Positions 1 to 64,000 of a stretch of DNA of 64,000 nt are shown here, in pieces (position 1 is the stretch's first letter; each line of letters starts with the position of its first letter). Under the pieces are notes generated by a model. It searched no databases, was not told where the DNA came from, and saw nothing but the letters and a program-made list of their open reading frames with translations. This stretch comes from Dactylonectria macrodidyma (lineage: Eukaryota; Ascomycota; Sordariomycetes; Hypocreales; Nectriaceae). Location of the stretch: NCBI GenBank assembly GCA_020744425.1, contig JAGMUV010000033.1:186001-250000 (forward strand). The letters run 5' to 3'. The translations under genes were made by a program, and so were the position numbers.

Positions 1-1456
1 TGCCAACCCCCTCGGCGCACACGGTGTTCGAAGCCCAAATATGACCTCAGTTGGTCACCGCGGTCTACCCCGTTCATCTCGTCATTGTAGAAGGCAGCAA
101 CAGACGGGATAATAATCTCTTTCACTGGCTCGTCACCGAAAAATCGCTGTATTGGGCGTGCTCGAATTTGGTCTGTTGTCGGCCTCTTGCGTAACCGAAG
201 GACGGTCTCGTCGCCTGCGTACACAGTAGATAAGAACAACACAAGGGCGTTGTCTTTCCACGCGATCTGATTTACCTGGCCCAGGACAAATTAGTAGGGC
301 ATTTACAGCTAAAGCTGTCTGCTTGACTGACCTTATTATCCTTAGTTGGGACGGTCCTGATTTCGTTGAATTTGATATTTGCGGCAGCTGTGTTATCGTC
401 ATTTTTGAGCTTGACTAAGGGCTTGTAGATGCCACAGTTGACTCGGGCTGTACCCGTAGCGCCGTGGCCGTGCTCGCGGAGGCTGCGTAGGAGGTCGGGA
501 GAGGAAAAGAGGTTATCGATAAAGACGTGATAGTTGGCTTCTGGCAGCAAGTTTAGTAGGGCAACAACCACAGCCTGCGTCGGGTTCAGATAGACTGTCT
601 TCTCCTGCTTGGCCTCACGCCGCCGTTGCCGGGCAGGCTTGAGACCAACAGGTCCAAACCTAGGTCCGGGCCTATGCCAAATCCAACGTAGGAAATAGCC
701 CTGCTGTGCTGCAACCCAAACTTTGAAGCCGACGGGGATCGGCTTGTTAGGGACTCTTGTTGTCTCTTTTGACCTCCCTGTATAGCGGGCCATACACTCA
801 TCTACAGCGATGCAAGTGCCTGGAACATAGAAATCCGTAGACACGCGCTGTATGTGGTCAGACCACGGCGTCACACGGTCATAGGTGAGGGCGCTGTTGC
901 TGCTTATGGTGATGTGAGGGCTGAAAATGCGAATGTGACGATGTAGCTGCTGAAATCGGTCATAGGTCATATATTTGATGATAGAGTGAGTAGAGTGTTG
1001 GTGCCCCGGCCGAGAAGTCTCCCAATGGTCTTCGAGGTCAAGTTCAGTGTGAATCCCTAAGTAAATAAGGATTGCGACCCATATGTAGACTTCTGCAACA
1101 GAGGTTGGTCTCCAGAGGCGTAACCGTGATCTTGGCGGTAATGTGTGTGCACAACCGCGAGCCTCTTGCTGCAGGTGGCTAACCCAGTCATTGGTATATT
1201 TGACCCAGCTTTCTACTAGGGAAATAGGTAGGAATTGCTGGAAAAGAGATAACGGGTCCTGGGGCAGGTCCTTGACCTTAAAGTCGTGTGTTGGAACCTC
1301 GAAAGGCATGAAGTTGTAGCCGCGTTCGTTGACAGGGGCTAGGTTCGGCCGGCAGGTGTTGTCAGCTCCCTGCTCCCGGCGGCTGTTATCAGTGCAAATG
1401 AAGCTGTTATCGTCATACACATTGATTGCCTGTGTTGAGGGCACTTGGGTATCCAT
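1..1456 (-). CDS. PiggyBac-type (PGBD) transposase, 3' end beyond the window
   Basis: This is a DDE_Tnp_1_7 cut-and-paste transposase. Exon 1 runs 1456-332, an intron of 56 bases (GTCAGT donor, CTAAT-type branch, CAG acceptor) spans 331-276, and exon 2 runs 275 to the window edge. Splicing keeps the frame, giving TKDNK then VNQIAWKDN. The three catalytic aspartates of the piggyBac family are all visible: VDECM and IDNLF in exon 1, and VDRGDQL in exon 2. I chose the ATG at 1456 (MDTQVPST) because the open frame before it, back to 1537, has no family features. The C-terminal cysteine-rich domain would lie off the left edge. Exon 1 has no stop or frameshift, so the copy could be intact, but the ends of the element cannot be checked. 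A second relic at 12.7-14.2 kb shares the same intron position. Confidence 0.88.
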
Positions 1457-2270
1457 CGCGAAAGTCAGAATCGTTTGTATGTGTATTTTGGTGGGGTTGA
1501 TTCTGACTACGCGACGCGTTACTCTGATGTACCTCACTGTGAGCAGGGGTCATGTGGGGCACAATCTGGCCTGGAGCCTTAACACAGTCAAAGGGATAGA
1601 GCCCGTGTAAGGCGGCCCGGGTAGCAAAATGGTTCGGCCCGTATAGCAATTGCCTTGTATAATACAGAAGTGTTGGAAAGCCTCGGTGCACTTTAGCAAT
1701 GAAGCCATAAATCTCTAGGCATTGCCATAGCCTAAGATGGGCAACAGGCCCACGGCTACCTCTCAGCGAGCAATTGCCAACTTATCTGTGCAAATAAAGG
1801 CATAGAAGCCTTCGCTAGTGTAAGTAGTCCACGTTCTAGGTCTGTCACACCGGTCTTGCCAGAGGTCGCGCTTGGTTGCTCCGTGACAGTTACAATCTCT
1901 AGTGCAGCCTTGCATGTACCAGCAGTCACCTGTTGCTGTGGCGCTCAGCCACTGTGGCGCCCTGGGCTCGGACAGAGGTGTAGCTCCACACTGCCTTGTA
2001 CGTTCATCGGTGGCATTCAATACGAGCAGGTTAGGCTGTTCACGCTGGACGGGGTTGGCCGCCTTGTAAAGCACTCGAAGATCCCAGCAGTATCCGGCTT
2101 GTGAAGAGCGACTGGTAGTCGGTGCGGAGTAGGGACTGCCCATGGTGGGAGGAATTAGCCGAGCTAGGGCTCTTGTACGAGGCAGATGGTGAGCGTGGTT
2201 TAACTCTGCGTGGAGTGGTCGACCGTCATATCTCGACGTCATGGCTTAGCCCGGGTTTCTGATCTGCTAC
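1457..2270. other. Region between PiggyBac start and the kinase-ankyrin gene end; no supported gene
   Basis: This stretch presumably holds the PiggyBac 5' region. A 159-codon open frame on the minus strand (2242-1763) is cysteine-rich toward its end (CWYMQGC and later C residues). It might be a scrambled PiggyBac tail, but I cannot support a protein call. Confidence 0.3.
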
Positions 2271-2361
2271 CTAGTTATACTCCAAGTCGGAGTCCTCTGT
2301 ACGTAACCATGAGTCATTCCCCAGAATTCCAATTGACGCTTCAACGATACCCAAAAGCTTC

Positions 2362-2566
2362 TGTCAGATATTAAGGTGAATCGTATGTATTTCTTGATCC
2401 TCTCGCAATCGAAGGACCTTTGAGACCTTATATCTTCGACTGGTTCCTTCTAGGACTTGAGTCCTAGAAAGTCCTAGATGAAAGTCCTACGATCTAAGTT
2501 TAGGATACAAACTTTAATCCTGAACCTTAATCCTGAAGTTGAGGGTGTACCCTCCAACATTCAACA
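2362..2566. mobile_element. Solo LTR, family 1 copy A (205 bp), empty-site copy
   Basis: The repeat starts TGTCAGATATTAAGG and ends CATTCAACA, the TG...CA form of an LTR. It is flanked by the 5-base direct repeat GCTTC (2357-2361 and 2567-2571), as retroviral-type integrases leave. A second copy at 51690-52113 has its own different 5-base repeat, so the boundaries are firm. No internal retrotransposon sequence lies nearby, so each is a solo LTR left by LTR-LTR recombination. The insertion is inside the 3' coding part of the kinase-ankyrin gene. Confidence 0.9.
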
Positions 2567-3059
2567 GCTTCGTTCCCTCAAGTGGCTGTTTATCGATTGC
2601 GTCCTCGAGATTCCCGTGAGTGCAGAAAGTGCTAATCATAGGCGTCATGGAGTCTGGGCCCATGTGAGTTCCTCGGGACAGTGATCTTCGTCGCGGCCTT
2701 GCCTTTACTTGAAGGCGCTGCAAGCGTCCGGTTAGGTCGTGACTAGAGGTCGGTGTGGTGACCTCTACCCTGCTGCCAGAGATTGGATTCTCGGTCTGCC
2801 ACTTGACAGAGGCACTTCGCGGGGAAATGTGGGATCCAGATACAGGAGGTGGACGCTTCCCATACAAGACCCTTCCAGTTTCATCGATGCGGACGTCCCA
2901 ATCCACGAAGAGGGTCCTCTTGGCCGCTCTCAATTTCCCAGTCGTGTTATCGTACTGTTGTGAATAAGCCATCCACGCCTTTACCTCGTCCATGTCGTAG
3001 ACATCCCTCCACCGTTTAGGGGTGTGGAACAGATAGTCTTCCGAAAAGTAGTCCTGACC

Positions 3060-5817
3060 CAGGCTTTCTATCCATACTCCATACTCCATACAGACCCGTA
3101 TGGAATATGGAATATGGAATGGGCCTCGTATGGAAGCTTATTCCATACGTATGGAATACAAAAAATGACGTCATCTCACACTACCACTATCGTAAAGAAC
3201 CAGGTTTGGGAGCTCTGCAATTCAGTAATTGTACAGTGATTTGCCTGCCGTCGGCTGCAGACAGCGCTGACATTGAAGTATGAACCAGCATAGACGAAGG
3301 TTTGGGATCACTCTGAAACAGACTATAATAGCGGGAATAATATTTTTACTTTTCAGTCTTGAAAAGAATCAGGTGTTGAGCCCCGCCACCTTTCCATACT
3401 ACCACCTTCCTCCTCGTTCTCCCCCTCTTCGACCAAGTCGACCGGAATTCCCTGGGTGATGCCGCTCTTAATCCAGCTCTTCATGCACTCTCCTCTCTCG
3501 ATTGTACGACTTCCCAGCCGACATCGATCCCATGATATTGTGCGTCGTGCGCCAGAAAAGACGCGCTCTGGCTCGGCCGACATAGCGGGTATTGAGAGGA
3601 TATCGACGGCCATTTTGGATAGACGGGGGTATCGTTGTTGCTGCTCCTCTCTAAGCCACCAAGCAAGCGGGGAACAGTCGATGGCGACAGGAGTTTCCGC
3701 GGTGAAGGACTTGTATTCGTCGAGATCACTCATCGCTGGGCTAACGACATCGAGCTCTCGAGCAAGCAGGTCATACTCGTCGAGTGGCTGTAGGCTGTCT
3801 CGTAGCTCAGGCGTTGTGGTGGTAATCGGTAACCCCTGGTAGTAATCCTCCCAATACTTCTTCACGCCATCAAGGACTGGTTTGTGCCACGATTTGGGCC
3901 AGTTCTTCTTAACATGGGCCATACGCCGCGACGGATGAAGTATCATGGCTGCGCCATAGGCAGGGCTCTCATCTGTAAGCTGGTAATACTTGTCAAATAT
4001 AGCCCATGAGGCTGCAATGCAACTTCGGAGGGGATGATTGTCGGATTGCTTTTGGAAGGCTTGTGTGTAATGCTTGTGAAGAACGTCCATGGTGAAGAGC
4101 GTGCGGTCCAGAGTGGCATAGCGGCCCTCCGTGAGTTGAGTAATCTTCCAGAAGGGTTGAAGGAAAGCGCGTGTTTCCCGTAGGACTCGCCACTCATTAG
4201 GGGTGAGATAATCGTCCTGCGTGTCCTCATAGTACTTTCTCTGATACCACTCCACATGCTCCTGGAGATCAAGGACAACGTCTAGAAGAAGGAACCATGA
4301 GTTCCAGCGCGTATCGTTGTCAAGGCCCAACGACCTTCCAGCGCGCTTCTTAAATAGATTCCACCGATAATCATTCTCGCGCATGTGCACTGAGATATTG
4401 TGGACTTTGCCAAGTGGCCCCAGTCGACGCCAACCAAGCGCTTTTTGCGCCTTGACCCGTTCAGCAAAGTCACTGCCAAACGCAGCTTCGTCGTCGCCCT
4501 CAATCTGTTCCAGAGCTGCTCGTGCGGCTTCTTTGGAGTCCATGAAGAGGAAGGCTTGAACAGCGAGGTTGATGACATGGCCATGGCATCGAATCCTCTG
4601 CTTCTTTGCCTCCCAGTTGATGCCTTTCCCCTGAAGATGTTTGCCCAGCAAACGGCAGAGCTTGTCGTTTGAACCATGGTTATCACCGGTATAGAAGCCG
4701 ATCTTATTCCAGATGTTATAGTCTTCGAGGACATGCTGGAGAAGCTTCCACTGCTCAGCTCCGCCATGGCTACCCGGCCCATCGAGGCCGGGTAGCTCTG
4801 ATAGAGCAAGCAGCGCTTGCAGTGTCTCCTTAGCGTCCGTGTCGACAAATTTGACGCAAATTCCGAGGAAGGCTTTGTGATTCGGAGCCGACCAAACATC
4901 TACAGAGAGATGGAGCTTCGACGACGAGGATTGCAGCTTTCTCCGCAGGACATCCTTGTGCACACAATAAGAATTGGAGACAAGCTTTTGAATGGAGCCG
5001 TGGGAGAGGCTAATTAGGTCCTCCGCAGTGTAGTTCACCGCGCAAATGAGCGCGTGTAATTCTGGCCAAGAGCTGCAGTTGTAGGAGAGGTTGCGGACGG
5101 TGACGAGCTGTACCAGGGCCTCAAGTGCGGCCTTCCGATTGACTGCAGCTCTAAGAGTTTCCTCTTGCCTCGCCAATTGCTTCGTAGTATTCGCCTCACC
5201 AGCCTTGGCGAAAGCATCCTGAATAAGATTGTCGCGTTGTTTCTTGATCGGATGGTCGTGGGCAACTAACTCAATTCCGTGGATTTTGAGCAAATGGCGG
5301 CGAAACGTGGTTGAGACAGTAGTGGAATAGGTCGGATCTCTGCAATGCATACAATAATAGATCTTCTCATTTTTCCGAGGGCAGCGCGCAGGCTCTGAGT
5401 TCTGAGGCTCACGGGCATGTGCCCAAGTATTTGCAGTTGACTTGCGTTTTCGAGTCTTGCGGCCGCTGCTGGAGGATGGATCTTGCGGAGCAGAACTTGG
5501 AGATGAGCGAAGCCCAGTGGTGGACGAAGCCGACCCCGCACGGTCAGTGGAATGATTTGAAGCGAGGGAGGACGGTTGGAACATTTCCGGGCCGATCGCA
5601 TCACGACGCGCCTTTTCGTTGCTGATGTCGAAGCGGAAACCCGATGAAAGTGCCTGGTAATTACACAGCCCCTGAATTTGCTGCGGCAGGATTAATATTC
5701 TTCCGGCCTTATTCCATACGTATGGAATACGGACGGCCCGTATGGAATATGGAGTATGGAGTATGGAATATTCCATACTCCATCACTTATTCCATACGAG
5801 TATGGATAGAAAGCCTG
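3060..5817 (-). mobile_element. Apparently complete autonomous hAT transposon (2758 bp)
   Basis: Terminal inverted repeats begin CAGGCTTTCTATCC and match for 20 bases at both ends. An 8-base direct repeat TCCTGACC flanks the element (3052-3059 and 5818-5825). CAG/CTG ends with an 8-base duplication are typical of hAT elements. Subterminal regions (3065-3165 and 5705-5800) are packed with the motif TATGGAATA and its reverse, probable transposase-binding repeats. The single transposase gene inside is uninterrupted. Perfect ends, a perfect duplication and an open frame point to a recent insertion. Its host site is coding sequence of the kinase-ankyrin gene. Confidence 0.95.
3353..5584 (-). CDS. 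hAT family transposase (BED finger, RNase H-like core, hATC dimerisation domain)
   Basis: The protein is about 743 residues if started at the ATG at 5584 (MFQPSSLAS). The open frame continues upstream into the terminal repeats, which is unlikely to be coding. A BED-type zinc finger is visible as YYCMHC followed by a His pair (FRRHLLKIHG). The middle holds hAT core signatures (YTGDNHGSNDK, RIRCHGHVINLAVQAFL and DNDTRWNSW). The C-terminal hATC domain reads PLAWWLREE...RYPRLSKMAVDILSIPAMSAEPERVFS. There are no stops or shifts, so it may be active. It is transcribed in the same direction as the gene it interrupts. Confidence 0.93.
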   Translation of the reverse strand: MFQPSSLASNHSTDRAGSASSTTGLRSSPSSAPQDPSSSSGRKTRKRKSTANTWAHAREPQNSEPARCPRKNEKIYYCMHCRDPTYSTTVSTTFRRHLLKIHGIELVAHDHPIKKQRDNLIQDAFAKAGEANTTKQLARQEETLRAAVNRKAALEALVQLVTVRNLSYNCSSWPELHALICAVNYTAEDLISLSHGSIQKLVSNSYCVHKDVLRRKLQSSSSKLHLSVDVWSAPNHKAFLGICVKFVDTDAKETLQALLALSELPGLDGPGSHGGAEQWKLLQHVLEDYNIWNKIGFYTGDNHGSNDKLCRLLGKHLQGKGINWEAKKQRIRCHGHVINLAVQAFLFMDSKEAARAALEQIEGDDEAAFGSDFAERVKAQKALGWRRLGPLGKVHNISVHMRENDYRWNLFKKRAGRSLGLDNDTRWNSWFLLLDVVLDLQEHVEWYQRKYYEDTQDDYLTPNEWRVLRETRAFLQPFWKITQLTEGRYATLDRTLFTMDVLHKHYTQAFQKQSDNHPLRSCIAASWAIFDKYYQLTDESPAYGAAMILHPSRRMAHVKKNWPKSWHKPVLDGVKKYWEDYYQGLPITTTTPELRDSLQPLDEYDLLARELDVVSPAMSDLDEYKSFTAETPVAIDCSPLAWWLREEQQQRYPRLSKMAVDILSIPAMSAEPERVFSGARRTISWDRCRLGSRTIERGECMKSWIKSGITQGIPVDLVEEGENEEEGGSMERWRGSTPDSFQD

Positions 5818-6023
5818 TCCTGACCCAACAGACCCTTGATGATGGCCCTCCCGCTGTGGCTAGAGACCGAGAAAGCACCAGACAGATCTACTTTAGGCCG
5901 ATTAGGGAGTCGCTCCGGCCATTTGCCAAAGAACAAAGCGTTGCTGTAATCGTGAAAGGCACGGGACATGTCAACCAAATTGAGCCGAAGGCGTCCCACG
6001 AACCGCAAACCAAAGGCCATCTC

Positions 6024-9000
6024 CTAAGTGGTGACCAGCAACCCACTCCTCGCCCCATGCCGAGCCAAGAGTGCGATAATGCAGTTCAGCCGCGCTCGCC
6101 AATGTCTAACCTCAATTATACCACCTTGAACGACAGCCGGAGGTGCTTTGGAATACAAGGCGTAAATGGCAAGATTGAATGCGGTTCTTCCAACCAGGTT
6201 CTCGTACAGCGGGCGAGCGACCTCGTGTCCAGGCTGAACTTCTCGGTTCATATCCACGCCTTTTTCGAGGAGCAACTGAACAGCCGCGACGCTCCCGTTC
6301 CAGGCAGCGTAATGTAGAGGTGCCCAGCCGCGTCCGTCGACGTGCTCGCAGCTCTGGGGAAACTTGTTGAAAAATATCACCATTAAGGCCTCCGCGGATC
6401 TGAAATCGGCAGCAGGGCCAAGAAACGGTGTGTCCAGAAGCTTGTGCCAGAAGACTACCTCCTCTTCTACATCTCGCATCTCCAGAACTTTGCGGTTTCC
6501 GTTTGGCTCGCGCCGACGAACCGACTGTTCAAACGGTAATTGGAGTTTTCTTCTGATAAGACAAGGTGGATCTTCGGCCGTGTTATCTAGAATCCATCGA
6601 ACGAGCGTGAGAGATGAGTGCGACCGGTGTTTGTTCGAGTTGTTGACAACCACGTGCAGAATGTCAGTCACTGATTTTAACGGTTCCTTCTCCAACTTAT
6701 CGAGTTGCAGCAAGTTCTCGATCCTGTCCGATCTTTGCCTGCGGTGCTCGAAGATGAATTTTGCAAAGGACAGTTGCCCTGCCTCGAGCGCAAACGAGAG
6801 AGGAAGAAGCCACAGCGGACCATTTACCACGAGGCCTTCAGGAGCTACTTCGTAAAGCTTCCCGAGGAAGTAGTCACCATGGCTGAATTGTGTAGAATAG
6901 CAAAACAAAGAGAGGAAATCCGGAGGAAGACGAATTGCGGCCAAATGGGGGTGCGTCGATAGGAAATGTTCGAAACAGCGCTTTGCATTCCTTTTGATGC
7001 AATATTTGAGCATTTGATGGATATCTTGGTCTTCCCAAGTGCGAATTGTAAGTATCAACTGAAGGTCAGATGGCTGATCTCCATCGATAATCGAGTTGAT
7101 GGCGGAGGAAGGATTCTGACAAAGTCCGCCGAGCGCAGCAATAGTTGCTTTCCTTTGTGTTAAAGCTTCGTTCCCATGAGCTGCGACCCTGAGAAGAGGT
7201 GCCATAAATTCCAAGATCAACGCCAATGGCATGTCGACATCTTCTGCAGTTGGGTTCAAAAGAGAAGGCTGTCCGCAAAGATCGGGATGGAACGATCGAG
7301 CTTGCAGGAGGCCCTCTACCATGGAAGCGTAGTTGAGAACAATAGCCAGCTCCAGTGTCTCGTTGAAATCGGTGATCTTGACCTGGTGTTGCAGATGAAG
7401 TTTAAGTAGCTTATCGAAGACTTCCGGCATCCCGTAGAAGACAGCGGCGCAGAGAGGGGAGCAGTCAAAGGCGAGGGTGACAACACCACCACTTCCAGTG
7501 CCCTCTGTTGGCCCAATCAAATCCAGTCTCGCCCCCAAGTTGAAGAATGTTCCACAGAGTTCCAGGGCAAGTGGATCATCCAGGCCGGCCAACCAGTGCA
7601 GGACATTCGTTCCATTATGCTCGAAGTCGGAGGCTCGACCTCGATGCGAATCAATGAACTTCCGGATTTCATCGACCTGACATGTCTTCAAGAGGTGCTT
7701 CAGATACCGCATTGAGTTGCTCCAGTCCTCTGGCGGCATCTTAGCGAGGCTCTGCGGCGGAACCTCCGTACGGATGAGCTCGGAAACTTTCGCCGCCAGA
7801 GCAGGATAGTATAGCTGCAGCTTTCTTCTCGCCGCTTTTGATCCTTCGAGAGAAAGTTTGGTAAGCCAGAATTTGACAGGGAGTTTTTCCCAATCGGAAT
7901 TGGCAAGCTCCCGGGAATTGTCGGAAAAGGCCAATACCAGGCGAGTTGCAAAACCGTCCGAATCTTTTCCACAGGCAACTTCACAAGTGGCTGCAAGCTG
8001 GAGCCATTTCAGACCTTCAGTGCTGTTTGTGTCGTTTCCGCTTTCCCACATTTTGGCCAGACCAGCGAGTAGGGCGTGGCGTGAAGTAGCCATGAGTTGT
8101 GGAGCATCTCGATGGCCGGTTAACCCCTGAACCAGTTCTCGAATTCTGCCTTGGAGTTCTTGCAGTTTGTCTTGAAGTTCAGATGACTCAGTGAATCCAT
8201 CTATATCCCCGAGATCGCCACCCTCTAAACCAAGCAGTTGGGTTGTTCTTCCAGTAAGGAGCGCATATGTGATGTTTCGCCAATAGTCAGGGGCTTTTCC
8301 GTATATGTCCCAGAACTTCCTCAGTCAGTACGCTGATGCAAGGGGGAGGCCTGATCTTACCTCAAAGGCATATTTATGATTAGGTTTAGCAGAATCTGTC
8401 GTGCTCCCAGCTTCCGAGTGTTGTTCTTTTCGTTGCCTGAACAGTACAACGATTAGAGAATGCTTTAATGATTGACAAGAGCTAAGGAGACAACTTACGT
8501 TTCCGTTTTCTGACGCGGCTCGACTTGGTACCTCGCAAAGTACTCGTCTATTATTTCACGAATTGTAAATCGGTCCCAGGGACAGGATGCCAACGAAGCT
8601 TTCAAGATTGAGAGCACAACTGGGGCCAGGGCAGAATTCAACCGCTCGCTTAAAGCCTTTGAGAGAAGGCTGACCAAGCTGTTCTCAGCATGGTCGACCT
8701 TCAGTTTCAGCCTCTCCCTTTCGTCTTCTTTCTCTCCCTCTGAGATTGTTTCCGATGGCACAAACTCCTCCGTGCCGCATGTGGAGAAGGACGGGTCTAG
8801 TTCATGAGCCCAAATCTCCGGGGTCCGCATCCAAATACTGGCAACGAGAAGGCCGTACGTATACACATCTGCTTTCCGCCAGTCGATGTTCGTGTCGTGA
8901 AGGAGTACCTCAGGTGGGCACCATAGATTGGTGAAATGTGACGGTTTGGCGTCCTCCCGCCCAACGTGGCAGCTGCCCGAGAAATCCGTGATCTTGGCGA

Positions 9001-9679
9001 CAATACCTCGTGTCTCGTGATGACAGACGAGGATGTTCTCACATTTAAGGTCGCCGTGAGCGATGCCGGCGTGATGAAGAGCGTCCAATCCCGTGCCGAT
9101 GTCTATGGTGAAGTTGATTTTGTCATCGCCGCTAAGGCCTTCTCCGGGGCTGCGAAGGACATAGTCGAGCGTTCCGTGAAGGGCTAATTCTACCCCGAGG
9201 GTTGGGAATGGAGACCCCTCTGTGTAACCGACAAATAGGAGTTTAGCGATATTCTCTTCGTCTTTGAATCTCGGAGAGGCCATGATCTCGACGTCCCGCT
9301 TGATTAGGTTGTATATAGTGCCTTCCGTAACTCTCTCCAGGTCTTCAGTCCCCTTATGGAGTAAGTATTGCTTGATAGCAACAGCAGTCCCTTGCGTCAA
9401 GTCGGGTCGGATGTCTGCCTGGACCTCGTAGCGCTTCACAACGCATGTCAAGCCATCCCCCAAGGCATAGGTGGGCGTCCATGTGCTTGAGGCTGTAGGA
9501 GCGTTTGGGAAGAAATAAGTCGCGACGTCATATTTTATGCAGGCTTCAAGAATGTCGATAAGTCCGGTCTCGGAAACAGAATGTCTCAGCGTTGTTGAGA
9601 AGGAGAGCGGAACGGGGGCGTCACCATCCGTGTCACTCGACTCGTAGTCGAAGAATCCTCGGTTGCTTCTGTCCTCCAT
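6024..9679 (-). CDS. Protein kinase fused to ankyrin repeats (truncated by TAG)
   Basis: Three exons: 9679-8499, 8436-8361 and 8315-6024, with introns of 62 and 45 bases; the joined frame gives 1182 residues. An N-terminal kinase domain (about residues 60-340) has the ATP lysine in VAIKQY, a catalytic loop HGDLKCEN (HRD varied to HGD, Asp kept) and DFS in place of DFG. The tail is rich in ankyrin-type helices, clearest in GWAPLHYAAWNG and VQLLLEKGVDMN near the C-terminus. Kinase-ankyrin fusions occur in fungi and, in animals, in RIPK4 and ANKK1. It starts 556 bases from the divergent HeLo-pseudokinase gene. The stop at 6026-6024 is followed in frame by 259 more codons once two transposons are removed, so the present protein is probably a truncation. 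Splice calls are by eye. Confidence 0.88.
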
Positions 9680-9719
9680 TGAACAAAGAGATCAGAGAGC
9701 AAAACCAGCGCACCCAAGC

Positions 9720-9751
<32 letters not shown>

Positions 9752-10235
9752 GGGAGGGGGGACCAGTCTCGGAATGAGCTGCAGGAATGCGATCATTTAC
9801 TGGTGCAATCAATCGAGGGCGTGTGCTATCGCTGCTTCTAATACAGACTCTACTTGGGCCGGGTGTAGTGCTGCCTAATTAATAGGAGTCTGCTGAGTGG
9901 TTTTGCGACACTGGCTTGGCACCTGGGTCGAAGCCCGGTTGAGAGCACTGCCCCTGCTGTAGCGCCTTGTACTCGGTAATTCGTAGTTCGCAGCGAATCA
10001 GGGATTTATGGCATTTTGCCCGGCCAATCAAAAAGAAAAGGAAAGAAAGATTTGAAACGGCTCGAAAGCTGAAACCAAGAAAACTGCAAAATATTCGAAT
10101 GTCGGCGCGCTGTCTTGAGACAGTGTTCAAGAGCACACTTGAGGCCTTCATATATCTGCCAGCTAAACCTCTCCAACATCTACCACGCCTCTTCCTCCGC
10201 ATTCTTTTACAGGATAGCTACTACATTTCCTCAAG
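9680..10235. promoter_or_regulatory. Shared divergent intergenic region of the kinase-ankyrin and HeLo-pseudokinase genes
   Basis: The 556 bases lie between the two start codons. A run of about 28 T residues begins near 9722, just upstream of the kinase gene. No other gene or repeat is visible. The short common spacing would allow coordinated expression, which is inference. Confidence 0.45.
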
Positions 10236-11954
10236 ATGGCAGACCCCGTCGGTGTTGTCCTAGGAGTCACGGGCATTCTCATCGCCCTTGACGGCGCTCT
10301 TAAGTCTTTCAATCTGGTCGAGGGCATCATCAGGGGCGACCACGAATCCGACCAACTCTATCTCCTATATGAGGCCAAGCGACAGAGCGTCAAACTGTGG
10401 GCTGACGAAATGAGAGTCGGGACGGCCCATCCCATCATCGAGAAACTCAACCAACCTACCATAGACTTGGTCAAGCAGACACTCACCGCAATCGAACAAA
10501 CGCACAAGGAGGCAACAAAATACCTCAGCAGATACACTGGTCGATACGACGGGTCGGAGGTCCTAGATGTAACCCCGGGGTCTTGTAGCCTTAGAGACGA
10601 AGCAGACCGGGTCGCGGCAAAGAAGCCGCTCCACAAGCTTCGCTGGGCTGTTCGGGATCGAGACAAATTTGCCGCTGCCGTGAGGCTCCTTGGCGATCAT
10701 GTTGACGCTTTGGTCGCCCTCACAAGCTCCGTGTCAAAGGAGGTCTTCGGACAACTAGTAGCCGCGAAAGTTGTTTCCGCCATCAACGACCCGGCCATGT
10801 TGAAGGGCGCGGGAGACACCAAAAACCAAGACCTGAATCAAGTTCTCGCAGGCGTCAAACTCCTCCAGAGCGGTGCCTCGGACATTGTTGGTGAACTTGA
10901 ACCAGAGCCAGAGAGCTGTGTTGCGTTGAAGGAGCCGACGAAGTCAAAGCTTCTTCCCCAGCCTCCAGCCTCAACTCCGCCCGGCCAATCAAATCAACCC
11001 GCCCAAGTCTCAACAAATACAGAAACCCAAAGGTTCTCTCTTGGCACATTCCAACCACCAGGGAACGCACTTTCCATCCCAGTTTGGGTTGAGTGGAGAT
11101 ATATCACTTCGCAGCTTTCAGAGCCCCAACGAGTGGCGATGAAGAGCCGCATCAAGAGGCTGGGATACTTGCTAAAGAAGGTGAACACTCAGCCAATCTT
11201 CCGAGTCCCGAACTTCATTGGTCTTTATAAGGATCCAACCTTTGACCTTGGTACCGGAACGACGCGGTGGGGCTTCATGTATTCCGTACCGGATGGAAAC
11301 TTGGCCCCCAGCATCTCATTCACACTGGCGAAAAGCTCTTTCCCCAATCCACTCTCCCTCAAAGACTACATTACAAGAGCAAGGACGGAGCAAATCCCAA
11401 CACTGGGGCAGCGTGTCAAGTTGGCGGTATCATTATCCATGACGTTTGCGATGCTCCACTCGGCAGGCTGGTTACACAAAGGATTTTCTTCTCGAACTGT
11501 GTGGTTCTTCAGTCCACTCAAGGGACGTGGTCAAAATCCTCCGGCACTGGACAATCCATACCTCACGGGTTTCAATTCCTCCCGGCCGAGCAACGACGAG
11601 TCCCTAGAGAGGAACCAGATTGGCAACCAGTACTGGCTCCACCCTGACACTTCTCAGGGGTTCACCAAGATTCTTGATCTCTACAGCCTCGGAGTGGCTC
11701 TATTGGAGATTGGACTCTGGTATCCAGCCACGGGTCGAGTACCCAAGGAGCATCAGGAATCGGCTGAGGCTTTCCATGAGTACTTGTCCACGAAGACGGT
11801 GAAAGAGTTGGGCTTCCGAACTGGACTGCTGTATCAAGAAGTCATGGAGACCCTGCTTACTTGCAACTTTCCATCTGATGTTGATGATGAAACTCTGACT
11901 CGAGAATTTTTCCAGAGAGTTCTACACCAGCTCCTAAAAATCTCGGTCGACTAG
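10236..11954 (+). CDS. HeLo-domain protein with C-terminal pseudokinase-like domain
   Basis: The single-exon protein has 572 residues. Residues 1 to about 200 match the HeLo (prion-inhibition and propagation, HET-s N-terminal) pattern: a short hydrophobic N-terminus (DPVGVVLGVTGILIALDGA), then helices with a Tyr/Leu-rich LYLLYEAKRQSVKLWADEM. HeLo domains insert in membranes and kill cells when triggered. A Pro/Ser/Gln-rich linker (about 225-270) leads to a kinase-like fold of the kind annotated as DUF7580 in fungi. The catalytic loop is LHKGFSSRTVWF without the Asp, the DFG position reads GFN, and DLYSLGVALLEIGLW resembles the F helix, so it should not phosphorylate. Four-helix death domain plus pseudokinase is the plan of MLKL, while most fungal HeLo proteins pair with amyloid or NLR parts. 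A pogo relic starts nine bases after the stop codon. Confidence 0.85.
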   Translation: MADPVGVVLGVTGILIALDGALKSFNLVEGIIRGDHESDQLYLLYEAKRQSVKLWADEMRVGTAHPIIEKLNQPTIDLVKQTLTAIEQTHKEATKYLSRYTGRYDGSEVLDVTPGSCSLRDEADRVAAKKPLHKLRWAVRDRDKFAAAVRLLGDHVDALVALTSSVSKEVFGQLVAAKVVSAINDPAMLKGAGDTKNQDLNQVLAGVKLLQSGASDIVGELEPEPESCVALKEPTKSKLLPQPPASTPPGQSNQPAQVSTNTETQRFSLGTFQPPGNALSIPVWVEWRYITSQLSEPQRVAMKSRIKRLGYLLKKVNTQPIFRVPNFIGLYKDPTFDLGTGTTRWGFMYSVPDGNLAPSISFTLAKSSFPNPLSLKDYITRARTEQIPTLGQRVKLAVSLSMTFAMLHSAGWLHKGFSSRTVWFFSPLKGRGQNPPALDNPYLTGFNSSRPSNDESLERNQIGNQYWLHPDTSQGFTKILDLYSLGVALLEIGLWYPATGRVPKEHQESAEAFHEYLSTKTVKELGFRTGLLYQEVMETLLTCNFPSDVDDETLTREFFQRVLHQLLKISVD

Positions 11955-11963
11955 GGGTAAGTA

Positions 11964-12548
11964 CCATGCAGTACCCCTCCACCGGTAAGGCCCCTCTACC
12001 GGTAAGCAAAAACAAAATTTCCCCATACAAAATGCCCAACTTCAATTACACGGCGTTTGGCCAAGATTGAAGTTATTGGCATAGGACAATGTCTGTTGTA
12101 TTCAGAATTTCATGCTGTTTGATATTATCACATTGCTTTTTTGATCACATAAGCAGTACGGTCGCATGACACTAATGTAAAATTTCTCAAAATGCCTCCT
12201 CCGTGAACCAGCCTCTCTGAAGCTTCATCAAATTTTATCAACACCAGCCTTCCATAATCGCTTCAAAAATGCCTCGAATGTCTTATACAGAGAATGACAC
12301 TATAGAAGCAATATTAGATGTCACAGATAACGGCCTCTCCCAGAACCAATCCGCCCAGAAGCACGGCATGCCTCAGACCACTCTTTCGGACCGATTAAGA
12401 GGCCTACCGTCTAAGTCCGAGGTCATCCATCCTGCCCAGCTATTATCCAAGTCTCAGGAGGCCAGATTAGTTACATGGATACTTCGGCAAGAGGCCTTGG
12501 GCTATGCCCCTTCTCACAGTCAAGTTCGCGCCACCGTCGCTGCCCTCT
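11964..12548 (+). mobile_element. Pogo/Fot1-type element, 5' fragment with HTH part of the transposase
   Basis: The fragment begins after a TA at 11962-11963 with a terminus containing TGCAGTACCC and short CCGGTAA repeats. The same terminus, reversed, ends the related fragment at 38205. An open frame from 12269 (MPRMSYTEND) encodes a CENP-B/psq-type helix-turn-helix (NGLSQNQSAQKHGMPQTTLS) and the start of the next domain (WILRQEALGYAPSHSQVR). It is cut at 12548 by a MITE, and the DDE catalytic part is missing. It lies immediately after the stop of the HeLo-pseudokinase gene. Confidence 0.8.
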
Positions 12549-12719
12549 GTGACGGTACAAGAGCACGAACGAGGTCGGGTGCGACTTGGGTAAAATGATT
12601 GTTTACAAGGAGAGAAAGAGATTCCTAAGGAAACCTCTAACTTAAGCTATTTACACAATAACTTATTCATAAAGTGGGACTATTCATAAAGTATGAAAGT
12701 CACATGATCGTTCCCTCAC
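12549..12719 (-). mobile_element. MITE family B, copy 1
   Basis: The copy has imperfect ends GTGACGGTAC and (reversed) GTGAGGGAAC with a conserved interior (AAGAGCACGAACGAGGTCGG and a TTCATAAAGT repeat). Three other copies lie at 13428, 17197 and 49034. No target-site duplication is visible: the left flank is the pogo fragment and the right flank is the truncated PiggyBac tail. Confidence 0.85.
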
Positions 12720-14197
12720 AATCATAGCCTATGTCAGCCCGAAGCTGGTCACCGCGGTCCACGGAGTTCATGTGGTGGTTATAGTGGATAGCGATACTCG
12801 GGGTTGAAACGACCTTTTGCTGTATATCACTAAAAAACTGCTGTGACTGCCGGGCTCTTCGATGACTTGACGAGGGTCGGCGTCGCTCAACATCTTGCAC
12901 CTCACTGCCACTAAAGTAAGAGGTCAGGAACAACACGAGGGCGTTATCCTTCCACGCGATTTGGTTGACCTAGTTCAAAGAGAGACAAATTAGTAAGGAA
13001 ATCACATACAAGGATGTCCTGTGGGTCATATACCTGATCGTTGACTGTGGGAACTGCTCGTAGCTCGTTAAAAGCCCACTGCAACTTGCCGTCATTATCA
13101 GCACGCTTAGCAATGACGAAGGGCGGATATAAGCCGCTATTCACACGTGCTGTGCCCGTAGCTGCAACGCCTTTTTCTCTAAGAGCTGCGAGTAGTTGAG
13201 GCGTTGAGAACAGGTTGTCAAAGAAGACGTGATAGCTGGCAATTGGCAGTTGCATAACTAGGTCTAGGACCACGGCCTGCGTCTCTGCAAGTTCCTTACG
13301 CTCAGCACGGCGTGCGCTTAGGATCCCTCGCGCCTTCGGGACTGCGTTGCTAGGGATGTGGACTTTCCAACGGAGAAAATAGCCCTGTTGGGCTACGACC
13401 CAAATCTTCAAGCCTGTAGGTGTAGGTGTGACGGGACAAGAGCACGAACGAGGTCGAGTGCGACTTGGGCAAAATGATTGTTTACAAGGAGAGAAAGAGA
13501 TTCCTAAGGAAAGCTCTGACTTAAAGCTATTTATACAATATTCATAAAGTGAGACTATTCATAAAGTATGAAAGTCACATGATCGTTCCCTCACAGTAGG
13601 CTTCCTTGGAATCGTTACCTTCGCCTTCGTTCTCCCTTTGAAGCGGATCATACACTCATCTACAGCGATGTGTGTGCCCGGCACGAAGAGGTCTGAAGAG
13701 ACAGCTTGTATATGACTAGACCACTCGGAAATACGAGAAACGATTCGGTCGACGGCGTGAGGGACAGTTTCAAACGGCGGAAAGATGCGAATATGTCGAA
13801 ATAGTATGTGAAAACGCGAATATGTCATCCATTTGAGGATAGGATGTGTCGGGTGAACAGACCCCGGGAGAGAAGTAACCCAGTGGTCTTCGATGCTTTT
13901 TTTGCGGTGGATTCCTATGAAAATCATCACCGCAAGCCAGATGTATACTTCTGCAACCGTGGTCGGCTTCCAGTTGCGTATTTGCGGCCGATTTTCGATA
14001 TCTGCAGTAAGCTGGTACATAACCCACTCATTCGTCCAAAGGACCCATTTCTCAATGAGGGAAACAGGGCAAAAGAGCTGGAATAGCTCGACAGGGCTTT
14101 CTGGGAGGTCCATTGCAACAAAATCGCGGAATTGAGGTTTGAAGGGTTGAAAATGGAAGCCCCGCTGTAAGGTGGGGAGCTTCACCTTAGGCAGCAT
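12720..14197 (-). pseudogene. PiggyBac-type transposase relic, split by a MITE and truncated
   Basis: The frame runs from 14197 (MLPKVKLPTLQRG) through the first catalytic motif AVDECMIRF, is interrupted after PRKPT by a 167-base MITE (13428-13594), resumes as GLKIWVVAQQGYFLRW, passes FFDNLFST, and is spliced (intron 13033-12970) to VNQIAWKDN. It ends shortly after VDRGDQLRAD where another MITE begins at 12719. All three catalytic Asp codons remain, but the C-terminal cysteine-rich domain is lost. It is a relative, not a copy, of the transposase at 1-1456, with the same intron position. Confidence 0.9.
13428..13594 (-). mobile_element. MITE family B, copy 2, inserted in the PiggyBac transposase
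   Basis: The 167-base copy interrupts the codons for PRKPT-PTGLKIW. The host sequence predicted without it reads GCCTGTAGGTGTAGGCTTCC. GTAGG is present on both sides, consistent with a decayed duplication of about seven bases. This fixes the element boundaries near GTGACGGG and CCCTCAC. Confidence 0.88.
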
Positions 14198-14505
14198 GAC
14201 CAGTCACGGGCCCAAGTGTTCAAAGTGGGAATGAGAAGTATCGCAGATCTAGTGATAGACCACTTTGTATGGTGACCCTCACTGTACAGAGCTGTGTTTA
14301 CGATTCGCGTAACTCCTAAGTCCCACGCGCCGCACAGGGGACTTGTGGGGCGGCGGGGGCCCCACAAGCATTTGCACAGTCAAAGAGATAGCTTTTCAGC
14401 ATCGTTCTTGGCAGTCTTAAGTTAACAGTCTTGGCATCCTTAATGGTATTATTGGTCTTACCGGTAATACCATACCGGTTATTATGTAAGCAGCTGGTAT
14501 GGTAT
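14198..14505. other. Intergenic, PiggyBac 5' flank; nothing else seen
   Basis: No coding signal. Short palindromic CCGGTAATACC-type repeats occur near 14440-14500. Confidence 0.3.
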
Positions 14506-14742
14506 TGTCAGATACGTCAGAGGTATATATCACATCTATCAACTGATGAGACTGCGGCCCGGTCTCAAAGGCCCGGATCTCTAGCAAACCGGTCTCAAAG
14601 GCCCGGACCCCCCAGATCCGGTTTTAAGAAAACCTTATTGTTGCTTCTATGATGATAAAGGCATCTCTGTATATAAAGGCAGGTGCGAGCCCTCTGTTAG
14701 CAGGGGGAGAACACAGAACAGTTCACTCCAAAAAATCTCACA
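14506..14742 (+). mobile_element. Solo LTR, family 2 (237 bp)
   Basis: The sequence begins TGTCAGATACGTCAG and ends AATCTCACA. It is flanked by the 5-base direct repeat GGTAT (14501-14505 and 14743-14747). A TATA-like TATATAAAGG near 14668 followed by a GC-rich stretch looks like an LTR promoter and R region. No matching second LTR or gag-pol sequence is nearby. Only one copy is in the window, so the call rests on termini, duplication and promoter layout. Confidence 0.65.
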
Positions 14743-14747
14743 GGTAT

Positions 14748-15530
14748 GGTTTGACCCCCCATACCAGACCATACCAGACCATTCCGATCACTGACCTACA
14801 CCCACGTACCTCGATATCCTCATTCTTCTTCTTCCTCCTGGTCACTCGTGGCATGTTGCGGTGTGTGTCGTGACGCGAATGGAAGAGAGGGAAACTGAAG
14901 CGACAAGGATTGCAGGATCCGGCCGAGGGAATCAGCCATTGCAGCGTGGTGGGTCTTCGGTCTGATTACTGATACAAGGTAAACCAACAGCCGGGGCGTT
15001 CACTAATCAGTTTGATGACGGGAAATGTGACGTAAGAACTCCGACGGAGGAATGACGGCATGGCGGGATCAAGCTATGGCAACTGGGCGGGTAGCTTACA
15101 CTGATGAATTATGCCAGAAAATGCCTCTAGGGAATCGCCATCGTATGATTGTTCCTTAGCCGAATACTATTCGACCATGCTGTAAATCCTTCGTCTAAAG
15201 TCAGATAACGCGCTGGATAAACCACGTGTGCAAATCAAGAGGGGCATACACGGGCATGTAGAGGAGCACAAGGTAAGGCATAAATAGTTAAAGGGTGGGA
15301 TCGAATTTGTCGAAGTGGTACCTAAGAGTCCAACGCGAAAGATTTTAAGAAGGTTGCTTGATAAGGAGAGAGAAAGGAGAAAGACTGAGCGCCCAAGATA
15401 TGTGGCGGTATGGCTTGTATTGGTCGAGAGGAGCATACTTCTGCCAGAAACATAACGTTTGCAAGAGTACGCATTGAAGGGAGTATTTAGATGACTGATA
15501 AACAAAAAAACGTAGATGAACTAGAGTACT
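14748..15530. other. Intergenic, 3' flank of the NmrA-like gene; nothing recognised
   Basis: CATACCAGAC repeats lie at about 14759-14783. A 112-codon open frame at 15505-15167 has no recognisable feature. Confidence 0.3.
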
Positions 15531-16637
15531 TCACAGACGCCCCCTCCGGCCATCCTCCGCAATCTTCAACACAGGCTTGAGGTTGTTTACCCGATCCCAA
15601 AGGCTTCCCAAGCCCTGCTCAATCCCCTTTGCTTCTTCTCGTCTAAACCACTCCTCCGCCGACTTGACTCTTTTTGGGTGGATCTCGTCAAGAAGTTTGA
15701 AGTCTCGCTGGATCACACCTTTATTACCGCCAGAAGCCTTCCACATGTTCCAAAACCCAGTAAAGTTCTGACGCAGGTTCATCGCAGCTGGATCATTAAG
15801 ATCGGAGTTATACGCGCTGCTCAGCGATCCATCCCCAAAAGGGCCTGAAGTCCAATATGTGTCTAGGTCGGTATCGATGTACCTTGCCGAGTGCCCAGTA
15901 ACATTCTCAAAAGCCTTGGCCATTTCGTCGTAGGCAACCATGTCGATGCCAACCTCGAGATCCAACCCGTTCGCTCGATCCTGATGATCAAAAAGCCAAC
16001 GCACGTAATACCCACAATCATCCAAGTCGACATGGCAGACAGCACCGTCGCCTAGGGGTACCCGCCATGTCACCACGCCATCCTCGACCTTGGGGCTCAT
16101 GGGAGTTCCGCGTCCGATTGACATTGCCATATACGGACCCGTGGTAAAGATTGCAACGCCCATCCTTGCTGAATTGTGTGGATCCTTGTTTTGGTGTAGG
16201 ATCCATTCAGCAACCCGTCCTTTTCCGTCGTAATGGCCAGTACGGAACTTTGGGTCGTGTCCGCTCTTCTTGTAAACAAAATCAAGATTTCCATACACAA
16301 AGAATCGAATGCCCTCTTCTAAAGCGAGTTCATAACTCCGTATAGCCCAGAACATCTCGGTCTTCTCTCCGCAATTGAACCCGTCAATGTTGATAAATGC
16401 GTATTGGGCGCCGCGAAATCCCTTTCGGAGGTCTTCTTCGCTGGCAAACGTTCCGATAATTGGTTCAGCGTTGCCGAGAGCAATCAGATGCTCTGCTCTC
16501 GCAGAATTGAGGTCGCGGGTGAGGAAGCGGACTTTGTAGCTGCCATCCTTGACGAGACCCTTAATGACAGGAATCCCTTGAGCACCTGTTCCTCCTACCA
16601 CAAAGACAATTGGAGCCTCGCTGGTGTGAGATGCCAT
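15531..16637 (-). CDS. NmrA-like NAD(P)-binding protein
   Basis: The single-exon protein has 368 residues. A Rossmann nucleotide-binding motif lies at the N-terminus (VFVVGGTGAQGIPVI, the GxxGxxG form typical of the NmrA/HSCARG branch of the atypical short-chain dehydrogenases). It is followed by FLTRDLNSARAEHL, where an Arg after the second strand suits NADP(H). The rest (NIDGFNCGEKTEMFW, YFVRWL-like helices, late Trp-rich helices) follows the family layout. Such proteins act as redox sensors, transcriptional corepressors or isoflavone-reductase-like enzymes, and the substrate cannot be told. The length is normal and there are no breaks. It stands alone between transposon relics. Confidence 0.9.
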   Translation of the reverse strand: MASHTSEAPIVFVVGGTGAQGIPVIKGLVKDGSYKVRFLTRDLNSARAEHLIALGNAEPIIGTFASEEDLRKGFRGAQYAFINIDGFNCGEKTEMFWAIRSYELALEEGIRFFVYGNLDFVYKKSGHDPKFRTGHYDGKGRVAEWILHQNKDPHNSARMGVAIFTTGPYMAMSIGRGTPMSPKVEDGVVTWRVPLGDGAVCHVDLDDCGYYVRWLFDHQDRANGLDLEVGIDMVAYDEMAKAFENVTGHSARYIDTDLDTYWTSGPFGDGSLSSAYNSDLNDPAAMNLRQNFTGFWNMWKASGGNKGVIQRDFKLLDEIHPKRVKSAEEWFRREEAKGIEQGLGSLWDRVNNLKPVLKIAEDGRRGRL

Positions 16638-17196
16638 TTTGGAGCTGTTGATTATGCCGAATAGTTGTGAGTTGTGAGTTGTGAGTTATTGTGAGACGAT
16701 GAGGAAAAGAATTAAGCTAGTGGGGTTATGAGGTCTTTTTTATATCTATTTCTATGCCGTTCAATGCGTAGGTACTGTTTCGCTTGTGTGTAGTAAGTGA
16801 TCAAGCAACCCCGAGGCCATGTGTCTGTTAAGGGTGTCACGATTAGTAATTTATAATCCCCGGACGCTTTACGTAATTACGATGAACGATGATTACTATT
16901 CATCTACCACCAGTTTTACCAGTATTGTGAAAACCTGCGGCCAATACATTATGAAATGCATTAGCATCCAGCCAAGCCGGAAGGATCAGTAATCATATAT
17001 TGTCAAGAGCTCAACAAGCACGAATGATGTTCAGGCATTCACTTTAACCATCCACTGGTATGAGTAATGTATATCTGATTACTAACCGACGGAGGATCAG
17101 TAATCATTTTCATACTAACTACAACTGATGGAGTACGGAAACACAGGCAGAGTTTCAGCAGGGGTTCTGTTGGTTGTTACACTGAGGACACAGCCT
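16638..17196. other. Intergenic upstream of the NmrA-like gene
   Basis: The region holds the presumed promoter, with a TGTGAGT-rich leader at 16667-16695. The motif GGATCAGTAATCAT occurs twice (about 16983 and 17095). No gene seen. Confidence 0.3.
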
Positions 17197-17354
17197 GTGA
17201 GGGAACGATCATGTGACTTTATGAATAGTCCCACTTTATGAATATTGTGTAAATAGCTTAAGTTAGAGGTTTCCTTAGGAATCTCTTTCTCTCCTTGTAA
17301 ACAATCATTTTACCCAAGTCGCACCCGACCTCGTTCGTGCTCTTGTACCGTCAC
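17197..17354 (+). mobile_element. MITE family B, copy 3, with clear target-site duplication
   Basis: The element starts GTGAGGGAACGATCATGTG and ends GTACCGTCAC. The direct repeat ACAGCCT (8 bases, CACAGCCT, if the terminal C is counted as flank) lies at 17190-17196 and 17355-17361. This copy gives the cleanest boundaries and the best view of the duplication size. Confidence 0.9.
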
Positions 17355-17361
17355 ACAGCCT

Positions 17362-18877
17362 CAGTGCAACACTGGGTGAGGGGAGCAGTGGAGGGTAAAG
17401 CGAAAAGAAAAGACGCCGAGAAATATAGGTCTTATGTAATGCGTATGCTCTAGCACGGGGAAATTATCTAAAGGTGGAGACATATATCGACTGGGATAAT
17501 AACTCTCCCCTGAAATTTTTTTCCCCTTCCTGCAGCTGTTAGTGGTTTGCTAGTGGAGGGGCATTTTTCAGGCCACCCGACCACGCTTTTGCCTTCAACG
17601 CCCCATCGGGGCCTTAACAGGCACAAAGAAGACCTTAGGAGAGTTCATCTTCCTCTGCAAAAGCTGGTCACCACGCTCAGCCGGACCTCGCGACTGCCTT
17701 CAGAACCAAGGCAAACGGAGGTATTGGAAGGCGCGCAAGGTCCTCCAAACAACGGAGAGCAAATTATCCTCCGTCTTCGCCTTTTCTTTTCAGCACCAAC
17801 CCTCTACCTATACCTATGGTTGCCCGCAGCTGGTAGGTTAGCTACACCGAACGTCTTAAGGCAGGTGGACTCTTCGCCAATGGCGGCGGAGGAGAGTGGT
17901 CTGTATGTCATCAGACAGGCTCCAGAATTGGAAAAGGACAGGTCAAATAGTAAGAGACGGATTAAAGGGTATAAGAGAAATTCAGGCATTTGGATCGAGA
18001 CAGATTACTAGGGCTCGGAACCGAGTATTGGACGCTTCTAGAATAGGCTTAGCGAATCTTACGTAGCTCTTCGCTTATCGCGCAAACGCGTTCGCTCGAA
18101 CGAAGAGTTCAACGGCTGGGGCCACGGATGAGGGGACGCCGGAATCTAGAGTGGGGACCCACAAAAACGCCTCATTTTAGGTGACTGTTGGTGGGGATCC
18201 ACCGTCCCGATTTACACCTAATTTGTAAGGCAACAGGCGGCATCGCAGACTGCCAAGCCGACAGCGGCTTCTCCCCCTTGTCAAGCTAGCCAGATCAAGA
18301 CATTATTCCTATGCTTCCTGCCGTGGCTAGCTTTCAAGAGTGACATTCCGATGTTGTAGTCAACTTCAGTTAACGATTTCTCAACGAACATTGCATCAAT
18401 TGACTACCTACAACCGCCACTGAATATGCATCTGTTCCTTTTCCATTCTTGCAATTTCCATCACCTCCTTATAAAGATTGGGCCCGTGTACCTCTTCGAA
18501 GTGCGACTCAGTGATCTTATTGGATTGGATTGGAGCTGGATCCGAGGGTCGCTCCAATCCACTCCAGAGGTGAAGGCGTGCTGCCTCCTGGATATCCAGA
18601 ACCAATCCAGATCATATTTTTAGCCTTTTGGGACGATTAGTAAGCCGCTGAACAAACCAGGCGACTGATAACTAGTTAATGGGCCCCCCAAGGCCCAAGG
18701 TCTTTGTCAGCGTGCATTCTGGTGCTTCCACTTCCTGTCTCATGAAAGAATAAAAAACTTGCCAATGATGTTGCCACGTAAATATTAATCAAAAATCTCC
18801 CTTCAATTTATATTACTTTTGTCTCTATGTATCATTGTGGCAGATTTTTGCTCCATTCCAATGTCCCGCTCGACCCT
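17362..18877. other. Intergenic; no supported gene
   Basis: A 154-codon plus-strand open frame (17547-18011) resembles no family I know and lacks supporting codon pattern. Near 18510-18610 the sequence repeats GGATTGGA in both orientations, a possible small fold-back structure. Nothing else seen. Confidence 0.3.
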
Positions 18878-18885
18878 CTGGAACG

Positions 18886-19275
18886 CAGTGTGGCTAACAA
18901 ACCGACAGACCTAGACGGGCCCCTTCGGTCGGTCGGTCTGGGTTGGTAAGGCTTCCCGGTCGGTCGGTCTAGGCCTGTCTGGGTTAGCAACGCGGTCTGA
19001 TTAGCTGATGCTCTCATTGGCTACCCTTTCCATGCCCCACTTAATTTGGCACTGTGAACTCGCACCCGCAAAAAGAGTGGGGTGGCACAGGGTGCGTTAA
19101 GGCTGAGTCGGCCAATGGGAGCCCTGGAAACCCCTAACCCAGACCAACTCAGACCACCCAATCCGACCGGCAGCTCCAGTCGGTCGGTCTGATGACAATT
19201 GCCGGTCGGTCGGTCTGCGGTCTGAAGATGGTCTGTCAGACGGTCTGTCAGACGGTCTGTCTGTTAGCCACACTG
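18886..19275. mobile_element. Non-autonomous hAT element (MITE family C), copy 1, 390 bp
   Basis: The ends are CAGTGTGGCTAACA and its inverse, flanked by the perfect 8-base repeat CTGGAACG (18878-18885 and 19276-19283). The interior is crowded with the tetramer-based repeat GGTCGGTCGGTCTG in both orientations, probably subterminal transposase-binding sites. A second copy is at 44649-45080. No coding sequence. Confidence 0.95.
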
Positions 19276-19341
19276 CTGGAACGCACGTTCCAACCCGAAA
19301 CCCGAAGCCCAACATTGATCACTGATCTCAACTGATCATTG

Positions 19342-20911
19342 CTAACATTGCTCTACCTGATCTCGGTCCGAGTCCCGGTTCTGGTTGCGGTTTTGCTCCC
19401 TGTTCTGCTGCTCCATCTGCTGACGGATCTCTCGGTCTTCCCGCAACAAGCGGAAAGCATTGGGGAATGTATTATGGCTAGGATCGCTTTGCGGATGATG
19501 CTCCCATGTTGGGCGACCACCAGGTCCACCAGAGGTTCTTCTGAGGCCAGCATTGAATAGCCATAGCAGGGTGCTAGCAGACCCTGAACCCGGTGGAGGT
19601 GGAAAACGGGGTGGGAACGGCGACGGCCCGGAAGAGCTTTCTCCTTGGTTTTGATTTGAGTTATCGTTGTTGTTATGGCTGCTGTTAGTTCTGTTGCTGC
19701 CATCGTTCTTCTCGATCGGCGTTCGGCAGATTGGGCAAGTGTTGTGCTCCTTCAACCACAGCACAGCGCACTCTTCGTGAAACCAGTGGTTGCACGGTAG
19801 GTAGATGACAGTTTCGCCCACCTTCATCTCATCAATGCAGATGGTGCACTCTGTCTTTCCGTCAGCCCCGAGCATCTCCTTGTCCATCTCCTTTCGAGTC
19901 AGGTTCTTAAGAGCCTCTTCGGTGGCCGGAGGTGCCGCGTTGGACTGGGGGTTTGCCTCCATTAAGCTGGTAATGATTCGGTCCAGAGCCTCCTGGGAAT
20001 AGACTGCATCGCCGGCCATGGCGTTGTCAGGGTTGAACAGGGAGAGAATGTCGTGCAGACTCCTCGCGAAGCCAGGAGGAGGACGACCTCCGGCTCCCTC
20101 TGGACCATCACGGTTGCCATCCTCAGGAGGACCAATATCCCGTACGATATTTGAAATGATTCTGGATGGGTTGTTAGCGCCCATTGTCATGGATACGCTC
20201 GTGACCCGTAAACCTCCTGGTCGTTGAGGACGACTTGGAAAGGATGATGCATACGCTTGAAAAGGATCTGGCTCTTGACCCCGATCGAATGCAGGACCTC
20301 TAGGATCGGGGAAACGACTTCCAGGTTCGTCTCCCGGTCGACCGCCGACAAGTGGTCCGGACACAATGGTTACGGAGGTTGTGCCGCCTCCGAAGGGTCC
20401 TGATGTGAATGTTGTTCGTTGAATTCGCCTTCGGGTGTAATCGTGGGTGAAAGGCGCAGCCCGATGCATGGGGCCTGAGGGCGGCCTAAACCCTTGGAGC
20501 ATATCGATGAAGCGCTCGAGAACGGCGTCTACACCGGGATTGTGGTGTGTTTGATTTGGGCCGTAATGGAAACCGTGGGGTCTAAAGTACTCATCGCGTT
20601 CGTCGTCGGAATCATCTTCGTCGTGAAATCGGCGGCGGCCCGGTTCGGGGGAGGTGGTTGCAGAAGACTGGTGCTCCAGATCGCGGGGATCGTTATCAGG
20701 CTCAACCTGGTGAGTTCGTTAGCAACAGAAAGAAGCAAGGAAAGGAAGAGATGATATAACGTACAACTTCAGTAATGTCGCCACCACATTCGGGACATTC
20801 TAGGCCATGCTCGTCTCGATACCATTCATGGGAGCATGCGTGGCAATAGACGACCGCGCGGCCGGTGGTCGCATCGAGGTGGCCAGGGTGGTCATCAGCT
20901 TGGGAAGCCAT
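19342..20911 (-). CDS. RING-H2 E3 ubiquitin ligase with N-terminal zinc ribbon
   Basis: Exon 1 is 20911-20765, the intron 20764-20707 (GTACGT donor, CACCAG acceptor) and exon 2 20706-19342; 503 residues. The N-terminus has a zinc ribbon (YCHACSHEW then LECPECG), as in RNF115/RNF126-type ligases. The RING-H2 domain lies in the C-terminal half: CTICIDEMKVGE, then LPCNHWFHEECAVLWL, then CPICRTPI, a full Cys/His set of eight. The tail is low complexity (Asn/Gln/Pro/Gly then Arg/Asp/Gln). Such proteins attach ubiquitin to misfolded or signalling substrates in the cytosol or nucleus. I chose MASQADDHPG over the ATG 13 codons upstream. The gene looks intact. Confidence 0.9.
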
Positions 20912-21735
20912 CTGTGGCTGGCTGCGCCGGTAGGCCGTCAAGGCGCTCAAGCCAAGGCCTACAGCGAGGCCGGCGAGGCGAAGAGCGCGTGACGCCAGAA
21001 TGCAGGTTGAATTGCGAAGCCCCGGTCCAGCCTCAAATTATCCGGGAGCTTTTGCGGTGACGCGGAAGCAAGGTAAGCTGGCGGCCAGTGCTTGTAGGGA
21101 AACAGGTCGGCTTGGAGAGGGGTCAAGCGGCTTGAGGATTTATATGTAGGTGATGTGTTCTTTGTGTAAACAGGCAATAAGACACAAGGTGACTAGCCGA
21201 ACACACAAACGATATGGATGGAACAAGGTCAAGGATTGGCGGACGGGAGAGTGGTGAAGCTGCGAGCCCGAGGGGTGGTGGCAAATAGCGGGCGTATGGG
21301 GGGGATGGGTGTAGTGTACCCCAGGATCGATGGTGCAAAGGTATCGGAAGCGCAAGTACGTGTAGCAGCAGCCGGTGACGGGTTATTTAAAAGCGGGCAG
21401 GTTGATGCGTCTTCTCCTTGTGCTTGCGTTGTGCTGCTAGGGCGATTAATGCGTGTCGCGTGGATATTGACGGTACAGTAAGGTGTGGCATACCTTATGC
21501 TAGGGAATGACAGAACAGGAAAAGATGGGTGATGGTAGGGAGGTAGGAATCAGTTGTTCGTTCCTTAGTAAAGTCGATTGGGCGTTTGGAATTGTATCGA
21601 CGTCGGGAGAAGGATCGGGCCTCAGACATAAGGTACATCGGGCGCCAAAAGTTACGACATATTTTTCCGTACCCCGCTTTCCGAGATACCTTCACCAAAA
21701 TCATCATCAGCTTCAACAGCCCGCTGCGCCACCAA
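20912..21735. other. Intergenic, promoter side of the RING ligase gene
   Basis: No repeat or gene recognised. Several short open frames overlap each other without family signatures. Confidence 0.3.
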
Positions 21736-22260
21736 TACAAGTCAGAATGGTGTCGCAGATACATCATTCTCCTCATACGAGGACGAGGATTGTTTGGAGG
21801 TACAATTCGGCGTTTCCGCCGTCAAGATCGCACGCGAGGAGGGAGTTACGAGGCACGCGATTTACGGCATCGTCCGGCGGTACCAAGAACAACAGAGTGG
21901 TCGTGACCAACCCAGGTGCGGCCGCCCGCCTAAGCTAGGAGACCGGGAAAAGAGACGGATACTGCGAGTAATAGGTCAAGACCCTCATATCTAAATACAT
22001 GAATTGATTGAGGAGGCCGAATTGAGCTGCTGTAGGAAGACTGCACTTACATTCCTTCGAAAGGAAGGCATTATGCACTTTCAGTCACTTGTGAGACCGT
22101 TCATTAGCGAGGAAACAGCCAGAAAACGCCTAAGCCTTGTAAGACGCTATGTTCACACATGTCTATCGATTTTTGGGAGAAATGGACCTTTTCTGATGAA
22201 GTTGCTGTGGCCTGAGGTGAGGGTTAGAGACGCACTGCAATTGCGACTCTCCTGACAGTC
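21736..22260 (+). pseudogene. Tc1/mariner-type transposase relic
   Basis: The frame from 21794 shows a homeodomain-like HTH (KIAREEGVTRHAIYGIVRRY) and the linker GRPPKLGDREKRRILRVI. It then meets a stop (TAA at 21992) and continues in frame as IHELIEEA...KTALTFLRKEGI and PFISEETARKRLSLVRRYV. A frameshift near 22165 leads to FWEKWTFSDEVAV, whose Asp is the first catalytic residue of Tc1 transposases. The rest of the catalytic domain is absent. At least one stop and one shift make this a dead fragment. Confidence 0.8.
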
Positions 22261-22840
22261 CCTAGCACGAGAGGCTATTGAGAAAGAACGTGTAGACCCG
22301 TGTCACACTGGCTAAAGGGAGGAGAATTGAACATACTAACAGCCAGAACTAGAAAATACTAACACAACACAGCCTCATTTTGACAGACGACGCTTCAGCT
22401 GCTGAGGATAGGAGACTGAACACTCAAGCAGGCCTGTCAGAGAGTCAAGGGAGGCCAAAAGAAAGCGATTCAGGGAGAGAAAGTGGGGCTTTACTTTGTG
22501 GTCAGGATTGAAGTGGCAGAATGTAAATAGCACAGCGTGTTCCATGGCCCTATGAGATCCGTTCTCCTGGGCGTAATAAATCTACTACTTCGCTTAGTGA
22601 GTGGGGCTGAGGTTGCTGAGGTAATGCCGGGACCAGTCCCCTGTTTGGCTTTCCCCTTTCGAGCCCCGCCACAACACAGCCGCAGCCCGAGTAAGCCGCC
22701 CCCTTTTCTTCCCCACCTGCCATACAGCATTGATGCAGGGAATCAACTTGCTAAGGGCTTAGGACTTCCTTTAGTGTACAAGGACCGACGTGATGCATGA
22801 GAACGCTGTAACTTATCACAAAGTCTGTGGGGGAAGAACT
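22261..22840. other. Intergenic; nothing recognised
   Basis: A plus-strand frame at 22537-22800 and an overlapping minus-strand frame at 22730-22491 both lack family features. Confidence 0.25.
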
Positions 22841-23688
22841 ACGGCAGCCTGCAAGCCTTACTGTGTCAAAAATCAAGTGTTGCCTACGGCCACCCCACGG
22901 TAGACTGAAGCAATAACCCCATAGCTGCTTTTTTCCCCACACAACCACCCCACCCACCACTCACAGCGCAGGCCATGCGCGAGCTGGAAAACACTGTTGC
23001 GAGACATTTGATTGAGACGATCAAATCGCTGGTCTATTTTTTCCCTGTTGGCGAGGCTGGTCCATCTACGCCCTTTTTTCCGCTACGAGTAGGGGCGGGA
23101 TTTTCGATTTTGTTCTGGATTTTGCTGAAGGCAGGTAGGGCTTAACTATAAAGCGCACGTCTTCCATTTCAGTACTAACTTTGCAGTATACCTTAATGAT
23201 CAAGTCCGCTCTTTGTTGGGCAAATCTGAGCCATGGTGGCTGTGACGGGAGCGCCCGGAGTGCTGGAACCAGGGTCAGGGATCGAAACGTAACTAGGTGC
23301 GAGGGGCGGACCACCGCAAGGGTTACGTGTCCACACGCGCGCACGCCGGCCCGCATGCTCTCTTTCCACTTCACCGTACAGAGTAGTTTTTTTTTTTTGC
23401 AATACAGTGGCCTTGACCAACGTGTCCCTCTTGAGTTGATCTCATCTGGCCCGTGACAGTGGCCACGTTAGTTGACAGTTGCCCAGAGACTCACTCTCGA
23501 TGAAAATTATGAGTGTGATCAGATTTGTCTGTGCCCTCGCTTACAGGTGGATACCTCCTATTCGCAATTACAGAGGGAGTTAAATTAATACGATCTCAGG
23601 CCATACGGAGGGGGTATTCGTAGTTTAAGAAGATGACCCAAAAAGGAAAGTTTTGATTTTTGACGCAGTAGGCCTTGCAGGCTGCCGT
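22841..23688. mobile_element. Interval bounded by 36-bp inverted repeats, candidate non-autonomous element
   Basis: Plus-strand 22841-22876 (ACGGCAGCCTGCAAG...AAAAATCAA) matches the reverse complement of 23653-23688 with three mismatches, the repeats facing inward across about 848 bases. The right end coincides with the point where the LINE ORF2 reading (DVIVA) stops being recognisable. I find no convincing target-site duplication and no coding sequence inside, so the class is unknown. Confidence 0.5.
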
Positions 23689-24145
23689 TTGCCACGATCA
23701 CATCCGTTCTTTTCCCGGTGTCGTCACGGAAGCGCGTTATCGCGCTGTGCAGTTGCTCCATTGTCGTGCGCAGAGCACTTTCCTTCCTTCCTTCCACATA
23801 CACCGATACCACCAGGACGTCCCGGTCGGGCAGTCGTATTATTGCTCCCGTCAGGTCGGCTGACGGTATCGGCACCTGCTCCGTCTCTAGATCCCTGCGG
23901 ACCCAGAGCATGCTGCGGATCGGCCATCGCATCTCGTGTTTCTTCGTCGGTATCAATCTCGTCCAGTTTCTGTGGTTGTTCGGTGCTGTCACCACCGTAC
24001 CGTACATGTTCAATGCGTATGGTTCGGCTACTGCCAGCACCGCGTAGTCCCGCAAGTCTCCGTCGTTCATCATGCTCAGTTGCACTGCATCCCTCTTCCC
24101 CACGTTGAGCTGGAGGATCTGGAGGTTAGTATACATTGTTGCCAT
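23689..24145 (-). pseudogene. LINE (Tad-like) ORF2, N-terminal endonuclease fragment
   Basis: The frame begins at an ATG at 24145 (MATMYTNLQILQLNVGKR), overlapping the last 20 bases of ORF1, the layout of two-ORF non-LTR elements. It reads the start of an APE-type endonuclease (LQLNVGK, then AVAEPYA, GAIIRLPDRDVLVVSVYV) and stops being recognisable at TDVIVA near 23689. The catalytic Asp-His part and all reverse transcriptase are missing. This is a 3' loss, unlike the 5' truncation usual for LINEs, and implies later deletion or rearrangement. Confidence 0.8.
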
Positions 24146-25431
24146 GCATTTGTCGCACTCGGCAGTTGCGACTGAGCGATTCGTGTGGCCCTCCGCAAAG
24201 AGCGCACTTCGGCTCGATCGCCTGGCACTGTGTGTGCCGGTGTTCCGTCTCTGCACATTTGCCACATCGCTGGGGCCTGTTGCAGGTGAAGGCAACAGTT
24301 GTAGCATTGGACCGGGCCTTGGCGTCGCTCGAACAGGTTGGTGCTGGCCGACTCCCCAGCGAGGTGAAAGTATCTCTCTTCTAGTAAGCGTTGCGCATCG
24401 CTTGCCTTCGTGACGTAGATTACAATCGAGCCGTAGGATTTCCCATTCTCCTTGTCGCTGAGCCAGTGCATCTTGGCAATCGTCACGCCGTTCTCCTTTC
24501 CCAGCGCCTCCGCCGCGCCTGGCAGCACGTTGCCAGCTGAGTCCAGGACCGCTGCCCTGTTTGCGCCGTCAACTTTGACCGGATACAGTTGGTCCCTGAG
24601 GACTCTTGCGCCCTTGACTGCTGTCTTCTCTGCCGCTTCCTTGACGAGCTTCATCTCCGACTCGTCTCGGCAGATCACCTTAATACGGTCTGCGTTCTTT
24701 GCGTTCCTCACCACGGCTGCACACCTCCAGTCCTGTCGGCCCTCCTTCTTTCGCATCTCCTCCTCAATGGCCTGTCGAATTCCTCCCACTTGCGCTTTGC
24801 CCTTCTCCTCGTTGACACGCGATGTGTCGATAGTGCAGAAGAGAGTATCGGTAAGTGTGGATGGTGTTGTTTGCATCGACGAGAGGGTTTGAAGGTTGCT
24901 TGGCTGGCTTGACGGCGGGGTACGGGCTACGTTTGCATACGATGGGTGCGGGCTCGTCTGGGCGCTGTTGACCTGAATACTTTTGGCCATCGCGTCTAGT
25001 TGCTCTCGCAACTGCTTTGTTTCTTCTGCCGCTTGTTCCCTCACCTGCCTGAGCTGTTCAATCAGCTGCTCGCGCATCTGTTTCATCTCACGTGCTGTCT
25101 GTTCCTGCATGCTTCTGGTTTCCTCGGCCTTTTTCCGGTCGTCAGCCGCCTCGGCCCTGACCGTCCGTATCTCCTGCTGGAGTTGTCGGATCATCTCCAG
25201 CTGATCGCTAATTACCTTTGTCGCTTTCTGCTGGTTCTCCATCAAAGCATCCCAGAGCCTCTCCAGCATCTGTTTCTGCTTGCTCATGAGATGGCTCGAC
25301 GTTTCCTGGAGCATCGTCTGGAGCGTCGTCTGGAGCATCATCTGCATTAGCGATGAATCGCTGCGGGCCGCGCCATCCACAGCCTGCAGTCCCTCGTCCG
25401 CATTGTCCCAGTCGTTGTCGCCTGCTGCCAC
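24126..25431 (-). pseudogene. LINE (Tad-like) ORF1, coiled-coil plus zinc-knuckle protein, frameshifted
   Basis: The first two thirds form a long charged coiled coil (KQLREQLDAMAKS and similar heptads), typical of LINE ORF1 nucleic-acid chaperones. It is followed by an RNA-binding-like region and the first zinc knuckle at CYNC near 24300. A frameshift there throws the straight frame off. In the neighbouring frame the remaining knuckles are intact (CGKCAETEHRHTQC, then CALCGGPHESLSRNC) and the frame ends at a TAA at 24128-24126. The start may lie further upstream, as the neighbouring frame is open to 25609. Confidence 0.82.
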
Positions 25432-26712
25432 TTGCTTTGTGCCGGCATTCTTCTATGTCCCGGCCTGGCTTGAGGCTACTTGCCAAAACTTTTGGGCTTT
25501 CGCGGTGGGTTTCACGGGTCTCGACGAGCGACGCGTCGCTGTCACCGAATCCCCACCCGCGACCATGATCTCCTCGGCGGTCGCGTCCATCTCCCGGTGC
25601 CACGCTCACGGCAGCGCCAACCCGTTCTTTCGCCTAGAAGAGTGTAAAGAGTGTAAAGAGTGTCTGCTAAGATATGTTAGCCGGTACAGCCCAGCACTGC
25701 GTTAGTCTACCGTAAACCAAGTATCTCGCGACTGAAACCATCGGCCTAACAAGATCCCAGAATTACATGTTTCGACCTGTTCAACAGCAACCTAATTTTA
25801 TAGTTTCGAATGGGCTACCTTGCCGATTTCCAGGAAGAATATCTGCAACGTGAGAGATGATGAAGTGCATATTATCTGTGCGGCGAAAACCCGCCCGGTG
25901 GCGTTAAGATATACCAGCCCCGCCATTACAGGCAGGTGGCATGTACAGTATCCCTTATCCGGCGCGTGTAGGACCAGATCATCGATGCGCTGCGGGCACA
26001 AGACGAGCGGGCAGAGGACCAACCACTCCCTGGCCAAGAAGAGGACGCCGAGCGTGATGCCGAGCTGAAGCATGCCATCCGCAACTTCTATATAGCCCTG
26101 GTCTGCCAGTCCGTCGGGAGCCGGCCATTCCGGTCGGTTATGGAATAACGGTTCCGATGAAACAATGGGGTATCGGGGATGTCTTGGTCAAAAGGAACCC
26201 AAGGCTATAGATAGGCCTCAGTTAAGCTTAAAATAAAGTCATGGCCTCAATAGCACACACATTGTTAAAAATTCTGACATAGAAACTAAACTTCGTGGTA
26301 GAGGCGGAACTACTGTGTTGGGCAGGGGGACAAGAGGGACACCACCCGAAGTGACGGATGCCGCAGGGTAGGCGGGATGCGTAGCAGAGCGAGGATGGAC
26401 AAGACTCGCAAAACAAAACAGACAAAAAGAGGGCCAGAGCTGCAATCAAGCGGCTGGCTAGAAAATAAATCAGATATTCCAGTTGATCAAATAAATCTCA
26501 TCCTAATGACATCAAAAACAATTCAGTAATTCAAAAATAAAGGGTGGGCAAGAACGATGTTGATTGCTATCTGTGTCCGAGTTGTCTCTGCCTTTTATCT
26601 CAGACCAACTCCAGTTATCCTTATCGATAGCTTTATCAAGACCGGCACTCAGATTGGTCGGCCAATTAAAATCCCGGGTCAATCTAGTTAGTGGGCCCTC
26701 AGCCCCGACACA
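25432..26712. other. LINE 5' flank and intergenic DNA with a short mobile-element-like coding scrap
   Basis: At about 25965-26147 a plus-strand frame of about 58 codons reads DQIIDALRAQDERAED and then NFYIALVCQSVGSRPF before a TAA. It looks like a scrap of a larger fungal repeat protein, but I cannot name the family. At 25628-25662 GTGTAAAGA is repeated three times. No other gene seen. Confidence 0.3.
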
Positions 26713-27870
26713 CTACCCGGGTCCATACAAGTCCTCCATCTCGGCTGAGCCGGATCCTTCAATATGTTGCTGCTGAGATTCCCATAAGGCCGCCCTCTGG
26801 GCTTCTTCGGCTTCTTCGGCCTGTTGTTGTTCAGATTGCCAGAAGCCCTGAGTGTCCACAACAACCAAGCCGTTCTCATCCAGCAAGGCATTGGAACCTT
26901 CTGCATCGGTCCAATAGAAAGCTCCCGAGTTTGCGTCGACGCGACGACAATGTCCCCAGGGCTTGGAATATAGGTTGCCGTCAATCTTCCACAGTGGCCG
27001 TCCGTTGTAGAATTCACGCACATGCGGCGGAAGTCTGTATATACGTACATCACCCGCAGTCATTGCTTGGCACCTTCGAAAACCCTGGGCTAGGAAACGG
27101 TATAGAGCGTACCGAAGCTGGCTACCAAGAGGGTTGATTCGAGGAAGTACCCAACAGTCAACCTCGCATTTGGCACTTTTGATGTCAGATTTCGTCTTCG
27201 CTCTAAACTGGAGCAGTAACAAATTCTTATTATCAAAGCAGAATATCTGTGGACAGTTGTATATATCCGCGTAGCTTGTTGAGTTGTATCAGTATTCATA
27301 TCTATCAACACAGACATAAGTTGGCTATGGTACGCACCCTCTGAGCTCTTGCGAGAGACTTAATTGCGTAGTGTACAATGCTCCAGCTTGCCATTGACGC
27401 GGCTGGATAAGACCTCGTTTGAACTCACCAATCGCCACGGGCAGTCTCTGAGTACCATATTGTACGGAGTAGGACACATCGACCGTCTGCGTATGGTTGG
27501 TTTCTGAGAGTGGCTTCTCGTGCGATGTTTGGCGAAGAGCTGGGTAGCGAGCCCATGCAGCGAGAACAATATTCGAGATTTCTGTATGGAACCAATTGAT
27601 TCCATCCTCCTCTGAATTTAGTCGCCATTGCCTATAGTTCGGGGGATTTGCGGGTTCGCTGAGCCTTAGACTGTCATCTTCAAATTCCTCGTAAAAGGCG
27701 CTTTCAAAGTCGGCATGTACTCCCCCTCCTTGCATGCGAGTATGGACGTTTAACTTGGCGATTGGTGGGTACTTTTTTGTCCATGCCTTGCTGCTGCTAG
27801 AATGATAATCGGGGTCATCAACAGGGTTTGTTGGATGTTGGGCAATAAGCTGTGCCGCGGTGGTTGACAT
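26713..27870 (-). CDS. Fungal protein of unknown function, two exons
   Basis: Exon 1 is 27870-27338, the intron 27337-27275 (GTGCGT donor, ACAAG acceptor), exon 2 27274-26713; 364 residues. Splicing turns RG into GYADIYNCPQIFCFD and keeps the frame. Two stretches resemble a nuclease-like alpha/beta core: VAIGEFKRG with Glu-x-Lys in exon 1, and LLLLQFRAKTKSDIKSAKCEVDCWV in exon 2 (shown here for position only). E-x-K after a hydrophobic strand recalls the PD-(D/E)XK fold, but I see no clear upstream Asp. The C-terminus is Gln/Glu/Ala-rich. No signal peptide or membrane segment. I do not recognise the family. The intact frame suggests a living gene. Confidence 0.7.
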
Positions 27871-28257
27871 GATGTGATGTGAAGATGCTTAGTTTCAACA
27901 ATCACTCTGGCTGGTACAGAGCAGCTGGTGCCTGTTCACCCTCACCCCGCACTAGGTTGCACTTTGAGCTGTATCTATTTGGTGTGTGCACTTGGGTTGT
28001 ATGTGTGAGTGAGAAAAGACGAGCTTTGTAATTAACTAAAAATTACCAAGATAGAAGCAAAAAGCATGATTGTACTAAGACATATGAATAAACACAAGAA
28101 TATTTAAATTAAATCAAATTACTAATTTCTTTCAGAGATGTTGCAATTAATTGTTAAACTTTAGATGTACCTTGTGCACGCGGAGGTCAGAATGCGCCCG
28201 CCGGGGAACGGGATGCCAGGGAGTCACGTGGACCTAGCCACGTGACATTGCACACGT
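27871..28257. promoter_or_regulatory. Intergenic, promoter side of the unknown gene
   Basis: AT-rich sequence at 28030-28160 with no repeat or gene. A CACGTGGACCTAGCCACGTG palindrome lies near 28225-28245. Confidence 0.3.
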
Positions 28258-28265
28258 ACCAGTTC

Positions 28266-29008
28266 TTACCTCAGCAAGCTCAGACCATTTTGCTCGTGCC
28301 AAGGCAACGGACGGGACTATACCTAATCTGTAAAGTCATGTGCACGCTATACCTAATCGGTACCATCCTCGAGCAAATGGTCTGAGGATTCTGTCCAGCT
28401 TTTTGGGCGCGTGCGGAGGTTATTTCCACGAAATGGACTCCATCTTAACATTCATTTTCGACCACAACCACAACGCGTTCAGTAAATTGAAGAGAATCAT
28501 TCGATTCAACGACTGCCATTCTACAACTGAGTGAATTTTGGGCTATGTCGGCCCAAGACTTATGTCGTCAGAGTGCGCGGTTTAACTTAGGCCATCTCTC
28601 CACCCACCCAACCAGTCCAAAGTATAAGTATATGCCTACTAATTGAGAAGGATTCCGATATGGTCATGGCCACCACATATCAGAGTTTTCCACAAGATAC
28701 GGGCGTAGGAGTGGTATAAAAATGGATGGCTAGATAGAGCATATCTTTATGCACAGCCCAGTGAAATCAAGGCCAAATCCAATGTGTTTTGACGTGGCAG
28801 TTAATGGAGATGTAAAGACATGGTCTTCAGAATCGCAAAAACAAGGTACAAAATAACCGCAGAGCAGTGGGCGCGTTGGACAGAATCCTCAGACCATTTG
28901 CTCGAGGATGGTACCGATTAGGTATAGCGTGCACATGACTTTACAGATTAGGTATAGTCCCGTCCGTTGCCTTGGCACGAGCAAAATGGTCTGAGCCTGC
29001 TGAGGTAA
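28266..29008. mobile_element. Fold-back transposable element with 132-bp inverted repeats (743 bp)
   Basis: The first and last 132 bases (28266-28397 and 28877-29008) are inverted copies differing at about one base, beginning TTACCTCAGC. An exact 8-base direct repeat ACCAGTTC flanks the element (28258-28265 and 29009-29016). The interior of about 480 bases has no coding sequence. The very high identity of the arms suggests recent insertion or gene conversion. It lies about 110 bases upstream of the start of the kinase-like gene. The 8-base duplication fits hAT, but the ends do not begin with CAG, so the superfamily is open. Confidence 0.93.
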
Positions 29009-29124
29009 ACCAGTTCAACATTGCTGAAGCCGCGACGCGCTTGCTATCCCATGCCGCGATCTTTCGCAAACTTCCACATGGACAACTCACGACATCCATA
29101 CGCTCTCTCTACACCACCACGAAC

Positions 29125-30084
29125 ATGGACAAGCCACGGCCCTCGATCTTCAAGGAAATAGAGAAGCAAGTGCTACAGCGCCGGCCAACTCCTCCATCGC
29201 GATCAGCAAACCCAGACATAGAGATAAATCACGCGCCCGTTCTCACTCCTCCACCGCGACCGACAAACTTCAACATGGACAAACCAAGGCCATCAATCTT
29301 CAAGAAAATGGAGAAGCAAATGCTGCAACGCCCACCCCATGTCACTACTCCACCGCGACCTCCAAAAAAGGCCCACGTGGAGATGCCACCACCGCCACCA
29401 CCATTCCCCGTCCAGGTTTGTCGTCACGTCTCTTCGATTGACCAGGCCAACTAACTGTACGCCACCCAGTTTCGCCTTGGGCTCAATCGCGTATCTGCCA
29501 CCGGAACTTTTTTTGACTGCGAACACCGACACGTCCTACGCCTGACCATCATTCGGAACTCGTTCGACTGTGTCCTCATCGCGATCCTTCTCCTCCTCCC
29601 CCTGATGTTCCAGTCTTTCGTCAAGAAAATCTGGCCTGGCTACTTTCTACCCTCGACGGTGGTGTTGAAGAAACTAAAACCAGATTGGGACGAGGAATTC
29701 GAGAACGAGAAACACATATATAAACGCCTAGAGCATCAACAAGGGCGCTTGGTACCCGTATTTTACGGGGAAGGGCGGTGCGACAAGACTCGCGCCTTGA
29801 TTCTCTCCCATGTCGTTGGCGTTCTTCCATTTGAGCAGAACCCCCCCGTCCTTAGGCCTGAGGAATTCAAGAAACGACTGGAGGCGGCATACCAAGAGCT
29901 TGGTGCGCTTGGCCTCTCACACGATGACCCCAAGCTGGACAATTTTCTGCTTGTTGATGACAGAATTACATTGCTGGACTTGGAGTCCGTTGCTGACCCT
30001 GGCCCTGACTTGGAGCATGTGATTAGCTCGTATGTGCTACATGTTATGGACCAATATGACTCGTTTCTGAAGCGGCAGGCTTGA
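29125..30084 (+). CDS. Small protein-kinase-fold protein with proline-rich N-terminal repeats
   Basis: Exon 1 is 29125-29415, the intron 29416-29469 (GTTTGT donor, CCCAG acceptor), exon 2 29470-30084; 301 residues with the frame kept. The N-terminus has two copies of a repeat MDKPRPSIFK.(M/I)EKQ.LQR, each followed by a proline-rich stretch and ending in an eight-Pro run. Exon 2 has a kinase-like fold: LPSTVVLKKLK (possible ATP lysine), ENEKHIYKRL (helix C Glu), HDDPKLDNF (catalytic loop with Asp, Lys and Asn) and ITLLDLESV (DLE for DFG). It recalls compact fungal kinase-like (RIO/APH-type) proteins. Its in-frame extension upstream to 28972 lies in the fold-back element, so I prefer the 29125 ATG. 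The substrate is unknown. Confidence 0.75.
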
Positions 30085-31202
30085 CAACGACCTGTTCGGT
30101 ACCCGGATTTTGCCATCTCAATGTCCCCTCACATGACGTCTTTTCCAATTCCCGAAGAGAATGCCCTCTGTGAATTGGTTGGTTTGCGGCTTTGAGAAGA
30201 ATGCTAAGGCTTGGGTATAGAAAGCACTCAAGCGGAACTTTTTATGAACTACCGCTTGATACGGCGTACATGCAACACCAAACTATTCTGCCATTCATCC
30301 CACTACTAATGTACCCCTCAGCTTAAATGCCGGTTGCGACATTGCGAGGTGGGCAGTAACCTACAACCTTGCGTACATTGAATAGAAAAATCTTGCAAAG
30401 GTAGAGACGAGCCAATGTTTCTTTGCTTTCCGCCGCTGAGGTAGCGGACAACGAGCTATAGCACCCGTACAGCGTTCGTTGCACATTTCTGCGTGGTAGA
30501 AGCTCCGAATGCTAAATGCAACGGTACAGTAGACAGCCAGCTTCTCGTGGTATATCCTTGTCGTCCGAGATAGAAGTGCGATATGTTCCCCAGACAATCT
30601 TCTCCGCCTCGTAATTGCTGCATTTGGTGAGAGAAGAAAGCAGGGAGAGGCTGGTCAGTTTTGCGGCTTTGGTAGGTGAGGATCAATAGTCTGTGGGCTT
30701 CGACCATACATGTGTCTAATCTGTCACTCCGGTCAGGCTGCGCCCTGAATTTTTTTTACTGGGCAATCAGGGCCTCGGTCGCAGTGGGTGACGAATTCTT
30801 GGTGGTCAGTCCTTCCGCAAGAGAAGCTTACTCTCCAGATCGTGCACATTCTGGGCGGAGAGATCAGGGGCAGCTCACGGTAGCTTGGCGCAGGGTGAAG
30901 TACATAACAGACTCAGCCTGGCGTTCGCATCGCAGTGATGGCATTTGCCCTGTATTTAACTTCAATACCGGTACGTAGCGTGATCCTGCTGGCACCCACA
31001 ACGAGCGAAACAATTGGACGCCATGGACTCAGGATTGTGACGGACCGATGGGTAGTCAAACGCGTGCATACCATTGAACTAGCGCGCAGGTCGAGATAAT
31101 AACAACCGCTTCAGGTGCCCGCCTCGCCTGAGGCCCGAATATACTTTTGTCAAATATTCACCGCTGCACTAACTACCAAAAGTAGGAGCCCCATTTCAAA
31201 GA
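30085..31202. other. Intergenic; nothing recognised
   Basis: Short open frames on both strands (for example 30707-30456 minus and 30676-30978 plus) have no family features. Confidence 0.3.
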
Positions 31203-31204
31203 TA

Positions 31205-31421
31205 CCGTAGAAACTCGAAAAATTGATCCTCTTGGCATTTCCACTTTTTTCTTCGCTTATGCACGATTTATCCCAGAAAGCCCCACTGAGCCCCAAGTTC
31301 AACCATTCAGAGTTATCCCCGGACTTGCAATACCCTCCTTATTTCCAGAGCAGCCATTGGTCAACCTCGCTTTCAGAGGTGCCCACTTTGCCAAGAGGAA
31401 CAATTTTTCGAGTTTCTACGG
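31205..31421. mobile_element. MITE family A, copy 1 (217 bp), TA target site
   Basis: The ends are CCGTAGAAACTCGA and its inverse with a TA on each side (31203-31204 and 31422-31423), as in Tc1/mariner-type MITEs. The interior (GCATTTCCACTTTTT...GCCCACTTTGCCAAG) matches the copy at 51837-52052 throughout. No coding sequence. Confidence 0.93.
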
Positions 31422-31423
31422 TA

Positions 31424-32865
31424 GGTACATTAGTTCATATACTCGCTCTGATCTCCTGCTGTGCCACGGACGCGACATGCAGGGGCCGAACTCCGGTCCC
31501 CGGCTCCAACGATAGGTGGCCTGGGATTGAAGGAAATTTATTCTGCCCGGAAGGACTAACCCCATAGGGACAAGTGCGCTAGGCTATTTACAGTTCTGAG
31601 TTTATCGGCGGATTATTAATCGAGCCGAGGCTCCTAGAATAGAGTTTTGTTCCTCACAGGCCTTTGCCCGCACAGGGATGGCTGCACCTGCTTGGCGTGT
31701 AATTCTTAATTGTTCTAGAATCTAAGTATGGAGTCTTCGTACGGCTTCGTGACTAAAATGCGCCGAGACGTTGGTCATCAATTGTTCCACGGATGAGAGA
31801 AACTACTGCTTCAGGATAGATGTGGGATACCGGATAGGACACGTGCAAGAAGGATTGGTTAATTAGGCTTTTAGGCCATGCTGGCGGCCGAGGTGGACTG
31901 GTCCATTGCTGGCATTAGCTATGTCAACAGTGAAGACCTATTCAGTCGTGTTACGGCTTGGTTCACCGAATAGCGATAGAGGCCCTATAATGCAGTAATG
32001 TGCCTGAATGATTGCCATCACAGCGATTATTAACCAATCTTTTGCCCCCTGGTATAGCGGAACTAGCACAACCGTTACAAGTCGGATACGTCTATAAAAT
32101 TACTACCTCTCTTTGTAGTCATGAAATTAATGCTCCCGGCTATGAGTCCACGGGTGCCATTATCTATCCCTACGTGCTCCTTCGCGCAGGCCATACTACT
32201 GGCTATACCATTTAATATCATCGTTTTACTTGTCGTTCCGAGCTGCTACGGCAATTTGCCTCATTTTTGCGGATTTCTAATCAAGTTCACACGGTTTTGA
32301 TTTGTAATGTGTGCGCTTCATTTTCCAGTCCCTTGTTTAAAATTAACTAGTTATAGGCTTTTATGCTTAGTGTTACGACCTGGGCGAGCCGGGCGTGCAT
32401 GAGACCCTATTTAATAGCTGTTATCCACACCTATGATCGCTACCATTGTGATTATAGACTTATCTTTTGGCCTGACGGGCTAGGAGACGTAATGCGAAGT
32501 GTGGATCGTTACACTTAGTGACTCAATTCGACTCTGTTACTGAAAGACGCTTGTCTAAGAAGGGCAAGACTAATTAGCATTGCACCCACCCCTGACCCGC
32601 TTGTAGTGGAGGCTCAGGCTGTTTGCTACTCACACTTGTATCCATTTCTTAGAGTTTTCGGCTGTAAGCTCATAGCTGACAATTATCACATCTCGCAAAT
32701 TGCATAGAATTATCAACCTCGGATCAGCCAGTTTGTAGACCGAGACTCCTGTACGTCATCTCAACAAATATTGGCGCGGGTTGAGGTTTAAAAGGCTATG
32801 GAAGGTCTTCCGTAGACCGTGGTATAGCAAGGAGTAAGGTTGGATACTTCCATTTTTATGTTGCT
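31424..32865. other. Intergenic and promoter region of the carboxylesterase gene
   Basis: No gene recognised. A TTTAAAAGG motif near 32788, about 80 bases before the start codon, could be the TATA element of the esterase gene. Confidence 0.3.
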
Positions 32866-34682
32866 GTGGACGGAATGCATCATCTTATTCTGATATCAAC
32901 CGCTGTGTTAGGCTGTTTGCCTTTGGTGCTGTCGTCCTCGGCAGGCGATGCTGCGCTGCCTACCGTCAATATCCGCAATGGAACTCTAGTCGGAACCCGA
33001 ATTTATTCATCTTACCAAGAGTCGTTTCTAGGAATTCCTTACGCTCAACCACCAGTCGGCCAACTTCGATTTGCACGTCCAGAACCGCTTGAATCTCGGT
33101 GGCCGTCTCCGAGAAATGCGACCGACTATGGGCCGTTTTGTCTCGGCAACGCTTTTCGTCTCGTCGGCTTCAGTCAGGAGTCCAACAGCTATCACCAAAA
33201 CGAAGACTGTCTCACTATTAATGTAGTGCGGCCTATTATTGCGCCCGCTTCAAAACACCAGCCATCATCATCGGCGAAGGGTCCTCTACCAGTCCTAGTC
33301 TGGCTTTACGGAGGCGGCTTCCAAGAGGGCGGCAGTGGAGATGCTCGCTACGACATGTCAAATCTTGTTAAGAAATCTTTCGAAATCGGACGTCCCATTA
33401 TTGGGGTGAGCTTCAATTACCGTGTCGGCATCTTTGGCTTCGCCTCCGGAAGACCGTTTAGAGAAGCAGGGACCGCGAACCTTGGTATTCACGACCAGCG
33501 TTTGGCCCTACGATGGATTCAAGAAAACATCAAGGCATTTGGCGGTGATCCAACTCGCGTCACTATCGCAGGCGAATCAGCGGGTGCCGGTTCTGTTGGG
33601 TTGCATCTCATTGCAAACAATGGCCGCAATGACAGGTTGTTTAAGGGTGCGATCGCCCAGAGTGGTGGACCTCTGCTTTACATCCCTCAGATGTCCGAGG
33701 TGGTTCAGGACGCACAGTTGGACGCCCTTATTAAAGAAGTGGATTGTCTGAATTCGACAGACAGTATCTCCTGTCTGCGACAGATTCCGGCTGAAGCTCT
33801 GAAGCAGGCGTCTATGGGAGTCCTTTGGAACCCAATTACTGACCAGGATTTGTTCTTGGACCTGCCCTCGGTTGCGCTTGCGAAAGGAGCATTTGTACCT
33901 GTCCCCCTCCTGATAGGGTCGAATACCAACGAAGGCACGCCTTTCATGCCCCTCTTTTCAAATATTAGCGCGAGCGAGCCCAGGGACTTTTCCGCTACAC
34001 TCCGATCATATTTCGGACCTACCCAAGAGTTGAACGAGACGATTCAACGACTCGACGAGTTCTATTCCGCGGCCATGGAGGATGGCATCGAGTCGGCACT
34101 CGGCACTGTTCTTGCCAACCCGAAACATCCTTACGGACCCCTCTATGGCAAGATCTCCACGCTTCTAGGTGACCTACTTTTCACGGCTGGTCGACGCATC
34201 ACGGCCGAAGCGTGGGCTGCCAAAGGGTTGCCTGCTTACAGCTACCGCTTTGACACCGTGCCCGCTGGCGTTGACCCGGAGACCCTGGGTGCTGCTCACT
34301 TCCAGGAAGTCGCTTTTGTGTTTGGAAACACAGAAGGCAAGGGTTACGACATCAACCCATTCAGCATAACCGATCCGCGAATTCGTGCTAAGTATTTGGA
34401 TATGGGTGAGCTGATGAGTCGGATGTGGATCAGTTTCACAAACTCAGGAACGCCAAACAACCATCGAGGTTTGTATTATGCATCGATCGTTCTGATTACA
34501 CATTTGCTGAAAATTTCTTAGTTCGACATTTTAAAGTTCAATGGCCGGAATACGAGAAGCAGAATCCAAGAAATATAGTTTTCAATGCAACAGCAGGTGC
34601 AAAATTGGAGGCGGATGACTACAGAAGAGAAGCTATAGACTACATTCGCAACACAGCTGCCTCTTTTAACAGAAAACTTTAG
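32866..34682 (+). CDS. Secreted type-B carboxylesterase/lipase
   Basis: Exon 1 is 32866-34468, the intron 34469-34521 (GTTTGT donor, TTCTTAG acceptor), exon 2 34522-34682; 587 residues. The N-terminus is a signal peptide (ILISTAVLGCLPLVLSSSAG), so the product enters the secretory route. Type-B signatures follow: SFLGIPYAQPPVGQLRF, EDCLTINV, the oxyanion GGGFQEGG, and the nucleophile elbow TIAGESAGAGSV. The acidic member is probably Glu in SNTNEGTPF, and the His lies in AAHFQEVAFVFGN. The last exon (WPEYEKQNP, then YIRNTAASF) is the usual C-terminus. These enzymes hydrolyse carboxylic esters or lipids outside the cell. Translation may begin at the third codon pair (MHHLILIS). Confidence 0.93.
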
Positions 34683-35079
34683 ATTCTATCCATCACAACG
34701 AGCTGTTTTAGTTAAATGGAAGAGTCGAATTCTATTAATACAGTAATATCCGATCTCAAATCGTAATTAGCTTATCAATTCGTAACTATAACACTGTACG
34801 CGAGCCCAGTACGAGCGAGTCACTTAGACAGGCGACGAGCTATATTCTTTAAATCTCGTACTGAATACTAGCCCGACTCGAGGGTCTTGAGTACGGCCAG
34901 AACTTTTTCAATTCCCATTAGAGCTCATTCGAAGGACGATGTGATAGATCTGGCTAGGACTAAAATTCGTTGTTAAGTAACGTGGTTGATAAGCGACTGT
35001 AGCAGACAAGCGAGTGTCGCACAAAACGTCGACCGTGACGCGACAACACAATCGGCCATTTTCCTTCCACAACAAACAA
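34683..35079. other. Intergenic; nothing recognised
   Basis: AT-rich 3' flank of the esterase gene, probably including the 5' end of the next pogo relic. Confidence 0.3.
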
Positions 35080-35309
35080 TGGCGCCAACTAGTAATGAAA
35101 CTCACGTTCAGCTTGCCCTTCAAGCTCTCAGAAACAACCCAGAACTTAGTGCTCGGGCTGCAGCTAAGGTCTACTCGGTCTGTTCTAGAACATTGGATCG
35201 TCGATTGAAAGGCATCTCATCACGACGCGACACTATGCCGAACTCACGGAATTTGACGCCGCTTGAAGAGCAGACCTTAGTTGACTATATTCTCGATCTG
35301 GATGCCTGA
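35080..35309 (+). pseudogene. Pogo/Fot1-type transposase, N-terminal HTH fragment
   Basis: The frame from ATG 35080 (MAPTSNETHVQLAL) encodes a psq-type helix-turn-helix (ELSARAAAKVYSVCSRTLDRRLKG) and the start of the following domain (LTPLEEQTLVDYILDLD). It stops at 35309. The DDE domain is missing. Confidence 0.75.
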
Positions 35310-35599
35310 TCATTTCCTCCCCGGATTAGTGGTGTGGAAGAAATGGCCAATTGACTGCTTGCCGACTGCGACGCGCCTCTAGTCGGGAAGCGTTAGGCTT
35401 CAAACTTCGTAAAGCGATAACTATAACTGCGGACGCGGTTTTTTTTGTAGGTATGACTATAAGAGAGCTTAATGTGAAGATCTAGAGGTTATTTGTGGCT
35501 GGTTTACCCTTGTAAGGAATACAATCGCAAAGCATGGTGTTGTAGAGGAAGAAGTTTAGTCACTGGGTGATATGGGGGGTAGACCCCGACGTTAGAAAC
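35310..35599. other. Relic DNA between pogo and PiggyBac fragments
   Basis: No readable coding sequence. Confidence 0.25.
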
Positions 35600-36154
35600 C
35601 TTTCAATAATCCTTAATCTTCGGTTCTATATGCATTTGCATATAAATCACGATCGCGAGCCATGTGTAGATTTGGGCAACGGAGGTTGGCTTCCAGTTTG
35701 AAAGCCGAGACCGCGGCTTTAATCTGGGGCTGGCGGCTTCGTGCTGCTGCAATAGGTGACTGACCTAACTGTTGGTGTAGCTGAACCAGCTTTCTACTAG
35801 GGAAATAGGTATGAAGGCCTGGAAAAGCAACAGCTGCTGCTGGGGCAAAGCTGCTATCACAGGGGCCCGGTTTGGAAGGTCCATCGGCTCGAAGTGGTAA
35901 CTATGGCAGCCTATAGGGGTCGCTGTTGCAAAACCCCGAAATTCGCCGCGAAGGGGCCAAATTGGGTTAGCGGAATATCCCCAAGGCCCCGCAGTACATT
36001 GCCCTCTGTACCTCAGCCCACGTTTCTTGATTTTTTGGGCGCTACAGAGTTTATGGTCACAGCAACGAGTCAGCTGCGGACCAGCAGGCTGCATTTCTAT
36101 TCCATCCAAAGCGACATCAGGCATCGGCGTGGCGGTCAGAGTGGAAATTGCCAC
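35600..36154 (-). pseudogene. PiggyBac-type transposase, degraded N-terminal fragment
   Basis: The minus-strand frame from 36154 ends with LLLFQAFIPISLVESWFSYTN, matching the N-terminal region of the PiggyBac protein at 1-1456 (LSLFQQFLPISLVESWVKYT). After a stop near 35765 the family sequence continues (TSVAQIYTWLAIVIYM, reverse of about 35690-35640). No catalytic Asp remains. It is the third PiggyBac relic in the window. Confidence 0.75.
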
Positions 36155-36619
36155 TGCTCAATTATCCTCATTCTCCTCTTCCTCTTCCTCGTCCGGCTGA
36201 CTGAGCTGCTGAGCATTGAGTTAGTAGTTGAATTGCATCTGAAGATTTAATTACGCTCACAATCCAGAGCCGAGCAGCCCCGGCGATGGCCATGAATCAG
36301 CGGGCACTGGGTCGAATCAATCCTCGGCCCTTCTTGACTCTGGGGCTCCTGCTGGGCGAGTCTCCAACCGCCGTGCCAGCGGTTGTAATTTCACTTACGG
36401 TGACGGGATTGGATGTGGGCATGATACAGTAACGCTGTTGACCACTGGCTTTTCCACGGCCGTGGTGATCCAGATTGGAAGGGATCTGGGGTCTGTAATT
36501 CCGGATAGCGGCATCATCCTGTTCTAAGTTGGGAAGGTACCACCAACAAAACCCCTGACGTTAGGCCGCTGTGGGCCAGTATCATCACGGTAAGTCAAAC
36601 TTATAGTGAGGCCACGCCC
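36155..36619. other. Intergenic; nothing recognised
   Basis: It may include the PiggyBac 5' region, with a run encoding acidic residues near 36165-36200 on the minus strand. Confidence 0.25.
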
Positions 36620-37715
36620 TTGCCGTCCCCCCCTTTTCTTGTTGGAACCAAGAAAATTCCCCCAAACTCACCGCCAGCAATGGCACGCCCGCCCAATCCA
36701 ATCGATCAATACCGTGACTATGTCACCCACCTCTACCTTAACGGTGTCTCTCGAAGCAAGATTCAGCATAAGCTTCGGAAGCATTACCATATCGCCGTCA
36801 ATCTCAGCACAATCTCTCGCCGAATCGCAAGCTGGGGTCTCCCGCGCCAGCAAGCCCGCACCAAAGAAAGTCCAGAGCTCATAGAGGCCACTCGCGACCT
36901 GATATTTCGCGTTGGGCTTACCGAGAAGCAGACGCTGAGCGTTCTACAGAGACAGGGCTGGCCGATCACGAAACGAGGTCTGAAGTGCATCAGGCTACAC
37001 CCGGACCGCCGCTGGCTACGCAGGCTCAACAGCGATGAGGAGCGACTCGCCTTGCTGGAGAAGACAGAGCAGGCCATCATCGAAATGACGCGACGTTCTA
37101 ATGCCATTTCGGGTTATGGCAGAAACCTTCTCCAGCCGTATCTTCGTCAGCAAAAGCAGCTCTGGGTACCAAGAGACCCTCTCTTTGAGATGTACAAAAT
37201 CATGTTCCCAAATGAGGTCGAGCTCCGGAAAAGGATGTTTCGGAGGAAGAAGGGACAGTTCCTTGTGCCAGGACCAAATTACCAGTGGTGCATTGACGGC
37301 CATGACAAGCTCAAGGCGTATGGATTCGAGATCTATGCCGCAATCGACGCTTACTCGCGCAACATTATCTGGTTCTATGTTGGCCACTCTTCTACAACTG
37401 CTTTGAGCGTCTTGAAGCAGTACTTGGCTGCATGCGACGCATACGGCTTCCGGCCATGGTATCTGCAGGCAGACAGGGGCAGCGAAACGCCCCTAGTGGC
37501 AGCAGCCCATTGGAACTTTGCTTTGGCCGCAGATGGGCGGGTGGAGTGGAATGGGCAGGTCTTCCAGCAAGGGAAACGCCTAAAGGATTCCTACAAGGCG
37601 GCGCCGAGTACGAAGAATATCAAGATTGAGAAATGGTGGGAGAGCATGCTGCATGTCTCATCCCGGCAGTGGGTGGACTACTTTGGAGAGCTCACCAGGG
37701 ACGGGGACTTCGACG
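36620..37715 (+). CDS. Integrase-like (rve/DDE) transposase, C-terminally truncated
   Basis: The frame begins at 36620 or, more likely, at the ATG at 36680 (MARPPNPIDQYRDYV). An HTH follows (YLNGVSRSKIQHKLRKHY). The catalytic core of retroviral-integrase type has its acidic residues in YQWCIDGHDKL, LQADRGSETP and IKIEKWWESML, a D-D-E set. Lines such as YAAIDAYSRNIIWFYVG are typical of integrase cores found as single genes in fungal genomes. The mobile-element class is uncertain. The family sequence ends at RQWVDYFGEL near 37700, and the last codons of the open frame (to 37741) belong to an inverted pogo fragment, so the copy is broken. Confidence 0.8.
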
Positions 37716-38205
37716 GCGGGCTGGGTGACCTCGGACTTTGACGGTAGGCCTCTTAATCGGTCTGAGAGAGTCGTCTGGGGGATGTCATGCTTCTGGGCGG
37801 CTTGGTTCTGGGAGAGGCCGTTATCTGTGACATCCAGTAAGGCTTCGACAACGCCATTCTCTGTATAAGACATTCGGGGCATTTTTGAGGTGATTACGGA
37901 AGGTTAGTGCAGATAAAAATTCGATGAAACTTGGTGGAAGCCGATTCTTGAACGAGGCCTTTTTAGAAATTATACATTAGGCCCGTGCGACCAAACCGCT
38001 TCTGTAATGTAAAAAGTAATATCATAATATGAAACAGCATGAAACTCTCAATAAGACACAGCTTGTTTCATGTAAATAACTTCAATTTTGGCCAAGCACT
38101 GTGCAAGTGAAGTTGGCCATTTTGTATGAGGAAATTTTATTTTTGCTTACCGGTAGGTGGGTATTACCGGTAGGTGGGTATTACCGGTAGGTGGGTACTG
38201 CAAGG
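37716..38205 (-). mobile_element. Pogo/Fot1-type element, second 5' fragment, fused to the integrase relic
   Basis: The minus-strand frame from 37882 (MPRMSYTENGVVEALLDV) matches the one at 12269, with the same HTH (NGLSQNQAAQKHDIPQTTLS), and loses similarity after SKSEV at about 37720. The outer end (38155-38205) has three GGTAGGTGGGTA units and the terminus shared with the 11964 copy, followed by TA at 38206-38207. Only the first part of the element is present. Confidence 0.82.
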
Positions 38206-38207
38206 TA

Positions 38208-39159
38208 CAGAAGAAGAAAGCGGGACTTTTACTCCAGAAGGGTGACCTGGACCTTGTGATCCCATGTCTAGTGGGAGTCGTCCTGGCAAGGAAATTGAGG
38301 TACCAACGGTCGTGGTCGCTTGCTGAGGCTGGAGATTTCGCGACGCGACTGCCCTAGACGGCTACAACAACACAACACGTCGCAAGGGAACAAAAGATAG
38401 ATCAATGGATGTCTCAACCCCGCCTTTGCTTGTCACGATCCTGGCGGAGGATCGCAACATGTCTTAACGCTAACTATTCCCTTCTTGATTTTTTCAGAGC
38501 CAAGACATTCCGGTAAGGCAACGCCTTTTCCTATTTGGAATTTATCTGAGCCAAGATTTTCCTTATGTCAGCAGCCAACTTGCCAAACTTCAATCCGTCA
38601 AATATTCCAAGCCCCAATAACTTGTTCCCCAAGATAGGGAAAAATGTGAGACTCTGTTCATTCGGCTACGTTTTCCTTGCTCTATCATGTATCTCACTTT
38701 CGTTTTGTTTCCAAGAAAATTTGTCCTCTGAACTCACATGGTACCCTAACCCCCGTATTTCGATATGAAACCATGGAAGAGCCTCGAATCACATGGACGC
38801 TGGCAGGGCCCCACTGATCACCGTTTGGCGTTTCGTGATCGACCTCAGGGGAATAGAACAAACAAAGGCCAGCTGATCCTCGAAGGGCGCCTCAGCAGGG
38901 GCCAACGTGCGCTGGAGCTTGCCCCATGTCAGAGCTCCAACAGAGGGTTATTTTAGGCTTTGAGCACTGCATCATCACTGCAAAACCGCTGCAAACCCAC
39001 TGGCACACCACTGCGAGCCTGCTGCACATTCACCACCCGCCATCCCATGACGCTGTGTGGATTTCTGGTGGAAAAAAAAAAAGAAAAAAAAAAGCACTTT
39101 CCCACTCCAGCTACACGAGTACTCGTACGGAGTCCTTGTTAAGGTCGTCTCCTATAGGC
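38208..39159. other. Intergenic; nothing recognised
   Basis: A purine-rich run of A and G lies at 39069-39094. Small open frames are without features. Confidence 0.3.
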
Positions 39160-40083
39160 TTAAGCGGGCTCTTGGTATGCCACTCCCATCATCTCAAGAA
39201 CCACGTCAAGGTCAGCAAGGCCTTCGAGGCAGTAGGCTTTCCCTTCCTCTCTGACCCATTCGATCTTGCTGATAAGCGAGCCTTTCTCATCCGCCGCCTG
39301 GCCGACTTTGACCCGCTCCTCAAGGCTCATGTGTTCAAGAATGCCAATCATGACATTTACGATCCCATCGTCTGATTGTAACTCCTTCCTAACTTCATGC
39401 CCCAGCGTGTCATTCACAAGTAGGATGCTCTTGAGAATCTTGCGAATTGTCTCCAGAGCGCTCTGCTTGGTTCCAAACGAACTGGCCTCCGTCGTCTGGG
39501 TTTCGATCTGCTGGACGCACGCGAGGATATCCTTCCACGCGTCGTAGGCCGCCTCAAACTGCTTGCTGCTCTTCAACTTGCTATAATGGCTTGTGTTGAG
39601 GGTGTGCCAGACGGTCTTACTGTAGCAGTCGAAATTGATGACTCGCTGCGCCAACCTCTGTCTCTCTGCCTGTTTCTCCGCGTGTATCTCCGTCTGCTGC
39701 TTCGCCCACGCTGCTCGTCTCTCAGCTTGCTGCTTCGCCCAGCCCGTCGAGATGGCAACCTGGGCAGCGGGGTTCTCCCTGATCATCTGATCGAGAATGC
39801 CGTATGCAGTGGCATGGTCGAGTTGCGCCATCATCTGGTGGTAGTCTGGCATGGGTGCAGGGGCTCCGGTTGCCTGCAGCATCGTTTCTTGCAGCTGGCC
39901 AATCTGGTTCTGGAGCTTCTGAAGGTTGGTGTCGGCGTCCGACAAGTCCTCCTCATCTTGAGGATCTGTGTACTCTTCTTCATCTTCATCTTCGCCATAG
40001 CAGCTAATGCAGACTCGATCTCCACAGCCAGTTCCATCGCAATTAACTTCGGTTCTGGCTCTTTTGGCGGCGCGTTGAGACAT
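39160..40083 (-). CDS. Coiled-coil protein, possibly Cut8/STS1-like proteasome tether
   Basis: A 307-residue single-exon protein if started at the ATG at 40083 (MSQRAAKRARTEVN). An upstream ATG at 40194 adds a poorly typed leader. The N-terminus is basic (nuclear-localisation-like KRAR), followed by an acidic block (EDEDEEEYTDPQDEED) and a coiled coil (LQKLQNQIGQLQETM). The layout DHATAYGILDQMIRENPAAQ, then a Gln/Arg-rich coiled coil, then FDCYSKTVWHTLNTSHYSKL, resembles the helical Cut8/STS1 family that anchors proteasomes to the nucleus. I base this only on pattern, so it is tentative. No breaks. It is divergent from the Rad5/HLTF-type gene. Confidence 0.65.
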   Translation of the reverse strand: MSQRAAKRARTEVNCDGTGCGDRVCISCYGEDEDEEEYTDPQDEEDLSDADTNLQKLQNQIGQLQETMLQATGAPAPMPDYHQMMAQLDHATAYGILDQMIRENPAAQVAISTGWAKQQAERRAAWAKQQTEIHAEKQAERQRLAQRVINFDCYSKTVWHTLNTSHYSKLKSSKQFEAAYDAWKDILACVQQIETQTTEASSFGTKQSALETIRKILKSILLVNDTLGHEVRKELQSDDGIVNVMIGILEHMSLEERVKVGQAADEKGSLISKIEWVREEGKAYCLEGLADLDVVLEMMGVAYQEPA

Positions 40084-40649
40084 CTTGATGACGTCGTGGC
40101 AGTGACCCTGTCGAGTCACGGGTGGTTTGCAGGGCGACCGTGTTGTGTTTGAGCTGAACAAGACTAAAGCCAAGTCTGACACCGAAAGAATCAAAGGCGG
40201 TCCGGGAATGTGTTTGGCGGATAGAATTCTCCTTTGAGAATTAATCGAGATTCTTGTGTTGATGTAATGCCAAGTTTGGTGTGACGTTCAAGTTCAAGAT
40301 GAAGGTCAACTTTGAGACGCGTGTCGGGGGATGGCGCGTTGCCTCCGGTTGGCGGGCACGCCACAAAGGACCGTGCGCAAGGTTGTCGCAGTCAATTTCC
40401 GGAGACTTACCGGTATCCGATTCGTGATGAGCCTCATCGCGCTTGGCCCTAAAGGGCATAGCGAGCGGGGTGGGCAGACCGGTTCCAATTTCTCGAGTTT
40501 CTACGGTAGGAGCCTTTCGTTCCTTAAGGCGCGTCTCCTACAGCGCGTCTCTCGCCGAAACACAAAACTTCCACATCTCGGCAGTCAATTCCTTTCTCCC
40601 GCAATCCCCACAAACGAGAATTGGCCGGTGGCTCGTTGCCGTCGTCACG
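40084..40649. promoter_or_regulatory. Divergent promoter region with a solo MITE family A terminus
   Basis: The region separates the coiled-coil gene and the Rad5/HLTF-type gene. At 40486-40508 it contains CAATTTCTCGAGTTTCTACGG followed by TA, identical to one end of MITE family A, but no partner end or MITE interior is visible. Confidence 0.6.
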
Positions 40650-43600
40650 ATGCCTCGGCCGTCAAAGCGCCCACGTGAGGTTATTGACCTCACTGGCGAC
40701 GAAGAGCGCCAAAGCCAGTCAAAGCGAACGGCACCCTCATCCGGCCGGTCCTCGCGTTTCAACCCCGTCGGCAACTCCAGATATTCGTCTAGTCCTGGTG
40801 CATCTTCTGTCTACGGCGCCTCGCAAGTCAGGTCTTTCCAGGGATCTTCACAGGCATTTCCCTCGTCCGCGACGGTTGACGAACCAGACGTCCTGGACTT
40901 GACCGAAGACGATGATGGCCCTGTCAGAGAACTGTATGGAACTTTCGGTGCGTTTGCTATCTTGCAATCCTTCACACTTCTTGGTACTCATCTCATTGCA
41001 CGTAGATGGCAAAATTGTGGGCGTCAGATACTACAGTGGCTATGCCTCCCCTGGCGAAGTTGTCCTATGTCGCAGAGAGCCTCAAAATCAGGTATGTATT
41101 CGTGTTCGCCTTTTCTTGGATCCGTGACTTACACACCTCAGTACGACCGAAACGCCATCCAAGTCGTCAATGTTTTCCACGAACAAATCGGGCACTTGCC
41201 TCGACAGGTGGTCGAGAAGCTCGCCCCCTACGTGGTATGGACCCATCGCTCAATCTGCATGTGCACAAGCTGATTCAGCATAGGACCGAGGAGACATTAC
41301 CCTCGAGGCACAACTGACTGGGGAGAAGGGCTTCTATGACTGCCCTGTCAAGCTGACCTTCTTTGGACCAAGCGACCCAGTTCAGCGCTCGAGAATCGAA
41401 ACTGCCTTGAAAGCTGACAAGCTTGTCAAAGCTACCCAACTCAAGCAGACTAAGAAGGATGCTGATACACGGAGAGCGATGATGTTGAAAGGCGCCAGCA
41501 CTAACGGTGGCCTGGGATCTGCATCCCAGCAGCCCCCAGAGATTTCCTTGGAGAGCATTTTGCGGACGAGCGAAGCTGTTGAGTTCCGGAACGGCGCCGA
41601 TATGGTCAAGACGCTGGCGATGGATGAGGATAAACTGGCGGTCATGCCCAAGGCCGTCCAGCCTAGCAAACTCCAAGCCACGCTGTTGCCATACCAGCTT
41701 CAAGTAGGTGCCTCTTCTAGCATGCTGAGATAGACATGTACTAACTATGCTAGGGTCTGGCCTGGATGACTGGCAAAGAGAATCCCAAGGTCCCAGAGAA
41801 GGGTTTCACTGATGTGGTGCAACTGTGGAAGCGAAACAGCAAAGGCCAATTCTGGAACGTGGCATCAGGCTTCGTCAGCAAAAAGACGCCAGCTCTCATC
41901 TCAGGGGGCATCCTTGCGGACGACATGGGGCTGGGCAAGACTCTGCAGGTAATCAGCTTGATTCTTACCGGAGGATGTGGCTCGACGCTCATCGTCGCGC
42001 CTGTCAGCGTCATGAGCAACTGGGCACAGCAGATCCAACGACATGTCAAAGCCGAGCATACACCGAGCATTATCGTTTATCATGGCTCCGAGAAGAAGCG
42101 TGCAGATGAGCTCATCGCGTATGATGTTGTTATTACCAGCTACGGAAGGCTGGCTAAAGAGCAAGACCCCAAAGTCCCTAAAGTCCTTACATCTCCAACA
42201 ATTGAGTGGCGACGCGTCGTGCTCGACGAGGGCCACACAATCCGCAATTCAAAGACAAAAGCTGCCCTCGCCGCCTCTCAGATCAGGTCCAAGTCTCGTT
42301 GGGTCTTGACTGGAACTCCAATGTACGTGCATGCCTGTCGCTCCATCCGATCTTCTGCTGACCCGCCCCAGTGTCAATTCCATCAAGGACCTGCAGTCGT
42401 TGGTCAAGTTCCTCCACATCACCGGCGGTATTGAACAGCCAGAGGTGTTCAACAAGAAGATTACAAGGCAGTTGGCCGTCGGGGATCCCAGTGCAGAAGC
42501 GCTTCTTCAGGCGCTGATGCAAGATATATGCCTTCGACGAAAGAAAAACATGAAATTCGTGGATCTGAAACTCCCCACCAAGAAGGAGTATATCCATCGA
42601 ATCACGTTCCGCCCAGACGAGAAGCGCAAGTATGATGCTTTGCTGTAAGTATTCGCGTCGGATGTCCAGGCTTACACATGCTGAGAAGATGAACAGGTCC
42701 GAGGCCAGAGGTGTGCTGGAAGAGTTTCGAGCAAGATCGAACTCCGACCAGAACGGCCGCTTTCAGAGCGTACTAGAGCGTCTCCTGCGTCTGAGACAAA
42801 CGTACGTTCTTTATGCGCCATCTAATACACTCGTATTGACCATGAGCAGGTGCAATCATTGGACCCTTTGTAAAGAACGCATTGACGACCTGCTGAAACT
42901 GCTTGAGGACCAGGACGTCGTCGTCCTCAACGACAAGAATCGAGGACTTCTACAAGAAGCCCTGCGCCTCTACATTGAGAGCCAGGAGGACTGTGCAATC
43001 TGCTATGACGTTCCAACAGAACCCGTCATTACGAACTGCAAGCATGTATTCTGCCGCCCCTGCATCACCAGGGCTATCCAGATCCAACACAAATGCCCCA
43101 TGTGCCGCAATCATCTCTCCGAGGAGTGCCTCCTCGAGCCCGCTCCGGAAGGGGCCGAGGACGACAACTTTGACGGCGACGTGCAGAGCTCCAAGACCGA
43201 GGCCATGATGCAGATCGTCCGGGCCACGGTCAATAACGCGGGGTCTAAATTGATTGTGTTCTCGCAGTGGACATCGTTCCTCAATATTGTCCAGAACCAG
43301 CTGAAGCTCGGCGGCATCAAGTTCACGCGGATCGACGGCACCATGAATGCCGACAAGCGTGACCGGGCCATCCATGCCCTGGACAACGACCCGGACACCA
43401 AGGTCATGCTCGCTAGTCTGGCTGTCTGTAGCGTGGGCCTCAATCTCGTTTCCGCGGACACTGTGATTCTCTCCGACAGCTGTAAGTTCTCTTCTCACCT
43501 CCCCCGCGCCTTCGTCACTCAAAGACACGCTGACACGCTGGCATAGGGTGGGCTCCCGCAATCGAGGACCAGGCCATCGACAGGGTGCATCGCCTAGGCC

Positions 43601-43776
43601 AGACGCGCGAGACGACGGTGTGGCGCCTCGTCATGGAGAACACGGTCGAGGAGCGCGTCCTGGACATCCAGAAGGAGAAGCGCGAGCTGGTCAGAAAGGC
43701 GTTCAAGGAGAAGGACGCGCAGGGCAAGACCGCCAAGGTGACGCGGATGGCGGACATCACGAAGCTGCTTTCGTAG
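40650..43776 (+). CDS. Rad5/HLTF-type DNA-dependent ATPase and ubiquitin ligase (HIRAN-SNF2-RING-helicase C)
   Basis: Nine exons: 40650-40947, 41006-41091, 41142-41234, 41284-41703, 41754-42322, 42372-42644, 42697-42801, 42850-43481 and 43547-43776; all junctions keep frame, giving 901 residues. After a Ser-rich leader with two EVIDLTGDEE/DVLDLTEDDD SUMO-interaction-like motifs comes a HIRAN domain (LYGTFDGKIVGVRYYSG...QYDRNAIQVVN) that in HLTF binds 3' DNA ends. The SNF2 part has Walker A DDMGLGKT, the DEGH box and SRWVLTGTP. A C3HC4 RING lies inside the ATPase (CAICYDVPTEP...CKHVFCRPCI...CPMC). The helicase C part ends with IDRVHRLGQTRETTVWRLV. Such proteins promote error-free bypass of replication blocks by PCNA polyubiquitination and fork remodelling. 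At 901 residues it is nearer HLTF than yeast Rad5. Confidence 0.93.
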
Positions 43777-44486
43777 GCTGCTTTGATGGGCGTTGCTTTC
43801 CAGGTATTGGCGTGTGATCTGATACATTTGGAGTTATCAGGGGCTAGGGGCGGTAGTTCCCATGGATACCGTTGCTTATGGAGCTGGCGGCGCATGACAG
43901 GTAATGGCTTCAATGCACTCTTGACATCACTTCTTCATTCATTCAGTGTTCACTGCATAGCGGCGACAGCCTGCAAGGGGGTTCATCTGCCCATAATTGA
44001 TCATGCTCGCAAGCTCCAGGGGAGGACAGAGGTATGTAGCAAATAGACGAACAATTAAATGTGAGGAAGGAGGGATTTGACAAGAGAGATAGAGGGCATT
44101 GGGTCACTTTAATAGTCGCGCCATAGACGGCTGTCTGTTATTATGTTATTACTTCATAGCTGCTTCTCAACATATCAGCGTACTTTAGGTCCTCGCTTCG
44201 CCCCCCCCCCAATGAGAGTTTCGGCCTGCCAGAGGCCGTTATCGTACCATGTGGATGCCGTCATGGGTTGTGGCAGTCATTACCTCCGCATCCATATGCA
44301 TTACATATCGAAAGGAGTGTATTCGGCTATTATTTGACTACGGTGGTGTGGTTGCTTCGCAAGACAAAAGAAGCGACAAATGGTGAAAGAGTGGCAGCTC
44401 CAAGAGCCTGTGGACAATTTCGGACTCCAGCTTGACCACATCGGCCGGACCCAGATCCAATCCATCTCCAACCACGGCCGACCAAA
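43777..44486. other. Intergenic; nothing recognised
   Basis: 3' flank of the Rad5/HLTF-type gene. A run of C residues occurs at about 44203. Confidence 0.3.
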
Positions 44487-45201
44487 TTAGAGGTAGGAGG
44501 TGAGATTGTCGACGGCACCTGCCCCTTGGTAGTCGCGCTGGAACTGTTCCCTTGCAGTAATAGAGTTTTCCAGGTGAGTCTTGCGCACAATCGTGTCCTC
44601 GTACTCGGCCATTGACTTTGCCACAAACACTGTATTTCGGATCTGCGCCAGTGTGGCTAACAAACCGACAGACCTAGACCGGCCCCTTCGGTCGGTCGGT
44701 CTGGGTTGGTCAAGTCTCCCGGTCGGTCGGTTTAGGTCGGTCTGGGTCAGCAGCCCGGTCGGTCTAGGTCTGATTATCAGATCCCGAAATTCTACCCGTG
44801 CTAGCCAAAGGGGTGCACTCAATGGCTACCTGCGCCACGCCCCACTTTTTTGTGGAGCGAGTTCGCATGTGCCAAAATAAGTGGGGCATGGCACGGGTAC
44901 CTTAAGGCGGAGCCGACCAATGGCGGCCCTGAAAACCCCCAACCCAGACCGACTCAGACCACCCAATCCGACCGGTAGCTCTGGTCGGTCGGTCTGACGA
45001 GAATTGCCGGTCGGTCGGTCTGCAGTCTGAAGGTGGTCTGTCAGACGGTCTGTCAGACGGTCGGTTTGTTAGCCACACTGATCTGCGCGATGGTTAGAGT
45101 TTAGTTCACGACAAGGGAGTGTTAGCCGTACCTCTCGGCCATTGAGTTCCATGTCCGCCAACCCCTCAACCAGCTTCGCGCAATCCGGACTACGGAGGCA
45201 G
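44487..45201 (-). pseudogene. C-terminal remnant of an AAA+ ATPase gene
   Basis: Two exon-like pieces remain: 45201-45132 (CLRSPDCAKLVEGLADMELNGRE, described in part) and 44642-44487 (IRNTVFVAKSMAEYEDT...NLTSYL, then stop). LNGREIRN is the conserved start of the small lid helix in fungal AAA ATPases with a long N-terminal region. The rest of the ATPase (Walker A and B) is not found upstream, so this is an orphan tail. The intron between the pieces carries the 432-base element at 44649, whose target duplication copied the splice acceptor GCGCAG. Confidence 0.72.
44649..45080. mobile_element. Non-autonomous hAT element (MITE family C), copy 2, 432 bp
   Basis: Same CAGTGTGGCTAACA ends and GGTCGGTCGGTCTG-rich interior as the copy at 18886. 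The exact 8-base repeat ATCTGCGC flanks it (44641-44648 and 45081-45088). It sits at the 3' splice site of the AAA ATPase remnant. Confidence 0.95.
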
Positions 45202-46397
45202 CTGTTAGAATAGATCGTGCACAGTCATGCACATGATCAGGTGACCTCGGTCGAGCGTGTGACCACCGCGGGCACGCCGAGCACAGCCCGAATAGGAAGG
45301 CGGTGAATGCCGCATATAATACCCCTGACTGCTGCGGGGTCAGCCTAGATGACGAGATGCACAATACACACACATGTGGGCTCTCAATGACTAAGGTGCT
45401 ATGCATGCTGCCTAATTCTAACGAGATGACTATCCCCTCATTTGCACACTCAGACCCCTGTTAGCCCTTTTAGCTTAGTCTCGGGCGTAATAAATTGTAC
45501 TTCTTTCTACCTACTTACAACACCAACCTTCTCAGTCGGCATTCTGGTTCAGCCATTTATCGTCAGTAATAGGTTTGCGTCTCGCGACTTGCTTTTCTCC
45601 AACGCACCACATGACAAAAGAAGGAAATTGACCCAAAGCTTATTCCTCTGAGGTGTGTTCCTTTGGAACCGGTTTGAATGCGCAATCTTCGACCGGTGCC
45701 CTGCCGCTGAACGCGCCAAAGGCTAATCAAACTTATAATCTCGTTTGGCTGGTTCTGCTACCTGTCTCTGATTTCGTTTTTTCTCTATTCGAGTGCTCCT
45801 CTTTTCGAAGGAGACTGAAACCCCCAAAGATGTAAAAGCGTTGCTCATAATGACAAGGATAACCACGATGTTGGAAAACATCCAAAAAAAGATGAGCCTG
45901 GCTCTAAAAGGTTAAGAAGACTCATGGATGTCGCATGGAACCTAAATTGCGGCCCCCCGCGACCCCCGGAAACAGCCAATGGAAGGGCCCACCTCAGGGG
46001 GCCGTTGTCACGCTTCACTGGGCGGAGGCGCTGGAGTGCGCTGGAGTGAAGAGGGTCGCGTTACTGGCGCTAGACTCATGTTCACCACCATCGACATCAC
46101 CGCATCGGCATGAATTCAATTCATGACGGACAGTATATTTTACGCCCACCTACTCGTCTCACTCCCATCACCTCCCCCATCACCACCGCCGCACCTCGTC
46201 CTCCGCCCGTCACATCCAGCCGCAGCAGACCATCCCCCAAAATGACTACGACACCTCGCTCGTAGCCGCCCTCGCCCATTCCTGCAAGCGAGGCTCCAGC
46301 AGAGACCGCCCATCGCCCCCAGCAAGGGCCCCGCCCCTCGCGGCCCCATCGGCGCAGCAGCACTCGATCCAACCACCGCCGCAACCCCCATCCCGAC
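45202..46397. other. Intergenic and 5' leader of the KIN1-like gene
   Basis: No gene recognised between 45202 and about 46100. The part from 46140 is a C-rich, G-poor leader typical of fungal 5' untranslated regions. Open frames antisense to it are composition artefacts. Confidence 0.35.
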
Positions 46398-48530
46398 ATG
46401 GCTCCCTCTGCCACCACCGCCGCCGGCAATGGCACTGGCAGCCCGGCCGCCCCCCAGCAGCAGCAGCATGGCCACGCCGATGCGCAGCCCCGGGCATCTG
46501 TCTCCAAGCACGCGAGGTCGCGCACCATCATCCCGACGCAGTCTGGCGAGTGGATCCTCGGCAAGACCATTGGCGCCGGCGGCATGGCCAAGGTCAAGCT
46601 CGCCCGAAAGGAGGATGGCAGCGAACAGGTTCGTCTTCGCTTCGTTGTCGTCGTCCACCTTCCGCCTCCCATCTCGCATCTCGCTTCTCTCCACACTTCT
46701 TTGTCGGCCTCCCCCTGCGCACAAAGCTAACCGTCCCCTCTTCCTAGGTTGCCTGCAAAATCATCCCCCGTGGCTCGACCGACGATGGCCACCAGTCCCG
46801 CGCCGACAAGGAGCGCGCCGACCAGTGCAAGGAGATTCGCATCGCCCGCGAGGCCGCCATCGTCTCCCTCCTCAACCACCCCAACATCTGCGCCCTCCGC
46901 GACGTCGTCCGCACCGACCACCATTGGTACATGCTCTTCGAATACGTCAACGGCGCCCAGATGCTCGACTACATCATCTCCCGTGGCAAGCTCAAGGAGA
47001 AGCAGGCCCGCAAGTTCAGCCGCCAGATCGCGAGCGCCCTCGATTATTGCCACAGGAATAGCATCGTCCACCGGGACCTCAAGATTGAAAACATCCTCAT
47101 CAGCAAGACGGGCGACATCAAGATCATCGACTTTGGCCTGAGCAACCTGTTTGCACCCCGCGGTCACCTCAAGACCTTCTGCGGCAGCCTCTACTTTGCT
47201 GCCCCCGAGATCTTGCAGGCGAGAGCATACACGGGCCCCGAGGTGGACATCTGGAGCTTCGGCATCGTCCTCTATGTCCTCGTCTGCGGCAAGATCCCAT
47301 TCGACGACCAGAGTATGCCTGCGCTCCACGCCAAGGTCAAGAAGGGTCTCGTGGATTATCCCAGATGGCTCTCGTGCGGTAAGACGGCGACCTCTTCCCT
47401 CAGCGTCTCGTCCAGCAGTTAGCGCTGACCCGGCGACAGAGTGCAAGCATCTCCTATCCCGCATGTTCGTCACCGACCCGAACCAGCGGGCGACCATGCG
47501 GGAGGTCTTAAACCACCCTTGGATGATTAAGGGCTTCAATGGTCCCCCCGAAAACTATCTCCCCGTGCGCAAGCCATTGACCACCCCGCTGGACCCAGAG
47601 GTTATCCATGCCATGCAAGGGTTCAACTTTGGCTCCCCGGAAAGCATCAACGCAGAACTCACCAGGCTCATCGAGTCTGAAGACTATCATCGTGCTGTGA
47701 AGCTGTTCCAGCGGGAGAAGGAGCTCCCCCCGCCGGCCAAGGACGCCGAGAAGAGGAGACCATTTGGCTTCGGCGTCTACAAGCGGAGGAGCTCAGGCAA
47801 CAGCCGCGACACCCTGACCGGTCCTAGCTCTGAGGCCCTACAGTTGGGCAACGACCCGATGAATGCCTTCAGCCCCCTCGTATCTATCTATTACCTGGTG
47901 AAGGAGAAGCAGGATCGAGACCACGCTAAAATGTTCCCGCAGCCTCCCGCCGGGGCCCGTGAGGAGGAAACGGAGAGGGAGAGGGAGAGAGAAAGAGAGA
48001 GGGAACGTGATCAGCGTGACGTGCGTGATCGGGAAAAGGCCAGGGAGCCGGAAGTCTTGCTCGAGATCGCTCCCCTCCAGGAGGCCCATACGAACTCCGC
48101 GGCCTATGAGATGCCCGGTGAGAAGCCGACGGGTGGGCGAACGAGGCCGCGCGCCCGCACCCATGGAGAGGACGATATCCCCGAACCTCCCACGCAGACT
48201 CCCCTGCCTCCTCCAGAGACCAAGGTCGAGCAACTTCAGAAGAAGGAAGACACTGCTGCTGGTCTCCTGCGTCGCTTCAGCACCCGCAAACGCAGGAACC
48301 CGCGCGGCTGGATAAGGACCGGTCTCACCCCTCTGTGGTACAGGTCCATTCGCCGGCCGAGTCATCGCCGCTGGCGCCTCGAAAGACCTTCAGCATCCGC
48401 CGTCGCGGCGTGAGCGAGACGAGCCCCCCCGAGCCGCGCTTCCGGTCTGGCACCAGCCAGCCACAGCACAGCGAACTCCTTAGCCGCCCTTGTCTGCCGG
48501 CGGGAGCAGGGATTCCCGGCGGACGGGTCG
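46398..48530 (+). pseudogene. KIN1/MARK-type Ser/Thr kinase, frameshifted and lacking its C-terminus
   Basis: Exons 46398-46628, 46748-47378 and 47440 onward join in frame. The kinase domain is complete: LGKTIGAGGMAKVKLA (glycine loop), VACKII (Lys), [24 protein letters not shown] and the [13 protein letters not shown] helix. It matches the KIN1/Par-1 kinases that control polarity and exocytosis. After an Arg/Glu-rich stretch the frame reads RRFSTRKRRNP and then shifts near 48300. The conserved tail continues in another frame (ARLDKDRSHPSVVQVHSPAE ... SGTSQPQHSELL) to about 48520, where similarity ends. The membrane-binding KA1 domain expected several hundred residues later is missing. The kinase domain could still be made (stop at 48413), but this is most likely a decaying duplicate. 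Confidence 0.82.
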
Positions 48531-48534
48531 AGCT

Positions 48535-49033
48535 TGGGTTGCCTATGGCTCGTTTAGTGCTCTTGGTTGTGCACCGTTTGGTATCGACACTATCAAAGCA
48601 ACTAGTTGCAGCTATACTACCCCGTACAGGATTTTGGGTAGCCTCAGCAAACACATTCTGAACGCACAGGCAGACAGACCGGATGAGATGTTTGGCTTCT
48701 ATTTTGACGAAAGGAACCTAGATGGTGGTTTGAGATCCCATGAAAAGTGGTCTCGAACGATTGGAGGATATGAACTCACTGTGACAAGGCCATTCGTGTT
48801 TGGAATGCCCGGGCCAGGCTACGGAATCATCATTTACCAAGGTGCTAACAAATTCTTACTAATTGGTGCCGGGTTGAGGTCACGTTCAAGAGCTCGTCTT
48901 GGATCTGTATACACCGGGATTCTGAAGGTTCAAGAAAAGCAAGTTGGAACAGACGGTGTCTTGAGTAACGGTCGGCTGCTAAATAGGGATGAGCGAAGAT
49001 GTGGGGAGTTTGCTATCATGCCTTCGGATAACT
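48535..49033 (+). pseudogene. C-terminal fragment of a DUF5597-containing beta-galactosidase-like glycosidase
   Basis: The frame reads AYGSFSALGCAPFGIDT, then MFGFYFDE, KWSRTIGGYELTV, PGPGYGIIIYQG, NKFLLIGAGL, GRLLNRDERRCGEFAIMPSD. These follow the DUF5597 domain at the C-terminus of GH35-like beta-galactosidases. The catalytic barrel is absent. The fragment joins the truncated kinase directly on its left and stops on its right at a MITE (49034), which supplies the final codons and stop. It has no start of its own and is a relic. Confidence 0.7.
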
Positions 49034-49198
49034 GTGAGGGAACGATCATGTGACTTTCATACTTTATGAATAGTCTCACTTTATGAATATTGTATAAATA
49101 GCTTTGTCAGAGCTTTCCTTAGGAATCTCTTTCTCTCCTTGTAAACAATCATTTTGCCCATGTCGCACTCGACCTCGTTCGTGCTCTTGTCCCGTCAC
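49034..49198 (+). mobile_element. MITE family B, copy 4
   Basis: The 165-base copy, GTGAGGGAACG to GTCCCGTCAC, most like the copy at 13428. The flanks (GGATAACT left, ACAGAGGA right) are not a duplication, and each side belongs to a different gene relic. Confidence 0.88.
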
Positions 49199-49569
49199 AC
49201 AGAGGACACTCTGTGCAGCTCCCCATCTGACGCGGTTATTGTTTCCTGCTCTTGTTCTTCGCGTTCAGACAGCGATATGTCAGGGTCAGCTCCAAGCTTG
49301 AGCAGAATTTCCAGACCCCGCCAGTGGAATCGCTTGGAGCTGCGCTCGTGCGCGTAGCGGTAATACTCTGACCACGCATGGTGGTGTGTCTGGAAGAACA
49401 GCTCTCTGGCAAGGAATTCGTCCCATATCGTGCAGGCACCCGGATCCTTCGTCTTGTCGAGGGACAGGCCTCTTTCGAGAACGTTGTCGATCATCAAGTT
49501 GGTACTTTTAGACGAAAATTGGTCTCTATTGCCGGCAGCGTCGAAGATCAGGTCGCTGAGCAGTGCGAG
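49199..49569 (-). pseudogene. Ankyrin/NLR-like protein, C-terminal fragment
   Basis: The open frame reads LLSDLIFDAAGNRDQFSS, then LMIDNVLERGLSLDKT, TIWDEFLARELFF and GLEILLKLGADPDISLS. It ends in charged residues and runs into the MITE. This resembles the tail of fungal NACHT/ankyrin proteins, where a last ankyrin-like unit (LLKLGADP) ends the chain. An in-frame TAG lies at 49572-49570 just before the readable part. No NTPase domain is nearby. Confidence 0.55.
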
Positions 49570-49572
49570 CTA

Positions 49573-51684
49573 CGCAACCAGGGGGTTGACAGCTATAACA
49601 CCAGTTCCCTAAAATCTCTCACCATCAAGAGCAAGCATCAAGCTCAAACTCTCAATACTGGGCATAACGAGCCGCGGCAACTCTCCCGGTCTCCCCTAAG
49701 CATGCCGTACTCCATCAAGCACACGTCAACATCACATGTCTCATACCTGCACCCGTCTGCATCAGGCTGAAAATGGTGAACTCCTGCGGGGTGATGGTTT
49801 GGTTAGCGGGTCGTGGCGTGTTCCGTTTATTTGAGCTAAAATTGCAGTGTTCTCAGGTCGATGCAGCATTTGTGCCCCGCCCTAAGTTGCGTCGCGCCTT
49901 GAAAACAAATTATCTCATCCAGAGTCCATATCAGATGCCCGAGAAAAGCGGCGAACGCCACACCTGTCTTGTGCTGATCCCTCACTCCGACCGAGTGGAA
50001 CATTGTTGTCTGCATCCTGATTATTGCCCCGCCGTGGTAAGAAGCAATGCGACGCCTGGTATTTGTCACACGTGGCTTGTGATAGAGTCGCAGCCCATCC
50101 CCCTTCGGCAACGAACGGTGCACTGAAGCAAAACGGTCGTGATGACGGAGGAACAAGTCATAATCCCTAGTGCGAGCAAGGTGCCGTTTGGAGAAAACGG
50201 CGCTAATGAAACCACTACTACCCTACCTGGAGGATGGATACCCCCAAGGGAGAGGCCGCGCCCAATCGTTGGCAAGAGCGACGCGGCTCCGCCGAAGTCG
50301 CGTAGCCGTCCAGGGGGTTTCGTTTTGTTTTTGGTTGGGGAGGGGGGCCGGGCCGGGACCCCCACTTCTGATCTCAAGGGCGGTCCGGTCTCCTGCTAAA
50401 GGATTCTCGATCCCACACCAGCGCGCCATGCGTGAGGCTGGGCTGGCCAGATAGTTGCATGTGCTCTCTGGGCATTTGCTTGATTAGAGGCCGCGAACGT
50501 TGTTCGAAGTTGGGCATGAGCTTATCTCCCTGGTCCCTCAACCATCACCTCCTCCTTCCAGCTTGCCACCTAGCCCTGTGGAAATTCTGGGGACGACCTG
50601 TGTCCCACGAAATAAGTTTGGCTTCATCGAGTTTAGGCGCCCCACCTAATCTCGACCGGTAACTCCCGGTGGCTGTACCCGAAAGCCAGCACTGTTTAGG
50701 TTGGTGTTCAGCCATCCGCACCAGAGCTCCTTTGGCTCCATCGGCTCCCGCGAACTGGCCCTGCCCAAGGCAAATCCACTGTGACGGCCGTATCCCAGAC
50801 ATCTTCAACATCAACGTCTCGAATGAAGCGTCACCTACCGGCGCCGGCCAATCCAAGAACCAAATAAAGCTCTGTGGAGCTCGAGTCTCGAGCCCTTTTC
50901 GAGTGCCCTAGCGGGGAGCTTTAACAAGGTGGGCATCGCCTCAAGGGAAAGCGAGCTCAAAGGTTGAACTTGTTCTCTCCAAAGGACATGGTCAGCTGAA
51001 GGATACTAGTGGTGGTTGCCAAGAGGCAGAACAGCTCCCCACTAGGGAGCCGGCTGAACCTTGATATTGGGCCAAAGCCACGTTGCGGGGGGCTCCACAC
51101 GACATGTGGTCGAAACCACGATATCGCACAGCAATGGCCCATCACCCTAGAGCCTCGATAGACGAAAAAGCCACCAGTAGTGGCGTTACCGAAAAATTGC
51201 GGTGAAAGATCGACCACAGATTGTCGCTTGCCGCGGTTCGCGGGCTGATGCTGAAAACTTAGCAACGGTTGACCATCAGTCGATGGTGTGACGATGTAAA
51301 ATGTAGCCCAGGACGTGAGGGTAAGGTCATGGGCATCATGGGCAATATGACGGGTGGTGCGCCAACACATGCCCTGGTTTCTGTGCTGATCCCAACTTCT
51401 TGGACCAATGATGCCAGGCAATTACGTGTGCTAGTACGAAGGTAGGATGAGAGATTCTAACCCTCATGAAGTGACGTTGCCCCCAACAGGCTTGGTTACT
51501 TCATCCCAACCCTTTATTTGCTGGTCTGCAGGGTCCTCTCCTCCACTCTCGACTTCATCCCCTTCTCCTCTCCAGGCTCTTAAGCCACCTCTTAACTTCG
51601 ACTTGATCTTCCCATCTTTCTTCAACACCTTTTACACCATCATCGCTCTGTTCAACTACTTAATACACCTTCATCCCTTCTCTA
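49573..51684. other. Intergenic DNA, about 2.1 kb without a supported gene
   Basis: Open frames of 100-150 codons occur on both strands (for example 49773-50126 plus and 51421-50957 minus). None shows a domain, signal peptide or consistent codon use. No repeats shared with the rest of the window were seen. Confidence 0.3.
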
Positions 51685-51689
51685 GTTAC

Positions 51690-52113
51690 TGTCAGATATT
51701 AAGGTGAATTGTGTGTATTTCTTGATCCTCTCGCAATCGAAGGACCTTTGAGACCTTATATCTTCGACTGGTTCCTTCTAGGACTTGAGTCCTAGAAAGT
51801 CCTAGATGAAAGTCCTACGATCTAAGTTTAGGACTACCGTAGAAACTCGAGAAATTGACGGGCTTGGCATTTCCACTTTTTCCTCGCTTATGCACGATCT
51901 GCCCCATAAAGCTCCGTTACGCCCTGCCTTGAGCCATTCACAATTGCAATCAGTTTTACAATATCCTCCTTATTTCCAAAGCAGCCATTGGTTAACCGAG
52001 CTTTCGGAGGTGCCCACTTTGCCAAGCCCGTCAATTTCTCGAGTTTCTACGGTACAAACTTTAATCCTGAACCTTAATCCTGAAGTTGAGGGTGTACCCT
52101 CCAACATTCAACA
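51690..52113. mobile_element. Solo LTR, family 1 copy B, containing MITE family A
   Basis: Same LTR as 2362-2566, with its own 5-base duplication GTTAC (51685-51689 and 52114-52118). Without the nested MITE and its TA it is 206 bases and nearly identical to copy A. Confidence 0.92.
51837..52052. mobile_element. MITE family A, copy 2, nested in the solo LTR (216 bp)
   Basis: CCGTAGAAACTCGAGAAATT and its inverse form the ends, with TA on both sides (51835-51836 and 52053-52054). The uninterrupted LTR at 2362-2566 shows the pre-insertion site: TTTAGGA-TA-CAAACT at 2501-2512. One extra C precedes the left TA in the filled copy. Confidence 0.96.
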
Positions 52114-52118
52114 GTTAC

Positions 52119-53867
<1,749 letters not shown>

Positions 53868-54307
53868 CAGCGTTCCTAATAAGTCAAGTCTAGCAAGTCA
53901 AGTTGGCAAGCCAAATCAAGTCTTGCAAATCAAATCGTCGGGCTCACAACCCAAATCAAGTCAAGTTCTCCTCACTCAGACTTGCCAGACTTGCAAGTCA
54001 TATATGGCATCTAGTTTTTCCTCTATATAGGGTCAATTGGCCCCGGAAAGTGGCCAAATATGGTTCTGGTGATAATTTTCTTGGAGTACGAAACTCGAAA
54101 GACACTTCTAAAGCGTGAGTTCCAAGTGGCTCGGAGCAAAATCCATATCACCTTTGACCTCTGGACTTCTCCAAACAATATTGCATTGCTTTCCATTATC
54201 GCCCACTTTGTTGACACTTCTGGGAAGCTCCAGTTACGTCTATTGTCCCTTGAACGGGTTGAAGGCAGCCACGGAGGCGAGAACCAGGCTCGGATCATGG
54301 TCCAGTT

Positions 54308-57300
54308 CAGGGCTCCTAATAGTGCAACCGTTCGGTTTAGAGACCTCAAACTGATCCATTAGTCCATTTGGCTTGGCCACACTAAACTGCCGACCCGTTT
54401 GACTTAGCCACACTAAACTGCCAGTCCGCCTGACTTGGCCAAACTAAACTATCAGTCTGCCTGAGAAACGCAAACTGAACTGTTGGTCTGTTCATCACGG
54501 CCAAACTAAACCAACAGTGCAAACTGTGGTCTACACTATTAGTCTGAACAAAATAACCCGACTTGCGGCCTGCCCTCCTCGTACCTGCCACGCTGCCTCC
54601 AAAGCTCCCAACGCCGTCGTCGAATTGCCTCACCCGCCGCCTTGCTAACCCCTTTCCTGAATACTAAGCATTGGAGATGGTGCTGGCGGCTGCCGTACAT
54701 AGCAACACTAGACACACTTAGACAACCGCGCATCTGACAAAGCAGAAATCTTACCTCTGATGGGACTATCAGAACGCTACTGTCCCAGGATCGTAGGCAT
54801 TCCAAGAGATTCAACGTTTCGATATTCATAGCTCCTCGCTGCTCTGCTACCGAGAGTTTGGCCTTAGAGAAGAGTCGCTCTGTCTCAGTAGACATCGGCG
54901 CAATCGACAGAATGTCAATGGCCATCAAAGATAAGTTAGGGAACCGCCGTCGCTGCGCTGGTTCCAACCACCATTTCAGCGGATCCGATACCATAATCAC
55001 AGGCTCACGGCAGTACGCTTCGTACTCGTCGTAGTCCATGTTGAAAATGGTAGCCTTTTGCTCTTTCATCCACACTTTGTACCCATTTAGTCGCCTTGTA
55101 GTTGGCTCCTGTGCAAAAACTGGTCGAAGAACAGGCAAGGAGGTGGTTGATTTGTACGCCTCCCTCCATAGCTCGCCTACGCGGGCTTTAGCCCTCTCAA
55201 TCCATTCAGTCTTGCCCTCCCAAGTCTTCTCCATGTATGCCCACTTGAGGGAAGGATTCAACACCGTCGCTGCTGAATAGACCGGCGAATCTTCCGTCAA
55301 TTCATAGTAGTCGGCCAGTTTTGCCCACGCGGTCTCCATCATAGTTGCCAGGTGGGGGATGGTAGTGGCCTTCTTGGCCGCCTCAATGTGATGCAAGAGA
55401 TAGTCCATGGCAGGCAGAACGTCAGAGATGGAAATCCCCATGCCTTCATTGGCTATTGTAGCGTCATAAAATGGCTCGAGAAATTTATGAGTCTCCGCCA
55501 AAGTTGTCCAGTCAGCTGGAGTCAGAACATCGTCCTGCAGAGCCGGCTCCTGAGCACAAAATACAGTGATAGCTTGCCGGATTTTAGGCCTGAGGACCCA
55601 TTCGACCATGCCGTACCACGAATTCCAACGAGTGTCATTATCGCGTCGTAGCCTTAGACCGTCGGTGAGACGAGTAAACGTTTGAAGTCGCTGGGGGGTC
55701 CAAGTGATGTAGACCACGATATTATGCAGCTTGCCTATCGCCCCTCGCTTTCTCCATTGCTCAACTTCCTCGTCGGATGGCCCGTGGTAGGAATCAGTTG
55801 TGGGTGGTCGCTTTCCAATGAGGAACTCCATCACAGCCAGATTAATGATGTGGCCGAAACAGCGAAGTCGGTGAGGAAGAGGATCGTAGAAAACATCGAA
55901 CTCCTGTTCTACGTCGTCGGAGATTTTGTCGATCATGGTGTTCATGTTGGTGGCATTATCCATCATAAAGTATCCAACTTTTGACGCTATTCCAAATTCT
56001 CGTATGAACTGCATGATAGCTTCTGCCATGTTCTCGCCGCTGTGCTGTCCTTCCAATTCCTTTATCCTCACCACCAGTGACTGCAGGCCATGATCTTCGG
56101 TAACGAATTGAACTGTGAATCCTATTACGCCAAAACAATTTGGCCATGTCCAGTTGTCAGGAACAATGTGGATTGATGAGAGGGCATTCTGTAGAGCTCG
56201 CTTTACAAACTCCTTTTTGTTGTCGTATCCCCATTGTAAGTCATTTTTAACCGTGTCACCAGACCTCGGGAGGAGATCATCAGCGGCCGGACGAATATAC
56301 CGGATAAAGTCGCGAAAGGCCGGCTGCTCAACATGAGCAAAGGAGAGGCTGCAAGCTACTGTGTATCGACAGTACAATTAGCGCAGAGTAGCTGGGTCTA
56401 GGGCATCTTCCTCTGCCGTCGCCTTGCGTTTCTTGGTGGAGGCAAGACTTTCATCGGCCAGGAAGGCAGTGATGTCTCCAAGGCGACTTTGCGTCACTTC
56501 CCGCATGGTCTCTTGCCTTCCAGAAACCATGATCTTGTGCTCCGTCCGCAAATGATTGACAATGGCGGACGACCCACCAGAGCAGTTGTATTTCTTCGCT
56601 CTTTTCTTGTCGAAGCAGGGTTGGCAATGCCACCATTTCGTTCCGTTGGAATCGACCCAAGCTGCCGGAGTACCCTTCCCTTCTTCGCTTCGACAGTACC
56701 GCCAGATGGGAGACGTCTTTTTGCGGGGCGCACTAGAGGGTGGCGAAGATGATGGTGATAATGCTGTATGAGCAAGAAGGTCGGAGTCAACCGTATGGCT
56801 GGTACTGCCAATAGCACTGGCAGTCTCGGAGTGATCCACGCTAGAGGACATGATTCAGCAAAGACGGCACGTAGACAATAAGGTGGCGATCACGGGAGTC
56901 TGGTAGAGCAGAATTGTTGAAGAGACCAGGTTGCTTGTGGCACCTTTGGTCTGTCGACCTCAAGGGTAGTGGGTGTAGATATAGGCTGTACAACTTCCTC
57001 CCAAGGCACTTGAGAGTCGATGACTACAAATATACAGGCCAAGCCGCAGGGGCTGAAATCAACCAACCGCTTCCAATCGTTGGATCCGGCCACCCATGCT
57101 TGGTAACCAGCCAATTCAGAAGTCCTAGAGATTGGTTTGGACTACAGGCTCCAAGTCGTTCTTGGATTCCGCCTTCAACTTCCCGGTTTGGCACTTATCA
57201 AGTCTGCTGGCCAATGATTGGCCACGGTAAAAAGTTAGGTTCGCTGCTGAATATGGACACTGTTTAAGACGATTGTGTCAGTAGCGTGATACCTACGTTA

Positions 57301-57655
57301 CAATAGCTTAACACAGCTAAACTATTGTACCCGCTAACATGTCTTAGCGCCCTATTGGAAATTTCCCCAGCGCGCTAGACGCGACTTGATACGCGTTGAG
57401 CCTGGACGCACTAATAGTGGGACTGTTAGTCTGCGACCCTCGCACTGCACTAGTGGTCAGTCTGGTCAAGTTCACACTGGACCATCAGTGTGGTCTGAAG
57501 GCTTGCACTGAACCAGCAGTGTGGTCTGAAGGCTTGCACTGAACCAGCAGTGTAGTCCGAGAAACGTACACTGAACCAATAGTGCACGGACTATTAGTGT
57601 GCACTGCAGTGTGCACTAATAGTGCTCTTAATGGTGCGCACTATTAGGAGCGCTG
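54308..57655 (-). mobile_element. Inner hAT transposon nested in the outer one (3348 bp)
   Basis: The ends are CAGGGCTCCTAATAGTGC and, inverted, CAGCGCTCCTAATAGTGC, one base apart. The exact 8-base repeat GTCCAGTT flanks it (54300-54307 and 57656-57663). Removing the element and one copy joins the outer transposase codons (MVQ-LFRDFD) in frame. Subterminal repeats (AAACTGCCAG/CTGACTTGGCC on the left, GAACCAGCAGTGTGGTCTG on the right) are obvious. Confidence 0.96.
54539..56851 (-). pseudogene. Inner hAT transposase with one in-frame stop
   Basis: The frame from 56851 (MSSSVDHSETAS) has a BED finger (WWHCQPC, then the His pair in IVNHLRTEH). It reaches EEDALDPATLR and meets TAA at 56380-56378. 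The same frame then runs on without a break for 612 codons: VACSLSFAHVEQPAF, YFMMDNATNMNTM, RLRCFGHIINLAVMEFL, DNDTRWNSWYGMV and the hATC region MAIDILSIAPMSTETERLFS. A single stop (CAA to TAA would explain it) therefore separates the DNA-binding and catalytic parts of an otherwise complete transposase. Confidence 0.9.
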
Positions 57656-59495
57656 GTCCAGTTGTTTAGGGACTTCGATATTAGCAAGAAACTCGGCTTC
57701 TTTACTGCTGATAACGCAGATTCTTGCGATACGGCAGTCAGGGCCATTCTTAAAGCGTTGAAGCCTCACTGAACTGAGTACCAAAGAGTCAAACTTGAAA
57801 GGCAGGTTCGAATCCGCTGCTTTGGCCACGTACTCAACCTCTCTGCCAAGGCCTTCCTCGAGGGAGCTTCGTCAGAAACCTTCGACTCTACCTATAATAA
57901 GGACAATCTTGATGTCGATACTGAACTGAGGCTTCTCAAAGAGTGGAGGAAGTATGGCCCAGTTGGCAAGCTTCACAACGCCGTCCATTTCATCCGCAGA
58001 TCCTCTCAACGGAGAGACCAATTCCTTGCAATCACCACTGGTCGAATCCGCGCGGATGTATTGCAAGAGCTGGGGCTTTGGCTAATCGAAAAGGACGTGG
58101 TGGGCTTGATGGTGAAGGCAGACAATGATACGCGGTGGAATTCGATATACCTTATGATCCTTCGTGCTATCAAGCTTAAGGACATCATTGATACCCTCTG
58201 CAGGCTGAGCAGGACAGACGAGAAACCTGAAAAACGGATCCCTGAAGAAGATGTCTTGCAACACGAAGACTGGCTCGTCCTCACGGAAATCCTCGAAATC
58301 TTGAAGCCATATATCGAGTATACCAAATACTTTGAGGGCAGGGAACCCAGGTTTGCGGAGGTCATCTCAACAGTCTGTTGCTTGCAAGACCACCTCAAGG
58401 AAATGCAAAAACGCTATAATGAGGGCCTTGTTGGTACACCTTTCGAGACACCACAGATCGATCTAGAAGAGCCTTCCTTTGGGTCTTCCGATTCAGCTGA
58501 AAGCTGTATATTTGTTGCAGGTGACGAATCCCAGATGCCTCGGCGCTCGCAGAGGGAAATCAGACTTCCTACCCGCCTCCAAGACTTCGAAGTCGATATT
58601 TCCTCTCCAAGACAAGCCTCGTCTATTCCTCAGAGCCGATCCTCTCCGCCTGAGTCACCAAGAGCCACTGAGGAGCTCCAACTCGGCGATCTAAGCCTCC
58701 GATATATACAGCACTCGCTTGAATTTGCCTCTAAGAAGCTGGAAAAGTACAGGAATCTGATGGAGGAGACAGGGGTCTATTGGGCGGCAATGATTCTGCA
58801 CCCAGCTCACAAGACACGGTTTATCGAAGTCTACTACCCCGAACGCAAGGAGGCCATTGTCAAGGACTTCAGGGCTTTGTTTGACGACTCATACGCGGAT
58901 AGGGCAAGTGGGAGCTCAGCCAGTTCCTCAGAATGCCCAGGCAAAGAAGACGAAGACTCCGTGGATCACTAAGGGCAATTATTATCAGACCCAACAACCA
59001 CGCTTGATCGACGAGATTGAGGACTACCTTTCAGAGCCTCCACGGCCATTGGCTGAGGAAGAGACTAATCAGGGAGGTGGGGAGGAAGCTGAGGACCTTA
59101 TTTCGTGGTGGGTCAGCAGAAAGGGCAAGTGGCCAAGGCTGTATCGAATGGCAATAGACTTCTTGACTATTCCTGCCATGTCAAGCGAGTGTGAGAGGTG
59201 CTTCAGCGTTGCGAAGCTTCAGATCTCTTCTCAGAGGCATCGGCAACACTTTGCAACGATGAAGTCTTGTCAATGCCTCAAGAACTGGGCTAGGATGGGT
59301 ATGTTCAATTGGAACCAGATGGGAGTTAGTAAAGCCTCTGGAGAGATCTCTGGAGGATAATCTGGGCCTAGGACTTGTCAAACACCACAAGTCAAGTCAA
59401 ATCTACGTCAGAAACAAACAAATATAGCCTGAAAATAGGCCAAGTCGACAAGTCTGGGGTGCCGACTTGACTTACTTGGCTTGTTAGGAACGCTG

Positions 59496-59985
59496 GTTCG
59501 AACTCCACCCGATATCGCGCGATAAGCAGTTCAATATAATCACGCAGCTGAAGCGCGCGTCGGATCATGTATAATTGCGAAAGCCATCGAGCATCGTTGT
59601 CCAAAACAACGTCCAAAGGTTTCTTAGTCTTGACTTTAGGGTCAGGCGACTGGTCGAAGGCGGTCTGCTGGAGCTCTCGAAGCAGGTACGTCAGCTTGTC
59701 AGATCTGTGGATAAATACCACAACATTGTGCAATTTGCCCACTGGACCCCTTTTCTGCCAAAGCAAATGCTCGGCTTCTGATAAAGGCGCCTGTCCAGAT
59801 AGCTGCCGTTCGAACGCGTCGGCTTTGTGGCCGAACAGTATGCTTTTGGCCGAGAGGTTCAGAGTGTGGCCAAAACAGCGCCCTCGCCTAGCCTTGCCAA
59901 CGAAGCCCAGCTCTCCTCCAATTATCTCCATAGCGGTATCGTTATTTTCCGCGTTATCCAACGTGAAATATCCAATCGGGAGTTA
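59496..59985 (-). pseudogene. Third hAT transposase, internal fragment
   Basis: The minus-strand frame reads IGYFTLDNAENNDTAMEII, RRGRCFGHTLNLSAKSILFG, GPVGKLHNVVVFIHRSD, LDVVLDNDARWLSQLYMI and LLIARYRVEFEP. At 59495 it is cut by the terminal repeat of the outer hAT. Both DNA-binding and hATC ends are missing. It differs from the other two transposases. Confidence 0.85.
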
Positions 59986-59999
59986 GCATTGCCGGGGGA

Positions 60000-60256
60000 A
60001 TGTTATCGCATCCGTCGTCCTACTCGCTCTGGACGGGGTAGAGCTTAGGTCAGTTCTTGCTGAACGATTCGTGTGGGCCTCCACAGGGAATGCACTTCAC
60101 TATCTCCTCGCCGCAGTTGTCGTGCCGGTGTCCCTCCTTAGCGCACCTGGCACATCTCTGGCGGTTTTTGCATCTGAAGGCCTTGTGCCCGACCTCCTGA
60201 CAGTTGTAGCATTGCTCCGGCCGTGGCCGTCGCTCAAATACTCCGGTGTAACCTGA
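60000..60256 (-). pseudogene. LINE ORF1 zinc-knuckle fragment
   Basis: Reading the minus strand from 60256 gives GYTGVFERRPRPEQCYNCQE, then three CCHC-type knuckles: CYNCQEVGHKAFRC, CARCAKEGHRHDNC and CIPCGGPHESF, before a TGA. They parallel those of the LINE at 24.1-24.3 kb (CGKCAETEHRHTQC, CALCGGPHESLSRNC). No other LINE sequence is next to it, so it is a scrap of about 85 codons. Confidence 0.78.
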
Positions 60257-60275
60257 CTATCCGCCAGCGCCACCG

Positions 60276-60755
60276 ATGGTCGCCTTCAACGCCGAATTCG
60301 ACGTTGAGGGCCTCCTCTTCTGGTCGGGCTGGATGATAAACCCCAATTCCCTCCATTACAATGATTCGCCGCAATCGATGGCCATGGAACATGCCTCACC
60401 ATTCGCGCCGTCCTGGAATGAGATGCCCGCGAGCCAAACCCTCGACGATGGTTTTGAATGGTTGACTGGGTTCGAGCATCAGATGTTCCTCCACACGAAC
60501 GAAAAACTGGTGGACGGATCTAGTCCGTGTGCCATCAGCCCGACGAGCCAGAGCGGGATAAGCGATGTTATGTTGGATGGCTCGAACCGCCCCACGCCGG
60601 CTGGGGACTTGGTGCCAGGAAGTTCGGTGTCAAGACGCGGCTGCAGGAAGAGCCAAAACTGGTACCACACAGACCTAAACGACACGTTTGAGGCGCTTCA
60701 CAACTGTCTTCCTTCGCTCTCTTTAGAACCCCATCAGCAGGAAATGGAAGATTGA
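60276..60755 (+). CDS. Hypothetical acidic protein (159 aa)
   Basis: The open frame from ATG 60276 has no transmembrane segment. Its composition (Ser, Pro, Asp, Met, few Lys) resembles an activation-domain-like or disordered protein, and its end (HTDLNDTFEALHNCLPSLSL) could be a helix of a DNA-binding or dimerisation motif. I do not recognise a family. It might be the N-terminal part of a longer multi-exon gene: 60762-60947 is also open (DVLSWIVDFRVVDICLAMCP) in another frame. Confidence 0.4.
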   Translation: MVAFNAEFDVEGLLFWSGWMINPNSLHYNDSPQSMAMEHASPFAPSWNEMPASQTLDDGFEWLTGFEHQMFLHTNEKLVDGSSPCAISPTSQSGISDVMLDGSNRPTPAGDLVPGSSVSRRGCRKSQNWYHTDLNDTFEALHNCLPSLSLEPHQQEMED

Positions 60756-60949
60756 TGACGGTTGGAGGGGATGGCCCAAAACGCGAACCAGGATGACGTG
60801 CTGAGCTGGATTGTGGACTTCAGGGTGGTCGATATATGCCTCGCAATGTGTCCGCCGGAGAACAAAAACCGGTTGGCGGAATTCCTCTGCGACTGCGGGC
60901 TTGCCTCCATCGATGGAAATGTTTACGAGACCTGTGCCTTAGAGTGAAA

Positions 60950-61116
60950 CATGATTAACATGACGGATAAGGGGGGGAAACCGCTGCAGCCGGATGCCAT
61001 TGATCAGGGCTATCATCCAAACTCCAAGGCCGGCAACCAGAGCCTTGATGCCTAGAGGCAGCCCGGTTCTGAGGCTGCCTGCGGCCTGGTCATGTCTCGA
61101 TCAGCGCCTCAGACGG
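60950..61116. other. Short intergenic stretch
   Basis: 3' flanks of the hypothetical gene and of the F-box relic facing it. Nothing else seen. Confidence 0.3.
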
Positions 61117-62524
61117 CTAATCCACAGTCTCTCGTACAAAGTAGCCGTCCCGCTTCATCTTCCAGCCTCGGAGGCCATGTAGTTGGACATACTGCATCGC
61201 CATGCTCCAGGCCTCTTCGGTAGCGGCATCGCCGCTCTCAAAAAACTTGGAGACTTTTCAAGCCTAGTTCCGCATCCGGGCCGAAGACCTCGCGCATGAT
61301 CAACGAGTATGCAGTGTCGCACTCGAGCCACAGGTCGGCAATGTCGATGTGGGCAAGTTTGCCGCTGGGCCAGGGGTCCAGTGCTCTGGGCATGATCTGT
61401 ATGTAGAGGTGTTCGACGGGTGGGCAGTACGGGATCACGACGTCCCGAATGTGACGGGAGAGCGGGAACGTACCGATGTAGGAGAACGAGCGGAGTGTCT
61501 TCTGAAGGCCGGTGAAGGACGGGTCTTTGGGGCTTAGAATGACAGGTAAGAGAGTTGGCAGCGAGTAGTGGAAGAAGTCGTAAGTTGAGTACACAGGGAC
61601 GAATGATCCTTCATTGACGAGCAACGAAGTCCAATCTCGAATGCTGAATAAATCACTAGGAGTCGGGCTTCCAGCTATACCCTAGTCGTGGGACGGCAAG
61701 AGGCCAAGGACGCTGACTAAATTGCCAGGGTGTGCAACGGAACGGGGTGTACGTGAAAGTGACAAGACATGATAGTGGCTATTGAACGCCAACTCGCTTG
61801 TCAAATCTACACTCCGACTCAAAAGCGAAGAAATGATATCCGCGGAGCCGATTAAGGTGATTCGAAGCGGATCAAGCTCCCCGAATATGGTTTGCCACAA
61901 CCAATTATTATCCCAAAGTTGCTGTGGAGATGCATTTGCTTCTCTTGCACTCAACCCGTCCGCGGAAACGGGACGCTGGGTCGATGAAAACTTTGGCGAT
62001 TCGGTAGAGACGACAGACCAGAGGAGATCCCAAGACGTTGGTGGCTGAGGGGGGCAGTCGTCCGGCGGCAAGAGACCCCAGAACTGGCCGTCGGGGTATC
62101 TGAAGCCTCCCGCTTCCTTCGGGGGATCCATGAGGATGGTGAAACTCTCCACAACCCTTGACAGACCATTGTGCTTCACAAAGTCTAGGATTTGGATCTG
62201 AGAGGCGATGTCACCACTTTTTGGTTTGTAGAATCGCTGGAAGGACCAAACGACATAGCGGAAGAGGAACTGCAAGACCGACTGTCTCCATAGGCGGCAC
62301 ACGAGGGAAGCGTTCTTGATAGGAGCGTCGGTTCGGGCATCGATAGGCCGAGCGATTTTAACCGTGTCTTCACGAAGCCTTTCTTGAAGATTTGACGGCG
62401 AGTGGAGGAAGCTGAAAATCTGAACAAGGAGCTCGTTCGGAAGGCGTTGGATCAATGGTGAGGGTGGCACTGGTGACGGCACCGAAGCTGACTCCATTTG
62501 GAGCGACGACAGAGTGGCGCTCAC
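61117..62524 (-). pseudogene. F-box protein gene with an in-frame stop and a frameshift
   Basis: The frame from 62524 (MSATLSSLQMESAS) has an F-box: LIQRLPNELLVQIFSFLHSP, then ASLVCRLWRQSVLQFLFRYV. F-box proteins hand substrates to SCF ubiquitin ligases. The rest resembles the leucine/aromatic-rich C-terminal part of fungal F-box proteins. At 61684-61682 a TAG interrupts LLPSHD-GIAGSPTPSDL, after which the frame is open for about 148 codons (MLVNEGSFVPVYSTYDFF). At a run of six T (minus strand, about 61255) it shifts: the neighbouring frame reads FESGDAATEEAWSMAMQYV and ends at 61117. Two small lesions in otherwise conserved-looking sequence suggest recent decay. Confidence 0.72.
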
Positions 62525-64000
62525 CTCCGAATCGAATCTCGTTCGAGGACCGCTGAGTCGATCGAGGCTGCAAATTTCCCGACCGCCTTAAAGACAAATC
62601 ATATGAGTCTTCGGGTTGGAGGATGCGAGTATCAACGGAGCCGATGAAGTCAGCCGTTGGTATGAAGCCGCGAAGCAAAGGGTCAAAGGACCTGAGGGAG
62701 CCTAAAATCATGTATGCATTAGTAGGGAACCGCTGTCTACAAGGGCCGGCCAAGCAAATGTAGATTGAGGTTAGAGGGAGAACTGGGGACAACTGGCCAG
62801 CGTCGATTGATGCTGGCGAAGTGGGGCACCACGGGCCAGTATTGATCCGAGGTGCTTCGGGTTTGCGCCAAAAATCCATCTAAACTCCGAAACTGGAGCC
62901 GCTGATGCTCTCTCGTATTGATTGTCAGCAGCCAAAGCAGCCCGTTTGGACAAGGCCTGCATCGGCACTCACCCTATTCGAGGGACGGGTAATGCACTAC
63001 GGAGATCCGCCGAAACCTGCCGGTCGCCGCTCGCAAACTAATGCAAACGTTTGTATGCGCTGGTACCCGAGCGGAGGACGCTGGCATTTCACCATTCCTC
63101 CAGCTTTTCTCTGTCGAGGGTCAGCCATGGTGCCTAATCTCCACTGAACAAGGCAGTACCGCTGACGTCGAAGGCGCTGGCCGCCTGTGTCTTGTAGTAC
63201 GGAGAGAACACATGCGCAAACCGAATTCTATTATTCGATTTCATCATGGATCCCACTCAGGCGAATGCTGTCTGCTTTGCAATTTTTTGCCCGACTGATC
63301 GGATTGTCTGCAGGTATTCTCATTCTATCAGGGCAAGAAGTCGACATACACTCTGGGGCTACCAGTTCGGACACTCCCGAGCGTGCCATCTTTCCTCAGC
63401 GCTGCGTAAAATGGGACCTTACCTGGCCAGACGGAGTGCTTCCACGCCCACGTCTTTAACGGAACCGCCGTGGCGCGACAGGCAGGACAGCGGGCCAGGT
63501 GCTCATGGCGCCCATGGAATTCACGGCGCCATTTCTTGGGCGGCGGAGAGTACGTGCGACAACCACAACAAGGAAAGGAAACAGCGCATGGAAATGTCTC
63601 TAGGTCTCCGTGATACGGGCGCGAAGACACACGTCACGCTCTGAAGGTGCGTTCCAGCCTCAGAAGGCGTCTCCCCGCTCGTGTCGGAGTAGTGTCTTGG
63701 CGAGTCTTTTCGTCTCTGCGGGCTAGTTTGGAACGGGCACCCATCAACGCAACTTCACGTCTTGATGTTCGCCACAATCGCGGGCTCCTGCAAGTTCACG
63801 AACATACGTAGGTGGATTGTACCTATGAAGTTCCTTCCAAAAGCATAAAAAGACTTTCTGCCTCCTCGCTTCCTAGCTGCACCACCCCGCTTTTCTCCCT
63901 GTATTTCCTGCCCCATTTGGGCTCCTTGAGAATGCTTCAAGCCTTCACCATTCCTTGGAGCAATCCAGCTTGCACCCTCAGGCCTCTACACCAACCAGCT
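62525..64000. other. Right-edge region; no supported gene
   Basis: 5' flank of the F-box relic and small open frames (63246-63644 plus) without features. The sequence from about 63840 is pyrimidine-rich and may be the promoter of a gene beyond the window. Confidence 0.3.

Follow-up and report, generated by a model that had tools for sequence, protein, structure and literature searches.

In animal necroptosis, the RIPK3-MLKL system places a four-helix executioner and a pseudokinase in one protein and a catalytic kinase in another. Plant MLKL similarly joins a helical N-terminal domain to a pseudokinase, and we know of no kinase gene that is paired with it. RIPK4 and ANKK1 combine an N-terminal kinase with C-terminal ankyrin repeats. 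Among fungal HeLo executioners, the best described are controlled by NLRs via amyloid templating, and a connection between HeLo and MLKL has reportedly been made in published work. Here we describe two neighboring genes, A and B, from a 64,000-nucleotide stretch of Dactylonectria macrodidyma DNA (the window), which divide a putative executioner-pseudokinase protein and a catalytic-looking kinase between them as RIPK3-MLKL does. Unlike that system, the partner kinase carries ankyrin repeats and is not RIPK-specific, and the two genes lie head to head.

Several described fungal systems resemble parts of this arrangement, as far as the available passages of each source go. Some fungal HELL domains occur in kinase or pseudokinase proteins, and the N-terminal helix of HET-S enters the membrane (PMC12881547). 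Such HeLo/HELL proteins share the architecture of gene A, but no partner kinase gene is mentioned in those passages. Kinase domains also occur among the effector domains of fungal NLRs (PMC10197012, PMC12258605). NWD2/HET-S and other NLR-HeLo amyloid pairs are, like the pair described here, two-gene units in which a sensor carrying repeats accompanies a HeLo effector (PMC5485727), and the HeLo domain of gene A matches that of HET-s; in contrast, the partner here is a kinase, and the switch would appear to be of the kinase/pseudokinase kind and not amyloid. The nearest published idea that we found in the passages available is het-Va/het-Vb of Podospora anserina, where a modifying enzyme and a HeLo protein with a reader domain are proposed to kill (PMC9262711), with a methyltransferase and a TUDOR domain in the places taken here by a kinase and a pseudokinase. 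Fungal proteins have also been placed in the MLKL family, but these carry Sel1 repeats and come from Glomeromycotina only, and the passages available describe no HeLo-DUF7580 pair (PMC8778642). Within the parts of the open-access literature that were searched, we encountered no description of a kinase gene that forms a pair with a HeLo-pseudokinase gene. Such a pairing is absent from the available passages of PMC12881547, PMC10197012, PMC5485727, PMC7889193, PMC12258605, PMC4518210, PMC9262711, PMC8778642, and PMC7885112, the word “kinase” is absent from PMC3321046, and in PMC9815663 it occurs just within the references. The literature search returned no paper on DUF7580.

Gene A is a single exon on the plus strand that encodes 572 amino acids (10236..11954; ATG at 10236, stop at 11952-11954). 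Its HeLo domain, residues 6-187 (10251..10796, plus strand), matches PF14479 at 9e-12, scoring 45.7 bits against a cut-off of 23.2, and the 15-mer of highest hydrophobicity lies close to the start of the protein, at residues 4-18 (10245..10289, plus strand). The C-terminal domain, residues about 216-557 (10881..11906, plus strand), is supported as a kinase fold and contains, at residues 372-509, a marginal Pfam match to DUF7580 (PF24476; 2.8e-6, with 27.6 bits where the cut-off is 27). In alignment, the catalytic loop reads HKGFSSRT (11475..11498, plus strand) versus the kinase pattern HRDLKxxN, placing HKG at the HRD position, and DFG is replaced by GFN (11568..11576, plus strand). These matches and motifs bear out the preliminary description of a HeLo domain followed by a kinase-like domain that lacks the catalytic Asp and DFG. 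Two database relatives, P0001 (77%) and P0002 (55%), resemble gene A over its full length.

Against solved structures, the gene A profile finds the N-terminal HeLo domain of HET-s first (2wvo, 1.9e-21), and its best kinase, among solved structures only, is MLKL (3.9e-7). A profile of the A-type proteins of the same genome gives 9.3e-19 for the HET-s HeLo domain and 1.8e-11 for MLKL, with LIMK1 tying MLKL. In addition, the DFG position aligns as GFE in MLKL and as GF-x in A-type proteins. A kinase fold and a profile similarity to MLKL are supported for the pseudokinase, and from its sequence gene A is predicted to carry a four-helix executioner and a C-terminal pseudokinase in one chain, the anatomy of MLKL.

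Gene B lies on the minus strand. Our preferred model joins 9679-8499, 8436-8361, and 8315-6024 into 1182 amino acids through two introns with donors GTAAGT and GTAAGA, the splice sites being predicted ones for which other frame-keeping models exist. Exon 1, with donor GTAAGT, encodes a kinase domain (Pkinase, 5.7e-21), the short exon 2 comes from the splice model, and exon 3, recognized by its ankyrins and its identity to the database relative P0041, encodes a long Pfam-blank stretch followed by C-terminal ankyrin repeats. The ankyrin matches are confined to the region near the C terminus (best Ank_2, 4.4e-10), with the clearest repeats at 6243..6368 (minus strand). The catalytic loop, HGDLKCEN (9035..9058, minus strand), retains Asp, Lys, and Asn and is non-RD, and DFG reads DFS (8978..8986, minus strand), with Gly changed to Ser and Asp kept. 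Pfam scans of exons 1 and 3 found the kinase and the ankyrins and no NOD domain (NACHT, NB-ARC). An N-terminal kinase with C-terminal ankyrins is the anatomy of RIPK4/ANKK1-type kinases, but the profile search gave no specific sequence kinship to them: EGFR, CTR1, ULK, and LRRK2 all rank above RIPK1, and no RIPK-specific similarity emerged among solved structures. The earlier view of the kinase as RIPK-like thus finds no specific support. The view of gene B as a catalytic-looking kinase with C-terminal ankyrins stands on the Pkinase match, the ankyrins, and both Asp residues, corrected in that the kinase is non-RD (HGD) and the frame stops early relative to P0041.

The two genes diverge from start codons separated by 556 bases (9680..10235), ATG to ATG, the distance originally reported, and this gap is a possible shared promoter. 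At the other end of gene B, exon 3 shares about 45-46% identity with P0041, which extends about 310 residues beyond the end of the gene B frame. Since the sequence past the stop still looks P0041-like by eye, the 3′ end of gene B in the window copy may be shortened relative to this nearest relative. A hAT transposase ORF and short repeats lie just downstream of gene B. Other genomic copies of the pair would be better suited to experiments than the window copy.

Conserved linkage of the two gene types, proposed earlier as a check, was sought in the genome from which the window comes (77 Mb, 77 contigs), and there it was found. The gene A query returned 35 non-self matches and the gene B kinase-exon query 26. 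Each of the best 10 of these 26 is divergent from an adjoining A-type gene at no more than 3.2 kb. Altogether, an A-type gene is present within 5 kb for 11 of the 26, and such zones make up 0.55% of the genome (binomial P about 1e-18, treating sites as independent); the A-type partner on C56 was recognized post hoc, by reading beside the kinase, and then used as a query, and its omission leaves 10 of 25. For three further matches, of which two are divergent and one is tandem, the A-type locus is 6.5-7.4 kb away, and the remainder, mostly weak, have no A-type locus within 10 kb. With the added queries, the genome holds 14 divergent pairs, window included, whose matched stretches are at most 3.2 kb apart, on C1 (two), C2, C7, C10 (two), C18, C27 (the window), C34, C43, C56, and C76 (three). 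In three of these, the A-type member has no HeLo Pfam match.

Among 17 A-type loci with a HeLo match, 14 have at least one of the listed kinases no farther than 5 kb away, 11 have a B-type kinase, always divergent, and three have no listed kinase within that distance. In the controls, no listed kinase came within 5 kb of any of the 25 other DUF7580 loci or of the 39 other HeLo matches, both counts being of matches and not of proven genes. As 122 of 368 kinase candidates were scored, the absence of a nearby kinase means none among those listed, and the control list leaves out the second-exon and neighbor rows of the Pkinase list. The A set comprised 40 loci for the pair count and 36 for the controls, with C56 added for one comparison. 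One HeLo-DUF7580 gene, C10:318380-320488, has no listed kinase near it and was counted with the other HeLo matches; moving it would change the counts to 14 of 18 and 0 of 38. Of other kinases, 6 of 115 adjoin an A-type gene, two of the six being fused to it.

Could an ancestral neighborhood simply have been copied in blocks many times, with its two genes functionally uncoupled? All 14 pairs sit within one genome, and co-phylogeny of A-type and B-type genes was not detected across 12 pairs (Mantel r 0.15, p 0.25), as passive linkage would allow. However, all 14 close pairs are divergent, although aligned copies share just 19-30% identity with the window's copy, so that the order of the pair has outlasted most of its sequence. 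Kinases from outside the B set also adjoin A-type genes, as on C4, where the kinase is divergent, and on C8, where a kinase-ankyrin gene outside the 14 pairs is convergent with its A-type neighbor, and fused proteins exist. We therefore consider passive linkage very improbable, and genes A and B very probably form a functional unit.

What this unit does is less certain. The best explanation, which we hold with moderate confidence, is a kinase-switched death or incompatibility module of RIPK-MLKL-like build, in which phosphorylation and killing are presumed. The two genes would together make up a module that is present in many copies and transcribed divergently, gene B providing a kinase with an ankyrin sensor and gene A a membrane-targeting HeLo effector restrained by its own pseudokinase. 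The ankyrin part of B would sense a non-self or damage cue, and B would then phosphorylate, or otherwise engage, the pseudokinase of A. The HeLo domain, once freed, would attack the membrane, with death of the cell or hyphal compartment as the outcome.

Residues across the pairs bear on these roles. The alignments lack pairs C10:132534 and C76:807149, and the A set holds the additional C77 and C8. The Asp residues of HxD and of DFG are kept in 12 of 12 aligned B-type kinases, whereas the DFG Asp is lost in 14 of 14 aligned A-type proteins; the catalytic Asp is retained in some A-type proteins (C18, P0002, and P0019). HGD occurs in all 12 B-type kinases, which are thus non-RD, and three of the 12, window included, have DFS in place of DFG. 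The [HY]RD form is read instead in the genome's eight highest-scoring kinases (a set limited to eight and selected on score) as well as in the kinase-ankyrin neighbor on C8. Of six partner sequences scanned, five (C1, C34, C43, C56, and C8) have ankyrin matches and one, the stretch on C7, has none. The activation-loop region of A shows no clear Ser/Thr enrichment (62 of 415 residues). In 9 of the 11 A-type proteins examined, with C34 represented by its first exon alone, the 15-mer of highest hydrophobicity lies at the N terminus, as would be predicted for an N-terminal helix that inserts into the membrane in the manner described for HET-S. This last feature speaks against the pair signaling without killing, as a developmental or stress relay of kinase and pseudokinase with HeLo as a mere membrane anchor. 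That the HeLo profile matches HET-s at 1.9e-21 and that the pair is multi-copy and strongly diverged also sit poorly with such a relay, which we judge unlikely.

Fused forms and relatives from other organisms are consistent with coupling of the two domains. In 7 of 40 database relatives of gene A, a kinase and DUF7580 occur in one protein. The five fusions that were rescanned (including sequences from Trichoderma, Drechslerella, Xylariaceae, and Hyaloscypha) have the kinase at the N terminus and DUF7580 at the C terminus, the DUF7580 score falling just under cut-off in two of the five. All seven fused proteins retain HxD and DFG, and all are non-RD. The window's own genome has two kinase-DUF7580 ORFs, at C21 and C5, with the DUF7580 score under cut-off at C21. 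Neither the rescanned relatives nor these ORFs contain a HeLo match. Kinase and DUF7580 are thus fused in some proteins and encoded by neighboring genes elsewhere, a further sign of coupling. Moreover, P0002 and P0041, relatives of gene A and of the last exon of gene B, both report a longest contig of 28,219 bases, which suggests that they share one contig and that the same pair is present in another organism. P0041 starts where exon 3 of gene B starts, as an intron-blind gene caller would give, and what is visible of that copy therefore begins after any kinase exon.

The HeLo-less fusions also help to weigh the opposite polarity, in which B restrains A: the kinase or the ankyrins would hold HeLo off, and loss of B, or its inhibition by a parasite or foreign allele, would free A, as in a guard or killer-antidote pair. 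Tight divergent linkage is as compatible with an antidote as with an activator, and many diverged copies would fit conflict genes. However, the catalytic Asp residues persist in all 12 aligned B-type kinases, and the fusions join both domains in one chain, which suits signaling over sequestration, so we regard restraint of A by B as fairly unlikely.

Considered together, these data leave the kinase-switched module as the favored reading. Counted against it are the null results for co-phylogeny and Ser/Thr enrichment, the LIMK1 tie, the lack of RIPK specificity, the unpaired A-type genes, the pairs without a HeLo match, the retention of Asp in some A-type proteins, and the apparent shortening of gene B. 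Of the interpretation first offered for the locus, the anatomy, the kinase fold, the MLKL similarity, and the linkage have held up; the RIPK kinship of the B kinase has not, and co-phylogeny went undetected. Tentatively, then, filamentous fungi may have a RIPK-MLKL-like two-gene family in which a non-RD ankyrin-sensor kinase switches a HeLo-pseudokinase executioner.

If this is true, HeLo proteins would have a further form of control beside amyloid templating and direct receptor fusion, and kinase-pseudokinase control of four-helix executioners would operate in fungi as well as in animals. A conserved kinase partner would explain the purpose of the pseudokinase in HeLo-pseudokinase proteins, and a single genome would offer 14 natural pairs for specificity experiments. 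One could then also test whether MLKL-like executioners came under kinase control long ago or on more than one occasion.

The genome that carries the window (G000) contains further loci with HeLo or DUF7580-type domains. An RD kinase with ankyrin repeats lies convergent to a HeLo-DUF7580 gene at G000:C8:388345-391837, an association that falls outside the set of relatives of the gene B kinase (B-type). At locus L073 (G000:C76:1062400-1065600), an ORF related to gene A adjoins a B-type kinase; this ORF, taken singly, seems too short for a HeLo domain. On the minus strand of G000:C52:17381-20048, the DUF7580 match sits upstream of the HeLo match, the inverse of the usual order, and the two matches are perhaps separate genes. 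In two single ORFs, at G000:C21:889151-891517 and G000:C5:508322-510619, a kinase precedes a domain of the DUF7580 type.

Within the window, the resemblance to P0041, the closest relative of gene B, extends beyond the gene B stop (5784-6023, minus strand; compared by eye), such that the window copy seems shortened at its 3′ end. Direct and inverted repeats, all of them short, occupy 5703-5798. The gap between genes A and B contains a long poly-T tract (9723-9751). The pair sits amid transposase and integrase ORFs (DDE_Tnp_1_7, two hAT and an integrase core, at 275-1549, 3356-5782, 36509-37738 and 54542-56377), in a region rich in mobile elements. Additional putative transposase-like ORFs, picked out by eye, are close to the 3′ side of gene A (12221-12598 and 12944-13558).
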